Source of the DNA: Clostridia bacterium
GTDB lineage: Bacteria; Bacillota; Clostridia; Oscillospirales; CAG-272
NCBI GenBank assembly: GCA_017937135.1
Contig: JAGBEE010000015.1
Span: forward strand, 1 to 63,027
DNA: 63,027 nucleotides
Direction: 5' to 3'
The notes beneath the pieces are model-generated. The model was not told the origin of the DNA. It saw nothing but the letters and a program-made list of their open reading frames with translations, and made no database searches. Positions 1 to 63,027 of the stretch are shown piece after piece. The position numbers and the translations under genes are program-made. The first letter of the stretch is position 1; each line of letters starts with the position of its first letter.

Positions 1-1
1 T

Positions 2-244
2 GACCAAGGCTTTCAATACACATCCTTTGAGTACAAAGCAGTATGCGAATCTAACGGGATATCTATTTCAATGAGCCGAAAGGGTACTCCCATAGATGAC
101 TCTCCAATAGAGAGCTTCCATAGCATACTGAAAAAAGAGACTTTGTACAACAATTATATCACATCTTTTGAGGAATATCTATCCCTTGTTGAAGATTGGC
201 TGATTTTTTACAATACAACTCGATTAAAAAACAGGAAAAGGTGA
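2..244 (+). CDS. IS3-family transposase, C-terminal part (partial)
   Basis: The reading frame enters from outside the window and encodes about 80 residues of the DDE integrase core. It begins at the DQGFQYTS motif, which carries the second catalytic Asp. MSRKGTPIDDSPIESFHS follows, with the catalytic Glu in IESFHS, and then a C-terminal tail containing FYNTTRLK. The frame stops soon after FYNTTRLK, whereas IS3 proteins usually continue for one or two dozen residues, so the C-terminus may be shortened. It is not closely similar to the complete transposase at 58.7-59.8 kb, so two different IS types are present. Confidence 0.75.
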   Translation, partial: DQGFQYTSFEYKAVCESNGISISMSRKGTPIDDSPIESFHSILKKETLYNNYITSFEEYLSLVEDWLIFYNTTRLKNRKR

Positions 245-259
245 TTTCCTCTTCCTGTT
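230..259 (+). terminator. Hairpin overlapping the transposase stop codon
   Basis: AACAGGAA at 230-237 pairs with TTCCTGTT at 252-259, with a further AGG/CCT inside. It overlaps the stop codon of the transposase fragment. There is only a weak T-run after it, so terminator function is tentative. Confidence 0.35.
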
Positions 260-310
260 CTTCATTATGCCGTTTTTTGTTTTTTGTGAACTAAATGGGG
301 TTCACTTCAC

Positions 311-440
311 TTTTAATGTCTGTTTTTTAGGCGCGACCTCGCACTCTACCGTACGAAGTACGCCTACGTGTACGAGTTCACGCCTTCTGCACATATTTCA
401 CTATCCCCCAAAAAGGGGCGTCGCTTAATGCGACAGCCCC
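311..440. repeat. 130-bp direct repeat, copy 1
   Basis: This block is repeated almost perfectly at 1501-1631; the second copy has one extra A in the A-run near its end. It ends in a strong hairpin in which GGGGC and GTCGC pair with GCGAC and GCCCC around TTAAT. That hairpin is the same right end seen in the inverted-end element at 1382-1631. Copy 1 therefore looks like the right end of a second element whose left part has been lost or replaced by the IS. Confidence 0.85.
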
Positions 441-675
441 AACTCTATTCACCTGTGGCGAGTTCTATTGCTACGCAGTTATATTCGGCTTGTGCCGAGT
501 GATATTTGCATCGCAAGCTGTAGAGGCGAATAGAATATTACTGCGAGCATAGCGAGCAATATCACTTCCCATAATAGAAATATCACTCTTTGCGTAAGCA
601 AAGAATATCACCTTTAATATTAACACAAAAAGAGAGGATTCAACGGAAAAACCGTTTTGTCCTCTCTTTTTGCTT
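441..675. repeat. Hairpin-array element (reverse orientation)
   Basis: This non-coding stretch has several AATATCAC words separated by short palindromes, for example CTTTGC-gtaa-GCAAAG near 590-606. It ends in a long hairpin at 627-674, whose arms are AAAAAGAGAGGA and TCCTCTCTTTTT. The first 70 bases are an inverted, diverged copy of the end of the element at 38447-38868. No open reading frame with a ribosome-binding site is visible. Confidence 0.7.
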
Positions 676-733
676 AGGAAATAAAAAATAAAAATTTTTT
701 AAAAAAATATTAAAAATAAGTGCTAAATTACAT

Positions 734-829
734 GAGTTCAAAATGTAAAATTTTCATGAAGTGTCATGCTTTTGAACTCAAAATCGTTTGAAAAACGATT
801 ATATACCGAAGGTGCAAATTACACCTCGG
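734..829 (+). promoter_or_regulatory. Three consecutive hairpins upstream of a small peptide gene
   Basis: GAGTTCAAAA at 734-743 pairs with TTTTGAACTC at 770-779. AATCGTTT at 782-789 pairs with AAACGATT at 793-800. CCGA-GGTG at 806-814 pairs with CACC-TCGG at 822-829. They lie directly before the AAGGAGG site at 838-844. The stack resembles a structured leader that could control translation or transcript ends of the downstream peptide. That role is inferred. Confidence 0.5.
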
Positions 830-853
830 AATATTGTAAGGAGGCGAAAGATT

Positions 854-925
854 ATGACATTTAAAAAGATATTAAAATTATTTTCTTTAATTGTTAAAAT
901 AATAGAACTTTTTGAAGAACTTTAA
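854..925 (+). CDS. Putative 23-residue amphipathic peptide
   Basis: An ATG nine bases after a full AAGGAGG site opens a 23-codon frame. The peptide starts MTFKKILKLF and ends FEEL. It has a cationic first third, a hydrophobic Leu/Ile/Phe middle and an acidic end, and contains no Cys. The composition recalls short membrane-active peptides, such as type I toxins or modulin-like peptides, but I recognise no family. The strong ribosome-binding site and the structured leader upstream argue that it is translated. It shares the cassette between the two 130-bp repeats with the zinc-ribbon gene downstream, which has its own promoter. Confidence 0.45.
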   Translation: MTFKKILKLFSLIVKIIELFEEL

Positions 926-957
926 AAGCTTTAATAAACTAATAAGAAAGGTGGTGT

Positions 958-986
958 TTGACAAAAAATTAACAATATGATATAAT
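958..986 (+). promoter_or_regulatory. Sigma-A type promoter
   Basis: TTGACA at 958-963 and TATAAT at 981-986 are separated by 17 bases, a consensus vegetative promoter. It points at the zinc-ribbon gene starting at 1048. Confidence 0.8.
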
Positions 987-1047
987 AATATATATTTTAG
1001 GAGAAGGTACTTATCAGCAATTATTAAACATCAAAGGAGGGCATTTT

Positions 1048-1356
1048 ATGACCGAAGCTTTAATTGGTTTAGCTATTGTTATATGCGTAATTGTTATACC
1101 ATTATTATTTAATCTTTGTAAAAGGATATATATAAAAAAGAAGAAAAGATGCCCTAAGTGTGGTGGAAAATATGTTAGCAAATGGATAACAACATACACC
1201 AATGGCAAGCACAAATATGCAAGAGGCGGCTTGTTTAAGCTTAGAATAGGTGCTTTTTATGGTAAAGCAGTGGTTAAGGAAAAAATATTAGCATGCGAGG
1301 ATTGTGGATTAAAATACGGCTCCAAGGTGAGTATTGATAGTAATAAAAAGGTATAA
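1048..1356 (+). CDS. Small zinc-ribbon membrane protein
   Basis: This encodes 102 residues behind an AAAGGAGGG site. Residues 5-25 form one hydrophobic segment. A basic stretch (KRIYIKKKKR) and a CPKC...CEDC zinc-ribbon pair follow, about 50 residues apart. The likely topology is an N-terminal membrane anchor with a cytoplasmic metal-binding domain, as the positive-inside pattern suggests. I do not recognise a named family and assign no function. The gene sits alone between two 130-bp direct repeats and has its own consensus promoter, so it may be cargo of a repeat-flanked cassette. Confidence 0.75.
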   Translation: MTEALIGLAIVICVIVIPLLFNLCKRIYIKKKKRCPKCGGKYVSKWITTYTNGKHKYARGGLFKLRIGAFYGKAVVKEKILACEDCGLKYGSKVSIDSNKKV

Positions 1357-1469
1357 GCAATACGACAAATCTAAATTAAATGGGATGTTGCAATAAGCGC
1401 AGACCAAAAACAGACACATTCCCTCTTGAAATTAAGTATAAACATTTATTTTAGTAAAATTTCAAGGTT

Positions 1470-1497
1470 GAGAGCTTGCAACAAATTGCAAGCTCTC
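1470..1497 (+). terminator. Hairpin terminator inside the repeat element
   Basis: GAGAGCTTGCA at 1470-1480 pairs with TGCAAGCTCTC at 1487-1497 and is followed by TTCTTTT. It could terminate the zinc-ribbon transcript. Confidence 0.6.
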
Positions 1498-1500
1498 TTC

Positions 1501-1631
1501 TTTTAATGTCTGTTTTTTAGGCGCGACCTCGCACTCTACCGTACGAAGTACGCCTACGTGTACGAGTTCACGCCTTCTGCACATATTTCACTATCCCCCA
1601 AAAAAGGGGCGTCGCTTAATGCGACAGCCCC
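1501..1631. repeat. 130-bp direct repeat, copy 2
   Basis: This is the second copy of the block at 311-440, identical by eye apart from one extra A. It forms the right part of the inverted-end element at 1382-1631. Its terminal GGGGC/GCCCC hairpin lies directly before the stop codon of the next minus-strand gene and could also serve as a terminator. Confidence 0.85.
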
Positions 1632-1636
1632 TTGTT

Positions 1637-2641
1637 TTATTCAACATCCTTATATTTATAGGAATAAATATGGTTGCCACTTGTAAACTTGCCGAATATG
1701 TATTTTGCGCTGGCAGACTCATTCATTATAAAGATTCTACCATTAAGATAAACAAGCTCCTCAGCCATTGGTGGTGCTGTTATATCGTTTTCCAAGGAAG
1801 CGCTATCGAAGAAGTAAAGTGGAATTTCGCTACCTAAAATATCTGTTGTAGTCGCGCTTTTTCTTGCCTTTGCAATATCGTGAATGTAAAGATGCGATTT
1901 CGTAAGTCCCCACGAGGTTGAGAAAATCATTTTGCCATCGTCAGTTATACACATACCTTGAATTTTGCTCGGGATGGAGTAAGCCTCCTTGGGATTAGGA
2001 TTAACGCCAAAGGGAGATTTTTCATCAAGTGGATAAACCTTTAAAATAGCAGTATTCCTATCCTTATTTGGAGTAGTCATTATATACTCCTTGGGGGAGA
2101 GATATTTTGAATCGTCCATATGGAAGTTGCCCGTGTACAAATTACCACCGTAGATATAGCAAAATGATGCCCTTGAGCAAGCAATAGAGCCAAGCATTTT
2201 AGTCTTGGTTATCTTGTTATTTAGAATGTCCTCAAGCAAGAAAACATCAATTCCTGCATCATCATCGCCACCGTTTGCAACATAAACATATTTGCCATAA
2301 GAGCAAATGCCACCACAGTGACCCGTGTAAGCCTCGCCCTTTTCATTTAATAGCTCTGTGTAGTTAGCCACGCCACTTCCGTCAAAGGCGTAGATACGAG
2401 AGGGAAGCTCATCCTCCTTCATATAGCCCGATGCTAAAAAGATTTTCTTGTCCTGTATATAGTCAAAGCCCTGTTGTACGAAGCCATGTGATATGCCTGG
2501 GGTGCCAAATTCAGCCTTAGCATTTATAAAAAATGAGCCGAAAAGAAGTCTTTCGCCGATTCTTACAAGAAATAGCAGTATAAGCACTACTAAAATAACC
2601 CAAATAAGAACCTTTAACGAAATTTTTAGCGCCTTATTCAT
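1637..2641 (-). CDS. Membrane-anchored surface protein of unknown function
   Basis: From the ATG at 2641, which follows a GGAGG site, the protein has 334 residues. I prefer this start to an ATG ten codons upstream because only this one has a ribosome-binding site. Residues 5-30 form one hydrophobic signal-anchor segment. The rest is soluble and contains repeated beta-rich stretches (GKYVYVANGGDDD, GGNLYTGNFHMDD, NGRIFIMNE) spaced like blades of a beta-propeller. The likely location is the outer face of the membrane. A propeller fold is inferred from the pattern only. A consensus promoter lies just upstream and the gene appears monocistronic. Confidence 0.7.
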   Translation of the reverse strand: MNKALKISLKVLIWVILVVLILLFLVRIGERLLFGSFFINAKAEFGTPGISHGFVQQGFDYIQDKKIFLASGYMKEDELPSRIYAFDGSGVANYTELLNEKGEAYTGHCGGICSYGKYVYVANGGDDDAGIDVFLLEDILNNKITKTKMLGSIACSRASFCYIYGGNLYTGNFHMDDSKYLSPKEYIMTTPNKDRNTAILKVYPLDEKSPFGVNPNPKEAYSIPSKIQGMCITDDGKMIFSTSWGLTKSHLYIHDIAKARKSATTTDILGSEIPLYFFDSASLENDITAPPMAEELVYLNGRIFIMNESASAKYIFGKFTSGNHIYSYKYKDVE

Positions 2642-2675
2642 AAAACCTCCATAAACATAAAATAAATACACCTTT

Positions 2676-2704
2676 ATTTTATCATATAATTATTGATTTG
2701 TCAA
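2676..2704 (-). promoter_or_regulatory. Promoter for the 1637-2641 gene
   Basis: On the minus strand TTGACA (2704-2699) and TAAAAT (2681-2676) are 17 bases apart. Confidence 0.7.
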
Positions 2705-2750
2705 TAATACCCCAAAAGAGCGAAATTGGCTGTGCCAGCTAAATTGAATA

Positions 2751-2792
2751 TAGAAATAAAATCCCAACGACTGCGTTGGGATTTTATTTCTA
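2751..2792. terminator. Strong hairpin terminator at the activase stop codon
   Basis: A perfect 19-base stem around an ACTG loop has A-rich and T-rich outer arms, so it could terminate in both directions. The minus-strand gene ending at 2790 has its stop codon inside the stem. Confidence 0.8.
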
Positions 2793-5700
2793 TACGTTCA
2801 AGATTTCTTCGCTATTCTGCTTGTCTTTTATAGGCTCATTTACAAGCTCGCCTGCAGATTCATTTGTAGCCTCGCTTAAAGGCTCGGCTGACTCCAGATT
2901 TTTAGCTTGTAAATTCTTCTTAGCAACGCTAAGCATCAATTTAATTCTATTGAGCTGATTAACCTCACTTGCACCTGGGTCGTAGTCAACAGCAACTATA
3001 TTTGCCTCGGGGTAGTGCTTGCGTAAAAGCTTAATAACACCCTTACCAACAACGTGGTTAGGCAAGCACGCAAACGGTTGAATACAAACGATATTTGGCG
3101 CGCCCGTCTTAATTAGCTCAACCATTTCACCCGTTAAGAACCAGCCCTCACCGTATTGGTTACCAATAGAGATAAAGGGCTTAGCAAGGCGAGCAACCTC
3201 GGCAATTTTTATAGGTGGCTCAAAGCGCTTGCTATTTTCAAGAGCCTTAATAGCAGTTTTTCTTATTTTCTCTATAATTGCAACACCAATTCTCGAAAGA
3301 ATAAGTGAGAGTCGCTTAATTCCTAAAAACCTATGCTTATATTCCGAGTTGTACATACAGTAGTTAAGGAAGTCTATAAGGTCAGGCACAACAGCCTCAG
3401 CCCCCTCATTTTCAAGAAGGTCAACTAAGTGATTGTTTGCAAGTGGCATATACTTAACCAAAATCTCACCAACAATTCCAACACGTGGCTTAACCATATT
3501 TTCGTGTATTGGCAAAGCATCAAAATCTCTTACAATTCCTTGGCAAACGTCCTTATATGAGTATTTACTCTTTTTGTTGGTAAGCGAATCTATTGTGATT
3601 TGCTTCCATTTGTCTGCAAGCTCGTTTGCGCTACCCTCAACTATCTCGTAAGGACGTGTCTTGTAAAGACAACGCATAATAAGGTCAGCGCAAATTACGC
3701 CCTTCATAGCGCTCCATATCATAGGAAGGGTAATTTTAAAGCCCTCGTTCTTTTCAAGTCCGCCTGCATTTAAGGAGATAACAGGAATATAAGACATTCC
3801 CACCTTATCAAGCGCACGTCTGATAAAGCCGACGTAGTTACTCGCACGACAGCATCCACCAGTTTGCGACATCATAATGGCAAGCTTGTGCGTATCGTAC
3901 TTGCCCGACAAAACAGCATCCATAATCTGTCCAACAACGGTAATAGATGGGAAGCACGCATCATTGTTTACGAATTTAAGTCCTGTATCAATTGCGCCCC
4001 TGTTGTCATTTGACAAAATCTCTACGTTGTAGCCATATTTTGAGAATAGTGGAGCTAAAACATCAAAATGTATTGGCGACATCTGTGGCGCTAAGATGGT
4101 ATAGCCATCCTTACGCATTTTCTTTGAAAACTTAGTTCGCTGATAATTTACAGGCATAGCGTTTGCTAAGATGCCCTTGTCCCTACGCATATTCATAGCG
4201 CAAATTAGGCTTCTTATACGTATTCTGATAGCACCGAGGTTATTTACCTCATCGATTTTTAAAACAGTATGTAGCTTATTACTGCCCTCCAAAATTTCAC
4301 CAACCTGGTCGGTAGTAACAGCATCTATTCCACAGCCAAAGGAGTTTAGCTGTATAAGCTCCAAATTATCGTGCTTACGCACAAAGGTAGCTGCGTTATA
4401 AAGACGCGAGTGATATACCCATTGGTCGTTTACACGCAAATTTTCAATTTCATCATAAGAATCTGGCAACGAGTCCTCGGTAAGCACAGCAAAGCCATAA
4501 GATGCAATAAGCTCGGGAATACCGTGGTTAATTTCGGGGTCTAAATGGTATGGTCTGCCGGCAACGACAATACCACGCATACCATTTTTCTCGATTTGCT
4601 CAAGCACCTGCGCGCCCTTGGCTCTTATATCATCCTTTGCGTTTTTCATTTCACGCCAAGCAAGCTTAACAGCCTTTTTAATCTCACCCTTTTTAATTCC
4701 AAAGCTTCTTTCGTAGCAGAAGTAGTTAATTAGGCGCTCCCTTGTAATTTTTTCGTTTGTAAACGCAACGAAGGGACGTAAATATTGAACCTCGCCCTCA
4801 ACTATTTCCTCGACGTTGTTTTTAATATTCTCAGAATAAGAAACAACAATAGGGCAGTTATAGTGGTTTTGTGCAGAGCTTGCCTCTTGGTTTTCATAGA
4901 AAATACAAGGATAGAAAATAGTTTTTGCACCATTTTCAATAAGCCATTTTATATGTCCGTGCGCCAATTTTGCAGGATAGCACTCAGACTCGGAGGGGAT
5001 AGTGTCCATTCCCATCTCGTAAATTTTTCTTGTCGAGGTAGGGGACAAAAGAACTCTAAAGCCAAGGGCCTTGAAAAACGTAGCCCAGAAGGGATAGTTT
5101 TCATACATATTTAAAACCCTTGGTATTCCAATAACGCCACGAGGCGCATTCTCCTCTTTAAGAGGCTCATAGTCAAACATTCTATGTAGCTTATATAAAG
5201 GCACGTTAGGACCCTTGGCAATTGAAATTTCCTCGCCGGAGCCACGCTCACACCTGTTTCCTGTAATATGCTTTCTTCCCTCTGGAAAGCGATTTACAGT
5301 AAGAATACATCTGTTAGAGCAGCCCTTACATCTTATCGTTTCGGTTGTGTATGTAAGCTTAAGAATCTCATCAAGAGGGAGCATAGAGCTTTTTTTGCCC
5401 TTGCATCTTTCCTTAGCGATAAGAGCAGCGCCAAATGCGCCCATTATTCCCGAAATATCGGGACAGGTTGCATTAACGCCTGAAATTTTCTCAAACGCGC
5501 GTAAAACCGCGTGATTATAAAATGTTCCGCCTTGAACCACAACGTGCATGCCTAAGTCAGATGCAGTATTTAGCTTAATAACCTTAAATAGCGCATTTTT
5601 TATAACGGAGTAAGCAAGACCTGCTGAAATATCAGCCACACTTGCGCCCTCCTTTTGCGCCTGCTTAACGTTGGAGTTCATAAAAACAGTACAGCGCGTA

Positions 5701-7139
5701 CCTAAATCTATCGGGTTTTGAGCGTAAATAGCCTCTTTTGCAAAGTCCTTAGCGCTATAACCAAGAGAGTTAGCAAAGGACTCTATAAACGAGCCACAGC
5801 CAGAGGAGCATGCCTCGTTTAAAAGAATATTATCAACGCTACCGTCCTTCAATTTTACGCACTTCATATCTTGTCCACCAATGTCTAATACACAGTCGAC
5901 TGAAGAATCAAAGAAGGAAGCAGCAGTACAGTGTGCAATAGTTTCGACCTCGCCCTCATCAAGCTTAAAGGCTGACTTAAGTAGCTTTTCGCCATAGCCG
6001 GTAGAGCAGGAATATGCTATTTTAGCGCTACTCGGCAAAACGCTCTTTAATTCCTCAATAGCTCTTATTGAGGTTTTAATAGGTGAGCCTTGGTTAGAGG
6101 AATAGAAGGAATAAAGTAGCTCTCCATCCTCTCCAATAAGCGCAAGCTTCGTTGTAGTTGAGCCTGCATCTATTCCAAGATAGCAATTGCCAGAATATGT
6201 AGAAATATCTCCACGCTTAACAGAGCTTTTTTCATGGCGCTGTAAAAATTCGTTATATTCATCCTCGTCCTTGAAAAGTGGGTCAAGCCTTTTTAGCTCA
6301 AATTCAAGCTTAACGCCTCTTTCAAGCGTTTCAATAAGCTCGCTAAGTCCAATCTCCTTAGCATCATCAGCCTCCATAGCAGAGCCATACGCTGCAAAAA
6401 GATGCGAGCCATCAGGGTCAACAATTTTGTCGGGAGTTAGCTTTAGTGTTCTTATAAAAGCCTTTTTTAATTCGGGCAAAAAGTGTAAAGGACCACCAAG
6501 AAACGCAACCGTGCCACGAATAGGCTTACCACACGCAAGACCAGATACGGTTTGGTTTACAACGGACTGAAAAATTGATGCTGCCAAGTCTGCCTTGGTT
6601 GCACCCTCGTTTATAAGTGGCTGTATGTCTGTTTTTGCAAACACACCGCATCTTGCAGCGATAGGATAAATTCTTTGATAGCTCTCGGCCTCCTTGTTAA
6701 GACCTGATGCATCAGTTTGCAAAATCGCTGCCATTTGGTCGATAAACGAGCCTGTGCCGCCTGCACAAATTCCGTTCATTCTCTCCTCGACGTTATTTCC
6801 GTCAAAATATATTATCTTAGCATCCTCGCCACCAAGCTCAATTGCAACGTCAGTTTGAGGAGCTAAATATTTTAGACTTGTAGCAACAGCGCTAACCTCC
6901 TGTACAAAGCCAATTCCAAGCGCCTTGCCAAGATTTATAGAGCCTGAGCCCGTGATTTTTGGCTTAACACTAACAGCACCAACACTTGCCATAGCTTCCT
7001 TTAAAAGCTCACATAGCTTTTCTTGTGTATGGGCGCAGTGCCTGTCGTATTTTCCAAAAACGATTTTATTATTTTCATCTATTACTACTACCTTAACAGT
7101 AGTAGAGCCAATATCAATTCCTACACGGTATATACTCAT
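2790..7139 (-). CDS. Acyl-CoA dehydratase activase fusion protein (BcrAD/BadFG ATPases plus DUF2229)
   Basis: The protein has 1449 residues from the ATG at 7139, which follows a GGAGGTG site. It holds two tandem activase ATPase domains. The first begins GIDIGSTTVKVVV and the second GIDAGSTTTKLAL near residue 316. Each has the pair of Cys motifs that bridge the [4Fe-4S] cluster in 2-hydroxyglutaryl-CoA dehydratase activators: GICAGGTGSF with ARCGVF, and NEACSSGCGSF with TRCTVF. A Cys cluster (CKGCSNRC, near residue 606) leads into a DUF2229 domain from about 665. The C-terminal part resembles dehydratase component proteins. Such fusions are common in Clostridia, but the substrate is unknown. 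It probably couples ATP hydrolysis to low-potential electron transfer. cysK lies 85 bases upstream on the same strand. Confidence 0.85.
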   Translation of the reverse strand: MSIYRVGIDIGSTTVKVVVIDENNKIVFGKYDRHCAHTQEKLCELLKEAMASVGAVSVKPKITGSGSINLGKALGIGFVQEVSAVATSLKYLAPQTDVAIELGGEDAKIIYFDGNNVEERMNGICAGGTGSFIDQMAAILQTDASGLNKEAESYQRIYPIAARCGVFAKTDIQPLINEGATKADLAASIFQSVVNQTVSGLACGKPIRGTVAFLGGPLHFLPELKKAFIRTLKLTPDKIVDPDGSHLFAAYGSAMEADDAKEIGLSELIETLERGVKLEFELKRLDPLFKDEDEYNEFLQRHEKSSVKRGDISTYSGNCYLGIDAGSTTTKLALIGEDGELLYSFYSSNQGSPIKTSIRAIEELKSVLPSSAKIAYSCSTGYGEKLLKSAFKLDEGEVETIAHCTAASFFDSSVDCVLDIGGQDMKCVKLKDGSVDNILLNEACSSGCGSFIESFANSLGYSAKDFAKEAIYAQNPIDLGTRCTVFMNSNVKQAQKEGASVADISAGLAYSVIKNALFKVIKLNTASDLGMHVVVQGGTFYNHAVLRAFEKISGVNATCPDISGIMGAFGAALIAKERCKGKKSSMLPLDEILKLTYTTETIRCKGCSNRCILTVNRFPEGRKHITGNRCERGSGEEISIAKGPNVPLYKLHRMFDYEPLKEENAPRGVIGIPRVLNMYENYPFWATFFKALGFRVLLSPTSTRKIYEMGMDTIPSESECYPAKLAHGHIKWLIENGAKTIFYPCIFYENQEASSAQNHYNCPIVVSYSENIKNNVEEIVEGEVQYLRPFVAFTNEKITRERLINYFCYERSFGIKKGEIKKAVKLAWREMKNAKDDIRAKGAQVLEQIEKNGMRGIVVAGRPYHLDPEINHGIPELIASYGFAVLTEDSLPDSYDEIENLRVNDQWVYHSRLYNAATFVRKHDNLELIQLNSFGCGIDAVTTDQVGEILEGSNKLHTVLKIDEVNNLGAIRIRIRSLICAMNMRRDKGILANAMPVNYQRTKFSKKMRKDGYTILAPQMSPIHFDVLAPLFSKYGYNVEILSNDNRGAIDTGLKFVNNDACFPSITVVGQIMDAVLSGKYDTHKLAIMMSQTGGCCRASNYVGFIRRALDKVGMSYIPVISLNAGGLEKNEGFKITLPMIWSAMKGVICADLIMRCLYKTRPYEIVEGSANELADKWKQITIDSLTNKKSKYSYKDVCQGIVRDFDALPIHENMVKPRVGIVGEILVKYMPLANNHLVDLLENEGAEAVVPDLIDFLNYCMYNSEYKHRFLGIKRLSLILSRIGVAIIEKIRKTAIKALENSKRFEPPIKIAEVARLAKPFISIGNQYGEGWFLTGEMVELIKTGAPNIVCIQPFACLPNHVVGKGVIKLLRKHYPEANIVAVDYDPGASEVNQLNRIKLMLSVAKKNLQAKNLESAEPLSEATNESAGELVNEPIKDKQNSEEILNV

Positions 7140-7223
7140 TTTACACCTCCAAGTAAGATTTACCAAGTAAAATATAGCTTCCAAATGGCATATAGCCACT
7201 ATACATAATTTTACAAAGTAGCA

Positions 7224-8123
7224 TTATGATAGATAGCGCAGTCCCGTATCGGGCAAGAGCACTACTATATTTTTGCCAGTCTCCTTTTTTGCAAGCTCAA
7301 CAGAGCAGTAAAGGGCAGCGCCTGCTGAAATTCCAACGTGAATACCCTCGCACTTAGCTAAAAGAGAGGAATATTCAATAGCGTCCTCGTCCTTAATAGC
7401 GATTATTTCATCGCACACGTCTATATCAAGCGTGCTTGACTTAAAGCCTGCGCCAATTCCTTGTATTTTGTGCGCGCCAGTCTCACCTTTAGTTAAAAAC
7501 GCAGAGGAAAATGGCTCAACACCTACAATTTTTATGCTCGGATTTTTCTCCTTTAAATATTTACCAACGCCACTTATAGTGCCACCTGTGCCAATTCCAC
7601 AAACGAAAATATCGACACGTCCCTCGGTGCTTTCGTAAATTTCAGGGCCTGTCGTCAAATAATGCGCCTCTGGATTTGCTTGATTTTCAAATTGAGAGGG
7701 AACAAAGCCACCCGTTTGCTTGGCAAGCAGATTAGCTTTTTCAATAGCGCCCTTCATACCAAGCTCCCTTGGGGTTAACACAACGCTTGCACCATACGCC
7801 TCCATAGTCTTTATTCTTTCACGTGACATATTTTCAGGCATAACTATAATAACCTTATATCCACGCACAGCACCAAGCATGCAAAGACCAATGCCTGTGT
7901 TGCCCGAGGTTGGCTCAATGATGGTATCACCCTTTTTAATTAAGCCCTCTTTTTCAGCCACGTCAAGCATGTTTTTTGCAACCCTGTCCTTAACGGAGCC
8001 AGCAGGGTTAAGCTCCTCAAGCTTTGCAAAAATTTTAGAGCCTAAGGAAAATTTTTCTTCAATATTTGTCAGCTCCACCATAGGAGTGTTGCCGATTAAG
8101 TCCAAAATAGATTTGTAAATCAT
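7224..8123 (-). CDS. cysK: Cysteine synthase A (O-acetylserine sulfhydrylase)
   Basis: The 299-residue PLP enzyme makes cysteine from O-acetylserine and sulfide in the cytoplasm. NPAGSVKDR contains the PLP-binding Lys. SGNTGIGL is the substrate-binding loop, and GTGGTISGVGKYL is the phosphate-binding region. The length is normal for the family. The ATG at 8123 is chosen because GGAGGAA lies directly before it; an upstream in-frame ATG would make that site part of the coding sequence. A promoter lies at 8205-8233, and the leader between contains an AGCAAGC/GCTTGCT hairpin but no T-box features. Confidence 0.93.
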   Translation of the reverse strand: MIYKSILDLIGNTPMVELTNIEEKFSLGSKIFAKLEELNPAGSVKDRVAKNMLDVAEKEGLIKKGDTIIEPTSGNTGIGLCMLGAVRGYKVIIVMPENMSRERIKTMEAYGASVVLTPRELGMKGAIEKANLLAKQTGGFVPSQFENQANPEAHYLTTGPEIYESTEGRVDIFVCGIGTGGTISGVGKYLKEKNPSIKIVGVEPFSSAFLTKGETGAHKIQGIGAGFKSSTLDIDVCDEIIAIKDEDAIEYSSLLAKCEGIHVGISAGAALYCSVELAKKETGKNIVVLLPDTGLRYLS

Positions 8124-8204
8124 AATTTCCTCCAATTATTGTAATAGCAAGCTATCAAGCCAATGAATGCTTGCTTAATGCCATTAAGAAATAATCTAAC
8201 CTTT

Positions 8205-8233
8205 ATTTTATCATATCTTACAAAAAAATTCAA
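8205..8233 (-). promoter_or_regulatory. Promoter for cysK
   Basis: On the minus strand TTGAAT (8233-8228) and TAAAAT (8210-8205) have a 17-base spacer. Confidence 0.6.
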
Positions 8234-8323
8234 TATTTTACTACTAAACAAAAAAGGTCTTTATTTTTATTTGAAAGTGTGATAGAATATTTTTAACAAA
8301 GAACGAAAACGAGGAATTTAAAA

Positions 8324-9112
8324 ATGGTAACAACAGCAGTAATATTTGACCTTGACGGTACACTTGCTTATACAATTGAGGATATTACAACTGCAATAAA
8401 TAAAATGCTCGATAAGCTTGGCTATGACAAGCGCACGCTTGAGGAGGTTTTGGGCTATATAAACAAGGGCGCGCGTAATCTTGTTCGTTTATCTCTGCCA
8501 AAAAGCGTACAGGATGTTGAATTTATCGTAGATAGTGCTCTTGGTATATATGAGGAGGAATACGAGGAGTGCTTTCTCGAAAAAACCAAGGCATACGAGG
8601 ACGTCATTTCAATGCTTGAGCACCTTAAGGATATGAAGGTCAGAATAGGTGTTTTATCAAATAAGCAGGACAAATTTGTAAAGCCTATGATAGAAAAGCT
8701 TTTTGGAAAGGATACCTTTAATGTAGTAATGGGGCAAGGACCGTTTCCAACCAAGCCAAACCCTGCTTGTGCACTACATATGTGCAAGGCTATGGGCGCA
8801 AAGCCGTTTAGATGTATATTTGTTGGCGACTCCGATATTGATATAAAAACAGCATTAAATGCCGAAATGACAGCCATAGGCGTTAGCTGGGGATATCGTA
8901 GCGTAGAGGTTTTAAAGGATGCAGGCGCACACTATATAGCAGAGTGCCCAGAGGATATTTTAAAAATAACAGGCGAAATAGTTGAAAGAAATAATGCTAA
9001 AAAGAAGAAAATAAAAGCACCGAGGGCTGAGAAGGCAACGAGCGCAGAACAAAAAATGGCAGCCGAAAATAGCGCCGAGCCGAGGGAAGAAACAGAACAG
9101 GGCACAGAGTAA
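8324..9112 (+). CDS. HAD-family phosphatase (phosphoglycolate phosphatase-like)
   Basis: This 262-residue protein has HAD motif I (FDLDGTLAYT), motif II (GVLSNKQDKF), the motif III Lys (TKPNPA) and motif IV (FVGDSDIDIKTALNA). The cap insertion after motif I is of the Gph/PGMB type. The last 45 residues or so form a Lys/Ala/Glu-rich tail (KKKKIKAPRAEKATSAEQK) that is not part of the fold and looks disordered. The substrate cannot be read from the sequence; phosphoglycolate or a sugar phosphate is plausible. It is the only gene between cysK and the repeat element. Confidence 0.85.
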   Translation: MVTTAVIFDLDGTLAYTIEDITTAINKMLDKLGYDKRTLEEVLGYINKGARNLVRLSLPKSVQDVEFIVDSALGIYEEEYEECFLEKTKAYEDVISMLEHLKDMKVRIGVLSNKQDKFVKPMIEKLFGKDTFNVVMGQGPFPTKPNPACALHMCKAMGAKPFRCIFVGDSDIDIKTALNAEMTAIGVSWGYRSVEVLKDAGAHYIAECPEDILKITGEIVERNNAKKKKIKAPRAEKATSAEQKMAAENSAEPREETEQGTE

Positions 9113-9147
9113 AAATAGACACGTGTAAGCACTTTTTAATAAAAACA

Positions 9148-9501
9148 GGGCTATTGCAATTAAGTTTAGACCAAATAAGGACACATTCCCCTTCAAAAAC
9201 TTCGTTTCGAGGAACCCATATACAAAGAGAAAGAGAGAACAAATCGGTTTTATAAGCCGAAATGCTCTCTCTTTTTCTGTTAGTGATGTATTTGCTGTCG
9301 CAAAAGTGATGTTATTCGCTATGCTCATAATGATGTTGCTCGCTAAAGCTCGCAGTGATGTGATGTTTGCCCACTGTGCCGAAGGCACAACATCATTCAC
9401 GCAGTGAACATCACTGACGGAGTCAACATCACTTGCCCGCAAGGGCAAACATCGTTTAGCGTGATACTCTTAACGGAGTATCACGCTAATGCAATAGCCC
9501 C
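9148..9501. repeat. Inverted-end hairpin-array element (MITE-like)
   Basis: The element begins GGGCTATTGCA at 9148 and ends TGCAATAGCCC at 9500, so its ends are inverted repeats. Inside are the AGACCAAA...ACATTCCC module (9168-9190) and a GAGAGA.../...CTCTCTC terminator-like hairpin near 9234-9275. An array follows in which GTGATG(TT) words precede short palindromes in the left half and AACATCAC words follow them in the right half. Near the end is the hairpin GCGTGATACTC/GAGTATCACGC. No gene is present. The closest relative in this window is the element at 38447-38868. Confidence 0.75.
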
Positions 9502-9527
9502 TTTTTGTTAATATTTCTTCAATTGCT

Positions 9528-10538
9528 TTAAAACTCCCATTCAGAGCTTGCAAGCCAATTTGCAAATTCCGTATAGGTTACTTGCATTTGGTGAACAAGC
9601 TCGCTGCCCTTATTTAGTGTGTAAACATAGTCGTATCTTTCAAATTTGTCGAGCTTCTGCCACTTGCGTGTGTAATTCGGCTCAACGTCGTTTGATGTAT
9701 CCTTGTCGTCATTTAATAAAACTGCATTATAGGCATATTCAAGCTCAGCCCAAGCTGTATCTGCTAATTTCTTAGCATTTTCAATATTTTTCACAAGGTC
9801 GTCAAACGCGCTTTGGTCAACAGACCTTATTTTTTTGATAATATCATCAAAGTATGTGTCACTATATCCATAGTTGTATTGAGCGCCCTCATACGTTATG
9901 AACATATAAGCATCCTGTGGGTGCAGATAGTATCCTGGAATTATGCTTCCGTTATCATCGTATTTGTCTTTGACACAGTATGTATTCCAAGCGCAAAGGA
10001 AGTTTACATAATCATACATTTTTACAATGTCATCTAAAACTCCACTTTGCGAAAGCCTTTGCCAAAGTGCAATTTCCTCTGACATCTCCTCGGATTTTAA
10101 TATCGTATAAGAGGCATCAACTATTTTATAATTGAACTCATATCCGTATTGGTCCTTAAAAAATTCGTTTTGGCTTTTTGCAACTACTAATTTTCCCGTC
10201 ACCTTAATTGCGCTTGTAGTGAAGGGGAAGCTTTCTCCCTCTTTTGGATACACCTCCATCGTATTTGATAGCTGAGATGTATTTGGTACGCAGAAGGGAC
10301 AGCTTTGATAGGGCAAATTCATTAAAAACATAAATGAGCCGTCAACAGGTGAGGACTCTGCCATATAACCGTTGATGGTTACCGTTTTGCCATCTATTGA
10401 TTTTAAATAATCAAAGGTGTTAGCAGCTTTAAAGCTTAATTTTACTATGTCGCCATTTTCCTCGTCGCCACAGCTTGAAAAAGCAAGGACAGAGAAAAGA
10501 GCTATTAAAGCTAAAAGAATTAAAAATGATTTTTTCAT
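9528..10538 (-). CDS. Lipoprotein of a putative metal-linked ABC system
   Basis: This 336-residue protein begins with a lipoprotein signal and lipobox (AFSSC, lipidated Cys at residue 23), so it should sit on the outer membrane face. Residues 45-150 contain a beta-rich stretch (KTVTINGYM, IKVTGKLVV) with a CPFC motif at 80-83. That layout resembles DUF3299/OB-like proteins found with MacB-type transporters in zinc-regulated operons of other bacteria. The C-terminal part is mainly helical. It is the last gene of a minus-strand run with a permease, an ATPase and a Cys-rich membrane protein. The metal link is inferred. Confidence 0.7.
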   Translation of the reverse strand: MKKSFLILLALIALFSVLAFSSCGDEENGDIVKLSFKAANTFDYLKSIDGKTVTINGYMAESSPVDGSFMFLMNLPYQSCPFCVPNTSQLSNTMEVYPKEGESFPFTTSAIKVTGKLVVAKSQNEFFKDQYGYEFNYKIVDASYTILKSEEMSEEIALWQRLSQSGVLDDIVKMYDYVNFLCAWNTYCVKDKYDDNGSIIPGYYLHPQDAYMFITYEGAQYNYGYSDTYFDDIIKKIRSVDQSAFDDLVKNIENAKKLADTAWAELEYAYNAVLLNDDKDTSNDVEPNYTRKWQKLDKFERYDYVYTLNKGSELVHQMQVTYTEFANWLASSEWEF

Positions 10539-10547
10539 AAGCCCTCC

Positions 10548-11729
10548 TTAGTCCGAAATAGAGTCCCTTTTTGACATAACAAAGGTCCAAATAGCAGTAG
10601 GTAGCACGCTTATTATAAAAATTCCAAGCAAAATTACAAGCTCCAAGGGGTAAACCTTACCGATATTCAAAACTACACCCATTGAGGAAACGTAGTCGTT
10701 CATAAAAATCAAGCACAGTCTTGAAATTCCAAAGGCAAGTAGCGTTGATAAAAAGCCGATAATTCCGTTTTGAATTATGTATAAAAGGTTAATCCTACCC
10801 ATACTTATGCCGATAAGTCGCATAAGTGAAATTTCCTTAGAGGAGTGATACATATTTAAAAGCGTGATAATAGAAATTATCATTATATTCATAATAAGAA
10901 TAACAGCGCAAAGCACAAAAACAATATATTTTGTGTCGTCAGCATCGCTCAAAACATCTCTCACCACGCTCATTGGCTCAACAGCCTGTATTGGTACACT
11001 GTGACCATGCTCGTCTGTTATAGTCGTGTTATAATCGTTTGCTAACTGCGTTGCATAGCTTGGGTTTTTAGTGCTAACTAAAAGTGCGCAAACGGTTTTA
11101 TGCTCGCCCTCACCCCCCTCGGCTGAGTGGTCGTGCATTTGCCAAAGCGTTTGAATTTGTGTAAATACTACATTATCATATGGTGAGTGTGATTGGTCTA
11201 AGATGCCAACCACCTTAATACCCTGCTTGTGAGTGTCGCTTCCACCCACAGTATGGCTTGTATGAATAACGCTTCCAACAGATAAATCATTATATTTAGC
11301 CACATTATAGCCGACAACAGCCTCAAACGTGTTAGAATTGTTAAGCATTTTACCATCACTAAGCTCCCTGTCCTTCAAAAGCTCAGAGCTTGTGCCAACA
11401 ACTCCATAGCCATTATAGCTATCAGCCATAGCAAACGGAATGACATCTAAAACCCTATTGTCATTTTTAAGCTTATTTATAAAAGAATAAGGAATAGTGC
11501 CAAGTGGCTCCTCTGCAAAATACATAGTATTCATAGCAAGCTGTGTTTTACTGCCGGACGGACCAACTATAACGGAGTAATAAAGAGCATTTTGAGTAAT
11601 TCCGTCGCTTACCTGATTTGACACGTTAAAGGCAAGCACGCCAATTCCTGCTGAGATGACAATTGAAAGCACAATAAGTATAATTTGCACCTTCTTTATA
11701 GCCATATTTTTAAATGCAAATTTAAGCAT
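10548..11729 (-). CDS. ABC transporter permease, MacB/FtsX type
   Basis: The ATG at 11729 follows GGGAGGTG and overlaps the ATPase stop codon by eight bases, which indicates translational coupling. The 393-residue protein has one N-terminal membrane segment, a large external MacB-like domain and three membrane segments after about residue 270. The external domain carries His-rich patches (HTSHTVGGSDTH, MHDHSAEGGEGEHK, DEHGHSVP) that could bind metal. Such permeases usually work as mechanotransmitters or lipoprotein/peptide exporters rather than classical importers. The cargo here is unknown. The His-rich insert is the main hint for metal. Confidence 0.82.
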   Translation of the reverse strand: MLKFAFKNMAIKKVQIILIVLSIVISAGIGVLAFNVSNQVSDGITQNALYYSVIVGPSGSKTQLAMNTMYFAEEPLGTIPYSFINKLKNDNRVLDVIPFAMADSYNGYGVVGTSSELLKDRELSDGKMLNNSNTFEAVVGYNVAKYNDLSVGSVIHTSHTVGGSDTHKQGIKVVGILDQSHSPYDNVVFTQIQTLWQMHDHSAEGGEGEHKTVCALLVSTKNPSYATQLANDYNTTITDEHGHSVPIQAVEPMSVVRDVLSDADDTKYIVFVLCAVILIMNIMIISIITLLNMYHSSKEISLMRLIGISMGRINLLYIIQNGIIGFLSTLLAFGISRLCLIFMNDYVSSMGVVLNIGKVYPLELVILLGIFIISVLPTAIWTFVMSKRDSISD

Positions 11730-12390
11730 TATCGACACCTCCCTCGGTATTTATGTCGGTAATGCCACTTGTCATTTTATTCATATCAATGACGTAATCA
11801 AAGTAGCACGCCAAGCGCTCATCATGTGTTACAGCGATAAGAGTTTTGCCCTTAGCCACCTTGACAAGCTCCTTAATAACCTGCTCGCCAATAGTGAAGT
11901 TTAAATTTCCTGTTGGCTCGTCAGCCAAAATTATATCAGGAGCCTTAACAAGAGCCCTTGCGATAGCAACCCTTTGCTTTTGTCCGCCGGAAAGGTGCTT
12001 AACCTTGCTATCCTTCTTTTCAAAAATACCAAGCTCTCTAAGTAACTCTATAGCTCTTTGGGTGTTAACGCCCTCAAGTCTTAAAATGTCTATGTTATCC
12101 ATAACGCTCATTTCATTTATGAGCTTGAAGTCCTGAAATATATATCCGATTTTTTGTATTCTGAATTTATCCTTTTCCTTTTGACTTCTTGTTGTCATAT
12201 CAATACCATCAATAATAATCGAGCCGCTTGATGGAGAGAGAATACCAGCTATCATATTTAATAGAGTTGATTTTCCACAGCCCGATGCGCCAAGAAGCAT
12301 ATATGATTTGCCATTTTCAAACACTATGTCCTTATAGTCAATGGCAGTTTCATTTTGAAATTTCTTTGTAACATTTTTTATTTCTATCAT
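11722..12390 (-). CDS. ABC transporter ATPase, LolD/MacB type
   Basis: This 222-residue ATPase has Walker A GASGCGKST, the signature LSGGQKQR, Walker B ILADEPTGNL and the H-loop VTHDERLA. Sequence and length match the LolD/MacB class that pairs with FtsX-like permeases. It precedes and overlaps the permease gene and follows the Cys-rich membrane protein gene at 12433-12726, so the four genes probably form one operon. Confidence 0.9.
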   Translation of the reverse strand: MIEIKNVTKKFQNETAIDYKDIVFENGKSYMLLGASGCGKSTLLNMIAGILSPSSGSIIIDGIDMTTRSQKEKDKFRIQKIGYIFQDFKLINEMSVMDNIDILRLEGVNTQRAIELLRELGIFEKKDSKVKHLSGGQKQRVAIARALVKAPDIILADEPTGNLNFTIGEQVIKELVKVAKGKTLIAVTHDERLACYFDYVIDMNKMTSGITDINTEGGVDNA

Positions 12391-12432
12391 TAAACTCGTT
12401 TCCTTTCCTAAATTGATATAATGGGCTTAATA

Positions 12433-12726
12433 TCAATTGGAAAGCTTAACGTGTAGCTTTATTAGAGAAAGCGTAGTTTCAAGGCAGAAAATACAAAGAG
12501 TAGTTAAGAAAATAATAATAATTTGTGCACCAAATGAATTTAGGCTTGGCACAGGGAAAATAGTATTACGCTCAATACCCTTAAAAGCCTCGCACGTTGC
12601 ACATATGGTATTTTCACAACACGTACAGCAGTGCTCAGTATTAAAAATCAAAAAGAAGACGGACAAAATAAAAATAAGCGCTAAAGCAAGGCATATATTA
12701 GACTTTAATTTTCTATTCTTATTCAT
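12433..12726 (-). CDS. Small Cys-rich two-helix membrane protein
   Basis: From the ATG at 12726, behind a GGAGGTG site, the protein has 97 residues. Membrane segments at about 10-28 and 68-90 flank an external loop with CCTCCENTICATC, a dense Cys cluster after HSer-type residues (EHCC). The cluster could bind a soft metal or form disulfides. It is the first gene of the lipoprotein/ABC run, and the coupling supports a shared role. I recognise no named family. Confidence 0.65.
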   Translation of the reverse strand: MNKNRKLKSNICLALALIFILSVFFLIFNTEHCCTCCENTICATCEAFKGIERNTIFPVPSLNSFGAQIIIIFLTTLCIFCLETTLSLIKLHVKLSN

Positions 12727-12817
12727 TTTATCCACCTCCGTAAAGTATATATTATATAAATTAAAGCACTCAAAAATTGATATGTCAATCAAAGCGCCAA
12801 AAAGTAACATAAAATTA

Positions 12818-12845
12818 AAAGACAGACTCAAGGGAGCCTGTCTTT
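12818..12845 (-). terminator. Terminator after rplL
   Basis: AAAGACAG at 12818-12825 pairs with CTGTCTTT at 12838-12845. On the minus strand the stem is followed by a T-rich stretch, 19 bases beyond the rplL stop codon. Confidence 0.8.
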
Positions 12846-12863
12846 AGGTAGGTTGTTTTTAAA

Positions 12864-13235
12864 TTACTTAACTTCTGCCTTAGCGCCAGCGTCTGTAAGT
12901 TGCTTTGCAATATCAGTAGCCATATCCTTAGAAATAGCTTCCTTAATTGTCTTAGGAGCGCTCTCAACGAGGTCCTTAGCTTCCTTAAGTCCGAGACCTG
13001 TGATTTCTCTAACAACTTTGATAACATTGAGCTTGGAAGCGCCAGCTTCAACAAGAACAACGTCAAATTCTGTCTTCTCCTCAACTGCAGCAGCAGGAGC
13101 AGCAGCACCAGCAACAGCAACAGGAGCAGCAGATACGCCGAATTCTTCCTCAACTGCCTTTACGAGGTCAGCGAGCTCAAGTATTGTAAGTGTTTTGATT
13201 TCTTCTACGATTTGTGTAATCTTTTCGTTAGCCAT
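12864..13235 (-). CDS. rplL: 50S ribosomal protein L7/L12
   Basis: This 123-residue protein has the standard layout: an N-terminal dimerisation helix region, an Ala-rich hinge ([16 protein letters not shown]) and the C-terminal factor-binding domain with [19 protein letters not shown]. It forms the flexible ribosomal stalk that recruits translation GTPases. It lies 46 bases after rplJ and ends in a terminator. rpoB, the usual next gene in Bacillota, does not follow. Confidence 0.97.
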
Positions 13236-13281
13236 GATAAATAATCCTCCGTAATTAAATAATTAGATTTTGTTTTCGCAA

Positions 13282-13809
13282 TTAAGCGTTTTCAATTACT
13301 GCCTGAGCAGCATTTTCTCCACCCTTGTCGATAACTGCTTGCAAAGCACGAGCAAAGCCTGAAATAGGACCTTGGATACTGCCCAAGAATCTTGCAAGAA
13401 GTACTTCTCTTGATGGAATGTCAGCAAGAGCTAAGATTGTGTCCTTACCAACAACGGCGTTTTCAAGAAATCCGCATTTAATTTCAAAGGATTCAACCTT
13501 ATCTGCGTATTCCTTAGCGATTTTAGCGGGAGCAACTGGATCATCATAACCGATAGCGATAGCGCTCATACCGTTAAGGCTTTCCTTGATTGCTTCGTAA
13601 CCTACTTCGTCACAAGCACGGCCTATAAGAGTATTCTTAACTACCATATAGTCAACGCCGGCTTTTCTGAAAGCAGCACGCATTTTTGTATCATTTTCAA
13701 CAGTGATACCCTGATATTGAACAACTACACCAGATTGAGCCTTCTTGATTTTTTCAACAAGGTCACTAACAACGGCTTTCTTTTGTTCAAGAACTGAATT
13801 ACTTGGCAT
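13282..13809 (-). CDS. rplJ: 50S ribosomal protein L10
   Basis: The ATG at 13809 follows AAGGAGG and gives 175 residues beginning MPSNSVLEQKK. Conserved features are GVVVQYQGITVENDTKMR and VVKNTLIGRAC. L10 anchors the L7/L12 dimers to 23S rRNA. The L10-L12 complex normally represses its own mRNA, and the matching leader lies immediately upstream. An in-frame ATG 24 codons upstream lies in the leader and is not used in my reading. Confidence 0.96.
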   Translation of the reverse strand: MPSNSVLEQKKAVVSDLVEKIKKAQSGVVVQYQGITVENDTKMRAAFRKAGVDYMVVKNTLIGRACDEVGYEAIKESLNGMSAIAIGYDDPVAPAKIAKEYADKVESFEIKCGFLENAVVGKDTILALADIPSREVLLARFLGSIQGPISGFARALQAVIDKGGENAAQAVIENA

Positions 13810-13969
13810 TAAAACAACCTCCTTGTTTATTTCCGACAGCAAAAAGAAAAATCTTTTCCCGATAAATGCAAAAATACACACACCGAAAAAAGATTTAATT
13901 TCATATTAAGTCTTTTCCTCGGCAGGGAGCATAAATGCAATTACCGAAACCTGCTGTCTTTGGATTAGC
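13810..13969 (-). promoter_or_regulatory. Ribosomal protein L10 leader
   Basis: The transcript has the hallmark sequences of the L10 leader: CCAAAGACAGCAGGT near its start (around 13962-13948), CCTGCCGAGG pairing back to it, and TTTTTCGGTGTGTG further on. These form the kink-turn and bulge that L10-L12 binds to lower expression. The promoter is 7 bases upstream. Confidence 0.85.
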
Positions 13970-13975
13970 CTTGAC

Positions 13976-14004
13976 ATTATAGCATACAAAAAATGCTTTG
14001 TCAA
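13976..14004 (-). promoter_or_regulatory. Promoter for rplJL
   Basis: On the minus strand TTGACA (14004-13999) and TATAAT (13981-13976) have a 17-base spacer, a perfect consensus. Confidence 0.85.
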
Positions 14005-14064
14005 TACCTTTTTAAAAAATATTTTAGTTTTGCAAATACAATGAAAATGCAGCCTTGCCATAGC

Positions 14065-15558
14065 TTAGTAAACGCATAGATGCAGAGTGTCATTTTCAAA
14101 AATAAAGGAATCATTTTCAAATTTGTCCCAATCCCTTGATGAAAAATACTCCTTGCAGTCTTTATTGTTGTCAACCTTTTTGTAGCTTCTTTCGTGAAAA
14201 AGGCTAAGGTGTGCAACGTCGCACCATTTTCGGCTTAGCGCACGTACGTTGCAATTTGGCAAAAATACTGTACCGCTATACCCATCTGAAGAACTTTTAT
14301 CGTAATATATACTGATTTTTTTAATTTCTATACCCGTTTCATTCTCGTACTCTGCAATTTTTTCTTGTATTATCATAGCATCTTTTTTATCAGAGGCATT
14401 AGTTATATGCCTTGAAAAACAAAAGGAATGAAATACGCCCATAATGATAAATAAAGCCGATAGCATAACCAGAGATTTTTTATACGTATCTTTTGTAAAT
14501 AGTCTCTCGTCATTTAAATTCTCATCCAATCTTTCATGCTTAAAGAAATGCAAAATAGGGATAGTACCAACGAGCAAGCCCACCGGATATGCAAATCTAG
14601 GGGTAAACCAAACGTCCTCGGGCTTGGAAAAGGGGCAAGGAGCCGAGGTTGCAATAACAGTTGCAACAATAATAAATGCATATTTAAAAAATGCAAGAGT
14701 GCTTTCTTTTGTGAAAAAAGCGCCACAGGCCCTTTTTGAGGAAATAAAAACCGACAAAAACAGCGCTGTAAAGACTAAAACGTATACAAGAAGCAAATAA
14801 GGGTTACCAAGACCAAAGGTTAAAAACTTGTAGATGTTTTTAAGATTAAAGCTAACGCTTGCCCTTTTTGCAAGGTCAAAAATTTTCATAGCTATGAAAA
14901 TCATAAACGTAGCAAAGCCATACACTGAAGCAGCAATTGCTGTGTTGGAAATAAAGCTTTTTACATTCTTAGAGTAAATAACGATAAAAGCAACGGCTAA
15001 GGCAACAAATGCAGCAGGCAACGCTTGATAGGTAAAGGCGCAAAGGGTTAAGAAAATATAAGATAAAATTAAATGCCCTTTCTTGCCCTGCAAAAATAAA
15101 AGAAAAAATTTAGCACTGAGAACAGCCATAAAAATGGCAAAGGCGAAAAATCCCTTTTCAATAAACAAAAAATGCTCGAATGAGAGTGGATTTAAAATCG
15201 TTATTATGGCGATAAAGAAGGCGAGATTTCTTGAAATATGCCCCTTTAGCATTTTGTAAAGCGTGGTTATTGAAAGCATTGAAAATATAATAGACATTAT
15301 AAATGAAACGTAATAGAATGCTGTAAAGCTAACGTTTATTTTGTCAAGGAGCATAGCTCCAAGCATTGAAACAATGCGTCCGTTATATCTCATAGCCTCG
15401 ATTATTCCATCAAGACCTGGGTGTAGGGCGAAATGATATGTATCGGTTGAATATTCAAACTTAAAAAGTGGAAAAACGCAAATCAACACAACAATAAGCG
15501 AAGCAACATAGGGCTTTAGGGTGTTGAAAATAGGTTTTTTTATATCATTTTCTTTCAT
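14065..15558 (-). CDS. GtrII-like polytopic membrane protein
   Basis: This 497-residue protein has about ten hydrophobic segments, the first at residues 15-35. FALHPGLDGIIEAMRYNGR after the first segment resembles the catalytic loop region of GtrII-type (Glucos_trans_II) membrane glycosyltransferases. The last 100 residues or so are soluble and lie outside or in a terminal domain. Such proteins transfer sugar from a polyprenyl carrier to a surface polymer; the acceptor is unknown here. Its ATG overlaps the stop codon of the DnaI-like gene (TAATG), so it is co-transcribed with replication genes, which is probably incidental. Confidence 0.7.
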   Translation of the reverse strand: MKENDIKKPIFNTLKPYVASLIVVLICVFPLFKFEYSTDTYHFALHPGLDGIIEAMRYNGRIVSMLGAMLLDKINVSFTAFYYVSFIMSIIFSMLSITTLYKMLKGHISRNLAFFIAIITILNPLSFEHFLFIEKGFFAFAIFMAVLSAKFFLLFLQGKKGHLILSYIFLTLCAFTYQALPAAFVALAVAFIVIYSKNVKSFISNTAIAASVYGFATFMIFIAMKIFDLAKRASVSFNLKNIYKFLTFGLGNPYLLLVYVLVFTALFLSVFISSKRACGAFFTKESTLAFFKYAFIIVATVIATSAPCPFSKPEDVWFTPRFAYPVGLLVGTIPILHFFKHERLDENLNDERLFTKDTYKKSLVMLSALFIIMGVFHSFCFSRHITNASDKKDAMIIQEKIAEYENETGIEIKKISIYYDKSSSDGYSGTVFLPNCNVRALSRKWCDVAHLSLFHERSYKKVDNNKDCKEYFSSRDWDKFENDSFIFENDTLHLCVY

Positions 15559-16505
15559 TATCTTCTTCTCATATCGCTTCCGCGAAATAGCTTAATTGTA
15601 AACTCACCGAAAAGACGGCTTGTAATTCTATCATTATATATTTTTCTTATCTCAGCTGAGGAAAGATTTGTGCTTGCAATAATTGGCAAGCCCTTATTTA
15701 ATCTTGTATTTATAATATTGTAAAGACAAGAAACAGAGAATGACGAAACAGCCTCAGCGCCAAGGTCGTCAATTATAAGTAGATCGCAATTAAGATATTT
15801 TTGACTAACCATTTCCTCATCTGAATAGCGGTCTCTAAACCTGTCATTATCAAAGTCAAAAAAGATATTTTGCGCTGTTTCATAAACTACGTCATAGCCA
15901 TTTTCGATAAGTGACTTTGCAACAGCTGTGGAAAGATGCGTCTTGCCAAGGCCCGTACCCCCAACAAAAAGTAAGCTTTGCTTATCATTTTCAAAGCCTT
16001 TAACGTAATTTATCAAATAGTTAAAAAGACCCTGCATTTCTTCCTTGTTTTCATATACATCTAATGAAAACGTCTCAAAGCTTTGCTTTTCAAAAAGCTT
16101 GCCAATTCCCGAGGACTCATAGCCCTTTTGGATAAGCGCATTTTTATAGCAGGAGCACATTTTGCCATTTACATAGCCAAGGTCATTACATTTATCACAC
16201 TCATATTTCATATCAGTGTAATCGCTATCAAGACCAACACTGTTAAGCAGCTCTATACGATTTGCCTGTAAGGCGAGATTTTGCTCCTTTAGCGCGTTTA
16301 TTCTTTCTTCAAGACCTTCCTTGCCCTGCATTGCGCTTGCCATAATATTAAGACCGGTTTTAGAAAGCTCGCTGTCTATTTTTAAAAGCTCGGGACAAAG
16401 GCTGTACGCCCTTTCAAGACGGCTTTCTCTTTCTTGCTCATTTTTTATGCGCTTTTTATCAAATTCCTCGCGCACTAAAATTGCGTTTTTTCTTGAATAG
16501 CTCAT
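15558..16505 (-). CDS. dnaI: Helicase loader, DnaC/DnaI-like ATPase
   Basis: This 315-residue AAA+ protein has Walker A (FVGGTGLGKTHLS), Walker B (LLIIDDLGAE) and the sensor region (IIASTNLS...TSRL). An N-terminal helical region and a Cys cluster (CDKCNDLGYVNGKMCSC) precede the ATPase domain, as in clostridial loaders. It would place the replicative helicase on DNA. It overlaps the DnaD gene by four bases, and the two work together in the Bacillota primosome. Confidence 0.88.
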   Translation of the reverse strand: MSYSRKNAILVREEFDKKRIKNEQERESRLERAYSLCPELLKIDSELSKTGLNIMASAMQGKEGLEERINALKEQNLALQANRIELLNSVGLDSDYTDMKYECDKCNDLGYVNGKMCSCYKNALIQKGYESSGIGKLFEKQSFETFSLDVYENKEEMQGLFNYLINYVKGFENDKQSLLFVGGTGLGKTHLSTAVAKSLIENGYDVVYETAQNIFFDFDNDRFRDRYSDEEMVSQKYLNCDLLIIDDLGAEAVSSFSVSCLYNIINTRLNKGLPIIASTNLSSAEIRKIYNDRITSRLFGEFTIKLFRGSDMRRR

Positions 16506-17452
16506 AGCTTGCTTCCTTTCTTGATTTCTTCATTTGAGCGCTTTAAGGCTGCCTCGAAAAAGTCGTCGGTATCAAAGGACGACATACTAAGTCTTTTCTT
16601 GTATTTAACAAGCGAATTTTCCGCATCCTCTACGGTTTTTATACCGTTTTCCTGCCAATTCTCCAAAACCTTAGCTGTGTAGCTGAGTGATGCCTTGCCA
16701 ATATTGTCAATTGTAACCTCGTAAGCCTTTTCGATAAGCTCATATGGGATTTTTGAGCCTATCCAACGCTCAAAAACATCGCGCTCTCTTTTAGTAAACT
16801 CTCTTTCTCCAACTCCAAAAAGCTTCCTTATCTTATATTCACGTGAGCGCTTGTTACGTCTTGCAGAGAAGTGCTTTTCAAGCTTCTCATAGGTATCAAT
16901 GCCCTCGTCGTAAAGATTTTTTGCAGTTTTTCTTATGTAAGCCCAATTTGCTCGGTCAATTTCAACACAGTGTGCGAGCAAAATGAGAATAAATTCATCA
17001 CTAAATTTATAAAAGGTCTTTAGGTGTATAACACAGTTAAAATCGTGTGTATTAAAGGTTTTGCCAAGCACGTCTTGACAGCTTGCAAAAAGTGACTCTA
17101 TTTCCTTGTTTTTCTCAACATATTCATTAATCTGCTTGCCTGTATATGATGGCATAGTGTTCTTTTCACTGCTTTCAAGCGAGGCAGTCTCAAGTGCGCT
17201 TGTATCAAGCCCGTCAACTGCTATAACTCCATTTTTTGCCCAAAAATCAATTGCGCAAATAACCTCGTTTACATCAAGCTCTAATTTGCTTGCAAGTGTA
17301 GACAGGCAGGAATCAAAGCTATCAAAATAGGGAAGGAAGCCGAAAATGCCGAGTATAACCCTCAGCTCATTTTCGCTCGCCCTGCTTGCTAAGTCAACCA
17401 CCTTAGCGGGAAGATTTAATATGCTTCCCGAATATTTTATCTCAATTTTCAT
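16502..17452 (-). CDS. dnaD: DnaD-family primosome protein
   Basis: This 316-residue protein has an N-terminal winged-helix part (residues 1-110) and a C-terminal DnaB_2/DnaD-like domain with YELIEKAYEVTIDNIGK...YTAKVLENW near 230-270. A GGAGACATT site precedes the ATG. DnaD-type proteins remodel DNA at origins and forks. The four-base overlap with the helicase loader gene supports a shared role in initiation or restart. Confidence 0.85.
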   Translation of the reverse strand: MKIEIKYSGSILNLPAKVVDLASRASENELRVILGIFGFLPYFDSFDSCLSTLASKLELDVNEVICAIDFWAKNGVIAVDGLDTSALETASLESSEKNTMPSYTGKQINEYVEKNKEIESLFASCQDVLGKTFNTHDFNCVIHLKTFYKFSDEFILILLAHCVEIDRANWAYIRKTAKNLYDEGIDTYEKLEKHFSARRNKRSREYKIRKLFGVGEREFTKRERDVFERWIGSKIPYELIEKAYEVTIDNIGKASLSYTAKVLENWQENGIKTVEDAENSLVKYKKRLSMSSFDTDDFFEAALKRSNEEIKKGSKL

Positions 17453-17532
17453 AATGTCTCCATTTAATTGCAGGGTGTGTCAGTCAGTAATAGTCCCCGC
17501 CTTAGTTTTTCAAAATACTTAGTAAAAATATC

Positions 17533-18534
17533 TTAGCTTGGATATGCGTTTAAGTCAACGTCTGCGCGCGCTCCGTTTAGATATTCATAATATCCCTGTG
17601 CGCCTATCATAGCTGCATTATCCCCACACAAATCAAGCGTTGGCGCATAAAATGAAGCACCACGCCTTTTGCAAACAGCCTCAATGCCATTGCGAATATG
17701 CGAGTTAGCGCTAACACCGCCAGCAAGCACGATTTTGTCATAGCCCGTCTTATTTAAAGCTCCCTTGACCTTGGAGCAAATTGCCTCAACTATTGAGTGC
17801 GTTACGCTTGCAGCAACGTCAGCTCTTGGAATTTCTTCGCCTCTTTGATTTTTTGTATTCAAGTAATTTATAACTGCTGTTTTAAGTCCACTAAAGGAAA
17901 AGTCAAGCGTGTCCTTGCTAATTGCAGGAGAGGGGAAGGTAATTGATAAGGAATCGCCCTCTTTGGCTAAACGGTCCATGCCTGCACCACCGGGGTAGGG
18001 CAAGCCCATAACTCTGCCTATTTTATCAAAGCATTCACCAACCGCATCATCACGTGTGCCGGCAATTTCCTCAAATTCCGTATAGCTCTTAACATCAAAA
18101 AATGAGGTATGCCCACCCGAAACAACGAGCGCCAAAAATGGTGGCTTTAATTCCTGATGAGTTAAGTAATTTCCTGCCACGTGTCCTTTTATATGGTCAA
18201 CGCTAACTAACGGAATATCATTTGCATATGCAAGCGATTTTGCAAAGTTAACAGCCACTAAAAGCGCGCCGATAAGCCCAGGACCGTTCGTAACTGCTAT
18301 TACGTCAATATCCCTTAAGGAAACGCCAGCTACGTCTAATGCCTCATAGGTTATTTTAGAAATAGCCTCAATATGCGCGCGGCTCGCAATTTCAGGTACA
18401 ACTCCACCATAAAGAGCGTGTGTGTCAACCTGAGATGCAATAATATTCGATTTTACAATGCGAGCGCTCTCGCTCATTTCCAAAACCGCGCATGCGGTCT
18501 CGTCACAGGACGATTCAAAAGATAAAACGTACAT
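17533..18534 (-). CDS. tsaD: tRNA threonylcarbamoyladenosine synthase subunit TsaD
   Basis: This 333-residue ASKHA-fold protein has the metal-binding HIEAI motif (HxExx), SGGHTSFFDV and GGVSANSHIR. It transfers the threonylcarbamoyl group to A37 of ANN-decoding tRNAs together with TsaB and TsaE. The latter two genes, often next door, are not in this window. An AAGGAA site precedes the ATG. rimI lies 150 bases upstream on the same strand. Confidence 0.95.
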   Translation of the reverse strand: MYVLSFESSCDETACAVLEMSESARIVKSNIIASQVDTHALYGGVVPEIASRAHIEAISKITYEALDVAGVSLRDIDVIAVTNGPGLIGALLVAVNFAKSLAYANDIPLVSVDHIKGHVAGNYLTHQELKPPFLALVVSGGHTSFFDVKSYTEFEEIAGTRDDAVGECFDKIGRVMGLPYPGGAGMDRLAKEGDSLSITFPSPAISKDTLDFSFSGLKTAVINYLNTKNQRGEEIPRADVAASVTHSIVEAICSKVKGALNKTGYDKIVLAGGVSANSHIRNGIEAVCKRRGASFYAPTLDLCGDNAAMIGAQGYYEYLNGARADVDLNAYPS

Positions 18535-18687
18535 AATTATTCCTTCTTTTATTTCATAAAGCTCCTATTTTAATATCTCGGAGCGATAAGGTGTCATTAT
18601 TAAAGCTTTTACAAGCATATTAAGCTCGCAAAAGCAAGCAAAATTAAGCTTGCTCAAAAAGACTCTCACAAGACAAGCTCTGTTAAG

Positions 18688-19137
18688 CTACATATCTAAA
18701 TTCATAAGCAGCGCATCCTCTCTTGGCAGAGAGTAGTGGCTCTTGCTTATGCCAGACTCGGCAAAGCCAAATTTTTTATATAGCCTAATGGCATTCTCAT
18801 TAGAGGCTCTGACCTCTAAAAATGCCTTATTACAGCCCCTTTGCTTGGCAAAATCAAGCGCGTATTCAACAAGCCAAGAGCCAAGTCCACGCCCACGCGC
18901 ACTATTTGTTATAGCCACGTTGACTATCTGACATTCGTCAATTATTATAGTCAGACTTATGTAGCCAAGAATGTCCTCGCCCCTTTTAATCACGAAAAAG
19001 TGCCAAATCGGGCTGTCTAAATACTCTAAAATGTCACTCTCCTTAAAGGGTAGAGAAAATACTTCCTTTTCAATTTCAGCGACACAGTGTGCGTCGTTTT
19101 TGTCGAGGGGAGCAATTTTTATTTCGTTTAAGTCCAT
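18688..19137 (-). CDS. rimI: Ribosomal protein S18-alanine N-acetyltransferase family (RimI)
   Basis: The 149-residue GNAT protein has the acetyl-CoA loop RGRGLGSWL, the core strand IVNVAITNSARG and the late motif NENAIRLYKKFGF. Start at MDLNEIK (19137) matches the family length; the start is two bases after the dCMP deaminase stop and has no clear ribosome-binding site, so coupled translation is likely. Co-location with tsaD is typical of Bacillota. Confidence 0.88.
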   Translation of the reverse strand: MDLNEIKIAPLDKNDAHCVAEIEKEVFSLPFKESDILEYLDSPIWHFFVIKRGEDILGYISLTIIIDECQIVNVAITNSARGRGLGSWLVEYALDFAKQRGCNKAFLEVRASNENAIRLYKKFGFAESGISKSHYSLPREDALLMNLDM

Positions 19138-19138
19138 A

Positions 19139-19627
19139 TTAGTAGCCAAATTTACCTGAGAGGCTATCGTCATTTTCTATCCAGTCATTCACGTCAACCT
19201 CTATGTAATCAAGCTTTGTATTTCTTATAATAACCTTAGAAATACCTGCGTTAATGATTTGTCGCTTGCACATCATACAGCTGTTCATTCCACCGATCAT
19301 CTCCTCGGTTTTGGGGTCTGTACAGCACATATAAAGAGTAGCGCCAAGCATTTGCTCACGTGAGGCAGCGATAATTGCGTTCGCCTCTGCGTGCACGCTT
19401 CTGCACATCTCATATCTTTCGCCCTTAGGAATACCCAAGTTATCTCTTGTGCAGCTTCCTATCTCATTACAGTTTTTTCTACCTCTTGGCGCGCCGTTGT
19501 AGCCTGTTGAAACTATTACGTCATTCTTTACAATAATTGCGCCGAATCTACGTCTTAGGCAGGTTGACCTTTCGGAAACGGTTTGCGCTATGTCAAGATA
19601 ATAATTGTTTTTAGATACTCTTTGCAT
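19139..19627 (-). CDS. dCMP deaminase family protein (ComEB-like)
   Basis: This 162-residue zinc deaminase has the catalytic HAEANAI motif and the second metal motif with Cys pairs near MNSCMMCKRQI. RSTCLRRRFGAIIV is the typical N-terminal part. It should convert dCMP to dUMP to supply thymidylate synthesis; in some genomes the name ComEB comes from a competence locus, but no other competence gene is present here. Its stop codon abuts rimI. Confidence 0.9.
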   Translation of the reverse strand: MQRVSKNNYYLDIAQTVSERSTCLRRRFGAIIVKNDVIVSTGYNGAPRGRKNCNEIGSCTRDNLGIPKGERYEMCRSVHAEANAIIAASREQMLGATLYMCCTDPKTEEMIGGMNSCMMCKRQIINAGISKVIIRNTKLDYIEVDVNDWIENDDSLSGKFGY

Positions 19628-19755
19628 AATTTTCTCCTTGAAATTCAGCCACAGAGTGGCGTTTTTTGAATTAGTCGTAATATTAAACCAATACTTGTGA
19701 TAAAAGAGCTTTAATATCGATAATTTAAAATGCGATTGGACTAAAAAATCAGATG

Positions 19756-21864
19756 CTATTTGTCAAAATCGAAAACAACCTTGCCCTCGCTTAGCTTTAA
19801 TACAGCATCAAAGCTTTTGCCGTTTTTAGAAACAAAGCCTTGAATTTTACTCGTTTTTCCGGTTGCCAAAAGCATTTTAACATTTGATGCTGAAATAACA
19901 CGTGAGCAAATTGATTTGTTGATAGAGAATTTGCAGCCCTTTTCCTTATAGCCTGTACAGCCATAGCCATAGCGCGTTCTTATAACATCGCTCTCGCAAA
20001 GAGGACATTTGCCCATCACCTCGCCAAAAAGACCAATATTTGTATCCTTTTCAGGCTCGGCATCCTTCGATTTTTCAAAAATCTCCTTGATTTCACCCTG
20101 CGCCAATTTAACGCTATCATCAACGCTATATTCGCCACGGAAAACCTTTTTTAAGGCTTGTCCCATTTGGCTTGTCTTGTATTTGTCCATTATGATGCCA
20201 AGGGTGCTTAGCGATTCTATTAAATATTCACCGTCGGGCAAAATATAATAAGAGTCTTTTTTTAGCATTATGTACGCGCTCTTGCACGCGTTTTCTATAA
20301 TACCTGTTCTTGTAGCCTCAGTTCCAAGCTCCAAGCCCTCGAAAATAGCCTTATAGTCCTCGTCATCGCTCTCGTCAGCGCTTGCCTTATCCTCCTTGAA
20401 TGGGTTTTTCAAGTAGTTATTCAAGGTTTCAATGGTGTAGTGCTTAGGTGGAGTCGTCTCCTTTTCAACGGGAACAAAATTTATATTTACCTTATCCCCC
20501 TTATTTAGCTTAGGTAAAATTTTGTCCTTTGGTGTATAGTCATCGAACTTAGTCCAGCCGGGCTGTGTAATAACAGTACCCTTTAAGACAAAGTCCTCAA
20601 TATCGCCAACGCTTATTTTAATCTCGCTTCTTTCAATCAAGCAATCCTCGGAGCAGAAAACAGCAACAAATCTGCGCAAAATAGTTGAGTAAACCTGCTT
20701 TTCCTTTTCAGAAAGATTTTTTGGGTCGGGGATTTTATAAGTGGGGGTAAGAGCAGAGTGCGACTCAATTTTAGAGTCGTCAAAAATGCTCTTAGAGAAT
20801 TTAAACGCCACAGGGTAGCCGATTTTGGCTACGTTTGCAATAATGGACTTCATTTTTCCTTGCTCGGCTGTGGCTAAGTACTCCGAGTTAGTACGAGGGT
20901 AGGTAACATAACCGTCCTCGTATAGCTTTTGCACAGTAGATAAGGAATCGTCCATTGACATTTTATATTTCTTACCAAGATAGCTTTGTAGCTTGGAAAG
21001 AGAAAACAGCTTAGGTGGATTTAATGTATCCTTCTTAGTCTTTACTGAGGTGACATTAGCAGCTTGAAGGTTGTATTTTGCACACATCTCGCTTGCTTTT
21101 GGTAGCTCGTCCTTTGTAAATTTCGTTTTCGAGGTTAAATCGACATATTCATCGTTTGTTTTCTCGTGCGAGGAAATAACGTAATATTTTTGTGGAGTAA
21201 AATTCCTAATTTCAAGGTCCCTGTCGTAAATTGCCTTAACAATTGGTACAATTACGCGCCCAACTCTTAATAGCTTTCCGGTCTTAAGAGTAGCAAAGCG
21301 AGTTAGGTTAACACCATAAAGCCAGTCAATATACGTTCTTGCAAAGCCCTCGTTAGCAAGCGACTCATATTCTGTCTCATCCTTCATTTCCATAAGACCT
21401 TGGCTTATAGTTTCGGGAGTCTGGTCTGGGAGCCAGAGTCTGACGAAGCGCTTCCTTGTCTCAAGCGCGTATCTTACGCAGAGTCTTACTATAATTTCAC
21501 CCTCACGGTCCGAGTCTCCTGCGTTTACTATAGTGTCAATATCCTTTCTGTTGCAAAGATATTTTATAGTATTAAACTGCTTTTTTACTCCTGGGTCAAC
21601 CTCTTTTTTGTTATTTCTTTTAAGGTTGAATTTAAACTCATCAGGGAAGCAAGGGAGATTGTCCATTTCCCATTTTCCTGATACAGAGGGAGAATAGTCC
21701 TCAATATCAGCCAAGGAGAAAAGATGTCCAAAAACCCAAGTAACTACATAGTCACCACCCTCAAAATATCCGTTGCACTTTTTCATTTCGTTATTTTGAA
21801 GCTTCGCAATTCCTGCAATAATATTCCTTGCAAGAGATGGCTTTTCCGCAATAATGAGCTGCAT
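19756..21864 (-). CDS. topB: DNA topoisomerase III
   Basis: This 702-residue type IA topoisomerase has the Toprim Glu in IIAEKPSLA, the metal motif DSDREGE and the active-site Tyr in YVTYPRTNSEYL. One C-terminal zinc ribbon remains (CPLCESDV...CTGYKEKGC). It relaxes and decatenates DNA using single strands. Long type IA enzymes like this can be chromosomal or come from conjugative elements. No conjugation genes are nearby, so a housekeeping role is more likely. Confidence 0.92.
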   Translation of the reverse strand: MQLIIAEKPSLARNIIAGIAKLQNNEMKKCNGYFEGGDYVVTWVFGHLFSLADIEDYSPSVSGKWEMDNLPCFPDEFKFNLKRNNKKEVDPGVKKQFNTIKYLCNRKDIDTIVNAGDSDREGEIIVRLCVRYALETRKRFVRLWLPDQTPETISQGLMEMKDETEYESLANEGFARTYIDWLYGVNLTRFATLKTGKLLRVGRVIVPIVKAIYDRDLEIRNFTPQKYYVISSHEKTNDEYVDLTSKTKFTKDELPKASEMCAKYNLQAANVTSVKTKKDTLNPPKLFSLSKLQSYLGKKYKMSMDDSLSTVQKLYEDGYVTYPRTNSEYLATAEQGKMKSIIANVAKIGYPVAFKFSKSIFDDSKIESHSALTPTYKIPDPKNLSEKEKQVYSTILRRFVAVFCSEDCLIERSEIKISVGDIEDFVLKGTVITQPGWTKFDDYTPKDKILPKLNKGDKVNINFVPVEKETTPPKHYTIETLNNYLKNPFKEDKASADESDDEDYKAIFEGLELGTEATRTGIIENACKSAYIMLKKDSYYILPDGEYLIESLSTLGIIMDKYKTSQMGQALKKVFRGEYSVDDSVKLAQGEIKEIFEKSKDAEPEKDTNIGLFGEVMGKCPLCESDVIRTRYGYGCTGYKEKGCKFSINKSICSRVISASNVKMLLATGKTSKIQGFVSKNGKSFDAVLKLSEGKVVFDFDK

Positions 21865-21976
21865 ATTTTTCTCCCTTCATAAATGTCGATACAAAATCAT
21901 TTTATCACAATTTATTTCTTAAATCAAGATATATATAAAAATAATAATATAGTGCCATTTGCTTATCAAAGAAAAT

Positions 21977-22004
21977 AGCCATTCTGCACGCTTGCAAAAT
22001 GGCT
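21977..22004 (-). terminator. Terminator after the DUF896 gene
   Basis: AGCCATT at 21977-21983 pairs with AATGGCT at 21998-22004. T-rich sequence follows on the minus strand. Confidence 0.65.
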
Positions 22005-22009
22005 GTTTT

Positions 22010-22213
22010 TTATTTCTTTTTCTCAATTTTCTCCTTGCTACCGTCAGGGCGCTGAATATATGTGTTATCGAGTATTCCGCCAAGAGAAGCGCGATACTCG
22101 GCAATATATTCCTGCCTTAAAATCGCTTGCTCCTTTATTTCTTCCTCGGTAAGCCCCTCTGCCTTTTTCTTTTTGGCAAGAAAATTTATTCTATCAATTT
22201 TTTCCTTTGTCAT
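22010..22213 (-). CDS. DUF896 family protein
   Basis: This 67-residue highly charged helical protein contains KIDRINFLAKKKKAEGLTEEE and a C-terminal NTYIQRPDGSKEK. Both match the DUF896 (YnzC-like) family, a two-helix hairpin protein found in Bacillota. Members have been linked to the SOS response in some species, but no general function is known. Its own terminator follows. Confidence 0.88.
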   Translation of the reverse strand: MTKEKIDRINFLAKKKKAEGLTEEEIKEQAILRQEYIAEYRASLGGILDNTYIQRPDGSKEKIEKKK

Positions 22214-22256
22214 ATTTTCTCCTGTAATTTGCTTGCGATAATTTTACAAGGTGCAG

Positions 22257-23312
22257 CTATATAATAACTCCGCCACCGATAACAATGTCATCGTCGTAGA
22301 TTACAACGCTTTGCCCCTTGCATATTGCGCGCTGTGGCTCATCAAAAACGATATGCAAAAGACCGTTTTCCATAGTGGCATATGCATCCTTTTCCTCTTG
22401 CTTGTAGCGAATTTTTGCTTTAACTCTTATTGGCTTGGTAATTTCGTCAATTGCAATTAAATTTACATTATTTGCCCAAAGCTCACTTGAAAACAGGTCC
22501 TCGCTTTCGCCAATAACAACTTCGTTTGTATCAAGCCTTTTTTCAATAACGTACATAGAATGTGGAAGCGCTAAGCCAAGCCCCTTTCTTTGACCTATTG
22601 TGTATCTTATTATACCCTTGTGCTTGCCCAAAAATTTACCGTCCTTAGTTACAAAATCACCCACAGGGTAGGACTTTTTTGTGTAATTCTCAATAAATTC
22701 AGCATAATTGCCATCGGGCACAAAGCATATATCCTGACTATCCTTTTTCTCAGCTAAGGATATGCCATTATCCATAACAATTTGTCTTGTGTGCGTTTTT
22801 GAAATCACCTCTCCAAGCGGAAAAATGCTCATAGCAACCTTTTCCTTAGAGAGCCTGTAAAGCACATAGCTTTGGTCCTTTGATAAGTCCTTTGCCTTTT
22901 TTAAAACTATTCGCCCATATTTTTCACTGTACTCTGTTATAGCATAGTGTCCAGTTGCTATATAATCGTAGCCGATTTCCTTAGCATACTCGCATAGCTT
23001 GTCAAATTTCAAGTGAAAATTACATTCGATACAGGGGTTAGGCGTAGCACCGTTTTCATATGCGCTAATGAAGCTTGAAATTACATATTTGTCAAAATCC
23101 TTAGAAAAATCAACCACTCTGTGGGGGATTTTTAAAATGTCGCACGCATTTTGGGCATCTGAAATATCCCTTTGACTAACGCACGAGGCATCAACTCTAT
23201 CACTATGTAGCTTCATAGTCACACCAAGACAATTATAGCCATTATTTTTCATAATGATGGCGGTGGCACAGCTATCAACACCGCCACTCATTGCAACTAA
23301 TACATTTTTCAA
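22257..23312 (-). CDS. mnmA: tRNA-specific 2-thiouridylase MnmA
   Basis: This 351-residue enzyme adds sulfur to U34 of Lys, Glu and Gln tRNAs. The PP-loop is AMSGGVDSCATA. The catalytic Cys residues are in NPCIECN and DICFVPDG. The start codon is TTG at 23312, directly after the rhamnosidase stop (TAA-TTG), with AAGGAAG upstream. The first ATG in frame lies inside the PP-loop and would break it, so TTG is the real start in my reading. Confidence 0.93.
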   Translation of the reverse strand: MKNVLVAMSGGVDSCATAIIMKNNGYNCLGVTMKLHSDRVDASCVSQRDISDAQNACDILKIPHRVVDFSKDFDKYVISSFISAYENGATPNPCIECNFHLKFDKLCEYAKEIGYDYIATGHYAITEYSEKYGRIVLKKAKDLSKDQSYVLYRLSKEKVAMSIFPLGEVISKTHTRQIVMDNGISLAEKKDSQDICFVPDGNYAEFIENYTKKSYPVGDFVTKDGKFLGKHKGIIRYTIGQRKGLGLALPHSMYVIEKRLDTNEVVIGESEDLFSSELWANNVNLIAIDEITKPIRVKAKIRYKQEEKDAYATMENGLLHIVFDEPQRAICKGQSVVIYDDDIVIGGGVII

Positions 23313-25445
23313 TTAAAAGACGTAGCTTCCTTTCTTAACGAAGTGCTTCTTACCATTTATAATTACTGTCGTGTCAGATGGAGTCGTGATTTCATATCTG
23401 AAGGAATCTCCCTCTTTAAACCAGGCAGAGCTTACAACGCCTCTCTTAGTCTTAATTTTAGCGCTGAGCCAGCTTAGCTTTTTGGTTGGAGTTGGCTCAA
23501 TTATAATTTCTTCAAAGCCCGGCTTTTCTTCAACCGTTTTAATTCCACAAGCAACTCCATATACCCAGTCTGCAACACTACCATATGCGTAGTGGTTAAA
23601 GGAGTTCATATCCTTAGACCAAAACTCGCCCTTGTCATTTACACCGTCCCAGTGCTCCCAGATAGTAGTTGCTCCCTGCTTAACTGAATATAGCCAAGAA
23701 GGATAATTTTCCTGAAGGAGCAAATCGTATGCAAGCTCGCTATAGCCATTTTGGCTGAGCGCGTGAAGAAGGTATGGAGTGCCAACAAAGCCTGTTTGTA
23801 ATCTCTTGCCATTTTTTATAATCATATCGGCAAGCTGTCTTGAAACTGCCTTTTTGTCCTCGGCAACATCAAAGAATAGTGCAATAACACATTCTGTTTG
23901 TGTTTTGTATTCCTTGTAGGTTTTTCTTATCTTGTTTAAAATATTGGCGTAAAGCCTTTCATATTTTTCAACATTTTTAGAAAGTATTTTGCCAACCTTA
24001 ATTACAAGTGAGGTTGAATATAGGTAAAATACAGATGCAATAAAGTCTTGGTCGGAAGCGCCCTTGTAGCTTCCGGCTGGCGCGTCTATTCCAAGCCAGT
24101 CACCGTATTGTTCGCATCCGGTCCAAAGGTATTTGTCCTTTGTAACGCTTGTGATATATTTAATGTACATACACATTGACTTATATTGCTTTTTAAGTAT
24201 GTCCTTGTTACCATATGTGAGATAAATTTGCCAAGGGCAAACGGTTGAGGCATCTCCCCAAGCAGCGCCTGACCAGTCATCGCCCCATACCTGAGGAATA
24301 ACGCTTGGCACAAGACCACTTTTTGTTTGGTCAAGGCGAAGGTCGGTTAGCCACTTTTCAAAGAATTTTTCTACATTAAAGTTATAGGATGCAGTTTTTA
24401 CAAATACCTGGGCATCACCAGTCCAGCCCATTCGTTCATCTCTTTGAGGACAGTCGGTGGGAATGTCAAGGAAGTTGCCCTTTTGTCCCCAAATAATATT
24501 TTTAAATAGCTTATTAAGAAGAGGACTTGATGAATCAAGATAGCCTGTTCGTTCAATGTCAGAGTGGAGCGCAATTGCCTTTACGCTGTCCTTTGTAATT
24601 TCACAAGGGAACTCATTTACTCTTATGTATCTAAAGCCATAGAAGGTCAAAAGTGGCTTATGGCTCTGCACACCGTCACGGCAGATATATTCAAATTCAG
24701 CCTTTGCTGAACGGTAGTTTTCGGTATAGAAGCTGCCATCCTTGTCAAGCACCTCGGCAAACGAGAAGGAAACCCTGTCCCCAGCCTTAGCATCAAGAGA
24801 AATTTCAAAATAGCCGGTTATATTTTGGTTAAAGTCGATTACAGTTTCACCCTTTGGAGTTTTGAAAATTCTGTGTGGCAAAACAATCTCCTGCTCCTTA
24901 ACAATAGGGCCCTGCTGATTAACTATTAGGCTGTGTGGGTAATCTTGCACCTTAACAGGTGAGTATGATTCGGACATTTGATTATCAAAATGCTCGCCAT
25001 CGTAAATGTCGCTCATTGTTATTTTGCTAAGAGAGCATTCCCAGCTTTCGTCGGAATAGATATATTCCCTTTGTCCGTTTTTATATACAAGCTCAATTTC
25101 GCAAATTAAAGCAGGGTATCTATGGGGTAGGTCCTTGTTGGCGCGCCAATTTATGCGTCCCTTGTACCAGCCCTGAGAAAGAATAACCTTCATTTCGTTT
25201 TCCTTCTCTAAAAGCTCCTTTATATCGTATGTCTGCATTTGAACTCTTTTTGTAGAGGTAAAGCCAGGCGCCATAATAAAGTCGCCAATGCGCTTCTTAT
25301 TTAGACATGCAACGTAACAGCCGATTGATGTGATTTTCAAGGTTGCCCTTTTGATTTCGCCATTTAAGCTGATTGATTTTTTAAAGATAGGACAGGCAAA
25401 TTTTGTATCATAGGGATATGAAATCCATTTTGAATTATTAAGCAT
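23313..25445 (-). CDS. Alpha-L-rhamnosidase, GH78 family
   Basis: This 710-residue glycoside hydrolase has the GH78 acid motif region TDCPQRDERMGWTGDAQ. Further along are GDWLGIDAPAG, GATTIWEHWDG and the C-terminal NHYAYGSVADWVYG. N-terminal beta domains (residues 1-280) precede the (alpha/alpha)6 barrel. There is no signal peptide, so it probably acts in the cytoplasm on imported rhamnosides. The ATG at 25445 follows GCGAGG. It is fused by adjacency to mnmA with zero spacing, an unusual partner. Confidence 0.9.
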   Translation of the reverse strand: MLNNSKWISYPYDTKFACPIFKKSISLNGEIKRATLKITSIGCYVACLNKKRIGDFIMAPGFTSTKRVQMQTYDIKELLEKENEMKVILSQGWYKGRINWRANKDLPHRYPALICEIELVYKNGQREYIYSDESWECSLSKITMSDIYDGEHFDNQMSESYSPVKVQDYPHSLIVNQQGPIVKEQEIVLPHRIFKTPKGETVIDFNQNITGYFEISLDAKAGDRVSFSFAEVLDKDGSFYTENYRSAKAEFEYICRDGVQSHKPLLTFYGFRYIRVNEFPCEITKDSVKAIALHSDIERTGYLDSSSPLLNKLFKNIIWGQKGNFLDIPTDCPQRDERMGWTGDAQVFVKTASYNFNVEKFFEKWLTDLRLDQTKSGLVPSVIPQVWGDDWSGAAWGDASTVCPWQIYLTYGNKDILKKQYKSMCMYIKYITSVTKDKYLWTGCEQYGDWLGIDAPAGSYKGASDQDFIASVFYLYSTSLVIKVGKILSKNVEKYERLYANILNKIRKTYKEYKTQTECVIALFFDVAEDKKAVSRQLADMIIKNGKRLQTGFVGTPYLLHALSQNGYSELAYDLLLQENYPSWLYSVKQGATTIWEHWDGVNDKGEFWSKDMNSFNHYAYGSVADWVYGVACGIKTVEEKPGFEEIIIEPTPTKKLSWLSAKIKTKRGVVSSAWFKEGDSFRYEITTPSDTTVIINGKKHFVKKGSYVF

Positions 25446-25554
25446 ATTAAAAACCTCGCACAATAATTATTTATATAAGCTATTTTCATTATACCATAAT
25501 TACAATGGAAATCAATAAAACAAAATAAAAAATGAAATAATTTTTCAAAATCTA

Positions 25555-25604
25555 TTGACAAATAAACAAATGTACGCTACAATGAACATATGAGCAAATG
25601 TTCA
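25555..25604 (+). promoter_or_regulatory. Promoter and ArsR-type operator
   Basis: TTGACA at 25555-25560 and TACAAT at 25578-25583 have a 17-base spacer. The inverted repeat TGAACAT...ATGTTCA spans 25583-25604, over the transcription start. It resembles the operators bound by SmtB/CadC-type sensors and probably binds the product of the next gene. Confidence 0.8.
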
Positions 25605-25620
25605 TATATAGGAGGAAGAA

Positions 25621-25947
25621 ATGGAAACAGAGAACTCAATTTCAAGAATACAGGGTGCAATCACCCGTAATAGCGAGCTTTTTGATGAGCTTGCACAGCT
25701 TTATAAGATTTTTGCAGACAGTAGCCGTGTAAAAATTCTTTGCGCCCTTACACAAAGCGAAATGTGTGTAAGCGAAATATCAGAATTTTTATCAATTACA
25801 CAATCAGCAGTTTCACATCAATTAAGAATACTTAAAACAAGCAATTTAGTAAAGACTCGCAGAGCGGGCAAATCAATCATATATTCATTAACAGACGACC
25901 ATGTTCGTACTATCATTGATTGTGGAATGGAGCACATAGCAGAATAA
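25621..25947 (+). CDS. ArsR/SmtB-family metal-responsive repressor
   Basis: This 108-residue winged-helix protein has ELAQLYKIFADSSRVKIL and the DNA-recognition helix SITQSAVSHQLRIL. Its last helix, DDHVRTIIDCGMEH, has the Asp/His pattern of the alpha-5 zinc site in CzrA/SmtB-type sensors. An alpha-3N Cys pair is not evident, although ALTQSEMCVSE has one Cys. It is encoded three bases before a metal P-type ATPase and probably releases its operator when zinc or a related metal binds. Confidence 0.9.
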   Translation: METENSISRIQGAITRNSELFDELAQLYKIFADSSRVKILCALTQSEMCVSEISEFLSITQSAVSHQLRILKTSNLVKTRRAGKSIIYSLTDDHVRTIIDCGMEHIAE

Positions 25948-25950
25948 AAA

Positions 25951-27795
25951 ATGAAAAGCTTTGTAAAGGAAAACAAAACCACCCTCATAAAGATTTTAAT
26001 ATCGGTTTTATTCATAATCGGGGCTGTGGTGGCAGATATATACAACGCACAGCTGTCGTTTGTACTTTATATTATTTCATACATATTAGTAGCCTATGAA
26101 ATAATTTTCAAGGCTATAAAGGAGCTATTCAAAAAGGCAGAGGTCAGTGAAAAAATGCTTATGACCATAGCATCCCTTGGCGCAATAATAACAGAGGCTT
26201 ATTTTGAGGCATCGCTTGTTATTATTCTATATTTAATAGGAGAGCTTATTGAGGATGTGGCTAAGGATGGCTCACGGAAATCTATTAAGAACCTACAAAG
26301 CATCCGTCCCGACAAGGCGCGCTTAAAGGGAAGCGAGGAGCTTGTAGATGCCGGCAAGGTAGGAATTGGCGACATTATTGAGGTTTATGCAGGAGAGAGA
26401 ATCCCACTTGACGGTATAGTTGTAGGTGGCGCAGGCTCGGTTGATACCTCTGTTATAACAGGTGAGAGCTTGCCTCTTGATGTAAGAAACGGTAGCGAGG
26501 TTTTTGCAGGCTGCCTTAATATTCAAAGCCCAATTTTAATTGAGGTGAAAAGAGAATTAAATAAGAGCGCAGCTCAAAGAATCATTGATATGTCAGAAAT
26601 GGCGCTTGAGAAAAAGACAAAGCGCGAGAGATTTATTAAAAAATTCGCTAAATTCTATACGCCAATAGTGATTTTGTGCGCTATTTTAGTTGCACTTATT
26701 CCATCGCTCTTAGGTGGAAATATAACTGAATGGGCATACAAGGCATTTGCAATGCTTGCAATTTCCTGTCCTTGTGCGCTTGTAATATCAGTTCCACTTG
26801 CGTATTTTTGTGCAGTTGGCCAAGCATCAAAAAATGGTATTTTAATAAAGGGCGCAGGAGTTTTGGAACAGCTGGATTCCCTAAATACCATAGCCTTTGA
26901 TAAAACAGGCACGCTGACAATATCAGACTTGCACGTAACAAAGCTTGAGGCAACGGGCGATTTTACAAAAATAAAGCTCCTTGAGCTTGTTTGTATAGCA
27001 GAATGTAAATCAAATCACCCAATAGCAGTAGCTGTAACTAAGGAAGCTGAGAGATTTAAGATTAACATTAAAGAGGGCACAAATTATCAGGAAAAGGCAG
27101 GAATGGGCGTTGAGTGCGACTCCGAATACGGACATATAAAGGCAGGAAGCAATATATTTGTTGGTGGTGTTAGTCAAAGCTCAGCGGGCTCGGTATTTGT
27201 AACTCTTGATGGAAAATATGTAGGCTACGTTGGCGTTGGCGACAACATAAAGCAAAACAGTAAAAAGGCATTTGACCAGCTAAGAAAATTAGACGTAGAA
27301 AAGCTTATTATTTTAAGTGGTGACAAAAAATCAAAGGTGGATGCAGTGGCGAGCGCACTCTTTGCAGATGGCGCGTACTCACAGCTTTTGCCCGAAAACA
27401 AGCTTGACGCTATCGAGGACATAATAAGTGGCAAGCCCGATGCCAAAATCGCATATTGTGGTGACGGTATAAACGACCTACCCTGCTTAGCAAGAGCAGA
27501 CGTTGGAATTTCAATGGGCACAGTTGGCTCTGATGCCGCTGTTGAAAAGAGCGACGTTGTAATTATGGACGACGATATAGAAAAGATTCCTCTTGCAATA
27601 AAAATTGCAAGAAGCGCAAAGAGAATTGCAACCTTTAATATAGTATTCTCAATTAGCTTAAAGGTTATCATACTTGCCCTTAGCGTATTGATAAATTTCA
27701 GTATGGTAGGTGCAGTGTTGGCAGACGTGGGAATTTTGTTAGTTGCTATATTAAATTCCCTACGCGCAGGCAGATTACCAAAAAATAAGAACTAA
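25951..27795 (+). CDS. Heavy-metal P1B-type ATPase (CadA/ZntA-like)
   Basis: This 614-residue export pump has the actuator motif TGES, the membrane metal site SCPCALVIS, the phosphorylation site DKTGTLT, the P1B-specific NHPIAVAV and the hinge GDGINDLPCL. CPC with the downstream membrane region points to Zn/Cd/Pb export. It has no N-terminal HMA domain or His-rich tail, only two predicted helices first. The hinge reads NDLPCL where NDAPAL is usual, a small oddity. It forms an operon with the ArsR gene. Confidence 0.92.
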   Translation: MKSFVKENKTTLIKILISVLFIIGAVVADIYNAQLSFVLYIISYILVAYEIIFKAIKELFKKAEVSEKMLMTIASLGAIITEAYFEASLVIILYLIGELIEDVAKDGSRKSIKNLQSIRPDKARLKGSEELVDAGKVGIGDIIEVYAGERIPLDGIVVGGAGSVDTSVITGESLPLDVRNGSEVFAGCLNIQSPILIEVKRELNKSAAQRIIDMSEMALEKKTKRERFIKKFAKFYTPIVILCAILVALIPSLLGGNITEWAYKAFAMLAISCPCALVISVPLAYFCAVGQASKNGILIKGAGVLEQLDSLNTIAFDKTGTLTISDLHVTKLEATGDFTKIKLLELVCIAECKSNHPIAVAVTKEAERFKINIKEGTNYQEKAGMGVECDSEYGHIKAGSNIFVGGVSQSSAGSVFVTLDGKYVGYVGVGDNIKQNSKKAFDQLRKLDVEKLIILSGDKKSKVDAVASALFADGAYSQLLPENKLDAIEDIISGKPDAKIAYCGDGINDLPCLARADVGISMGTVGSDAAVEKSDVVIMDDDIEKIPLAIKIARSAKRIATFNIVFSISLKVIILALSVLINFSMVGAVLADVGILLVAILNSLRAGRLPKNKN

Positions 27796-27800
27796 ATAAA

Positions 27801-27834
27801 ATGCATCCTTAAACGAAATGGCTTAAGGATGCAT
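27801..27834. terminator. Bidirectional terminator
   Basis: ATGCATCCTTAA at 27801-27812 pairs with TTAAGGATGCAT at 27823-27834. It has A- and T-rich flanks and sits between two converging genes. Confidence 0.85.
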
Positions 27835-27840
27835 TTTTAT

Positions 27841-28716
27841 TTAGCTTATCTTAATAGTATAGGAGCTTTTGTGAGTGTAGCCAGGGGCAAGATGCATCAT
27901 TTCCTTTTTGGTGCTTAAATCATCAACAACCCCCTCATCAGCAGGTATAGATGTCCAAGGCTCAATGCAAACATAAGGCGCATCAGTCCTTACAGCGTGC
28001 CAAAGTCCAACATACTTCATATCATCAAAATAAACGCTTATGCTGTTTTTACTTTTGCTTGATGTAAGGGTAATTTCCTTAGGAATGTTGTACAAGAAAA
28101 TTGCATCATCATCAAAAAGCTCGTGCTTTAAGTCAATGCGTCTTGTGCCTTCCTTTTTGTATAAATAGTCATTATGTGTGCAGAAGCAGGCAGGGGAGTA
28201 ATCAACTCTTAGTGCAACGGCTGTTTTGGGGAACATTAAATAATAATCCTCAAATTTACCGTCCTTGCCAAATGGAACGTTAAACGCAGGATGCGCGCCA
28301 AGAGCAAAAATAAGGTCCTTAGTATCCTCGTTTTTAACCTTGTATTCAATCTTAAGCTCGTTTTTAACAAGAGAGAAGGTAACGTCAAAAACAAAATCAA
28401 ATGGATAGCTTAGCTTAGTGGATTCATCGCTCACCATTCTAAGCGTTACAAAATCTGTGCCCTTTTGTGAGGGTGAAAAGGTGTATTTTCTTGCAATTCC
28501 GTGATTTGGCATTGAATATTCCTTGCCTAAATATGTATATTTCCCCTCATAAAGTCTGCCACAAATCGGGAACATTATAGGGGCGCGCCCACCCCAATAC
28601 TTTGGGTCGCCCTGCCATAAAAATTCGACATCATTTTTATTTTTAATCGACATTAGTTCAGCGCCAACATCGTTAATTTCTACCTTTAAAAATTCATTTT
28701 GGATACTGTAAAGCAT
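27841..28716 (-). CDS. Aldose 1-epimerase family protein (LacX-like)
   Basis: This 291-residue protein has the galactose-mutarotase fold. Motifs are FPICGRLYEGKYTY, the catalytic His region MPNHGIARKY, GAHPAFNVPF and CIEPWTSIP. The length and the NHGIAR motif fit the LacX-like branch, which has broader or unknown sugar specificity. A role in sugar anomer conversion is likely. It is monocistronic and convergent with the metal ATPase gene. Confidence 0.87.
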   Translation of the reverse strand: MLYSIQNEFLKVEINDVGAELMSIKNKNDVEFLWQGDPKYWGGRAPIMFPICGRLYEGKYTYLGKEYSMPNHGIARKYTFSPSQKGTDFVTLRMVSDESTKLSYPFDFVFDVTFSLVKNELKIEYKVKNEDTKDLIFALGAHPAFNVPFGKDGKFEDYYLMFPKTAVALRVDYSPACFCTHNDYLYKKEGTRRIDLKHELFDDDAIFLYNIPKEITLTSSKSKNSISVYFDDMKYVGLWHAVRTDAPYVCIEPWTSIPADEGVVDDLSTKKEMMHLAPGYTHKSSYTIKIS

Positions 28717-28773
28717 AAAATACCTCGTTATTGTTTTTTACCATTTTACCACAAATTAAAGACTTTTTCAAGG

Positions 28774-28802
28774 TTGAAAAAAGCATATAACTATGATAAA
28801 AT
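28774..28802 (+). promoter_or_regulatory. Promoter for the radical SAM gene
   Basis: TTGAAA at 28774-28779 and TAAAAT at 28797-28802 have a 17-base spacer. Confidence 0.6.
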
Positions 28803-28830
28803 AAATTAAAGACTAAAAACGAGGTATAAT

Positions 28831-29784
28831 ATGGCAAATATCGCTTTACTAAATAGATGCAATTTAAAATGTCCCTATTGCTTTGCCAGTAGCTACACAG
28901 GCTCTGAGGGGGAGGATATAAGCGAGGAGGCTTTTGAGAAGGCACTCGCCTTTGTCGCAAACGACAGAGAGGTCGGCTTAATTGGTGGTGAGCCATTTTT
29001 GCATAAGAAAATAAATGATTTCTTAGAGGAGCTTAAATTTGACGCGCGCTTTTTCAGAGTGACGATTTATACAAACGGGATTTTTATCGAAAATTCAATA
29101 GGACTTTTAACAGACAGAAAATTTAATTTGCTTATAAACGTCAACTCAAGACGCGATATAGGAGAAAAATACTTTGAGAAATTAAAGAATAATATTGGTG
29201 CGCTGCTTTACGTGATGCCAAAGGACAGAATAACGCTGGGCATAAACGTGTATGAAGAAAATCAGGACTTTAGTGATTTTTTAGAGGTTGTTAATGAGTA
29301 TGGATTTAAGAAAATAAGGGTTAGCTTAGTAATTCCACACGATAAAAGCGAGGGCGCAATGGCGTATTTTGCAAGAATGAAGGGTACGCTTTTGTCACTT
29401 TATCAGGAATTAAAGACACTTGGCGTTAGTCCCTGCTACGACTGCAACGTAATACCCGAGTGCGTATTTACAAAGGAGGAAAGAGAGCTTTTGCAAACGC
29501 TCAGCTTTGAAAGTGAGTATGAGAGGGAAATTTTCTTGGGCAAGCGCCCGGTTTGCTCACCTATTGTCGATATTTATCCCGATTTAACAGCAACAAGATG
29601 CTTCGGAATGTACGATAGCGAGAGGGTGAAAATAACCGACTTTAAAAATATAGACGATTTGAAAAATTATTTCTTTATGAAAATAGACTCAAAATTAGTA
29701 CATAATCTATCAAAGCCCGAATGTCAGTCGTGCTACAAATATAACACCTTTGGATGCTTCGGAGGCTGTCTTTGCTATAAATAA
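28831..29784 (+). CDS. Radical SAM protein with C-terminal Cys cluster
   Basis: This 317-residue protein starts almost at once with CNLKCPYC, the CxxxCxxC site for the SAM-bound [4Fe-4S] cluster, and GGEPFLH follows. Later Cys residues (PCYDCNVIPEC, RPVCSP, RCFGM, and CQSCYKYNTFGCFGGC near the end) suggest one or two auxiliary clusters of SPASM/twitch type. Such enzymes often modify peptides or mature other proteins. No precursor peptide gene is evident beside it, so the substrate is unknown. A stretch of repeated nnr sequence follows. Confidence 0.85.
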   Translation: MANIALLNRCNLKCPYCFASSYTGSEGEDISEEAFEKALAFVANDREVGLIGGEPFLHKKINDFLEELKFDARFFRVTIYTNGIFIENSIGLLTDRKFNLLINVNSRRDIGEKYFEKLKNNIGALLYVMPKDRITLGINVYEENQDFSDFLEVVNEYGFKKIRVSLVIPHDKSEGAMAYFARMKGTLLSLYQELKTLGVSPCYDCNVIPECVFTKEERELLQTLSFESEYEREIFLGKRPVCSPIVDIYPDLTATRCFGMYDSERVKITDFKNIDDLKNYFFMKIDSKLVHNLSKPECQSCYKYNTFGCFGGCLCYK

Positions 29785-29822
29785 TTAAGAAAGTGCTTGA
29801 AAAATAAACGCTCTAAAAATTA

Positions 29823-29953
29823 CCCCTTCCCCGCTGGGGAAGGCTATAGGAGAGAATATGAAAGAAGTAGTAAGTCTTGAAAATATGAAAAAAAGCGACG
29901 AATATACCTGTAATAACCTAATTCCCTCACGGGAGCTTATGTATAGGGCGGCG
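29823..29953 (+). repeat. 131-bp direct repeat, copy A
   Basis: This block is the same as 30432-30562 except for one base (C at 29876 where copy B has T). It comprises the CCTTCCCC...GGGGAAGG palindrome, the ribosome-binding site and the first 32 codons of nnr. The near-identity shows a recent duplication linked to the inserted DUF559 element. Confidence 0.92.
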
Positions 29954-30019
29954 AAAAGCCTTCCCCAGCGGGGAAGGGGGACCGCAAGGGCGGTGGATGA
30001 GGAGGTCATTAACGAATAG
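29858..30019 (+). pseudogene. Truncated duplicate of the nnr 5' end
   Basis: The frame opens with the duplicated start of nnr (MKEVVSLENMKKSDEY...). After residue 32 (MYRAA) it runs into the left inverted end of the DUF559 element and stops after 21 further codons, giving 53 residues. Its ribosome-binding site is intact, so the fragment may be translated, but no epimerase domain remains. Confidence 0.8.
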
Positions 30020-30454
30020 ACTATGATATACAAATATGACAAAAATCTAATTTCATACGCCAAAGGCTTACGGAAAAATATGACACCTGAGGAAAAACAT
30101 TTATGGTATGATTTTTTAAAAAAGTTGCCAATTACGGTAAATAGGCAAAAAAATATAGGCGCATTTATAGTTGATTTTTTCATTGCAAGCAAACGAATTG
30201 TTATTGAGCTTGATGGAATACAGCATACTATGCCAGAGAATAAATTAAATGATGCAAATAGAGATGACGAACTAATGCGCCTTGGTATTTCAGTGCTAAG
30301 GTATTCTAACTTTGACATTAATAAAAATTTCAACTCGGTTTGCAACGACATTTTAAACCACTTGGGGTTAGGGTGGGAAGAGTTAAAACAAAAAATATAA
30401 AATGCTCTCCTCATCCACCACTAACGTGGTCCCCCTTCCCCGCTGGGGAAGGCT
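29957..30454. mobile_element. DUF559 endonuclease element with 54-bp inverted ends
   Basis: The left end (29957-30010) and the inverted right end (30401-30454) match in 46 of 54 positions by my count. Each end has the palindrome CCTTCCCCAGCGGGGAAGG, then a small hairpin, then GGATGAGGAG. The small hairpin is ACCGC/GCGGT on the left and ACCAC/GTGGT on the right. The base pair changes together (G-C to A-T) and the loop differs. Between the ends is a single gene, the DUF559 endonuclease. No transposase is present. The element interrupts a 131-bp duplicated target. Confidence 0.75.
30023..30400 (+). CDS. DUF559 (Vsr-like) endonuclease-fold protein
   Basis: This 125-residue protein has ARGL-type LRKNMTPEEKHLWYDFLKK at the start, then IGAFIVDFFIASKRIVIELDG, which holds the Asp and Glu of the PD-(D/E)xK-like core, and IQH. 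It ends with the late RLGISVLRYSNFDI motif. Length and motifs are those of complete DUF559 proteins, which share the fold of very-short-patch repair endonucleases. No DNA-binding domain is added. The gene fills the space between two inverted hairpin ends, which suggests it nicks or cuts at such hairpins. That is an inference. Confidence 0.85.
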   Translation: MIYKYDKNLISYAKGLRKNMTPEEKHLWYDFLKKLPITVNRQKNIGAFIVDFFIASKRIVIELDGIQHTMPENKLNDANRDDELMRLGISVLRYSNFDINKNFNSVCNDILNHLGLGWEELKQKI

Positions 30455-30562
30455 ATAGGAGAGAATATGAAAGAAGTAGTAAGTTTTGAAAATATGAAAA
30501 AAAGCGACGAATATACCTGTAATAACCTAATTCCCTCACGGGAGCTTATGTATAGGGCGGCG
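30432..30562 (+). repeat. 131-bp direct repeat, copy B
   Basis: This is the second copy of 29823-29953, continuous with the intact nnr gene. Its first 23 bases also form the outer part of the right inverted end of the DUF559 element, so the element end and the duplicated target share the palindrome. Confidence 0.92.
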
Positions 30563-31957
30563 CTTGGAATATATAAAAATGTAAGCTGGCATGGCAAAAT
30601 TGCAATAGTATGTGGTAGTGGAAATAACGCAGCAGATGGCTATGCTTTAGCATCTATTCTTAACAAAAACGGCTATGACGTGTCGATAATTTTGCTTTTT
30701 GATAAGCTTTCTAACGATGGAAAATACTATTTCGACATATGCAAGGAGCAGGGTGTCAGCTATTTAAGCTACAGGGAAGGCGCGCTTAATAATTACGATA
30801 TAATAGTTGACTGTATTTTTGGCATTGGCTTTAAGGGTCAAATAGATGGAATAGCTAAGGCTTGCATAGAGGAAATAAATAGCACAAGGGCATATATCGT
30901 ATGCGCTGATATAAATAGTGGACTTTTAGCAAATAGTGGTATTTGCGACTTATGTGTTATAAGTGACCTGACCGTTTCTATCGGCTCATATAAGTCAGGA
31001 CACATTTTGGGCATGGCTAAGGACAAAATAAAGAGCCTTGTAAACTGTGATATTGGTATAAAATTATTAGACAAGCCATTTATGCTTATAGAGCAAAGCG
31101 ATGTAAAGGAGGCTTTGCCTAAAAGAGAACATTTTTCGCATAAGGGCACGTATGGCTATGTTACATTAATTGGTGGCAGCTATGAATATAGTGGAGCATT
31201 AAAGCTTGCAAATCTTTCCGCCTCTGCGGTAAGAAGTGGGGCGGGAGTAGTGCGCTTGGCAACTCCCAAAAGCATCGGATACGCTGTAATGCCATATATC
31301 TTAGAGAGCACGCTTTATCCACTTAGCGAAGCAGACGGAGCTATAAAATTTGACGAAAACGAGATACAGGGTGCTATAAATTCCACAAAATCGGTTGGAA
31401 TTGGAATGGGCATGGGTCAAAGAGGCGATAATGAGGAGGTTATTACCTATCTTTTGAAAAATTACTCGGGTACACTTGTAATAGATGCCGATGGCTTAAA
31501 TACGCTATCTAAGATGGAGCTTTCGCTTTTAAATGATGCTAAATGTAAGGTTGTTTTAACACCACACCTAAAGGAATTTGAAAGGCTAAGCGGCATACCT
31601 GTTGACGAGATACTACATGACCCTATTTACTATGCAAAGGACTTTGCAAAAAAATATGGAGTAATCTTGCTTTTAAAGGGTACATCAACTATAATTACAG
31701 ACGGAGAAGATGTAAGAATTACAAACACAGGGTGCCAAGGAATGGCAAGTGGTGGCTCTGGAGATGTGCTCCTTGGAATTATAAGTGCACTATGCGCTCA
31801 AATGCAGGGCAGGGAGCTTGAGGCAGTATGGGCGAGCGCCTACATTAACGGTAGAGCCGGTGAGATTGCCTCCCGTCAATTGTGCGATATATCAATGTCG
31901 GCAGGGGACACAGCGATGTGTGTTGCATTGTCTATTAAGGAAATAGTAGAGAGCTAA
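30467..31957 (+). CDS. nnr: Bifunctional NAD(P)H-hydrate repair enzyme (epimerase and dehydratase)
   Basis: This 496-residue cytoplasmic enzyme repairs hydrated NADH and NADPH. Residues 1-205 are the epimerase domain (CGSGNNAADGYALA, DCIFGIGFKGQI, CADINSGLLANSG). Residues 220-496 are the ADP-dependent dehydratase domain (GTYGYVTLIGGSYEYSGA, VIDADGLN, TPHLKEF and GGSGDVLLG with the catalytic Asp). The ATG has TAGGAGAG six bases before it. The 5' end was duplicated by insertion of the DUF559 element, but this copy is complete. A terminator follows. Confidence 0.93.
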   Translation: MKEVVSFENMKKSDEYTCNNLIPSRELMYRAALGIYKNVSWHGKIAIVCGSGNNAADGYALASILNKNGYDVSIILLFDKLSNDGKYYFDICKEQGVSYLSYREGALNNYDIIVDCIFGIGFKGQIDGIAKACIEEINSTRAYIVCADINSGLLANSGICDLCVISDLTVSIGSYKSGHILGMAKDKIKSLVNCDIGIKLLDKPFMLIEQSDVKEALPKREHFSHKGTYGYVTLIGGSYEYSGALKLANLSASAVRSGAGVVRLATPKSIGYAVMPYILESTLYPLSEADGAIKFDENEIQGAINSTKSVGIGMGMGQRGDNEEVITYLLKNYSGTLVIDADGLNTLSKMELSLLNDAKCKVVLTPHLKEFERLSGIPVDEILHDPIYYAKDFAKKYGVILLLKGTSTIITDGEDVRITNTGCQGMASGGSGDVLLGIISALCAQMQGRELEAVWASAYINGRAGEIASRQLCDISMSAGDTAMCVALSIKEIVES

Positions 31958-31971
31958 TTAAACGTAATATG

Positions 31972-32009
31972 AAAAAGGAACAGAGCTTAAAGTCAGCTCT
32001 GTTCCTTTT
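31972..32009 (+). terminator. Terminator after nnr
   Basis: AAAAGGAACAGAGC pairs with GCTCTGTTCCTTTT across a short loop. Tails are A/T-rich on both sides, so it may serve both converging genes. Confidence 0.85.
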
Positions 32010-32017
32010 GTATTTTG

Positions 32018-32977
32018 CTAATTATCTAATACCTCAAAAATTTCTTCCCATATTAAGGGGTCCTGCTCGGTCATTTTATCCCAGTCAAACTTAGCAACAA
32101 AATCCTCTTGCGCTTCCTTCGTGTTCAAAAGTCCCTTCTTTAAAAGCCTTTGTCGTTCGCTGAAATATTGATTTTTATACTTACACGCTTCTTCTGTATA
32201 GTTAGGATTATGCCCCTTTTTATCAACCGTTAAAAGTCGTATATTTTTCTTGCCGTCAAGTGTGTCCAAGAGCCTTTTAAAATGGTGCTTATAGCTTACG
32301 GTTTTGTCGTCCTTAGAATGAATAATAAGAGCCTTGACATCTGTGTTTGCAAGAGTACTTTCGGCACAAAAATCAACATAGCTTGGATTGCTTTTTTTCT
32401 CGCATTCATATATGCGCCCTCTAAATAAGCGCTTAAAGCCACTAAAGCTCTGATTTATGATAGCGCGCACCGAAATAAAGCCACTAAGTGCCACCACGTG
32501 TTTGATTTTCGGGTGCAGAGCTGATATATTCATAGTGGAATATCCACCCCAGCTATGCCCCATAACCGATATTTCATAGTCCTTTAGCTCGCTAAGCTTT
32601 TCAAGTGCGCTAAGGCAGTTGTCAAGGTCGTGTAGTGACTGTGCAAAGCCATTTGTAAAATCACCACCCGACTCCATACAGCCGGTATGGTCGTAGGAGT
32701 AAACCAAATATCCGTGTCTTGCAAGCATTTCAATTTCCTTCATATAGCCCATATGTCCTGACCACATTCCGTGGTCGAATACTATTAGCCTGTTTGGCTT
32801 AAAGCTATTGTAGTAGTAGAAGTAGCCCTGCATTTTATGCCCCAAGGATGAATTAAAGGAAAATGGTTTTACATTCAGACCTTCAAAATCCTTGCCCGAA
32901 AAATAAAATACATAGTCTTTTTTGTCAGCTCTTGTATAGACAATACTCTTAAATTTATTTTCAACCCATTTAAACAT
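32018..32977 (-). CDS. Alpha/beta hydrolase
   Basis: This 319-residue protein has the oxyanion region FDHGMWSGH, the nucleophile elbow GHSWGG, the acid in HSKDDKTVSY and the catalytic His in KKGHNPNY. There is no signal peptide. The fold is like that of serine esterases/peptidases of the Hydrolase_4 type, and the substrate is unknown. It ends 11 bases before the next minus-strand gene start and is probably co-transcribed with it. Confidence 0.85.
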   Translation of the reverse strand: MFKWVENKFKSIVYTRADKKDYVFYFSGKDFEGLNVKPFSFNSSLGHKMQGYFYYYNSFKPNRLIVFDHGMWSGHMGYMKEIEMLARHGYLVYSYDHTGCMESGGDFTNGFAQSLHDLDNCLSALEKLSELKDYEISVMGHSWGGYSTMNISALHPKIKHVVALSGFISVRAIINQSFSGFKRLFRGRIYECEKKSNPSYVDFCAESTLANTDVKALIIHSKDDKTVSYKHHFKRLLDTLDGKKNIRLLTVDKKGHNPNYTEEACKYKNQYFSERQRLLKKGLLNTKEAQEDFVAKFDWDKMTEQDPLIWEEIFEVLDN

Positions 32978-32988
32978 GCTTTTCCTCG

Positions 32989-33990
32989 TTAACCAAATAT
33001 TTCACTATCAAGAACATAGCCACCGTCAACCTTTTTGATTCCGTAGCCGGTTTTCTTTATAAGCTCAAAAAGCTTATCTCCGTCAACGCCAACGAGGTCG
33101 CCAACAGAATCGATAAAGTATTCGGCGCTTGGATGGAAATTAGTCGTTGTAACGTAAATTCCTCGCGTTGCGTTTTGTGCGTTCATAGCTCCGTAAAACT
33201 CGCGCACCTCTTTTTCAGTAACGTGAGCCCTATCGCGACATTTTGTTTGAACAACAATTTTTTCAACAAAGCCGAGATAATCTACTATTTCAAGCGCAAC
33301 GTCAATTCCTCCGTCGTCGCTACCTCCTGTTATATCACAGTAAACAACCATTTGTCTTGCCATGGTGTAGTACTTTTCTAAAAGGTTAGCAACAAAGCTC
33401 TCGAAATTCTTGCCACCTAAGGACCACAAAAGCTTATATAGCTTTGGCTTGAACTCTTTTTCGGGCAGAGGAGTATCGATAAAGCACGTTTTTTGAGCTT
33501 TGGCAATTTTATATCTTCCGTTTGTAAATTCAATTTCACCACTGGAAACGAGATCTAAAAGAACATTACCTGCAATTGAACGCAAGGAATAGTCGTCTCT
33601 TGTTGATGCAGTTGCATCCGTGCCGAAAAAGCCCTCAAGCAAGGAGAATATTTCATCCTTTGTGTATGCGCCACATTCAAGCAGCTTCTTGATTTGCAGC
33701 TGACACATATCCTCTTTAACTATTATAAATTCCTCCTTTGCCAAATAGTAGTATTCACCATCACGCTTTATATCCTTTTTGTTAGTCAAATCATTAAGCG
33801 CTGTGCTTATGTAGCTACGCAAAAGAGACTGCTTGCTTTTGGGAGAGGTATCGACAGCCTCCTTGGGACTAAGACCGTAAACCTTGAGCGCACCATCAAC
33901 AATTTCTCCTCTTGTTGCCCTATCAACGCTTGCCAAAAATTCAACGATTGAGGCGGTAGTTTTTTTCTTAATTTTATTTGTAATTTTCAT
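32989..33990 (-). CDS. Mrr-like restriction endonuclease-fold protein
   Basis: In this 333-residue protein residues 1-190 look like two winged-helix modules (SIVEFLASVDRATRGEIVDG, and LRSIAGNVLLDLV with IEFTNGRY). Residues 195-320 are an Mrr-type PD-(D/E)xK nuclease: FESFVANLLEKY, then the metal Asp in SDDGGIDVALE and the Gln/Lys pair in VVQTKCRD. Solitary Mrr-type enzymes often cut modified foreign DNA (type IV restriction). No methyltransferase gene is nearby, consistent with that role. It is followed directly by an alpha/beta hydrolase gene. Confidence 0.82.
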   Translation of the reverse strand: MKITNKIKKKTTASIVEFLASVDRATRGEIVDGALKVYGLSPKEAVDTSPKSKQSLLRSYISTALNDLTNKKDIKRDGEYYYLAKEEFIIVKEDMCQLQIKKLLECGAYTKDEIFSLLEGFFGTDATASTRDDYSLRSIAGNVLLDLVSSGEIEFTNGRYKIAKAQKTCFIDTPLPEKEFKPKLYKLLWSLGGKNFESFVANLLEKYYTMARQMVVYCDITGGSDDGGIDVALEIVDYLGFVEKIVVQTKCRDRAHVTEKEVREFYGAMNAQNATRGIYVTTTNFHPSAEYFIDSVGDLVGVDGDKLFELIKKTGYGIKKVDGGYVLDSEIFG

Positions 33991-34068
33991 GATGTTACCT
34001 CACAAAATCATACTTCTATTATTATTTTATCACAAATATGCTTTCAGTGCAAGTAAGATAAATAAGTA

Positions 34069-34097
34069 TTGACTTTTTTTCTTTTGTACGATATTAT
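34069..34097 (+). promoter_or_regulatory. Promoter for the 34130 gene
   Basis: TTGACT at 34069-34074 and TATTAT at 34092-34097 have a 17-base spacer. Confidence 0.6.
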
Positions 34098-34129
34098 AAT
34101 TATAGAGAAAAGCATTTAAAGGAGGACAT

Positions 34130-35305
34130 ATGGCAGAATTTAAAAAATCGCTTTTTTGTGATAGCTGTGGCTCAAATGACATAGTAATGCTTAGTCGCAA
34201 TATGGGACAATGCGAGTATTGTGGAACAAAGTTTATCATAAATAAAAGGGAAAACGAGCCTGATGGTGGATTTTTTACGTTTGAAAGGGCTCTTGAAATT
34301 GATGAATTTGAAAGAAATGCATACATATCTCTTTATTCAAACGTAGATGTTCCATCTCGCATAGATGATGCTATGTTTTCAAGGGCTGAGCTTGAAATTG
34401 CCCAATACGTGTCTGTTGAAAGCGAGCATAAGCTTCATTATACAGCATCAATTGGCTATGATAGGACTGAAACCTACTACGATTACGTAACCGTTTACCG
34501 TAATGGCAGGAGCTACAAGGACAGGGTTGCAAGGCAACGCACCGTTACCGACTGGGATGCGATAAGTGGCGACCACGAGGAGGAGGAAATTATTACCTGC
34601 TTACGAATTGATAAGAAGGGCGAGATAAAGGATGAGATTGCAATTGCTGATTTGGTAGCAGAGCAGGGTGGAAAGAAGCTTGTTGGTATTGAAACTCAGA
34701 ATTTAAGAGTAAAGCCGATAATGCCAAGTGATGAGCAGATAGAAGCAGCGCTTGAATATGCCGAGGTAAAGGCAAATGCGTATGCTGAATCCTCGCTTCC
34801 GGGTGACCACGTTAAGGATTTTCGCTCATCGGGGTCGAAAAAAGCGAAAAAGATAGACACTATAGTATCTCCCGAATATCTTATCTCATATAACTTTGAG
34901 GGCAGGGACTATCAAATGAAATCAAGCTGGTCCTCAAAAGCTGTAATGCATAGCGATATGCCTCGTGAAAACGTTGCAAATAGCGAGCAGGAAATGGCAA
35001 GAAAAAAGAGAAGCAAGCAATTATTGTTAGGAATAATTCCATTTGCGCTTATTTTCATTATTGGAATTATTTTAGCAGCCAATGAGATTTTTTTCTTTCT
35101 TCCACCAGCATTATTTTTATCAATGTTTGGTTATATGATATACTTTTTTGTTATGACAGGCATGTGGTCAAAGCGTATAAACAAAATTACATTTGATGCG
35201 ATTTTATCAAGCCAAAATGAAAAAATATCACTACTAAACAAGCGATTTTTACAAATGGGACAAAAAGAGCTTTCCGAAGAAGAAAAAGGCATCTTTTTGC
35301 CATAA
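34130..35305 (+). CDS. Zinc-ribbon membrane protein of unknown function
   Basis: This 391-residue protein follows an AAAGGAGG site. An N-terminal zinc ribbon (CDSC at 10-13, CEYC at 28-31) is followed by a long soluble region and two membrane segments at roughly 290-345 (LLLGIIPFALIFIIGIIL and FFLPPALFLSMFGYMIYFF). The middle contains Tyr- and Asp-rich beta stretches. The gene has its own promoter and terminator. I recognise no family beyond the zinc-ribbon plus membrane layout that is common in Bacillota. Confidence 0.8.
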   Translation: MAEFKKSLFCDSCGSNDIVMLSRNMGQCEYCGTKFIINKRENEPDGGFFTFERALEIDEFERNAYISLYSNVDVPSRIDDAMFSRAELEIAQYVSVESEHKLHYTASIGYDRTETYYDYVTVYRNGRSYKDRVARQRTVTDWDAISGDHEEEEIITCLRIDKKGEIKDEIAIADLVAEQGGKKLVGIETQNLRVKPIMPSDEQIEAALEYAEVKANAYAESSLPGDHVKDFRSSGSKKAKKIDTIVSPEYLISYNFEGRDYQMKSSWSSKAVMHSDMPRENVANSEQEMARKKRSKQLLLGIIPFALIFIIGIILAANEIFFFLPPALFLSMFGYMIYFFVMTGMWSKRINKITFDAILSSQNEKISLLNKRFLQMGQKELSEEEKGIFLP

Positions 35306-35342
35306 AAGCATAAAGCTCATATAATTCTGATATTAGCTATAG

Positions 35343-35375
35343 GACGGATAACCTCGGTTGTCCGTCAATTTTATT
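35343..35375 (+). terminator. Terminator after the zinc-ribbon protein gene
   Basis: GACGGATAACC pairs with GGTTGTCCGTC around a two-base loop and is followed by a T-rich run. Confidence 0.75.
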
Positions 35376-35475
35376 TTTATCGATTTATCAACTCTTTTGG
35401 GCTAAAGGCTTAATCTCGATATAATAATAGACTAACACTTATAATTACAAAACGCACCTCTTAAAAGGGTGCGCT

Positions 35476-35730
35476 TTACATTTCAAAAATAGATTCATAG
35501 GTCGTATTTAGTATCATTTTTATTAAAATTATCTCATCTGGATACAGGTGCCTTTGAGCAACCTCAATTTTTGCAACAGCACTACGTGTAATATCACAGC
35601 CGAGTAATTGCAATTTAGATGCTAAAATCTCTTGGGTCATACCTTTCTGTTCGCGAATTTTACGGATATTGCTTCCAATTTTTTTCTCAATTTCGTGATT
35701 CGTAATCTCACCTCCAAGCAAATTTTGCAC
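35476..35730 (-). CDS. XRE-family helix-turn-helix regulator
   Basis: The conserved part is IGSNIRKIREQKGMTQEILASKLQLLGCDITRSAVAKIEVAQR, a Cro/CI-type DNA-binding domain that nearly fills the protein. The given span uses a GTG at 35730. However, the only good ribosome-binding site (GGAGG at 35715-35711) sits four bases before an ATT codon at 35706 and seven before ACG at 35703. The real start may therefore be a rare codon, giving about 75 residues. The gene is divergent from the large surface lipoprotein and may regulate it. Confidence 0.72.
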   Translation of the reverse strand: MQNLLGGEITNHEIEKKIGSNIRKIREQKGMTQEILASKLQLLGCDITRSAVAKIEVAQRHLYPDEIILIKMILNTTYESIFEM

Positions 35731-35749
35731 CCAAATAAGCACAAAATCC

Positions 35750-35778
35750 TTGACTTTATTATATCTAAATGATATAAT
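35750..35778 (+). promoter_or_regulatory. Promoter for the InlB/BspA-type lipoprotein
   Basis: TTGACT at 35750-35755 and TATAAT at 35773-35778 have a 17-base spacer. The region is shared with the divergent XRE gene. Confidence 0.7.
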
Positions 35779-35831
35779 GACCTTGTACTTATATAGGTGC
35801 AAAATGAAAATAATATGGGAGAATTTTAAAA

Positions 35832-38405
35832 ATGAGAAAAAAACACATAGTGCTTATTTTTGCGTTGCTACTCATAGTAGCCTTGATTGGGTTATCATCC
35901 TGTGGTGGCTCTGATGAGGATACAGGTAAAAATGAGGGCACGGGTACAAGCATTGACACCGGCGCCGAGGGTGATACAGGCAACGGCTCTGGTAATAAAG
36001 ATGATGATCAGACACAGACTGATATAAGCACGGATAAGGGCACCGATACAAGCAATGATTCAGGAAATACTGATGATAACAATGAAACGCCGGAGGTTCA
36101 AAGGTACACAGTAACCTTTGATTCTAATGGTAGTGAAGCTGTTGAAGCTCAAGTGGTTGAGAAAAATCAAATGGTAGAAGAGCCACAGGCACCAGTTCGT
36201 GAAGGATACGTCTTCGATGCTTGGTATGATGGAAGTGAAAAATGGATTTTTGCCGAATTCGTTGTTACAAAGGATGTAACACTTACTGCAAAATGGATAC
36301 CAAACAGCAACACACTTAGCTTTAATGCAAATAGTGGTAGTGGTGAAATGAATGATATGGTTGTAAAAACAGGAGATAGCGTTAATCTCACCACTAATGC
36401 CTTTGAAAGAATAGGCTATAGCTTCAAGGGCTGGTCAAGCTCTGTAAATGGTGAAGTAGAATATGAAGATGGCGCAAGCTACACCATGGGAGCAAATAGC
36501 ACAAATGTTCTTTATGCAATATGGGAGGCAAACGAAAACATCTTAGTTCTTAACGCTAATAATGGCACAAGCTTAGAGAATAGTATTCCTGTAAAAACTA
36601 ACGAAACCTTGAATTTGCCACAAAACACATTTGTAAACGCAGGTTATAGCTTCAAGGGCTGGTCAAGCACAAGCGATGGCGAGGTTGAATATACCGATGG
36701 CGAAAGCTATACTATGGGAACAAACAGCACATATACCCTATATGCAATATGGGAGGTAAGCACAAACTACGTAGTGTTTGACTCAAACGGTGGTATAGGA
36801 ACTATGCAAAAGCTTTCTCTCAAATCGTGGGAGGAGGGAGCCTTGCCAACTAATATTTTTAAAAGAAATGGATATAACTTCCTTGGCTGGTCCACAGCTA
36901 AGGACGGCGATGTTGAATATACCGACGGCGCAAGCTATACAATGGGAACAAACAAAAACAATACTCTTTATGCTGTATGGGAAATAATTGAATATACGCT
37001 TACATATCACACTACAGAGCTACCTGTAAATCAAGTTACGTTTACCGTAGAGGAGCTCCCTCTTACCTTAAGCACATTGAAAAATAAATCAGATGAAATT
37101 TTTGATGGATGGTACAGAACAAGCGACCTTAGTGGAGAGCCACTATTTCAAATAACAGCCATTGGTGACGTTGACCTATATCCGGGCTTCGTTAGAGGAA
37201 CAGACGGACTTGTTTTTGTAGAAAACAATGGAGAATACACACTTACCAAATATAACGGAACCGCATTAGATATTGTTATTCCAAGTAAATATCGTGGAAA
37301 AAATGTAACGACTATAGGCACAGAGGTTTTTAGGGGTCAAAATTCAATTACAAGCATAGAATTACCAAGCAGCTTAAAAACAATATCAAACGGAGCCTTT
37401 TATAGCTGTCACTCAATAACAAGCATAACTATACCCGAGAGTGTAAGCTATATTGGTGAACAAGCATTCAGCTTCTGCAAAAAGCTCACCAGCATAACCA
37501 TACCCGACAATGTTACCCAAATAGGTAAGCACGCCTTCTATGAATGTAAGGAGCTTGAGACCGTAAGCCTTTCCAAAAACATAACATCAATAGATGCATA
37601 TGCATTTTATGGCTGTTATTCACTTGTAAGCCTTACTCTTCCAAATACAGTAGCATCAATAGGAGCATATGCATTCTATAATTGCTACGAGCTGACAAGC
37701 ATAAATATTCCAAATACAGTAGCATCAATAGGAGCATATGCATTCTATAATTGCTACGAGCTGACAAGCATAAATATTCCAAATGGCATTAAAAAAATAG
37801 AGGATTATACATTTTATAGCTGTACCTCTGTTGAAAATGTCACTATTCCAAATACAGTAACATCAATAGGAGCTTCAGCCTTCCGTAATTGCGATAGCTT
37901 TACAAGCATATCAATTCCAAATAGCGTGACCACTATCAAGGATGGAGCCTTCTACAGCTGTACCTATGTAACAAGTATAACAATACCGAATAGTGTAACG
38001 TCTATAGGCGATGAGGTATTTGGTTTTTGTGAAGCGTTAACAACCATAACAATTCCTAATAGCATAACATCTATAGGTGAATATATGTTTTATGGCTGTA
38101 CAGACCTTAGAAGCATAGCAATTCCAAATACAATTAAGTCTATAGGAAAGGCTGCATTTTATGATTGCACAAGCCTTGAAGCAATAACAATTCCAAGCAT
38201 AGTCAGCTCAATAGGAGCAGGGGCATTTTATAATTGCACGTCTCTTACAACAATAACAATTCCAAGCTCAGTTGTAACAATTGGAAGTGAAGCGTTTAAG
38301 GGATGCACTAACCTTCAAATTTATTGTGACGTCAAGAGCATGCCAAGCGGCTGGAGCACTAACTGGAACCCATCAGGCTGCGCTGTTGCTTGGGGAAGCA
38401 AATAA
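35832..38405 (+). CDS. Surface lipoprotein with InlB B-repeats and BspA-type leucine-rich repeats
   Basis: This 857-residue protein starts with a lipoprotein signal (GLSSC, Cys 24). A Gly/Asp/Thr-rich spacer runs to about residue 88. Four or five InlB B-repeat (Flg_new) modules follow at about 90-450; each has a FDSNGG-like start and a GYSFKGWS or GYVFDAWY core. From about 490 to 840 there are some 14 LRR_5 units of 23 residues with the pattern ITSITIPxSVxSIGxxAFxxC. BspA-like repeats are adhesive or host-interacting domains on many gut and oral bacteria. It should be anchored outside the membrane. The XRE gene is its divergent neighbour. Confidence 0.92.
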   Translation: MRKKHIVLIFALLLIVALIGLSSCGGSDEDTGKNEGTGTSIDTGAEGDTGNGSGNKDDDQTQTDISTDKGTDTSNDSGNTDDNNETPEVQRYTVTFDSNGSEAVEAQVVEKNQMVEEPQAPVREGYVFDAWYDGSEKWIFAEFVVTKDVTLTAKWIPNSNTLSFNANSGSGEMNDMVVKTGDSVNLTTNAFERIGYSFKGWSSSVNGEVEYEDGASYTMGANSTNVLYAIWEANENILVLNANNGTSLENSIPVKTNETLNLPQNTFVNAGYSFKGWSSTSDGEVEYTDGESYTMGTNSTYTLYAIWEVSTNYVVFDSNGGIGTMQKLSLKSWEEGALPTNIFKRNGYNFLGWSTAKDGDVEYTDGASYTMGTNKNNTLYAVWEIIEYTLTYHTTELPVNQVTFTVEELPLTLSTLKNKSDEIFDGWYRTSDLSGEPLFQITAIGDVDLYPGFVRGTDGLVFVENNGEYTLTKYNGTALDIVIPSKYRGKNVTTIGTEVFRGQNSITSIELPSSLKTISNGAFYSCHSITSITIPESVSYIGEQAFSFCKKLTSITIPDNVTQIGKHAFYECKELETVSLSKNITSIDAYAFYGCYSLVSLTLPNTVASIGAYAFYNCYELTSINIPNTVASIGAYAFYNCYELTSINIPNGIKKIEDYTFYSCTSVENVTIPNTVTSIGASAFRNCDSFTSISIPNSVTTIKDGAFYSCTYVTSITIPNSVTSIGDEVFGFCEALTTITIPNSITSIGEYMFYGCTDLRSIAIPNTIKSIGKAAFYDCTSLEAITIPSIVSSIGAGAFYNCTSLTTITIPSSVVTIGSEAFKGCTNLQIYCDVKSMPSGWSTNWNPSGCAVAWGSK
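37641..37778 (+). repeat. Perfect 69-bp tandem duplication inside the leucine-rich repeats
   Basis: The units 37641-37709 and 37710-37778 are identical, each coding one 23-residue repeat that begins NTVASIGAYAFYNCYEL. The neighbouring units are diverged, so this doubling is recent. Confidence 0.95.
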
Positions 38406-38446
38406 AATTTGAAAATTAAAATAACCAAAAATTTATTTTAAAAAAC

Positions 38447-38868
38447 AAAGGGCAGGCTAAGGGTGATGTTCTTAGCGGAGAAATTGAAAAATATCGCTAA
38501 GTGCGAGCATCGCATTTGACCGGACAAACACACTCTGGGCTAAGCCCAAACCCTTATAACAACAGAAGAGAGAACAAATCGGTTTCATGTAGCCGTAAAG
38601 TTCTCTCTTTTTCTGTTAGTATTAAAAGTGATATTCTTCGCTGACGCGAAGAGTGATATTTCCCTGACAGGAAGTGATATTGCAAGGCTTCGCCTCGCAG
38701 TGATATTCTATTCGCCTAAAACTCGGCTTTGAACGCAAATAGGCGTCAAAGCCGCAATACCACTCGGCGTAAGCCGAATATAACTGCGTAGCAATAGAAC
38801 TCGCCGCAGGCGAAAAGAGTTATGCGTGATGCTCCGTTAAGAGTATCACGCATAATAACCTGCCCTTT
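38447..38868. repeat. Inverted-end hairpin-array element (MITE-like)
   Basis: The element begins AAAGGGCAGG at 38447 and ends CCTGCCCTTT at 38868. It carries the GACCGGACAAACACACTC module, the hairpin from about 38567 to 38615 (AGAGAGAAC...GTTCTCTCT) with CTGTTAG after it, and a row of GTGATATT words separated by palindromes such as CTTCGC-TGAC-GCGAAG. It ends with the GCGTGAT.CTC/GAG.ATCACGC hairpin. No gene is present. The stretch at about 38740-38822 is the inverted copy of 441-510. Confidence 0.75.
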
Positions 38869-38881
38869 CGTATTATTAAAA

Positions 38882-39487
38882 TTATTCCTTTTCGGTTTCC
38901 TTTTTGTAAATCTCGGCAATAAAGTCAGCAGTTTTTTCAACTCCAAGCTCAGTGCTGTTGAGCATAAGCATATAGTTAGTTCTTTCGCCCCAGTCCTGAC
39001 CTGTGTAATATTTGTAGTTTATGCTACGCTTTTTGTCAGTTTCCTTAATGAGCTTTTCAGCCTGCTTTTGATTAACGCCCTTAAAGCTCATGGTTCTCTT
39101 GATTTTTTCCTTCATATCTGCATAGATAAATACATTTAAGGTGTCAAATTTGTCCTTCAAAATGTAGTCAGCGCTACGACCAACTATTACGCAAGGACCC
39201 TTTTCGGCAAGCTCTGAAATAACTCTTTTTTGAATAGCGAATATCTTGTCCTCAATAGATTCGCCTGCTGCATTTCTGCCAATAAATGAGTAAGCAAAAA
39301 TACTCTTGGAGGGCGCATATTCGCTAACACGCTTTATAAACTCGTCAACGAAGCCGGACTCCTCGGCAATTTTTTCAATAATATCCTTGTCATAGAATGG
39401 AATGCCAAGCTTTTTAGCGACTAAAATACCTATATATTTTCCTCCGCTGCCAAACTCACGGCTAATAGTGATAATTTTCTTACTCAT
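38882..39487 (-). CDS. Cytidylate kinase-like family protein
   Basis: From the ATG at 39487, after AAAGGA, the protein has 201 residues. ITISREFGSGGKYIG contains an atypical P-loop (GSGGK). DKDIIEKIAEESG and the later CVIVGRSADYIL match the cytidylate-kinase-like branch (AAA_26 type), not the canonical Cmk, which is encoded at 42557. The substrate is uncertain. A short leader with a terminator-like hairpin precedes it, which suggests regulated expression. Confidence 0.85.
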   Translation of the reverse strand: MSKKIITISREFGSGGKYIGILVAKKLGIPFYDKDIIEKIAEESGFVDEFIKRVSEYAPSKSIFAYSFIGRNAAGESIEDKIFAIQKRVISELAEKGPCVIVGRSADYILKDKFDTLNVFIYADMKEKIKRTMSFKGVNQKQAEKLIKETDKKRSINYKYYTGQDWGERTNYMLMLNSTELGVEKTADFIAEIYKKETEKE

Positions 39488-39574
39488 AAAAAGTCCTTTC
39501 CCGAATGAAAAAAGCACAACCTTACCCTTAAGGGTAAAGCTGTGCCACTCGATATAAAATTTTACCCTTTCGGT
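39488..39574 (-). promoter_or_regulatory. Candidate transcription attenuator leader
   Basis: The transcript would start near 39574. It contains AAAGGGTAAA (39570-39561), then TTTACCCTT, then AAGGGTAAG, which pairs with it, enclosed by GCACA/TGTGC and followed by TTTTTT at about 39512-39507. The hairpin with its T-run is an intrinsic terminator just before the gene. The first segment can pair with the second instead, which would form an antiterminator. I do not recognise a known riboswitch. Confidence 0.6.
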
Positions 39575-39580
39575 ACTATT

Positions 39581-39610
39581 ATTTTAACATAAAAAGCCAC
39601 TTTGTGTCAA
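39581..39610 (-). promoter_or_regulatory. Promoter for the cytidylate-kinase-like gene
   Basis: On the minus strand TTGACA (39610-39605) and TAAAAT (39586-39581) have an 18-base spacer. Confidence 0.65.
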
Positions 39611-39638
39611 TAGCCTTTTTGCGTATTTGTATTTTAAC

Positions 39639-39667
39639 TTGATTTATTTATAAATATATGTTATTAT
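39639..39667 (+). promoter_or_regulatory. Promoter for the ABC-F operon
   Basis: TTGATT at 39639-39644 and TATTAT at 39662-39667 have a 17-base spacer. Confidence 0.55.
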
Positions 39668-39699
39668 ATATGAGAATGATAACATAATTTGAGGTAGAA

Positions 39700-41298
39700 A
39701 TGATAACAGTAAATAATTTAACCTTTAATTTTGGCACACAGGTGCTTTTTAAGGATGTAAATTTAAAATTCACCCCTGGCAATTGCTACGGAGTAATTGG
39801 CGCAAACGGTGCAGGAAAGAGTACATTTTTAAGAATACTTTGTAAGGAAATCGAGCCAACCAAGGGCGAGGTTGTAATTCCTGACACTGTAAGAATGAGC
39901 GTTTTGAAGCAAAACCACTTTGAATTTGATGAATATACCGTGCTTGACACAATAATTATGGGCAATCAAAGGCTCTATGACGTAATGAAGGAAAAGGACG
40001 CGCTTTATATGAAGGAGGACTTTTCTGACCAGGACGGTATTCGCGCCTCGGAGCTTGAGGGCGAATTTGCCGAGATGAATGGCTGGGAGGCAGAGAGTGA
40101 TGCATCAAAGCTTATTCAGGGCTTAGGACTTAGTGAGGACATTCTTTATCAAGGCATGGCAAGCTTGAAGGAGTCGCAAAAGGTAAAGGTGCTTTTGGCA
40201 CAGGCGCTTTTTGGAAACCCCGACATTATTTTGCTTGACGAGCCTACAAACGGTCTTGACATAGATGCAATTACCTGGCTTGAGGACTTTTTGTCCGACT
40301 ACTTCGGCACAGTTCTTGTAGTATCGCATGACCGTCACTTCTTAAACGACGTATGCACAAACATAGTTGATATTGACTATTCAGGCATTAAAATGTACGT
40401 TGGTAACTACGAGTTTTGGTATGAATCGAGTCAGCTTATTCAAAGAATGATTAAGCAACAAAACAAGAAGAACGAGGAAAAAATCAAGGAGCTTCAAAGC
40501 TTTATTTCTCGCTTCAGTGCAAATAAATCAAAATCAAGACAGGCAACCTCAAGAAGAAAGCTACTTGATAAATTAACAATAGAGGAGCTTCCTGCGTCGA
40601 GCCGTAGATATCCATTTATCGGCTTCGATATGGACAGAGAGGCAGGCAAGGATATTTTAACCGTTAGCGAGCTTTCTAAGAGTAGCGACGGAGTTAGCCT
40701 GTTTAAAAACGTGTCCTTTACCGTTTCAAAGGGCGATAAAATTGCACTTATCGGTAACGAAATGGCAATAACAGCATTTTTTAAGGTGCTAATGGAGGAG
40801 GACGAGGCAGATAGTGGCTCGTTCAAATGGGGAATAAGCATTTCAAAATCATATTTCCCAAAGGATAATATCGAATATTTTGCATCCTGTCACGATTCGA
40901 TTCTTGACTGGATGAGAAGATACTCAAAGGACCAAACCGAAACATATTTACGTGGCTTCCTTGGACGAATGCTCTTCTCGGGCGACTCTATTTTTAAGGA
41001 GGTTAGCGTTTTATCAGGTGGAGAAAAGGCAAGATGTATGTTTTCACGTATGATGCTTTTTGGCTCAAACTTCTTGCTCCTTGACCAGCCAACAAACCAC
41101 TTAGACCTTGAATCAATTACAGCAGTAAACAATGGTCTTAGCGATTTCAAGGGCAACATTCTTTTCTATTCTCACGACTATGAAACTGTAAACACAGTTG
41201 CAAATCGTATAATTGAGCTAAGAGAAAATGGAATAATAGATTTTAGTGGCACATACGAGGAATTTATAAACTACAAGAAAGAGAAAAATCTTATATAA
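39700..41298 (+). CDS. ABC-F family ATPase (YbiT-like)
   Basis: This 532-residue cytoplasmic protein has two ABC domains and a linker (ELQSFISRFSANKSKSRQATS) typical of YbiT-type ABC-F translation factors, and no membrane segments. Domain 1 has an intact Walker A (GANGAGKST) but a degenerate signature (LKESQKVK). Domain 2 has a degenerate Walker A (IGNEMAITAFF, no Lys) but an intact signature (LSGGEKAR). Only one of the two composite ATP sites is therefore canonical. It is the first gene of a run that includes a flavoprotein, cmk, plsC and ispH-rpsA. Confidence 0.9.
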   Translation: MITVNNLTFNFGTQVLFKDVNLKFTPGNCYGVIGANGAGKSTFLRILCKEIEPTKGEVVIPDTVRMSVLKQNHFEFDEYTVLDTIIMGNQRLYDVMKEKDALYMKEDFSDQDGIRASELEGEFAEMNGWEAESDASKLIQGLGLSEDILYQGMASLKESQKVKVLLAQALFGNPDIILLDEPTNGLDIDAITWLEDFLSDYFGTVLVVSHDRHFLNDVCTNIVDIDYSGIKMYVGNYEFWYESSQLIQRMIKQQNKKNEEKIKELQSFISRFSANKSKSRQATSRRKLLDKLTIEELPASSRRYPFIGFDMDREAGKDILTVSELSKSSDGVSLFKNVSFTVSKGDKIALIGNEMAITAFFKVLMEEDEADSGSFKWGISISKSYFPKDNIEYFASCHDSILDWMRRYSKDQTETYLRGFLGRMLFSGDSIFKEVSVLSGGEKARCMFSRMMLFGSNFLLLDQPTNHLDLESITAVNNGLSDFKGNILFYSHDYETVNTVANRIIELRENGIIDFSGTYEEFINYKKEKNLI

Positions 41299-42545
41299 TG
41301 CAGGATTATGAAAGAAGAAAAATAGCGGTAATTGGTGCAGGGCCTGCTGGAATGATGGCGTCAATTTATGCGCTTCAAAACGGGGCAGATGTCACACTTT
41401 TTGAAAAGAACGATAGAGTTGGCAAAAAGCTTGCTATAACAGGCAAGGGCAGATGCAACGTAACAAACGACTGCGACAATAGCGAGTTTTTAAAAAACGT
41501 GATTTCAAATCCAAAATTCTTATACGCCTCAATAGGTAATTTTTCAACGCAGGACACAAAGGATTTTTTTGAGGGACTTGGCGTTAAGCTAAAAACCGAG
41601 AGGGGAAGGCGAGTTTTTCCGGTATCGGACAAGGCAAGCGACATAGTTATGGCGCTAAAGCGATATATGCTTGACTTGGGCTGTAATTTAAAGCACGAAA
41701 GGGTTGTTGGAATTTCAGCCGAAAATTCAAAAATCAAGGGCGTGAAAACCGACAAGGGCGCATATGAATTTGACGCAGTAATTTTAGCAACGGGTGGCGC
41801 TTCATATCAAGGCACGGGCTCAGACGGAGATGGATATCGCTTTGCAAAATCGCTTGGCATAGAGGTAACTCCGCTTATACCCTCGCTCGTTCCACTTGAA
41901 ACGGTTGAGGACGTGTACGAAATAATGGGCGTGTCTCTTAAAAATGTAACTCTTAAAATAAGGAATAACGAAACTGGCAAAATAGCTTTTGAGGAATTAG
42001 GCGAGATGCTCTTTACCCACTATGGCATAAGTGGACCCTTGGTGTTATCAGCCTCATGCCATATGTCAAATATGCAAAGGGGCAAATACACAGCCTTAAT
42101 AGACTTTAAGCCTGCGCTTGATGAAAAAACGCTTGATATTAGAATATTAAACGATTTTTCTAAGAATTTAAACAAGGATTTTGTAAACGCCATAGGAGCA
42201 CTTTTGCCATCAAAAATAATACCCTTTGTGGTAGAAAAAAGTGGTATTAAGCCCGATACTAAGGTGAATAATATTACAAAGGCACAAAGGCTTGCGTTTT
42301 TGAACACATTAAAGTCACTTTCGCTCGAAATAAAGGGCTTTCGCTCACTTAACGAGGCAATAGTGACCTCGGGTGGAATTGACACAAGGGAGATAAACCC
42401 CTCTACAATGGAGTCCAAAAAAATAAAGGGACTTTATTTTGCAGGGGAAATAATAGACGTAGATGCCTATACAGGCGGATACAACCTACAAATAGCATTT
42501 TCAACGGGCGCTCTTGCAGGGACACACTCTGCCTGGGCAGATTAG
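41298..42545 (+). CDS. HI0933-family FAD-dependent oxidoreductase
   Basis: This 415-residue protein has the dinucleotide-binding motif VIGAGPAGMMAS, the family motif GKGRCNVTN, ILATGGASYQGTG and the C-terminal GLYFAGEIIDVDAYTGGYNLQ. The family (also called BaiN-like) includes NAD(P)H-dependent flavoproteins. Some act on bile-acid intermediates, but most members have no assigned substrate and I do not assign one. The start overlaps the ABC-F stop codon by one base (TAATG). Confidence 0.9.
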   Translation: MQDYERRKIAVIGAGPAGMMASIYALQNGADVTLFEKNDRVGKKLAITGKGRCNVTNDCDNSEFLKNVISNPKFLYASIGNFSTQDTKDFFEGLGVKLKTERGRRVFPVSDKASDIVMALKRYMLDLGCNLKHERVVGISAENSKIKGVKTDKGAYEFDAVILATGGASYQGTGSDGDGYRFAKSLGIEVTPLIPSLVPLETVEDVYEIMGVSLKNVTLKIRNNETGKIAFEELGEMLFTHYGISGPLVLSASCHMSNMQRGKYTALIDFKPALDEKTLDIRILNDFSKNLNKDFVNAIGALLPSKIIPFVVEKSGIKPDTKVNNITKAQRLAFLNTLKSLSLEIKGFRSLNEAIVTSGGIDTREINPSTMESKKIKGLYFAGEIIDVDAYTGGYNLQIAFSTGALAGTHSAWAD

Positions 42546-42556
42546 GAGGAAAATAT

Positions 42557-43222
42557 ATGAGAATAGCACTTGACGGACCAAGTGGCGCAGGAAAAAGCAC
42601 CGTAGCTAAGGCGCTTGCAAAAAAGCTTGGTATAATTTACGTGGATACAGGCGCGCTTTATCGCACTGTTGGCCTTTTTGTAAGGAATAATGGAGTTGAC
42701 AAGGAAGACACTAAGGCTGTAATTGATTTGTTACCGAAAATCAAGCTCAATATGGAGTTTATAAACGGTGAGCAAATAATAACCTTGAATGGTGAAAGGG
42801 TTGGCGATAACATAAGAACAGGCGAAATAGCTATGTATGCCTCACGTGTTTCTGCAATTCCTGAGGTAAGAGCGTTCCTTTTGGAAACTCAAAGAAAAAT
42901 AGCAAGAGAAAACGACGTAGTAATGGACGGACGTGATATTGGCACAGTTATTATTCCCGATGCAGAGGTAAAAATCTTTATGTTTGCATCCCCCGAGGCA
43001 AGAGCTATGAGAAGATACAAGGAGCTTGTACAAAAGGGCGAGGAATGTACCTATGAGGGCGTTTTACAGGACATTATAACAAGAGATAGAAACGACTCTA
43101 CAAGAGAAACAGCGCCTGCGGTTGCAGCAAAGGACGCAGTTCTTTTGGATAACTCTAATCTTGATGTAGATGGCTCTGTTGAAAGAGTAATTGAAATTAT
43201 AAAAAGTAAGGTTGAAATATGA
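42557..43222 (+). CDS. cmk: Cytidylate kinase
   Basis: This 221-residue enzyme phosphorylates CMP and dCMP. P-loop DGPSGAGKSTVAKALA, the substrate loop VDTGALYR and MDGRDIGTVI are diagnostic. A GGAGG site precedes the ATG. It overlaps plsC by four bases. The order cmk-plsC-ispH-rpsA is a known clostridial cluster, which supports all four calls. Confidence 0.96.
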   Translation: MRIALDGPSGAGKSTVAKALAKKLGIIYVDTGALYRTVGLFVRNNGVDKEDTKAVIDLLPKIKLNMEFINGEQIITLNGERVGDNIRTGEIAMYASRVSAIPEVRAFLLETQRKIARENDVVMDGRDIGTVIIPDAEVKIFMFASPEARAMRRYKELVQKGEECTYEGVLQDIITRDRNDSTRETAPAVAAKDAVLLDNSNLDVDGSVERVIEIIKSKVEI

Positions 43223-43884
43223 ACAAGTTTTATAGAGCAATGAAGGCGATGTTTGGAAAGCTATTCAAGCTTCTATTTAGGGTAAAGATAATAAACCCTG
43301 AAAACGAGGTTTTGGATAGACCCTATATCGTTTGCTGTAACCATACAAGCCTTTTTGACGTGGTAGTAATTTCCCTTGCTATGAAAACTCAAATTCGCTA
43401 TATGGCGAAAAAAGAGGTATTTAAGGTACCAATATTAAGTAGCTTTGTTAAGGCAATGGGAGCATATCCTGTTGACAGAAAAAAGGGTGGAGCTGCCGCT
43501 ATTAAGAAAACGCTTGAAATATTAAAGGATGGCTCATGCGTTGGAATTTTCCCACAGGGCACAAGACATAAAAAGGTTGACCCAAGAACCACCGAGATAA
43601 AGGACGGCATTGGTATGATAGCTGCGCGTAGTGGGGTTGGAATTTTACCTGTTTGTATAAGAACTAAGAAAAATAAGCTTAAATTCTTCCGTCGCACTGA
43701 GTTCGTTATAGGAAAGTATATACCACCCGAGGAAATAGCCTTTCCAGAGCTTGGTGGACGTGAAAAATACAGAGAAATTTCACAGCTTGCATTCAGCAAG
43801 GTGTGCGATATGAACGATGAGGGACGCGCCCTGCCACAGCCACAAGAAAAGAGAGAGCTTACAGATGATAAAAATAGCAAATAA
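43219..43884 (+). CDS. plsC: 1-acyl-sn-glycerol-3-phosphate acyltransferase
   Basis: This 221-residue membrane-associated enzyme has the catalytic HxxxxD motif in CNHTSLFDVVV and the substrate motif IFPQGTRHKK, where FPEGTR is more common. It makes phosphatidic acid from lysophosphatidic acid. There is a short hydrophobic N-terminal region. It overlaps cmk by four bases at its start and ispH-rpsA by 20 bases at its end. Confidence 0.93.
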   Translation: MNKFYRAMKAMFGKLFKLLFRVKIINPENEVLDRPYIVCCNHTSLFDVVVISLAMKTQIRYMAKKEVFKVPILSSFVKAMGAYPVDRKKGGAAAIKKTLEILKDGSCVGIFPQGTRHKKVDPRTTEIKDGIGMIAARSGVGILPVCIRTKKNKLKFFRRTEFVIGKYIPPEEIAFPELGGREKYREISQLAFSKVCDMNDEGRALPQPQEKRELTDDKNSK

Positions 43885-45904
43885 CGCAGGCTTTTGCTTC
43901 GGGGTCAGACGAGGAGCTGACACGGTAGAGGAGCTTATCAAAAATAAGACACAGGGTGAGGTCATTTGCACTCTTGGCAAGCTTATACATAACGAAAAGT
44001 ATAACGAATATCTTGAAAAAAGTGGAGTTTTCGTTTTAGAGGTTGACAAAATTAACGAGGTATTTGAAAACGCCAAAAACGGAGCAAAAACAACCGTTGT
44101 TACAAGAACTCACGGAGTTGAAGCTGACATACAGACAATACTTGAAAAATGTGCAGAGGAATGTGACAGCTTCAAGGTGGTTGACTGCACCTGCCCGTAT
44201 GTAAAAAAGATACATAAAATAGCAGGTGAAAACTCGGGGGAAAATCAAATCTTTATTTTGATAGGTCAAAAGGAGCACCCGGAGGTTAAGTCGATAATAA
44301 GCTACGCAAAAAATGAAAGTCACGTATTTTTAAATGGCGAGGAGCTTGAGGAGTACTTAAAGAGTGCATATTATGAAAATAAAGAGCTAATAATGGCTGC
44401 TCAGACGACACAAAAGCTCAGCGAATGGAAAAAATGTCAAAAAATTATCAAAAAATACTGTACAAATGCAAAAATTTTTGATACAATATGTAGTGTTACC
44501 GAAAAAAGACAAACAGAGGCAGAGAAAATCAGCCGTGAGTGCGACGTGATGTTCGTAATCGGTGGTAAGGATAGCTCAAACACCTCTAAATTGGCGCAGG
44601 TTTGCTCAAAGCATTGTGAAAAAACGTTTTGGATACAGACAAGCGCTGACATACAGTTTGATAAAATCGGCGACGCAAAAAATATAGGTATAACTGCGGG
44701 CGCTTCCACACCCGACAGTTTAATTCAGGAGGTAAAAGAAACTATGAGCGAAATCATGGAAGAGAGCTTTGCAGAGCTTTTTGCAAAGGAATGTGAGGAA
44801 AACAAAGCGAAAGCGAAAATATATACAGGAGCAACAGTTACCGGTACAGTTATGTCGATTTCTGAAAACGAAATCCGTCTTGACCTCGGCGCAAAGGTTA
44901 CAGGCGTTATAACAAGAGACCAAATTACAGAGAACAATGATGCAAAGCTTGCACAGATGTTTAATATCGGTGACGAGGTTGAGGCATCTGTTATAAGCGT
45001 AAGCGACAGAGATGGCATTGCTATCCTTTCAAAGAAGAAGGTTGACAATGTTAAGAACTGGAAGAAGATTGTTGAATACGCACAAAGTGGCGAAACAGTA
45101 AACGCAAAGATTACTGAGGCTATCAAGGGTGGCTTAGTAGCCGATATTGATGGTGTTAGAGTATTTATTCCAGCATCTATGTCAGGCGTAGCTAAGGATG
45201 CAGATTTGAGCGTTCTTGCTGGTACAGTACAAGAGGTTAAAATTGTAGAGGTTAAGGACGAGCGCAGAAAGGTAATTGCTTCAATTAAGGCTGTTCTTCG
45301 CGAGAAGGCTAAGGCTGAAAAGGAAGCATTCTGGAACAAAATCGAAGAGGGTATGGTTATCGAGGGACCTGTTAAGAGCCTTACATCATACGGCGCATTC
45401 GTTGACCTTGGCGGAGTAGATGGCTTAGTACATATCACAGAGCTTTCCTGGAGAAGAGTTAAGCACCCAAGCGAGGTTGTAAATGTTGGCGACGTTATAA
45501 AGGTATTTGTAAAGGCTGTTGACAAGGAAAACAAGAGAGTATCTCTTGGCTATAAGACAGACGACCAAAATCCTTGGAACATATTTAAGTCACAATATGC
45601 ACAGGGCGATGTTTGCGAGGTTAAAATAGTTGGCATCACAAGCTTCGGCGCATTTGCACAAATCGTTCCGGGCGTTGATGGACTTGTTCACATCAGCCAA
45701 ATCGCAGATCAAAAGATAGAGTCTATTGCAGACCTTCTTAAGGTTGGCGAGGTTAAGGAAGCAAAGATAGTTAGTATCGATGATGAAAACAAGAAGGTTA
45801 GCCTTTCAATCAGAGCACTTCTTCCTGTAAACGAGGAAGCAGCTGAGGAAGTAGCTGAGGAAGTAGCACAAGAGGCAGAAGCTACAGAAGAAATAGCAGA
45901 ATAA
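43865..45904 (+). CDS. ispH: IspH-ribosomal protein S1 fusion
   Basis: From the ATG at 43865 the protein has 679 residues, and the start lies within the plsC end. Residues 1-285 are 4-hydroxy-3-methylbut-2-enyl diphosphate reductase. The cluster Cys residues sit in AGFCFGVRRG, DCTCPYVKK and FDTICSVT, with HGVE and KEHPE as substrate motifs. From about 320 four S1 RNA-binding domains follow; the third and fourth end in DGLVHITELSW and DGLVHISQIA. The C-terminus is Glu-rich. Such fusions occur in Clostridia and join isoprenoid synthesis to a ribosome-linked protein. An internal start for a separate S1 product is possible. Confidence 0.95.
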   Translation: MIKIANNAGFCFGVRRGADTVEELIKNKTQGEVICTLGKLIHNEKYNEYLEKSGVFVLEVDKINEVFENAKNGAKTTVVTRTHGVEADIQTILEKCAEECDSFKVVDCTCPYVKKIHKIAGENSGENQIFILIGQKEHPEVKSIISYAKNESHVFLNGEELEEYLKSAYYENKELIMAAQTTQKLSEWKKCQKIIKKYCTNAKIFDTICSVTEKRQTEAEKISRECDVMFVIGGKDSSNTSKLAQVCSKHCEKTFWIQTSADIQFDKIGDAKNIGITAGASTPDSLIQEVKETMSEIMEESFAELFAKECEENKAKAKIYTGATVTGTVMSISENEIRLDLGAKVTGVITRDQITENNDAKLAQMFNIGDEVEASVISVSDRDGIAILSKKKVDNVKNWKKIVEYAQSGETVNAKITEAIKGGLVADIDGVRVFIPASMSGVAKDADLSVLAGTVQEVKIVEVKDERRKVIASIKAVLREKAKAEKEAFWNKIEEGMVIEGPVKSLTSYGAFVDLGGVDGLVHITELSWRRVKHPSEVVNVGDVIKVFVKAVDKENKRVSLGYKTDDQNPWNIFKSQYAQGDVCEVKIVGITSFGAFAQIVPGVDGLVHISQIADQKIESIADLLKVGEVKEAKIVSIDDENKKVSLSIRALLPVNEEAAEEVAEEVAQEAEATEEIAE

Positions 45905-45906
45905 TT

Positions 45907-45940
45907 AAAAAAGCCACAAGCCAATTGCTTGTGGTTTTTT
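45907..45940 (+). terminator. Terminator after ispH-rpsA
   Basis: GCCACAAGC pairs with GCTTGTGG around CAATT and is followed by TTTTTT. Confidence 0.85.
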
Positions 45941-45959
45941 AAAAACAAGTGTAAATGAA

Positions 45960-45988
45960 AACAGACTCATTTTGTAAATGAGTCTGTT
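45960..45988 (-). terminator. Terminator after the 34-residue peptide gene
   Basis: AACAGACTCATTT at 45960-45972 pairs with AAATGAGTCTGTT at 45976-45988. On the minus strand a TTTTC tail follows. Confidence 0.7.
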
Positions 45989-46035
45989 ACTACACTCTTT
46001 AAGCTAACTGTAAGGAGTGTGTCATTCCCTGCAAA

Positions 46036-46140
46036 TTAGTTGCAACAGCAGCAAAGAAGGATAGCGGCAAGAATAACTATCCATATAATGTCGTTGTCAA
46101 AAAGATTGCACAAGCAGTTCATATTATTACCGTTTCTCAT
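46036..46140 (-). CDS. Small Cys-rich hydrophobic protein (34 residues)
   Basis: An AAAGGA site precedes an ATG at 46140. The frame encodes 34 residues starting MRNGNNMNCLCNLF, with one membrane-spanning stretch (IIWIVILAAILL) and CCCCN at the end. Short proteins of this shape, with Asn/Cys-rich ends and one hydrophobic helix, are widespread in Clostridia and have no known function. Its own terminator follows at 45960-45988, so this looks like a real small gene. It is too short for routine gene callers. Confidence 0.7.
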   Translation of the reverse strand: MRNGNNMNCLCNLFDNDIIWIVILAAILLCCCCN

Positions 46141-46262
46141 ATAAAGAGTCCTTTTATGGAATTTGAAAGACATAAGCGTAAATCACTTACGCCTCTCTGT
46201 TAATAATACTATGTCGATAAATATCAAATGTTACCGAAAAATATCAATTTACAACGAATACA

Positions 46263-46898
46263 TTATTTTAAATGTAAGGAATCGGCAGTTAAAAAGTCAT
46301 TAGCAAACGATATTGAGCGTGCGTTAAGCTCCTTGCTCGCGCCACAGCACTTGCATCTTACAGCTACAGTATCAGCACCAACGCTAAGCTCATAATCACC
46401 GTGACCCTCGGGGCAACGACAATAAATTTTGCCCTCGTCATTCAAATCGGCAATTACAAAGGAAAGTATATCTAAAATCTGTGGATCGGGAAGTGTATTT
46501 TCATTTTCGTCCGACTTTAGACTCTCAATTGATGCATCACCAAGCAGCTTAGCTATTTCATCGTTTGATTGCTTAATAGCGCTTGAAACCTCGTTTTCCT
46601 TGCCAATAAAGCAAATATCAATACCGCAAACGGAGCAGGGTATAACGAAAACATCACTACCAAAAAATACTTCCCTTGATAAAATATAATTATGTGGCTT
46701 TGGACAAGCAAGGCAGGGAACAGTTAAACGGAATTTCCCGTCACGCATTTTTTCTACGCTAAGCGAGCTATTGCCACAGTCACACTTTAGCTTAAACAAA
46801 TCACCACTAAGTGAAAATGCTCCTATCATACTCGTAGTAACTCCTAAGCAGGAAGGACATCTATAAGCAAGAGTGGTTTTTCTTTGGTCTAAAATCAC
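46263..46898 (-). CDS. Multiple zinc-ribbon protein
   Basis: From the GTG at 46898, ten bases after GAGG, the protein has 211 residues. It has several Cys pairs: CPSC at 14-17, a Cys pair around LKCDCGNS, CLACPKPHNY, CSVCG, then CRCPEGH and CKCCG. This suggests three zinc-ribbon units separated by a helical middle part (NEVSSAIKQSNDEIAKLLG). There is no membrane segment from this start. An ATG 18 codons upstream would add a hydrophobic stretch that lies inside the promoter, so I reject it. Function is unknown. Confidence 0.72.
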   Translation of the reverse strand: MILDQRKTTLAYRCPSCLGVTTSMIGAFSLSGDLFKLKCDCGNSSLSVEKMRDGKFRLTVPCLACPKPHNYILSREVFFGSDVFVIPCSVCGIDICFIGKENEVSSAIKQSNDEIAKLLGDASIESLKSDENENTLPDPQILDILSFVIADLNDEGKIYCRCPEGHGDYELSVGADTVAVRCKCCGASKELNARSISFANDFLTADSLHLK

Positions 46899-46930
46899 AG
46901 ATAATACCTCACAAAATCTTAATATAAAAT

Positions 46931-46959
46931 AGTATATAACAAAAATTGACAATTGTCAA
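46931..46959 (-). promoter_or_regulatory. Promoter with a 14-bp palindrome
   Basis: On the minus strand TTGACA (46959-46954) and TATACT (46936-46931) have a 17-base spacer. The -35 lies in TTGACAATTGTCAA (46946-46959), a perfect palindrome that could also be an operator. Confidence 0.7.
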
Positions 46960-46996
46960 CAAAATTTAAGCTTTTAGAAGGGAGGCATAGAGCCAT

Positions 46997-49375
46997 ATGT
47001 CAAGCGTTTACGATAAAGACACCGACTCCGTATATATAAGCGCAAGAGAGCTCTGCGCGTTTGTATATAGAGGTGGCGATATAGACACGAGATGGCAAAA
47101 TGGAAATAAATATGGTAGTGCCATAGTGTCACACAGAATATGGCAAAAAAAGCCTAACATAGTTGATGCCTACACCTTTAAAACCGTTGTACAGGGAGTT
47201 ACTATAACAGTATATACCTATCCCGAGGGGGTAGTCGAGGGAGAAAACGGATATATGATAAATCAGGTAAATTCAGTTCCGTATAGCCTTGACGACATCG
47301 AAAACGGAGAGCTTGAAATTTCAGTTCAAAGTGCATTTATCAGCGCTTATATAATTTCCCAAAAATTCAAGCAGCAAACAGTAGAGGCGCAAATAACCTT
47401 CTACAAGGAGAGTAGCGATGAGGAGCGCTCCTTTAAAAAGCTGTGCACAATTGATGAATTAACCTATGAGTTTGAAAGGGCGATAAATCTATTTTTACCC
47501 TTCGCAAAAATAATAAGGGAAAGAACAACAAAAACCCTGCCCGAGCTTGCAAATCTGCATTTTCCATTCAAGGGTGGAGCAAGAGAGGGACAAAGGGACT
47601 TTATAATAGAAGCCTTCCGTTCAATAAGAGCGCACAAAAGGCTTGTTTTAGAGGCTCCTACAGGAACAGGAAAAACAATGGCATCGCTCTATCCGTCGCT
47701 CAAATCAATTGGCGAGGGCTATGCTGATAAAATATTTTACTTTACAGGCAAAACAACGACAGCCACAGTTGCCCTAAGTGCTATTGATATAATGAGAGAC
47801 CAAATACCAAATTTGCGCTCAATTCACATTTCCTCAAAGGATAAGTGCTGTGTATCGTTTGCGCCTGGTACAAGGCGCAAGTGCGAGCCAAGGCATTGTA
47901 AGGTTACGCGCGCCTACTATGAAAAAATAAATGAAGCGCTTTTGGAGCTTTTAAGAGATTATAGAACCTACACAAAGGATATAATTGACAAGGTTAGTCA
48001 AAAATATTCCGTTTGCTCATATGAGCTTTCCTTGGAGCTTTCCGAATGGTGCGAGCTTGTCGTATGCGACTACAACTATCTTTTTGACTTGCAAGCATAT
48101 TTAAGAAGGTATTTTGAATGTGGTAGCGAGGCAGAATTTATTTTCTTGATTGATGAGGCGCATAACCTGCCCGACAGAGCAAGGGAGATGTATTCAGCCG
48201 CGCTATGCCTTAGTGAGTTTACCGACATATGCAAAAGATATGCAAGCGATAAGAATTTAGCCGCACCCTGTGTTGATATTTTGGGTGCATTTGATGTTTT
48301 TCACGCCCTTGCAATGAGTGAAAAAATGGAAATAGATGATAAAGTGTGTGGCTTTTATCTCAACTCTCAGCTTCCAGATGATATAGCTGAGCCATTTGAA
48401 AAATTCGTGCGTGGCGCAAGAAGGCTATTTAATAAGGACATAAACGACGACGAGCTGCACGAGGTGTATATGAACGTCAAGAAATTCCTTAGTGTATGCG
48501 AAATCTTTGACAAGCGATTTACAATGTATATAGAGGCAAGGGATAACGATGTTAAGGTGCGCCTTATGTGCTTAGACCCATCATTTATGCTTGATGCGTG
48601 TATGAAAAAGGGAATTTCAACCATACTTTTCTCAGCAACCCTAACCCCCCTTGAATACTTTAAGGACGTCTTAGGATGTCAAAAAACAAACACTCTGTCG
48701 CTAAAATCGCCCTATGAAAAGGAAAAGCTATGCTTAGTTGGTGTAAACAACATAAGCACAAGATATGAGGATAGAGAAAAAAGCGCAAATAGCGTAGCAA
48801 ATATAATTCGCGCCGCAATTGAGGGCAAAAGTGGAAATTATATCGTTTATTTTCCGTCGTACTCCTATTTAACCTCAGTTCGTGAAATATTTGAGAAAAA
48901 ATATCCAAAAATAAATGTAACGTATCAAAAAAAGAGTATGTCCGAAAGGGCTAAGCGAGAATTTCTCGATTCCTTTGAGGAGAAAAAGGAGGGCACGCTT
49001 GTTGGCTTTTGCGTAATGGGTGGAAGCTTTTCAGAGGGTATTGACCTTCGTGGCGAGAGACTTATTGGCGCAGTTATTGTCGGTGTCGGCTTGCCAACCA
49101 TTAGTAGCGAGCTAAACATCATAAAGGAATATTATGATAATACACGCGAAAATGGCTATGCCTATGCATACACCTATCCGGGTATGATTAAGGTAATGCA
49201 GGCAGCAGGACGTGTTATAAGAAGCGAGGATGAAAAGGGAATTGTATTTTTAGTAGATGACCGATTTGCCTCTCCTGAGTATAGAGCTCTTATGCCAGAG
49301 TACTGGTCGCACATAAAATACTTGAATAATGCTAAGGATTTGCTAAAGGAAGTTACAGAATTTTGGAAAAAATAG
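46997..49375 (+). CDS. DinG/XPD-like ATP-dependent DNA helicase
   Basis: This 792-residue superfamily 2 helicase has motif I (APTGTGKTMASLYP), motif II (LIDEAHNLPDRA) and motif VI (QAAGRVIRSEDEKG). Between motifs I and II are four Cys that match the XPD-type [4Fe-4S] cluster (KDKCCVS, RRKCEPRHCK, YSVCSYE). The N-terminal 190 residues carry no obvious nuclease motif. A role in DNA repair or R-loop removal is likely. It starts 99 bases from the divergent zinc-ribbon gene. Confidence 0.9.
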   Translation: MSSVYDKDTDSVYISARELCAFVYRGGDIDTRWQNGNKYGSAIVSHRIWQKKPNIVDAYTFKTVVQGVTITVYTYPEGVVEGENGYMINQVNSVPYSLDDIENGELEISVQSAFISAYIISQKFKQQTVEAQITFYKESSDEERSFKKLCTIDELTYEFERAINLFLPFAKIIRERTTKTLPELANLHFPFKGGAREGQRDFIIEAFRSIRAHKRLVLEAPTGTGKTMASLYPSLKSIGEGYADKIFYFTGKTTTATVALSAIDIMRDQIPNLRSIHISSKDKCCVSFAPGTRRKCEPRHCKVTRAYYEKINEALLELLRDYRTYTKDIIDKVSQKYSVCSYELSLELSEWCELVVCDYNYLFDLQAYLRRYFECGSEAEFIFLIDEAHNLPDRAREMYSAALCLSEFTDICKRYASDKNLAAPCVDILGAFDVFHALAMSEKMEIDDKVCGFYLNSQLPDDIAEPFEKFVRGARRLFNKDINDDELHEVYMNVKKFLSVCEIFDKRFTMYIEARDNDVKVRLMCLDPSFMLDACMKKGISTILFSATLTPLEYFKDVLGCQKTNTLSLKSPYEKEKLCLVGVNNISTRYEDREKSANSVANIIRAAIEGKSGNYIVYFPSYSYLTSVREIFEKKYPKINVTYQKKSMSERAKREFLDSFEEKKEGTLVGFCVMGGSFSEGIDLRGERLIGAVIVGVGLPTISSELNIIKEYYDNTRENGYAYAYTYPGMIKVMQAAGRVIRSEDEKGIVFLVDDRFASPEYRALMPEYWSHIKYLNNAKDLLKEVTEFWKK

Positions 49376-49385
49376 TATAAAACTA

Positions 49386-49414
49386 TTGTAAAATATAAAT
49401 GATAGTGCTATAAT
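49386..49414 (+). promoter_or_regulatory. Promoter for asnS
   Basis: TTGTAA at 49386-49391 and TATAAT at 49409-49414 have a 17-base spacer. The leader is only about 40 bases, too short for a T-box. Confidence 0.65.
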
Positions 49415-49457
49415 ATTAAATATTTTATTTGTAAATCTTGAAAAGAGGTAAAAATAA

Positions 49458-50852
49458 ATGTTAAGAACAACTGTAAAAGAAATATTTACCACACCAGAAA
49501 AATTTGCCGATAAGCAAATAACAGTTGCAGGCTGGGTAAGGACCTTGCGCTCAAGCAACGCATTCGGCTTTATTGAGCTAAATGACGGTAGCTATTTTAC
49601 AAATATTCAAGTAGTTTTTGAGGAAGCATTTCTTGATAATTACAAGGACATTGCAAAGCAAAACGTAGGTGCATCCTTAATAGTTGAGGGCACTCTCGTT
49701 TTAACACCTGAGGCAAAGCAGCCATTTGAAATCAAGGCTAAAAAAATAGAGGTAGAGGGCTTATCTACTCCTGACTATCCACTCCAAAAGAAAAGACACT
49801 CTCCTGAGTTTTTGCGTACAATAGCGCACCTAAGACCAAGGACAAATCTTTTTAGCGCAGTATTCAGAGTTCGTTCAGTTGCTGCATTTGCAATACACAA
49901 GTTCTTTAATGAGAGGAACTTTGTTTACGTTCACACTCCAATAATCACAGGCTCCGACTGTGAGGGCGCAGGCGAAATGTTTAGATTAACAACCCTCGAC
50001 CTTGAAAACCTTCCTAAAACTCCCGATGGAAAAATTGATTTTTCTAAGGACTTCTTTGGTAAGAGCGTAAATCTTACCGTATCAGGTCAATTAAGCGCAG
50101 AAACCTATGCTATGGCGTTTGCAAATGTATATACCTTTGGACCAACCTTCCGTGCAGAGCGCTCAAATACAGCGCGCCACGCAGCAGAGTTCTGGATGAT
50201 GGAGCCGGAAATTGCATTTGCTGATTTGAAGGACGATATGGCGCTTGCTGAGGATATGATAAAGTACGTAGTAAAATACGTAATGCAAGAATGCCCTAAG
50301 GAAATAGAATTTTTTAACAAATTTGTTGATAATACCTTAGTATCACGTCTTACCAACCTTTTGGAAAATGACTTCGGTCACGTTACCTATACCGAGGCAA
50401 TTGAGATTCTTGAAAAGAGTGGCAAAAGCTTCGACTACCCTGTTAAATGGGGCATCGACCTTCAAACAGAGCACGAAAGATATATCACCGAGGAGGTATT
50501 TGGTAAGCCTGTATTCGTTACAGACTATCCAGCAGAAATCAAAGCCTTCTATATGCGTCTAAATGATGACAACAAAACCGTTGCCGCAATGGATATGCTC
50601 GTGCCTGGTGTTGGAGAGCTCATCGGTGGCTCACAGCGTGAGGAAAGACTTGACTATTTATTAAAGGCTATGGAAAAATTCAACCTAAACGAAGAGGACT
50701 ATTGGTGGTACTTAGAGCTTCGTAAATACGGAGGCACCAAGCACGCAGGCTTCGGCTTAGGCTTTGAAAGACTTATTATGTACATTACAGGTGTATCTAA
50801 CATCCGTGACGTAGAATCATATCCACGTACTACGGGTAATGCCGACTTCTAA
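49458..50852 (+). CDS. asnS: Asparaginyl-tRNA synthetase
   Basis: This 464-residue class IIb synthetase has an N-terminal OB-fold ([20 protein letters not shown]). Motif 2 is [16 protein letters not shown] and motif 3 is [15 protein letters not shown]. The ATP and Asn pocket residues in [12 protein letters not shown] and the tail [13 protein letters not shown] are typical of AsnRS. An AAAGAGGT site precedes the ATG. The gene appears to be monocistronic. Confidence 0.96.
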
Positions 50853-51079
50853 TTTGAATTTTGAACATCAATAAGCGTCGAGATACTTCGTTGCTCCTCA
50901 TCCACGACCTCGACTATCGCCAAGATAGCCATCGTCCGTGGCTTGTGGTGCGCCTTGTCTCTCTTGCTTCTTAATGCTCAAAAAGACCAAGGATATTATG
51001 TAGAGTTTCTTGGCTTCTAAATCTATGCTGGGCATAATTAACAACAAGCAATTTTACTTTTCTTATGAAAGGCAGTTTT

Positions 51080-52363
51080 ATGAAAAAATATACTGAAATG
51101 ACAAAAGAAGAGCTTTTAGCTGAAAAGGCAGAGCTCGAAGCAAAATATAGAGAATATCAAGCAAGAAATCTCTCGCTTAATATGGCAAGAGGAAAGCCTT
51201 GTGTTGAGCAATTAAATCTTTCAATGGGTATGATGGACGTACTAAACGCAGATAGCGACCTTACCTGTGATGACGGAACAGACTGCCGTAACTATGGCGT
51301 GCTTGACGGAATCAAGGAGGCACAGGAGCTTTTGGCTGATATGATGGAGGTGCCCTCTGACCACATCATAATCTATGGCAACTCAAGCCTTAATGTAATG
51401 TTTGACACCGTCGCACGCTCAATGTCACACGGTGTTATGGGCTCAACTCCTTGGTCAAAGCTTGACAAGGTAAAATTCCTTTGTCCCGTTCCAGGCTATG
51501 ACAGACACTTTAGAATTACAGAATACTTCGGCATTGAAATGATTAACATTCCAATGACTCCCGAGGGACCTGATATGGATATGGTAGAAAAATTGGTTAG
51601 TGAGGACGAGAGCATTAAGGGTATTTGGTGCGTTCCAAAGTATTCAAACCCACAGGGCTACTCATACTCTGACTTAACCGTTCGTCGCTTTGCAAGATTA
51701 AAGCCGGCAGCTAAGGACTTTAGAATTTACTGGGATAACGCATATACCATTCACCATCTTTACGATAATGAGCAGGACAATTTAGTAGAGATTTTGGCAG
51801 AATGTAAGCGAGCAGGCAACCCCGACCTCGTTTACAAATTTGCTTCAACCTCTAAAATTAGCTTTCCGGGCTCTGGTATTGCTGCCCTTGCTTCGTCAAA
51901 TAACAATTTAGAGGACATAAAGGAACAGCTTGGTGTTCAAACAATTGGACACGATAAGGTAAATCAGCTTCGTCACGTAAGATTCTTTGGCGATATTCAC
52001 GGTATGATAGAGCATATGAGAAAGCACGCTGACATTCTTCGTCCAAAATTCGAGGCGGTTCTTGAAATTTTGGAAAGAGAGCTCGGTGGACTTGACATCG
52101 GCGAGTGGACAAAGCCTAAGGGTGGATACTTTATTTCCTTCGACTCCTTAGAGGGCTGTGCAAAGGACATAGTTGCAAGATGCAAAAAGGCAGGCGTTGT
52201 AATGACAGGCGCAGGCGCAACATATCCCTACGGTAAGGACCCCAAGGATTCAAACATAAGAATCGCTCCATCCTACCCACCACTTTCAGACCTCATTATC
52301 GCAACAGAGCTATTTACTCTTTGCGTAAAGCTTTCAAGCATAAACAAGCTACTTAGTAAATAA
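51080..52363 (+). CDS. Aminotransferase, type Ic aspartate aminotransferase family
   Basis: From the ATG at 51080, preceded by GAAAGG, the protein has 427 residues. It contains MARGKPCVEQL near the start, PVPGYDRHFRI, CVPKYSNPQGYSYSD, the Asp/Tyr cofactor contact YWDNAYTIHHL and the PLP Lys in STSKISFPGSG. The pattern is that of the Asp_aminotransf (PF12897) group, which includes aspartate aminotransferases. Substrate range is uncertain. A 227-base spacer with an imperfect hairpin separates it from asnS, and a strong terminator follows. Confidence 0.87.
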   Translation: MKKYTEMTKEELLAEKAELEAKYREYQARNLSLNMARGKPCVEQLNLSMGMMDVLNADSDLTCDDGTDCRNYGVLDGIKEAQELLADMMEVPSDHIIIYGNSSLNVMFDTVARSMSHGVMGSTPWSKLDKVKFLCPVPGYDRHFRITEYFGIEMINIPMTPEGPDMDMVEKLVSEDESIKGIWCVPKYSNPQGYSYSDLTVRRFARLKPAAKDFRIYWDNAYTIHHLYDNEQDNLVEILAECKRAGNPDLVYKFASTSKISFPGSGIAALASSNNNLEDIKEQLGVQTIGHDKVNQLRHVRFFGDIHGMIEHMRKHADILRPKFEAVLEILERELGGLDIGEWTKPKGGYFISFDSLEGCAKDIVARCKKAGVVMTGAGATYPYGKDPKDSNIRIAPSYPPLSDLIIATELFTLCVKLSSINKLLSK

Positions 52364-52367
52364 TATA

Positions 52368-52418
52368 GATAAAAGCAAATAAACGCACTCTTTTTGAGTG
52401 CGTTTATTTGCTTTTATC
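52368..52418. terminator. Perfect 23-bp-stem bidirectional terminator
   Basis: GATAAAAGCAAATAAACGC... folds back on its exact complement around a TTTTT loop. It lies between converging genes and holds the stop codon of the XRE gene. Confidence 0.9.
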
Positions 52419-52631
52419 TAACTTTTCGGGAACTTGGGTAATGCCACAGAGGTAGTCAAGTGAAATGTTATAAAATTTTGCAAGGGTTATAAAATGGTGC
52501 ATTGGTAGCTCCCTATCTCCTTTTTCGTATAAAGAATAGTGCTGTCTTGAAATGCCAAGAATACTTGCAATATCAGCTTGTGTTTTGTCATTGTCCTCTC
52601 TTAAATCTCTTAATCTTCTGTAAAAATACAT
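52404..52631 (-). CDS. XRE-family helix-turn-helix regulator
   Basis: From the ATG at 52631, preceded by GGGGGA, the protein has 75 residues. LRDLREDNDKTQADIASIL and SRQHYSLYEKGDRELPMHHF form the Cro/CI domain and LAKFYNISLDYLCG the last helix. It is divergent from a unit of two genes with a sugar transferase. Repeats of CATACA...TATGC in the gap between them are likely binding sites. Confidence 0.88.
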   Translation of the reverse strand: MYFYRRLRDLREDNDKTQADIASILGISRQHYSLYEKGDRELPMHHFITLAKFYNISLDYLCGITQVPEKLDKSK

Positions 52632-52675
52632 AAAATATTCCCCCACTGATTTGTGACATGTAAAAATTATATCAC

Positions 52676-52746
52676 GCATACAAATATATGCTCTTGAAAT
52701 GCGTACGTTTATATGCTAAAATATAGTTAATGCATATAAATGTATG
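52676..52746 (+). promoter_or_regulatory. Divergent regulatory region with repeated operator and promoter
   Basis: TTGAAA at 52694-52699 and TAAAAT at 52717-52722 (17-base spacer) drive the plus-strand unit. GCATACAAATATATGC at 52676-52691 and GCATATAAATGTATG at 52732-52746 are inverted versions of each other. TTTATATGC at 52708-52716 is a further half-site between the -35 and -10. The XRE product is the obvious candidate to bind here. Confidence 0.6.
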
Positions 52747-52762
52747 ACAAAACGGAGGAGAA

Positions 52763-52945
52763 ATGAAAAATATATTAATAGTTAAAGAGGAAAAAAAGGA
52801 AAAATGTCTGGTTTGTGGAAAGGAAACGGAGTATTTAATTTCTACACCTATTCAAGAGCGATTGTTTTATATTGAGGGCGCAGGGCAGTTTTGTCAGGCA
52901 TGCCATTATGATATTTATATCAAGAAAAACAGGTCAGACAGATGA
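52763..52945 (+). CDS. Small zinc-finger protein
   Basis: This 60-residue protein follows a GGAGGAG site. Two CxxC pairs (CLVCGKE at about 15-18 and CQACHYD at about 44-47) could bind one zinc. There is no membrane segment. Its stop codon overlaps the sugar transferase start by four bases (ATGA), so the two are translated together. It may be a partner or regulator of the transferase. I recognise no family. Confidence 0.75.
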   Translation: MKNILIVKEEKKEKCLVCGKETEYLISTPIQERLFYIEGAGQFCQACHYDIYIKKNRSDR

Positions 52946-53646
52946 TAAAAGAAAATTCATTATTAGATAATATTAAGACGCAATATGATGACAAGCATTA
53001 CGAAAGCTACATACAAGCCTTTGTGCCGAATAAAAAGAGAAGACTGTTTTATTGCTTTGTTAAGAGAGCATTTGATATAAGCGCCTCTTTTATATTACTT
53101 TTAATTTTACTTCCTTTGTTTCTCGTAATTGCAACAGCAATTAAAATAGAGTCAAGAGGACCAGTTATATTTAAGCAAAGAAGAATTGGAAAAGACGGTA
53201 AAGCATTTAATTGCTACAAATTTCGCTCAATGAAAATTGACACACCAAGAGATTGCCCAACCTCTATGCTTGAAAATCCCGAAAAATATAAAACACGCAT
53301 AGGTCGTATATTAAGAAAGCTTTCGCTTGATGAATTACCACAGCTTTGGTGCGTTTTTATTGGTAAAATGTCGTTTATCGGTTACAGACCTCTCGTTTTA
53401 ACAGAGGAAAAATGCAATAATATGCGAAAAAAATTAGGCGTTTTAAAGATGCGCCCTGGAATTTCTGGCTTTGCACAGGTATATGGCAGAGACGAGGTGT
53501 ATTATAAAAATAAAGCTATTTTAGATGCGATATATGTAAAAAAAGCATCACTATGGCTTGATTTTAAGCTGATAATAAAAACTATCATAGTTGTTTTCAA
53601 AAGGGATGGTAATAAGGATAATATTTCTAAACGATTAAAGAAATAA
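52942..53646 (+). CDS. Undecaprenyl-phosphate sugar phosphotransferase
   Basis: This 234-residue bacterial sugar transferase has KRAFDISASF leading into a membrane helix (residues 45-68), GPVIFKQRRIGKDGKAF, YKFRSMK, LDELPQLW and the late RPGISGFAQVYGR. Enzymes of this family (WcaJ/PglC class) load the first sugar onto undecaprenyl phosphate for capsule, exopolysaccharide or glycoprotein synthesis. No other glycan genes surround it. Control by the neighbouring XRE repressor seems likely. Confidence 0.92.
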   Translation: MIKENSLLDNIKTQYDDKHYESYIQAFVPNKKRRLFYCFVKRAFDISASFILLLILLPLFLVIATAIKIESRGPVIFKQRRIGKDGKAFNCYKFRSMKIDTPRDCPTSMLENPEKYKTRIGRILRKLSLDELPQLWCVFIGKMSFIGYRPLVLTEEKCNNMRKKLGVLKMRPGISGFAQVYGRDEVYYKNKAILDAIYVKKASLWLDFKLIIKTIIVVFKRDGNKDNISKRLKK

Positions 53647-53722
53647 TAGTCAAGTAAAACATTAGAGGGGTGAATCGAAAAAGAGGAAATTGCTTGTAAG
53701 CGAGTCCTTTTTTATAAATATA

Positions 53723-53751
53723 TTGATAAAGATAGGAAAAAGTGGTATTAT
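53723..53751 (+). promoter_or_regulatory. Promoter for the serine hydrolase gene
   Basis: TTGATA at 53723-53728 and TATTAT at 53746-53751 have a 17-base spacer. Confidence 0.55.
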
Positions 53752-53780
53752 TAAATTAGCAACATAAAAAGGAGAAAAAT

Positions 53781-55274
53781 ATGCTTTTTGATAGAATCAC
53801 ACCCGAGGAGGCAGGCATAAAAAGCTCTGCAATTAAAGAATATATAAATAAGCTTAACTCTAATAATATAGCAATGCACAGTATTGCTATGATGAAGGGA
53901 GATAAGATTTTTTCTGAGTGCTATTACGCCCCATATAATAAGGATTCCCTAAATCGTATGTATTCGCAAACAAAAAGCTTTGTTTCAGTGGCAATAGGAC
54001 TTTTATTAGAAGAGGGCAAGCTACGCTTAGAGGATAAAATAATTGACTATTTTCCTGAAAAAATCGACACTCACCCGAGTGAATTTTTAAAAAATCAAAC
54101 AATAGAGGATAACCTAACAATGACAACCGTAGGTCAGCCAAGCGTCGAATGGTTTTGCGCTAACTGCTACGACAGGACACACTATTACTTTAATGCAAAA
54201 AGAAACTACGTGCGTCCAAGTGGCACAGTATGGGACTACGATAGCGCTGGCTCTCAGGTTCTTTGTAGTCTTGTTGAAAAGCTATCAGGCAAAAGCCTTT
54301 TTGATTATTTAAACGAGAAAATTTTTAACCACTTAGGCACCTTTAAAACCGCAACCATTCTAAAAACACCAAACGGAGATAGCTGGGGAGATTCTGCACT
54401 TGTATGCACACAAAGAGATATACTCTCATTTGCTCGCTTTGTTATGAATTATGGCTCGTTGAATAAAAAAAGACTTATGGGCGAGCATTATTTAAAAAAG
54501 GCAACCTCAAAGGTAGTAGATAACAAAAACGGCTCTAAGTCAACAGTCTTCAGACACGGCTATGGCTATCAATTTTGGAGATGCCAAAATGATGGCTTTG
54601 CATTTGTAGGAATGGGAAACCAGCTTACCCTGTGTCTGCCAAATGAGGATATTATCTTTTCCTGTACTGCTGACTGCCAAGGAGATAACGACCTTGGCAG
54701 AGAATACATAGTTAACTCATTCTTTGATTTAATTATCAATAATCTATCAAAAACCCCTTTACCAAAAAATGATAGCGAATTTAATGAGCTAACCACCATA
54801 GAGAGCTCACAACAGCTATTTTACCTAAAGGGCAAAAATGATTCCCCCTTGCGTGAAAAAATAGATGGCAAGACCTTTGTGTGCGAAAAAAATGATGCAG
54901 GCATAGAATGGTTTACCTTTAAATTCAAAAATGAAAAAGAGGGCGAGCTATATTACAAAAATGCACAGGGCGAAAAGGTATTGCCCTTTGGCATAAACCA
55001 TAATGCCTTTGGAAAGTTCCCACAGTATGGCTACTCAAACGAAATAGGTGGAGTCAAGACAGACGATGGCTTTATGTATAATGATGCAGTGTCAATGGCT
55101 TGGCTTGATGAAAACAAGCTGATTATTTACACGCAAATTATAGACAGATATCTTGGCAACCTGACTATGTATTTTGCCTTTAACGGTGAATACGCATCTC
55201 TTAATATGATAAAGCACGCCGAGGCTTTTTTGAATGAATATCAAGGAAGCATAATAGCAAAATATAGGCATTAA
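53781..55274 (+). CDS. Beta-lactamase-fold serine hydrolase
   Basis: This 497-residue protein follows AAGGAG. It has the SxxK motif SQTK (after RMYSQTKSFVSVAIG), a Tyr motif in WDYDSAGSQVL (YDS where YxN is common) and HGYGYQFW in the place of the KTG motif, as in class C-type esterases. It has no signal peptide, so it is probably cytoplasmic. The last 130 residues or so are a separate beta-rich domain. The likely activity is ester or peptide cleavage rather than antibiotic resistance. Confidence 0.85.
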   Translation: MLFDRITPEEAGIKSSAIKEYINKLNSNNIAMHSIAMMKGDKIFSECYYAPYNKDSLNRMYSQTKSFVSVAIGLLLEEGKLRLEDKIIDYFPEKIDTHPSEFLKNQTIEDNLTMTTVGQPSVEWFCANCYDRTHYYFNAKRNYVRPSGTVWDYDSAGSQVLCSLVEKLSGKSLFDYLNEKIFNHLGTFKTATILKTPNGDSWGDSALVCTQRDILSFARFVMNYGSLNKKRLMGEHYLKKATSKVVDNKNGSKSTVFRHGYGYQFWRCQNDGFAFVGMGNQLTLCLPNEDIIFSCTADCQGDNDLGREYIVNSFFDLIINNLSKTPLPKNDSEFNELTTIESSQQLFYLKGKNDSPLREKIDGKTFVCEKNDAGIEWFTFKFKNEKEGELYYKNAQGEKVLPFGINHNAFGKFPQYGYSNEIGGVKTDDGFMYNDAVSMAWLDENKLIIYTQIIDRYLGNLTMYFAFNGEYASLNMIKHAEAFLNEYQGSIIAKYRH

Positions 55275-55295
55275 ATTTTTATCAAGAATAATATT

Positions 55296-55338
55296 AAAAA
55301 CCCGTCAACAGGCATTTAACCTGATTTTGACGGGTTTT
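55296..55338. terminator. Terminator between converging genes
   Basis: AAAACCCGTCAA pairs with TTGACGGGTTTT, with a smaller CAGG/CCTG hairpin inside. Confidence 0.85.
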
Positions 55339-55394
55339 GTTTACACTAAGCTGTGAGTGTCTGTCAAATAAGAGCTTGTTTGTCGAAAGGTCTT

Positions 55395-56261
55395 TTACTT
55401 TATATTAGTGCTTGCAAATTCTATGGACTCTGCCCACTTTTCAATATCATTTATGCGATTTTCAAAATCATTTGCTTCTCCAGCAAATTGAATGATCCAA
55501 AAGGCAGAATCTGTTTTGAAAATATACGTCCTATATTTAAAGACAATATTTTCCTCGTAATTTTCATATTCGTATTCAAAATAAGTCAAGCCATTTTGGG
55601 TTTGAAGGCTTGCATGTAAATCATTGTTTATCATCACTAATTCGCCATATTCTTCAAGAGTGTAGCTTCCGAACACTGGCATAAGCTTAAAACTCTCCTT
55701 TATAACAAATATAGCAATTTCGCTTGAATCGTAGCAAACATCATAGCCATCAAGGCTTGTTTCTTCAAATTCGCCAGTAATTGTAATGCTCATATCGTCA
55801 TTAGTGAAGGTTTTATCCATTTTGAAAGGAAGTATAACGCTAAGAATACCTATAACAATACCAACAGCAAAGGCAATACACAAAATAATAAGTCCCTTGC
55901 GCGCCCCTTTTTTTCGGTTTATGTTTGATTCTTCGTTGTCATTGTTATTAAACCTAAATGCGTTGCCAGTTGCGGGATTATATTTATGCTTGCCAGACAG
56001 AAAAACATCACTATCTCCATTAGGTACTATGAAAAAGTCGTTTGAATAGCTTTTACTCAGCTTGTCAGAAATTACAAAAACCTTAAGTTCATCATTTGAT
56101 ATTTGAAATGATTTTTCTTCGCCATTTTTTAATTCGCCAAGCTTACGGCAGGGAGTGCCATTAATAACAATCTCGCTTGCAACATGGTCCTCTATATAAA
56201 TACGTGATTTTGCGAAACAAGCGACAAGGCTTTTTTCTCTTTTAATTGTCAGATTTCTCAT
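55395..56261 (-). CDS. Membrane protein of unknown function
   Basis: From the ATG at 56261, preceded by GGGGACA, the protein has 288 residues. Residues 1-80 are beta-rich and cytoplasmic by prediction (ASEIVINGTPCRKLGEL, KVFVISDKL). A basic stretch (RKKGARKG) precedes one membrane segment (LIILCIAFAVGIVIGILSVIL, about 122-145). The C-terminal half would be outside and is rich in acidic and aromatic residues. It ends 14 bases before the SGNH hydrolase start on the same strand. I recognise no family. Confidence 0.75.
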   Translation of the reverse strand: MRNLTIKREKSLVACFAKSRIYIEDHVASEIVINGTPCRKLGELKNGEEKSFQISNDELKVFVISDKLSKSYSNDFFIVPNGDSDVFLSGKHKYNPATGNAFRFNNNDNEESNINRKKGARKGLIILCIAFAVGIVIGILSVILPFKMDKTFTNDDMSITITGEFEETSLDGYDVCYDSSEIAIFVIKESFKLMPVFGSYTLEEYGELVMINNDLHASLQTQNGLTYFEYEYENYEENIVFKYRTYIFKTDSAFWIIQFAGEANDFENRINDIEKWAESIEFASTNIK

Positions 56262-56275
56262 ATATGTCCCCATTA

Positions 56276-57280
56276 TTATATTTTTTCAAGAATTTCTTTA
56301 ATCACAGGCTCAACTATCTCAGCCATCTTGTAAAAGCCAAGGTCATTCGGGTGAACTGTGTCTATAAAGCAAAGCTCCCTGTCCGAAAAGTCCTTAAAAT
56401 ATCTTTCACCGTCAATGAAATATACGTTTTTGTCCCCTGCCAAAACAGCATTGTCATACGTGGCCTTGACAACTGCGCGTCTTGCTATTTCATCATCACC
56501 ATAGGTAGCACAAGGGCGTGTCATCATTACAATTGGCACGCTTGGATGCTTTTTGCGTATTCTTTTGAAAAATGGCTCGTGAGTTCTTTTTAAATGCTCA
56601 ACATCAGGCGCATTATGGTCATAGTCGTAAACAAAAATAGAAAAATCAATAGTGTTTATATAGTCTGCCATTTCTAATTCACCCTTGGCATTACCCGAAA
56701 AGCCAAAATTGTAATAATCTACATCAAGGTGTCTTGAAATAATAGAGTTGTACGCGCTTGACGGGTTGCACGAGATACCGCCCTCGGTAATTGACGAGCC
56801 ATAATATAAAATTGGCTTTGAATGCTTATATGGCGTGGGTGGTAAAATCTCGGCTTCGTCATCAATTGAAATAGTAACGTCCTCAACAATTTCATTACGA
56901 GGCAAGAGAATAAGCACATCCTCCATCTCGCCACTTTTTTGTAGAGTCTTTTCAAACTCCTTGCAGTCATAATTCCAAGGGGATACAAGACCTAAAAATT
57001 TTGAATTACATCTTTCGCCTGCAAAAACAAATGCCGACTGGCACGCATAAATAGACATACCAACATCAATAGAAAGCGTTTCATATTTGATTTTTATCTT
57101 AATATTTTTAGAATTAGTTCTAAAGCCAACACGTGCACCAGGGCATCTTCTTCCTAAGAAATCAAGGCTTGGCACCCTTTGAATAATCTCGTCTGGTAGG
57201 CGTGTTAATTTTTTAGTCATATCAAAAAAGGGAACACCAAAAACCTTAATTGGCTCATTAAAAATAGAATATTGCTTCAT
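56276..57280 (-). CDS. SGNH/GDSL-family hydrolase
   Basis: This 334-residue enzyme has an N-terminal beta-sandwich (1-150) and a C-terminal SGNH domain. The nucleophile Ser lies in YYGSSITEGG, the block II Gly in FSGNAKGE, the Asn in YDYDHNAPD and the Asp/His pair in DTVHPND. This layout matches SGNH_hydro_N plus Lipase_GDSL_3 proteins, often carbohydrate or acyl esterases. There is no signal peptide. It is probably co-transcribed with the downstream membrane protein gene. Confidence 0.88.
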   Translation of the reverse strand: MKQYSIFNEPIKVFGVPFFDMTKKLTRLPDEIIQRVPSLDFLGRRCPGARVGFRTNSKNIKIKIKYETLSIDVGMSIYACQSAFVFAGERCNSKFLGLVSPWNYDCKEFEKTLQKSGEMEDVLILLPRNEIVEDVTISIDDEAEILPPTPYKHSKPILYYGSSITEGGISCNPSSAYNSIISRHLDVDYYNFGFSGNAKGELEMADYINTIDFSIFVYDYDHNAPDVEHLKRTHEPFFKRIRKKHPSVPIVMMTRPCATYGDDEIARRAVVKATYDNAVLAGDKNVYFIDGERYFKDFSDRELCFIDTVHPNDLGFYKMAEIVEPVIKEILEKI

Positions 57281-57350
57281 TTATGCACCTCGCAATGCTT
57301 TTTCTATATTGTATCACACCACTAAATAAACTTCAACACACAAAACAAAA

Positions 57351-57373
57351 AAAGAACGCTAAAAGCGTTCTTT
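57351..57373 (-). terminator. Terminator after the 57385 gene
   Basis: AAAGAACGCT pairs with AGCGTTCTTT around AAA, and a T-run follows on the minus strand. Confidence 0.8.
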
Positions 57374-57384
57374 AAGGCTAATAA

Positions 57385-57594
57385 TCAGTCGGATATATCA
57401 TCGTATTTTGAAAGAATTTTATATGCGTGCTCAGCAATATATCCAAGTAGGCGATTGTTATTTGCATCAACGCCACAGTGCTCAATGTCTCTTTCGGTTG
57501 CCAAAATAAAGCGCTCGTCATTATCACAAAGCGAAATAATTTCCGTCTCCTGTTTAGGGGTTAGATTAAGCTCTACTATATCGGACAGAATCAT
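57385..57594 (-). CDS. Hypothetical 69-residue protein
   Basis: The frame encodes an acidic protein beginning MILSDIVELNLTPKQ and ending HAYKILSKYDDISD. It is likely all-helical. The ribosome-binding site is weak, but a clear terminator follows the stop codon. I recognise no family and give no function. Confidence 0.6.
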   Translation of the reverse strand: MILSDIVELNLTPKQETEIISLCDNDERFILATERDIEHCGVDANNNRLLGYIAEHAYKILSKYDDISD

Positions 57595-58037
57595 TTAATA
57601 TGTTCTAAAATAATGTTTTTTATATTATACAATATTAAACGATTTTTCGGTATTAGTTAAAAAGAGAGGTTGAGAGCATTTCGACTAATTTAATATTCAT
57701 TTAAAACACAGAGATTCGTTTTTGATATTGAGTTAAATTGCGTGTTGAAGCGAGATGGTATTCCAAGTCTGTAGCTTAGTAAAAAAATCGACAAGCTTTG
57801 ACCTGTCGATTTTTGTGTAAAGCGGATAAAAAAGATATTTTCAAGAGTTTTCGTATGGACTTGAACTCGTGTGTAATAAAATGCTTTTCGACTTGGCGAA
57901 AAGCTACATTAGCACCTTTTCACTATTCACTGTTACTTATTACTTGCCAAAAATCGTCAAAGGATTTTAGTGAAAAGTGAATAGGTAATAGTGAAGAAGT
58001 AAAAATCGACAAGCTTCTGTCGAAACTTGTCGATTTT
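57595..58037. other. Intergenic region without a supported gene
   Basis: This stretch has no frame with a ribosome-binding site that I trust. It holds two similar hairpins (57783-57814 and 58001-58038). It also holds two AT-rich arms made of TTCACTATT-like words, 57915-57945 and its inverted, diverged counterpart at 57969-58000. Confidence 0.6.
57783..57814 (-). terminator. Second terminator-like hairpin downstream of tRNA-Trp
   Basis: AAAAATCGACA at 57783-57793 pairs with TGTCGATTTTT at 57804-57814. It closely resembles the tRNA-Trp terminator at 58001-58038. Confidence 0.65.
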
Positions 58038-58038
58038 T
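58001..58038 (-). terminator. Terminator of tRNA-Trp
   Basis: AAAAATCGACAAG pairs with CTTGTCGATTTTT directly after the tRNA 3' end. Confidence 0.8.
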
Positions 58039-58113
58039 GGCAGGGGCGCAAAGACTCGAACTCTGGACATGCAGTTTTGGAGACTGCCGTTCTACCAACT
58101 GAACTACACCCCT
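58038..58113 (-). tRNA. tRNA-Trp (CCA)
   Basis: The minus strand folds into a standard cloverleaf: acceptor AGGGGTG/CGCCCCT, anticodon loop CTCCAAA with anticodon CCA, and T-arm CAGAG-TTCGAGT-CTTTG. The discriminator is G. The 3' CCA is encoded and overlaps the start of the terminator stem. Confidence 0.96.
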
Positions 58114-58309
58114 ATATGTATTTTCTTATTGGACTATAAAAGTATAGCATAAGTTTTTTGAAATTGCAATAGTTTTTTAAATTTTTTTAAAAATCGATAA
58201 AAATAACAAATAAATAGAATAAAAGCGACCCTGTGTGCATAAAATACAATGTAAAGGCAAAGAAATATAAATATACCAAAAAAAGCCTTAAATTTTTGAA
58301 AAAAAGCAC

Positions 58310-58338
58310 TTGACAGACTTAAAAATATATGATATACT
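58310..58338 (+). promoter_or_regulatory. Promoter for the tRNA-Leu unit
   Basis: TTGACA at 58310-58315 and TATACT at 58333-58338 have a 17-base spacer. Confidence 0.8.
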
Positions 58339-58353
58339 TAGTAGGCTCAATAA

Positions 58354-58442
58354 GCCGATGTGGCGGAATAGGTAGACGCCACGGACTTAAAATCCGTTGG
58401 GAAGCGATTCCCGTACCGGTTCGAGTCCGGTCATCGGCACCA
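58354..58442 (+). tRNA. tRNA-Leu (TAA)
   Basis: Acceptor GCCGATG pairs with CATCGGC. The anticodon loop CTTAAAA has anticodon TAA. A long variable arm and the T-arm CCGG-TTCGAGT-CCGG are present. CCA is encoded. It is followed by a second tRNA-like gene in the same unit. Confidence 0.95.
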
Positions 58443-58488
58443 TTTGGGGCCATCAAATTGAGTAAACAAATTTATGGCTCTTAAATAT

Positions 58489-58566
<78 letters not shown>

Positions 58567-58571
58567 AAACG

Positions 58572-58598
58572 AAAGACACCCATCGGGTGTCTTTTTTT
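58572..58598 (+). terminator. Terminator of the tRNA unit
   Basis: AAAGACACCC pairs with GGGTGTCTTT around ATC, and a long T-run follows. Confidence 0.85.
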
Positions 58599-58662
58599 GA
58601 ATAGGTTCCCACTTTAGAACCCCGTAACAATCGGAGTCGAGAGTGGGAATCTTCTTTCATTT

Positions 58663-59802
58663 CTAAGAATGTTTAAAGAACTCCGTTTCAAATTGAAGCG
58701 GAGTTTTCATGTTCAATTTTCTATGCGGTCGCTCCTCGTTATAAAAGTGAATATATTCTCTCATTACCGCATCCAATTTTTGCGGATCTTCATAAAGATG
58801 GTGATAGATCGCCTCTCTTTTCAAAGTATGGAAAAATGATTCACATACCGAGTTGTCATACGGAGTGCCCGGCGTGGAAAAGGATTGTGTAATATGTAAC
58901 TCTCTCAATCGTTTGCGAAAGGCATATGCGGTATATTGCACGCCCTGGTCGCTGTGGAACATCAGCCCGTTTGTTTTTCCTCGGGAGTTGTATGCATCAT
59001 CAAAGGTTTTCATTACGAGTGTTGTATCAATAAGATCGGAAATCCCATACGAAAGCAAACTACGGGAGCATAGATCTAATATGACACAGATGAAATAATA
59101 CGTTTCTCCAACCTTTGCGTAGGTAATGTCGCTTACCCAAACCAAATTCGGCTCCATTTGATCAAACTGCCGCCCCAAACGATTTTTAAAAACTGCCCGC
59201 GGAATTGGCTTTTTGTGTTCAGCCAAGAACTGCGGCTTTTTTACTTCCAATCCCATTTCTTGCATGAGCCGAGCAACACGTTTTTCGGATACACGGTATC
59301 CAAGTTCCGATAATTTATGATGTATCGGCTTTCTGCCAAAACGCTCCTTGCTATCATAAAAAATCTTTTCAATCAGCGGCTTAATCTCCTCGTCGCTTTT
59401 CTCATAGGACGTTTTTCTATTCGCCTTCCGCTTGCGGTTGTAATACGTTCCGCGCGGTAGATTCAGAGCTTCACATAACACGTGAATGGAATACTGTCCC
59501 TCAAGTGCTGCAATTGCCGCCATTTTTTCATCAATAGAAGCGTTCACGCCGCATGAGCATTTTCCGAGCACCTCTAATTTTTGTTCGATCTTGGATAAAT
59601 GTAATTCCTTCTGCCGCCAATTCTTCAGGCGCGGCGACGTGATTGTTGATAGATAATGCTGATCATTGTAACGCTTGCGCCATTCGAACAAGGTGCTTTC
59701 CACAATTCCGTATTTTTCAATGGTTTCAGCAATCGTGTGATTGGTCGAATAAAATTTTACAACCTCATCCTTAAAACTTTGTGGATAAACTTTTTTCTGC
59801 AT
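58663..59802 (-). CDS. IS3-family transposase (single frame)
   Basis: This 379-residue protein joins an N-terminal helix-turn-helix (SFKDEVVKFYSTNHTIAETI) to an IS3 integrase core in one frame, without the usual frameshift between two genes. The catalytic triad is Asp in WVSDITYAKVG, Asp in MFHSDQGVQY and Glu in VCESFFHTLKRE. HTH_21-type residues (IEKIFYDSKERFGRKPIHHKL) lie between. AAGGAG precedes the ATG. It looks complete and may be active. I could not find clear terminal inverted repeats, although GGTTCCCACT and AGTGGGAATC face each other at 58606-58652 beyond its 3' end. Confidence 0.93.
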   Translation of the reverse strand: MQKKVYPQSFKDEVVKFYSTNHTIAETIEKYGIVESTLFEWRKRYNDQHYLSTITSPRLKNWRQKELHLSKIEQKLEVLGKCSCGVNASIDEKMAAIAALEGQYSIHVLCEALNLPRGTYYNRKRKANRKTSYEKSDEEIKPLIEKIFYDSKERFGRKPIHHKLSELGYRVSEKRVARLMQEMGLEVKKPQFLAEHKKPIPRAVFKNRLGRQFDQMEPNLVWVSDITYAKVGETYYFICVILDLCSRSLLSYGISDLIDTTLVMKTFDDAYNSRGKTNGLMFHSDQGVQYTAYAFRKRLRELHITQSFSTPGTPYDNSVCESFFHTLKREAIYHHLYEDPQKLDAVMREYIHFYNEERPHRKLNMKTPLQFETEFFKHS

Positions 59803-59868
59803 AATATTCTCCTTTTTTGAAATATCAAATATTATACAACAAAAAAGTTAATAATTATCACTAAAAAT

Positions 59869-59894
59869 CGGGTTGGCTTTTGCAAGTCAACCCG
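59869..59894 (-). terminator. Terminator after the DUF4926 gene
   Basis: CGGGTTG at 59869-59875 pairs with CAACCCG at 59888-59894, and ATTTTT follows on the minus strand. Confidence 0.75.
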
Positions 59895-59909
59895 AACATT
59901 GTGATTATT

Positions 59910-60095
59910 TTAAGCTTTACTAACTAATACTAACTGATCTTTGGGTGTCATAATGACATCTATGGTGTTTCCTTTGTCATCAAAATATTCGACCTCAAAC
60001 ATAGTGCCATCATAGTCATGTACGATTGTGCCTTCTGTTCCAAGCGGCAAACCGCTAAATTCTCTAGTCAACTTAACTACATCTAATTCTTTCAT
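59910..60095 (-). CDS. DUF4926 protein (putative immunity protein)
   Basis: This 61-residue protein has the pattern ELDVVKLTREFSGLPLGTEGTIVHDYDG...FEVEYFDDKGNTIDV...PKDQL, a small SH3-like barrel typical of DUF4926. In other genomes such proteins often lie directly after genes for DUF6883 or toxin-like domains. Here a DUF6883 protein gene ends nine bases upstream. An immunity role is inferred from that pairing. GGAGG precedes the ATG. Confidence 0.82.
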   Translation of the reverse strand: MKELDVVKLTREFSGLPLGTEGTIVHDYDGTMFEVEYFDDKGNTIDVIMTPKDQLVLVSKA

Positions 60096-60104
60096 ATAGC
60101 CTCC

Positions 60105-60506
60105 TTAATCGGGATATACAGTAATAATTTTATACGTGACTTGTCCGTGATCTTTTTGAATTACAACTACGACCTTCGCTGATACACTTTGACCGTTTTT
60201 ACCAATTAATGTGGTGTGATATGTATGTTTCACCCCGTACTGAGTAGTTTCAGTTTTGCTTGGTGTTTTTCCAATGATTGACTTTGTCACATTTTCGTGA
60301 AAGAGTTTGGAATCACTTTGAGAATATCCTAAAACATCTTTCATAAATTTTGCTTTTGCAGAACCTACCGGATGGTCAGGATTCAGCAAGTACCCCTCGG
60401 TTTTTTGCTGACTATACTGTAAATCCGACGTGTTTTTTATGGGTGCAGAACTACTGTTGTTCGCTCCCTTAGTGTTTGAATAGTTTCCTGACATACCTGC
60501 GCCCAT
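60105..60506 (-). CDS. DUF6883 domain protein (putative toxin domain)
   Basis: In this 133-residue protein the first 35 residues are Gly/Ser/Asn-rich and probably disordered (MGAGMSGNYSNTKG). YLLNPDHPVGSAKAKFMKD and the C-terminal VVVVIQKDHGQVTYKIITV match DUF6883, a domain seen at the C-terminus of large secreted or phage-linked proteins and as free-standing small proteins. The long N-terminal carrier expected for a delivered toxin is absent. Its ATG shares a base with the DUF4417 stop codon, so the two are co-translated. Confidence 0.78.
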   Translation of the reverse strand: MGAGMSGNYSNTKGANNSSSAPIKNTSDLQYSQQKTEGYLLNPDHPVGSAKAKFMKDVLGYSQSDSKLFHENVTKSIIGKTPSKTETTQYGVKHTYHTTLIGKNGQSVSAKVVVVIQKDHGQVTYKIITVYPD

Positions 60507-61183
60507 TATACCGCCCTCCTTCTTTTTGTGGAAGTCCAGTCGGGATAATTAACAAAATGAGTTCTGTCCCTAAATTCGCCGAAAATACATTCTGGCATAC
60601 CGCCGTATACAAGCACCACCTCGGGGGTGAGTTCGTCCAGCATAGCTGATAAACCTTTGCGAAAATAATTCTTATTTTCTCGGCTCTTAATGCATCCATA
60701 TGTACCAATGGAAACAATACTGTTTTTAGGTGCGCCAAGAAATGCAAATTTTTCGGGCAGTTCAATTGTTGTAAAGCTACGTTCATCTCCCCAACGTATG
60801 TTGGGAATCACATATATTCCTTGTGACTGCAAATAGTGTCCCACTGCGCGATTCATATACGTATTTGCAATTTGCAAGCACAGTGGCATGTCGCGGTACA
60901 GAGAACAATCTGGAGAAATGACAGCCTTAAACTTAGAAAGCTCAGGGAGTAACTCTTTTGTGCAAGTCAGCACATCAGAAAATCTTTTGTCATGTTCGTA
61001 AAAATGAACAGCCTCGGCTTTTGTGTCGCTTCTCTTCATTTGAGTGAAAGGAATAAGCGCGGTAGGAATAATGATTTCTTGTGGCTTTTCGATAATGGGT
61101 ATCTCTAAATGCCCATCAAAGAACGCATTTGAAACAAGCTCGGCATTAAAGCCGTCATCAATGATGTGTTTTATAATAATCAC
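60506..61183 (-). CDS. DUF4417 family protein
   Basis: This 225-residue protein contains LQSQGIYVIPNIRWGDERSF, SIVSIGTYGCIKSRENK, YFRKGLSAMLDELTPEVVLVYGG and CIFGEF. These match DUF4417, common in phages and mobile elements with no known function. The motifs with Arg, Trp, Asp and Glu (NIRWGDE) suggest an enzyme, but no reaction is known. An AAAGGATG site precedes the start. It begins the DUF4417-DUF6883-DUF4926 unit. Confidence 0.8.
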   Translation of the reverse strand: MIIIKHIIDDGFNAELVSNAFFDGHLEIPIIEKPQEIIIPTALIPFTQMKRSDTKAEAVHFYEHDKRFSDVLTCTKELLPELSKFKAVISPDCSLYRDMPLCLQIANTYMNRAVGHYLQSQGIYVIPNIRWGDERSFTTIELPEKFAFLGAPKNSIVSIGTYGCIKSRENKNYFRKGLSAMLDELTPEVVLVYGGMPECIFGEFRDRTHFVNYPDWTSTKRRRAV

Positions 61184-61215
61184 ATCCTTTCTTTAAATTT
61201 TGTTTGATTTGCCGA

Positions 61216-61330
61216 TTGACAAACCGAGAAAGGATATGTTATAATAATCAATGCCCAGTTGGTTATTATAATATATCCGACGCGAGAAAGCATTTCTTGG
61301 TTGCGCCAACAACCTATGAGATGCTTTTTT
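61216..61330 (+). ncRNA. Candidate small RNA with promoter and terminator
   Basis: TTGACA at 61216-61221 and TATAAT at 61240-61245 have an 18-base spacer. Transcription would start near 61252 and end at a hairpin with AAAGCAT/ATGCTTT and GGTTG/CAACC pairs, followed by TTTTTT at 61325-61330. The product would be about 75-80 bases without a plausible reading frame. It ends just before the ImmA-like stop codon. The promoter lies in a 33-bp palindrome (61239-61271). Confidence 0.5.
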
Positions 61331-61339
61331 GCTTTTTTA

Positions 61340-61915
61340 TTAAAACCATTGCCGCGCCCTCCTTTCCAAAGGAGTTTTCGGTTCGGGTTTGCGATAATTA
61401 TTATAGCGCAACTCAGCGCTTTCTCTTGAAACATGACAAAGATATCGTATCTGCCTAACGGAAAGTCCTTCCGTTTCCTCATACGGCATTAGAATCTCAC
61501 CGCACAAAGCCTTGGCTTGCCATTCCATACTTTCAAACGGTTTTAACTCGTTATTCTTAAATGCTCGGTCAAGAATAGGGGTGAATCCGAGTAGACAAAG
61601 GATCGCATGACATATTTCGTGCAAAATATGTGCGCGATAGCCACCAATGCCCTCGGCGGCACCATCGTAAATACTCGATTTTACCTCTATCGTGTAATGA
61701 CCTTCAAAGTCGGGAACGCATCGTGCGGGAATATCGCCCTCAATTTCATCATCCTCAACGACCAAACAAGTGACAGCGGGAATAACGGAAGGAATTCTTT
61801 CAAAAGCGTCCATTACATCGAAGCGATATTTATTTTTGCATTTGAACAACTTGCGAATAAACCGCGCGATACCTCGCAGCTCTTCGCGGGACGTAGGTTT
61901 TGTCTTATAATCCAC
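61340..61915 (-). CDS. ImmA/IrrE-like zinc metallopeptidase
   Basis: The GTG at 61915 (GAGG 11 bases upstream) gives 191 residues. It overlaps the XRE gene end by 11 bases. HILHEICHAIL carries the HExxH-type zinc site, and CGEILMP follows. ImmA proteases of integrative elements cut the paired Xre repressor to release element genes, and an Xre gene lies immediately upstream. The C-terminus is Arg-rich. An in-frame ATG at 62005 would overlap the XRE gene by 100 bases and is less likely. Confidence 0.82.
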   Translation of the reverse strand: MDYKTKPTSREELRGIARFIRKLFKCKNKYRFDVMDAFERIPSVIPAVTCLVVEDDEIEGDIPARCVPDFEGHYTIEVKSSIYDGAAEGIGGYRAHILHEICHAILCLLGFTPILDRAFKNNELKPFESMEWQAKALCGEILMPYEETEGLSVRQIRYLCHVSRESAELRYNNYRKPEPKTPLERRARQWF

Positions 61916-62276
61916 TCTTTTTGTTCCTCGCAATAATTTCCAAGATTTCTTTCGCGGTTTCATCATCCATATCATCGAAAGAGCGCTGGAATTGTATTGC
62001 GGCACTTCTTTGTGTAATTGACGAACGGGAAAGATTGATTTTAATGCTGGTCTTTGATTCTTCGATGGCTTGTTTTAATTCCGAGATTTCTTTTTCCTTC
62101 AAATTATAATGCTCGGAAATCAGAGTCACCCACTCTTCGGGAACGGGCCTTTTTCCACACTCTACGGATGAGATATATGCGCTTGTTACCTTCAAAAATT
62201 TACTTGCGTCGCTCAATATCTCGTGGTGTTTGATCCTTAATGTTCTGAAAAATTCTCCAAAAGGTGTATAGCTCAT
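61905..62276 (-). CDS. XRE-family repressor (ImmR-like)
   Basis: From the ATG at 62276, preceded by GGAGGCG, the protein has 123 residues. FGEFFRTLRIKHHEILSDASKFLKVTSAYISSVECGKR is a Cro/CI-type domain. A longer C-terminal helical part (ISELKQAIEESKTSIKINL) could be the cleavage or dimer region. It forms the expected pair with the ImmA-like peptidase. It has a consensus promoter and repeated TTTTGTTAAAA sites upstream that may be autoregulatory. Confidence 0.86.
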   Translation of the reverse strand: MSYTPFGEFFRTLRIKHHEILSDASKFLKVTSAYISSVECGKRPVPEEWVTLISEHYNLKEKEISELKQAIEESKTSIKINLSRSSITQRSAAIQFQRSFDDMDDETAKEILEIIARNKKSGL

Positions 62277-62318
62277 TTTGCGCCTCCAATATACACTAAT
62301 TTCCAATTCAACGTCTAT

Positions 62319-62347
62319 AGTATAGCACACTTAATTCGTCTTGTCAA
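62319..62347 (-). promoter_or_regulatory. Promoter for the XRE-ImmA pair
   Basis: On the minus strand TTGACA (62347-62342) and TATACT (62324-62319) have a 17-base spacer. Confidence 0.85.
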
Positions 62348-62351
62348 CACT

Positions 62352-62385
62352 TTTTGTTAAAAAAATCAATCATATTTTGTTAAAA
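62352..62385. promoter_or_regulatory. Repeated TTTTGTTAAAA operator-like sites
   Basis: TTTTGTTAAAA occurs at 62352-62362 and 62375-62385, spaced 23 bases apart (about two helix turns), just upstream of the XRE promoter. They are candidates for repressor binding. Confidence 0.5.
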
Positions 62386-62523
62386 TTCGAGTTGGCATCC
62401 ATTTAGGATGCACATAAAACCGCCTCAAAAGGCGAAAAAACCTTGATATTATTGACTTTCTCGTGGTGGCGTCTATTAAGGAAGCACAACACAACACGTG
62501 TTGACAAAAAAGATGCCAACCGA

Positions 62524-62550
62524 AAAACCCGAGATTTTCTCGGGTTTTCT
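62524..62550 (+). terminator. Hairpin with T-run
   Basis: AAAACCCGAGA pairs with TCTCGGGTTTT, followed by CTTCG. It could terminate transcripts from either side. Confidence 0.55.
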
Positions 62551-62665
62551 TCGTTTTTCGCCGTTTTCCTCACTTTTTTGAAATTCGGATTTTAGTGAAA
62601 ATAAAAAGATGCCAATCGTCATTTTTGAGCAAGGGAGTAGAAGTGAACCTTTACCTTGCCTTTTT

Positions 62666-62711
62666 AGGGGAGATATTTGCGATTTTTCATCGCAGGTATC
62701 TCCCCTTTTTT
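62666..62711 (+). terminator. Strong hairpin terminator
   Basis: AGGGGAGATA at 62666-62675 pairs with TATCTCCCCT at 62697-62706. An inner GCGAT/ATCGC stem and a T-run follow. Confidence 0.75.
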
Positions 62712-62767
62712 CGTTATTTTCAAAAAAATCTTTGTTAAAAAAATATGTCTTGAAAGGAAAAGAAAAA

Positions 62768-62989
62768 ATGGCATCTTCTCGCTCTCCTCCCCACAAAATA
62801 ATATTTATCTTAGAGAAATATGATGCCACCGCCACCATTATTTCCGCCTGCACCGGGAGAACCAAACATATCTTAGATAGACGGGAAAAACGGATATGCA
62901 ACTGCTGCTATGACCAAGTATTACGATGGAACAGAAGAACCTACATTGCCGATCAACCTTGGTACACACTCAATTTATTTTTACGCTGA
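62768..62989 (+). CDS. Possible 73-residue protein
   Basis: An AAAGGAA site lies some ten bases before an ATG at 62768. The frame codes MASSRSPPHKIIFILEKYDA... and ends with ICNCCYDQVLRWNRRTYIA and a short tail. I recognise no family. Another frame of the same bases (62877-62993) reads DGKNGYATAAMTKYYDGTEE with a more protein-like composition, but it is cut by a stop upstream. The segment may be a decayed gene and this frame may not be real. Confidence 0.3.
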   Translation: MASSRSPPHKIIFILEKYDATATIISACTGRTKHILDRREKRICNCCYDQVLRWNRRTYIADQPWYTLNLFLR

Positions 62990-62998
62990 ATAACATTC

Positions 62999-63027
62999 TG
63001 CCCTCGTTCCGAAATGGAGCGAGGGCA
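62999..63027 (+). terminator. Hairpin at the window edge
   Basis: TGCCCTCG pairs with CGAGGGCA, with TTCC/GGA inside. A T-run cannot be checked because the window ends. Confidence 0.5.

What the first reader, a model, noticed from the sequence alone, without database searches (positions are those of the whole stretch)
29957..30454. DUF559 endonuclease carried in a small element with 54-bp inverted ends and covarying hairpins
Each end has the palindrome CCTTCCCCAGCGGGGAAGG, then a short hairpin, then GGATGAGGAG. The short hairpin is ACCGC-aagg-GCGGT on the left and ACCAC-gtta-GTGGT on the right: one base pair has changed on both sides and the loop differs, while the rest of the end is conserved. 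That is the pattern of selection on a folded single strand. The only gene inside is a complete DUF559 (Vsr-fold) nuclease, with no transposase. An undescribed mobile unit driven by a Vsr-like nuclease acting on hairpin ends would explain this. Established knowledge covers the DUF559 fold only; mobility is inference.
Basis: partly seen in the sequence, partly recalled or inferred. Interest (0 to 1): 0.78.

Follow-up and report, generated by a model that had tools for sequence, protein, structure and literature searches.

The report
Nuclease-carrying mobile element with folded ends
A tiny bacterial mobile DNA unit carries only a DNA-cutting enzyme gene between ends that fold into paired hairpins, leaves long copies of target DNA on both sides when it inserts, and has look-alikes in several bacterial phyla, which points to an undescribed kind of jumping element.

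Summary
The unit (about 29957-30454) holds one DUF559 gene between inverted ends, each an outer pyrimidine:purine hairpin, a variable inner hairpin and a purine tail. Of 47 DUF559 genes of the genus with both flanks, 29 have such ends on both sides and 14 on one; control ORFs 1 and 4 of 134. Two-sided pair changes between left and right ends exceed a re-dealt control. Mobility is shown: a 131-bp target duplication surrounds the unit; in 10 of 11 relatives where both neighbours were found they adjoin; a nadE insertion has base-level empty sites in two relatives. Ends outnumber DUF559 matches (1121 to 65 in 29 genomes) but counts correlate (rho 0.78); HUH transposases are undetected in several end-rich genomes, this one included. 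New: the tail mirrors the hairpin's purine arm and changes with it across families and phyla, as a fold-back triplex would require. Best reading: a nuclease-only, REP-like mobile system. The enzyme's role, the triplex and the strand chemistry are inferred. The papers searched hold no description.

The parts
29823..29953 (+). left copy of the 131-bp direct repeat (target duplication): palindrome, ribosome-binding region and first codons of nnr as a stranded fragment
   Evidence: 99% identity; the second nnr start occurs in 1 of 29 genus genomes, this one
29957..30010 (+). left end of the unit
29959..29977 (+). left outer hairpin (pyrimidine arm 29959-29966, purine arm 29970-29977)
29981..29994 (+). 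left inner hairpin ACCGC-AAGG-GCGGT
29995..30004 (+). left purine tail GGATGAGGAG, mirror image of the outer purine arm (GGGGAAGG read backwards = GGAAGGGG; 6 of 8 identical, 7 of 8 if T over A is allowed)
30023..30400 (+). DUF559 (PF04480) nuclease gene, 125 aa; nearest solved folds I-Bth0305I, NGO0050 (DUF559) and, further off, Vsr
30401..30454 (-). right end of the unit
30407..30416 (-). right purine tail GGATGAGGAG (on - strand)
30417..30430 (-). right inner hairpin ACCAC-GTTA-GTGGT (on - strand)
30434..30452 (-). right outer hairpin, shared with the start of the right copy of the duplication
30432..30562 (+). right copy of the 131-bp direct repeat, running into intact nnr
28831..29784 (+). 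host radical SAM gene upstream of the insertion
30467..31957 (+). host nnr (NAD(P)H-hydrate epimerase/dehydratase) downstream of the insertion

Best explanation
This is an autonomous copy of a small mobile element whose only gene is a Vsr/EDxHD-type nuclease (DUF559). Shown: the unit is bounded by inverted, structured ends; copies sit between long direct repeats (42-134 bp in the clear cases) while relatives have the empty site; gene-less versions (two ends around about 100 nt, or one end alone) also spread; ends change with pairing kept more often than expected. Inferred: when a strand is exposed single-stranded, for instance at replication, each end folds into outer hairpin, inner turn and a purine tail that lies back on the outer stem as a third strand (antiparallel purine-motif triplex). 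DUF559 recognises the folded ends and nicks. The target is opened by nicks on opposite strands some 40-130 nt apart; host repair synthesis fills the gap and copies or captures the element by annealing at short homologies, sometimes at a resident palindrome. This gives long duplications and imprecise junctions. Solo ends and MITE-like pairs are mobilised in trans.
For: Ends at DUF559 genes: 29 both, 14 one, 4 none of 47; control ORFs 1 both, 4 one of 134. After removing identical genes: inverted flanks 33 of 46 (genus) and 47 of 75 (wider), control windows 10 of 244; direct repeats (score >=30) 20 of 46 and 11 of 75, controls 3 of 244. Pairing in ends chosen by sequence alone: of left-end pairs that differ in the right end, 73 change on both sides and stay paired, 45 on one side, 184 break; re-dealt control 12, 36, 126. 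Empty sites: window site; nadE. A gene-less 200-bp unit at two places of the same genome, 193 of 200 identical, flanks differing from the ends outward. Copy-number correlation rho 0.78, p=5e-7, n=29. No HUH (Y1) transposase detected in the own genome (31 ends) or in G017 (111), G008 (93), G012 (83). Mirror rule: own arms 6.65 of 8 against 5.85 for other families' arms, 0 of 5000 permutations; positions 4-8 z=6.8, pairing of tail with the 5' arm instead z=0.7; other phyla 0 of 5000. Fold.
Against: No biochemistry: neither cleavage nor triplex was tested. Ends far outnumber DUF559, and six genomes have ends but no detected DUF559 (G003 26, G004 5, G005 40, G010 12, G011 6, G020 21; incomplete MAGs). 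The correlation is across related genomes. A PD-(D/E)XK nuclease has no strand-joining activity that I know of, so copying must rely on the host. Tails and arms are both purine-rich, which raises chance mirror matches, and a direct-repeat rule also beats all 5000 permutations, less strongly (z 3.7 against 8.6). Many left-end pairs break in the right end (184). 13 of 46 genus and 28 of 75 wider DUF559 genes show no inverted flanks by the score used; six of the wider ones were looked at and each has a two-hairpin end somewhere nearby.
Confidence: 0.7

Rival explanations
1. The structured ends are REP-like repeats moved by some other enzyme in trans; DUF559 is a passenger caught between two of them.
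For: Ends are far more numerous than DUF559 and occur in six genomes without a detected DUF559. 12 of 29 genomes have a Y1 (HUH) transposase match.
Against: Y1 transposases are undetected in 17 of 29 genomes, among them the own genome and three of the four richest in ends (G017, G008, G012). DUF559 recurs between the ends in Bacillota, Pseudomonadota and Deinococcota, the unit has no other gene of known family, and counts correlate. DDE and other transposases were not searched for. I lowered this rival from 0.15 to 0.12.
Confidence: 0.12
2. Ordinary duplications: the direct repeats arose by tandem duplication or unequal recombination between dispersed palindromes, and the hairpins are terminators or RNA-stability elements.
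For: In 6 of the 20 genus loci with direct repeats the repeat is made of ends wholly or in large part, and in L001 of another repeat family (my reading); the palindrome at 29825-29843 scores as terminator-like on the minus strand.
Against: Empty sites with a single copy; a gene-less unit with different flanks at two places.
Confidence: 0.08
3. A defence or homing nuclease gene whose border sequences serve only as recombination arms.
For: Nearest folds are the homing endonuclease I-Bth0305I and another DUF559 protein, then Vsr; PADLOC matches to DpdF (1.2e-7) and a type II REase (8e-4).
Against: Insertions lie at unrelated genes (nnr, an NAD synthase gene, histidine kinase genes, pnt and suf operons), not in one cognate allele; gene-less copies also move.
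Confidence: 0.07

Closest known systems
REP/REPIN repeats with RAYT (TnpA-REP), 'REPtrons' (PMC3733652: abstract, passages and section 6 seen)
   Same: Dispersed hairpin repeats, often in inverted pairs, plus a few gene-bearing units whose gene is the presumed mobiliser.
   Different: Enzyme is a PD-(D/E)XK/Vsr-type nuclease, not an HUH tyrosine transposase; ends have two hairpins plus a mirror tail; long target duplications.
CGTC REPs (same paper: 'apparently lack a dedicated transposase')
   Same: Read on the other strand, the inner hairpin of some ends is CGTC-stem-loop-GCCA, like the tags described for CGTC REPs.
   Different: Only 34 of 233 ends carry a CGTC tag by a strict test, and the Neisseria DUF559 stretch fetched (1.5 kb each side) has no CGTCATTCC. 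A link is possible, not shown.
Escherichia coli ycjD and the repeat downstream of it (perhaps 'box C'; that name is recalled)
   Same: ycjD is a DUF559 gene beside fabI; the repeat is a hairpin, TTA and a mirror tail (10 of 10 by rule), median 19 places per genome that has any, E-value limit 10.
   Different: No inner hairpin; ends at ycjD look degenerate by eye; mobility was not tested.
I-Bth0305I / Vsr (EDxHD and very-short-patch repair endonucleases)
   Same: Fold and conserved acidic and His residues (their correspondence to the catalytic set is recalled).
   Different: Not in an intron, no fixed cognate site, flanked by folded ends.

Membership tests
DUF559 (PF04480) | match above curated cut-off | tested here: met
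   88.7 bits against 20.6
PD-(D/E)XK Vsr/EDxHD nucleases | fold | tested here: met
   Foldseek 3r3p E=1.4e-4, 3hrl 1.5e-4, Vsr 1cw0 0.03; profile hits 3hrl 7.6e-19, 3r3p 5.6e-4
PD-(D/E)XK Vsr/EDxHD nucleases | nuclease activity | not testable with these tools
   E24, D51, E62, D64, H68, D77 invariant in 20 sequences; activity unknown
REP/RAYT system | HUH tyrosine transposase between the repeats | tested here: not met
   the gene in the unit is DUF559; PF01797 gives no match in the own genome
REP/RAYT system | GTAG tag at the hairpin foot | tested here: not met
   no constant GTAG in the 37 aligned ends
REP/RAYT system | many dispersed copies, copy number tied to the gene | tested here: met
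classical DDE insertion sequence | DDE transposase in the unit | tested here: not met
classical DDE insertion sequence | short fixed target duplication | tested here: not met
   42-134 bp, variable
MITE | short gene-less units bounded by inverted ends, copied to different sites | tested here: met
   (193 of 200 identical, flanks differ)
homing endonuclease gene | one cognate allelic site | tested here: not met
   different host genes
CGTC REP | CGTC tag, 8-9 bp stem, CCA tail | tested here: inconclusive
   34 of 233 ends with the tag before a stem of 4 or more; Neisseria DUF559 stretch lacks CGTCATTCC

The most novel reading that the evidence does not exclude
A categorically new class of bacterial mobile element: its ends are single-stranded DNA structures in which a purine tail folds back as the third strand of a triplex on the outer hairpin, a Vsr-like nuclease reads that structure, and insertion by far-apart nicks plus host synthesis leaves roughly 100-bp duplications. 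The class would include the E. coli ycjD repeat and the hairpin repeats beside DUF559 in rhizobia, sphingomonads, Deinococcus and Neisseria, and would give some orphan REP-like families their missing enzyme.
Probability: 0.4. Interest if true: 0.93.

Novelty: categorically new. Interest (0 to 1): 0.85.

Why it matters
It would add a nuclease-only route of DNA mobility with very long target duplications, could explain palindromic repeats that have no known mobiliser (a gap stated in print for CGTC REPs, PMC3733652), would give a function to DUF559, a family named as of unknown function, and would offer a natural case of a selected DNA triplex. A candidate relative (ycjD) sits in laboratory E. 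coli, so parts are directly testable.

Tried and rejected
Rfam scan of the locus: one sub-threshold match only. CGTC REP identity: tempting from the inner hairpin tags, but only 34 of 233 ends pass and the Neisseria stretch lacks the expected repeat, so not claimed. Watson-Crick pairing of the tail with the 5' arm: z=0.7, rejected; direct-repeat relation z=3.7 (also 0 of 5000) against 8.6 for the mirror. An argument that rare G-U pairs point to DNA rather than RNA was dropped: the scanner behind the 37 ends admits few G-U pairs by design, and the sequence-only set has 45 one-sided changes. Papers: the searches listed nothing on DUF559 mobility; I saw listings, plus passages of PMC1189080, PMC12907096 and PMC6006769, and the abstract, passages and section 6 of PMC3733652. 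Subscription papers are mostly, and bioRxiv preprints almost wholly, not held.

Limits. The 37 ends were picked by a scanner that demands two hairpins, so their pairing is partly built in; one search uses ends chosen by sequence alone (85 of 126 genes). Phage search: 3 of 50,697 records match DUF559, not followed. Phylum search: 82 of 299 genomes have DUF559, roughly 40 of 95 listed places in open frames over 1000 aa, ends not studied. Cyanobacteria: L242 shows no ends; L246 has hairpin-rich, repeated flanks not analysed further; L248 is a long fusion, not examined. The 12 ends were picked by eye from 11 of 16 fetched non-Bacillota loci (L241-L250, L308-L313); one of them, in a fixed register, scored only 5 of 9. 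End counts are lower bounds (150 candidates scored per genome). The tail detector demands a GGA/TGA/GGT start, so positions 1-3 were left out of the test. The genus and wide sets overlap; removes identical genes, partial domains, long frames and short flanks.

Full report
The observation. The window shows the reported anatomy exactly. Between a radical SAM gene (28831-29784) and nnr (30467-31957) lies a unit with 54-nt inverted arms. Each arm has an outer hairpin CCTTCCCC/GGGGAAGG, an inner hairpin differing between left and right by one compensated pair and by its loop, and the tail GGATGAGGAG. The gene inside is a complete DUF559 protein. Both ends fold as single-stranded DNA far better than shuffles, and the palindrome is not a chance event.

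What was missed. A 131-bp direct repeat, 99% identical, surrounds the unit. Its right copy is the real start of nnr; its left copy is a stranded fragment. nnr occurs in 29 of 29 genomes of the genus, the extra fragment only in this one. In 11 relatives the radical SAM gene was found upstream of nnr in the fetched stretch; in 10 of them 10-86 nt separate the two matches, against about 685 here; in the eleventh about 810 nt, apparently with another ORF by eye. So the unit was inserted, and 131 bp were duplicated.

It is a family. PF04480 has matches in 22 of 29 genus genomes, 0-8 each. The other DUF559 gene of the own genome (L001) has the same two-hairpin ends with different sequences. Among 47 complete genes with both flanks available (of 51), 29 have an end on both sides within 120 bp, 14 on one, 4 on none; of 134 control ORFs, 1 and 4. 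Loci from other Clostridia, Lachnospiraceae and an Anaerovibrio MAG, among others, show more end families. After removing identical genes, partial domains, long frames and short flanks, inverted flanks reach score 18 in 33 of 46 genus genes and 47 of 75 wider genes, against 10 of 244 control windows; direct repeats reach score 30 in 20 of 46, 11 of 75 and 3 of 244. By my reading, in 14 of the 20 genus cases the repeat is mainly sequence outside the ends (42-134 bp; in L001 another repeat family; three of the 14 share one site in nadE); in 6 it is made of ends wholly or in large part.

Empty sites at base level. Three genomes (G026, G006, G015) carry the element at the 3' end of an NAD synthase gene, with 98-107 bp of it repeated. 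The duplicated tail occurs in these 3 only of 22 genomes with a strong match. Two close relatives (G018, G023; 92% identical protein) have one uninterrupted gene end.

Gene-less copies. A covariance model from 37 ends finds ends in 28 of 29 genomes, 0-111 each, as lower bounds. Their number follows the number of DUF559 matches (Spearman 0.78, p=5e-7, n=29), and the genome without ends has no DUF559. Related genomes are not independent, and six genomes have 5-40 ends but no detected DUF559. Y1 (HUH) transposases, the RAYT class, match in 12 of 29 genomes but not in the own genome nor in three of the four richest in ends. In the own genome (31 ends) a 200-bp gene-less unit occurs at two places, 193 of 200 identical, and similarity stops at the ends (flanks). 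A single end also appears between repeats of about 115 bp (L228).

Selection on structure. On the 37 ends, 96.2% of cells pair (shuffled 78.2%), with 102 two-sided changes (shuffled 34.5) and a covariation score of 0.569 (0.237 shuffled; best slid control 0.217). These ends were chosen by a hairpin scanner, which inflates the figures. With ends chosen by sequence similarity alone (85 of 126 genes), 69 of 85 left ends fold with z below -2 against mononucleotide shuffles; of the pairs that differ in the right end, 73 of 302 are changed on both sides and still paired, against 12 of 174 with re-dealt partners; 184 break. Selection for pairing is therefore supported, not perfect conservation.

The mirror tail. 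In the window the tail GGATGAGG resembles the outer purine arm read backwards (GGAAGGGG), not its complement. This holds across families, with G opposite G, A or T opposite A, and T where the purine arm begins with C. For 54 distinct arms the match of a tail to its own arm (6.65 of 8) exceeds that to others (5.85), 0 of 5000 permutations, z 8.6; a direct-repeat rule gives z 3.7 and a complement control 1.2. On positions 4-8 of 115 arm/tail combinations, z=6.8; Watson-Crick pairing of tail and 5' arm gives 0.7. Twelve ends beside DUF559 in Escherichia, Neisseria, sphingomonads, rhizobia, Photobacterium and Deinococcus, chosen by eye from 11 of 16 loci, also follow it (0.94 against 0.695, 0 of 5000); there a 3-nt linker often replaces the inner hairpin. 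A mirror repeat has no dyad symmetry that a duplex-reading protein could use, but it is what an antiparallel purine-motif triplex needs (rule recalled, not tested). Hence the proposal that each end folds outer hairpin, turn, third strand.

The enzyme. The predicted fold (mean pLDDT 78.9, pTM 0.74) is closest to I-Bth0305I, the DUF559 protein NGO0050 and, further off, Vsr. Invariant residues include E24, D51, E62, D64, H68 and D77. The E. coli member YcjD had been predicted as a PD-(D/E)XK protein (PMC1189080, passages). A Caulobacter DUF559 protein, VsrA, is linked to a DNA damage response (PMC12907096, passages).

Mechanism. Shown: mobility, ends, long duplications, spread of gene-less copies, structural selection. 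Inferred: DUF559 reads folded ends and nicks; the target is opened by distant nicks on opposite strands; host synthesis makes the duplication. Junctions carry several unmatched bases, which suits repair joining rather than precise strand transfer. In the window, L044, L001 and perhaps L017 a palindrome already stands at the left edge of the left duplicate, suggesting annealing at resident ends.

Comparison. It works like a REP/RAYT system but fails its defining enzyme and tag; it fails as a DDE insertion sequence and as a homing gene; its gene-less units behave as MITEs. CGTC REPs are stated in print to lack a dedicated transposase (PMC3733652); some inner hairpins carry their tags, but the test was inconclusive. 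The searches listed no account of DUF559 mobility, in a library that lacks most subscription journals.

Noticed in passing
L241 5408-5761 and downstream (E. coli K-12, near fabI): ycjD is a DUF559 gene with a mirror-tailed hairpin repeat downstream; that repeat has a median of 19 places per E. coli genome with any match (1-35, E-value limit 10).
   Followed up: partly
L245, L309 (Sphingomonas parapaucimobilis): DUF559 genes sit inside operons, between the pnt transhydrogenase subunit genes and between sufB and sufC.
   Followed up: partly
L243, L311, L312 (Deinococcus): DUF559 lies at different positions among hpa catabolic genes in three species; hairpin and tail are in the opposite order relative to the gene.
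   Followed up: partly
L001 1360-1440 and 1900-2020, L196, L221 (own genome): Arrays of small palindromes joined by GATTCCATA, such as CACGCGATAGCGTG, lie beside several ends: a second repeat family.
   Followed up: no
L003 1500-1520 (own genome, C1): A lone outer palindrome, without inner hairpin or tail, in a gap between two coding regions.
   Followed up: no
loci: In the phylum sample roughly 40 of 95 DUF559 matches lie in open frames over 1000 aa; whether these have folded ends nearby was not examined.
   Followed up: no
L228 1500-1850 (own genome, C28): A single end occurs twice among direct repeats of about 115 bp, apparently from the end of a gene: a solo insertion with long duplication.
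   Followed up: partly
model of the window protein: Foldseek ranks 4-6 are mitochondrial ribosome proteins of Toxoplasma and Tetrahymena (E about 0.001-0.002), a possible distant use of the same fold.
   Followed up: no
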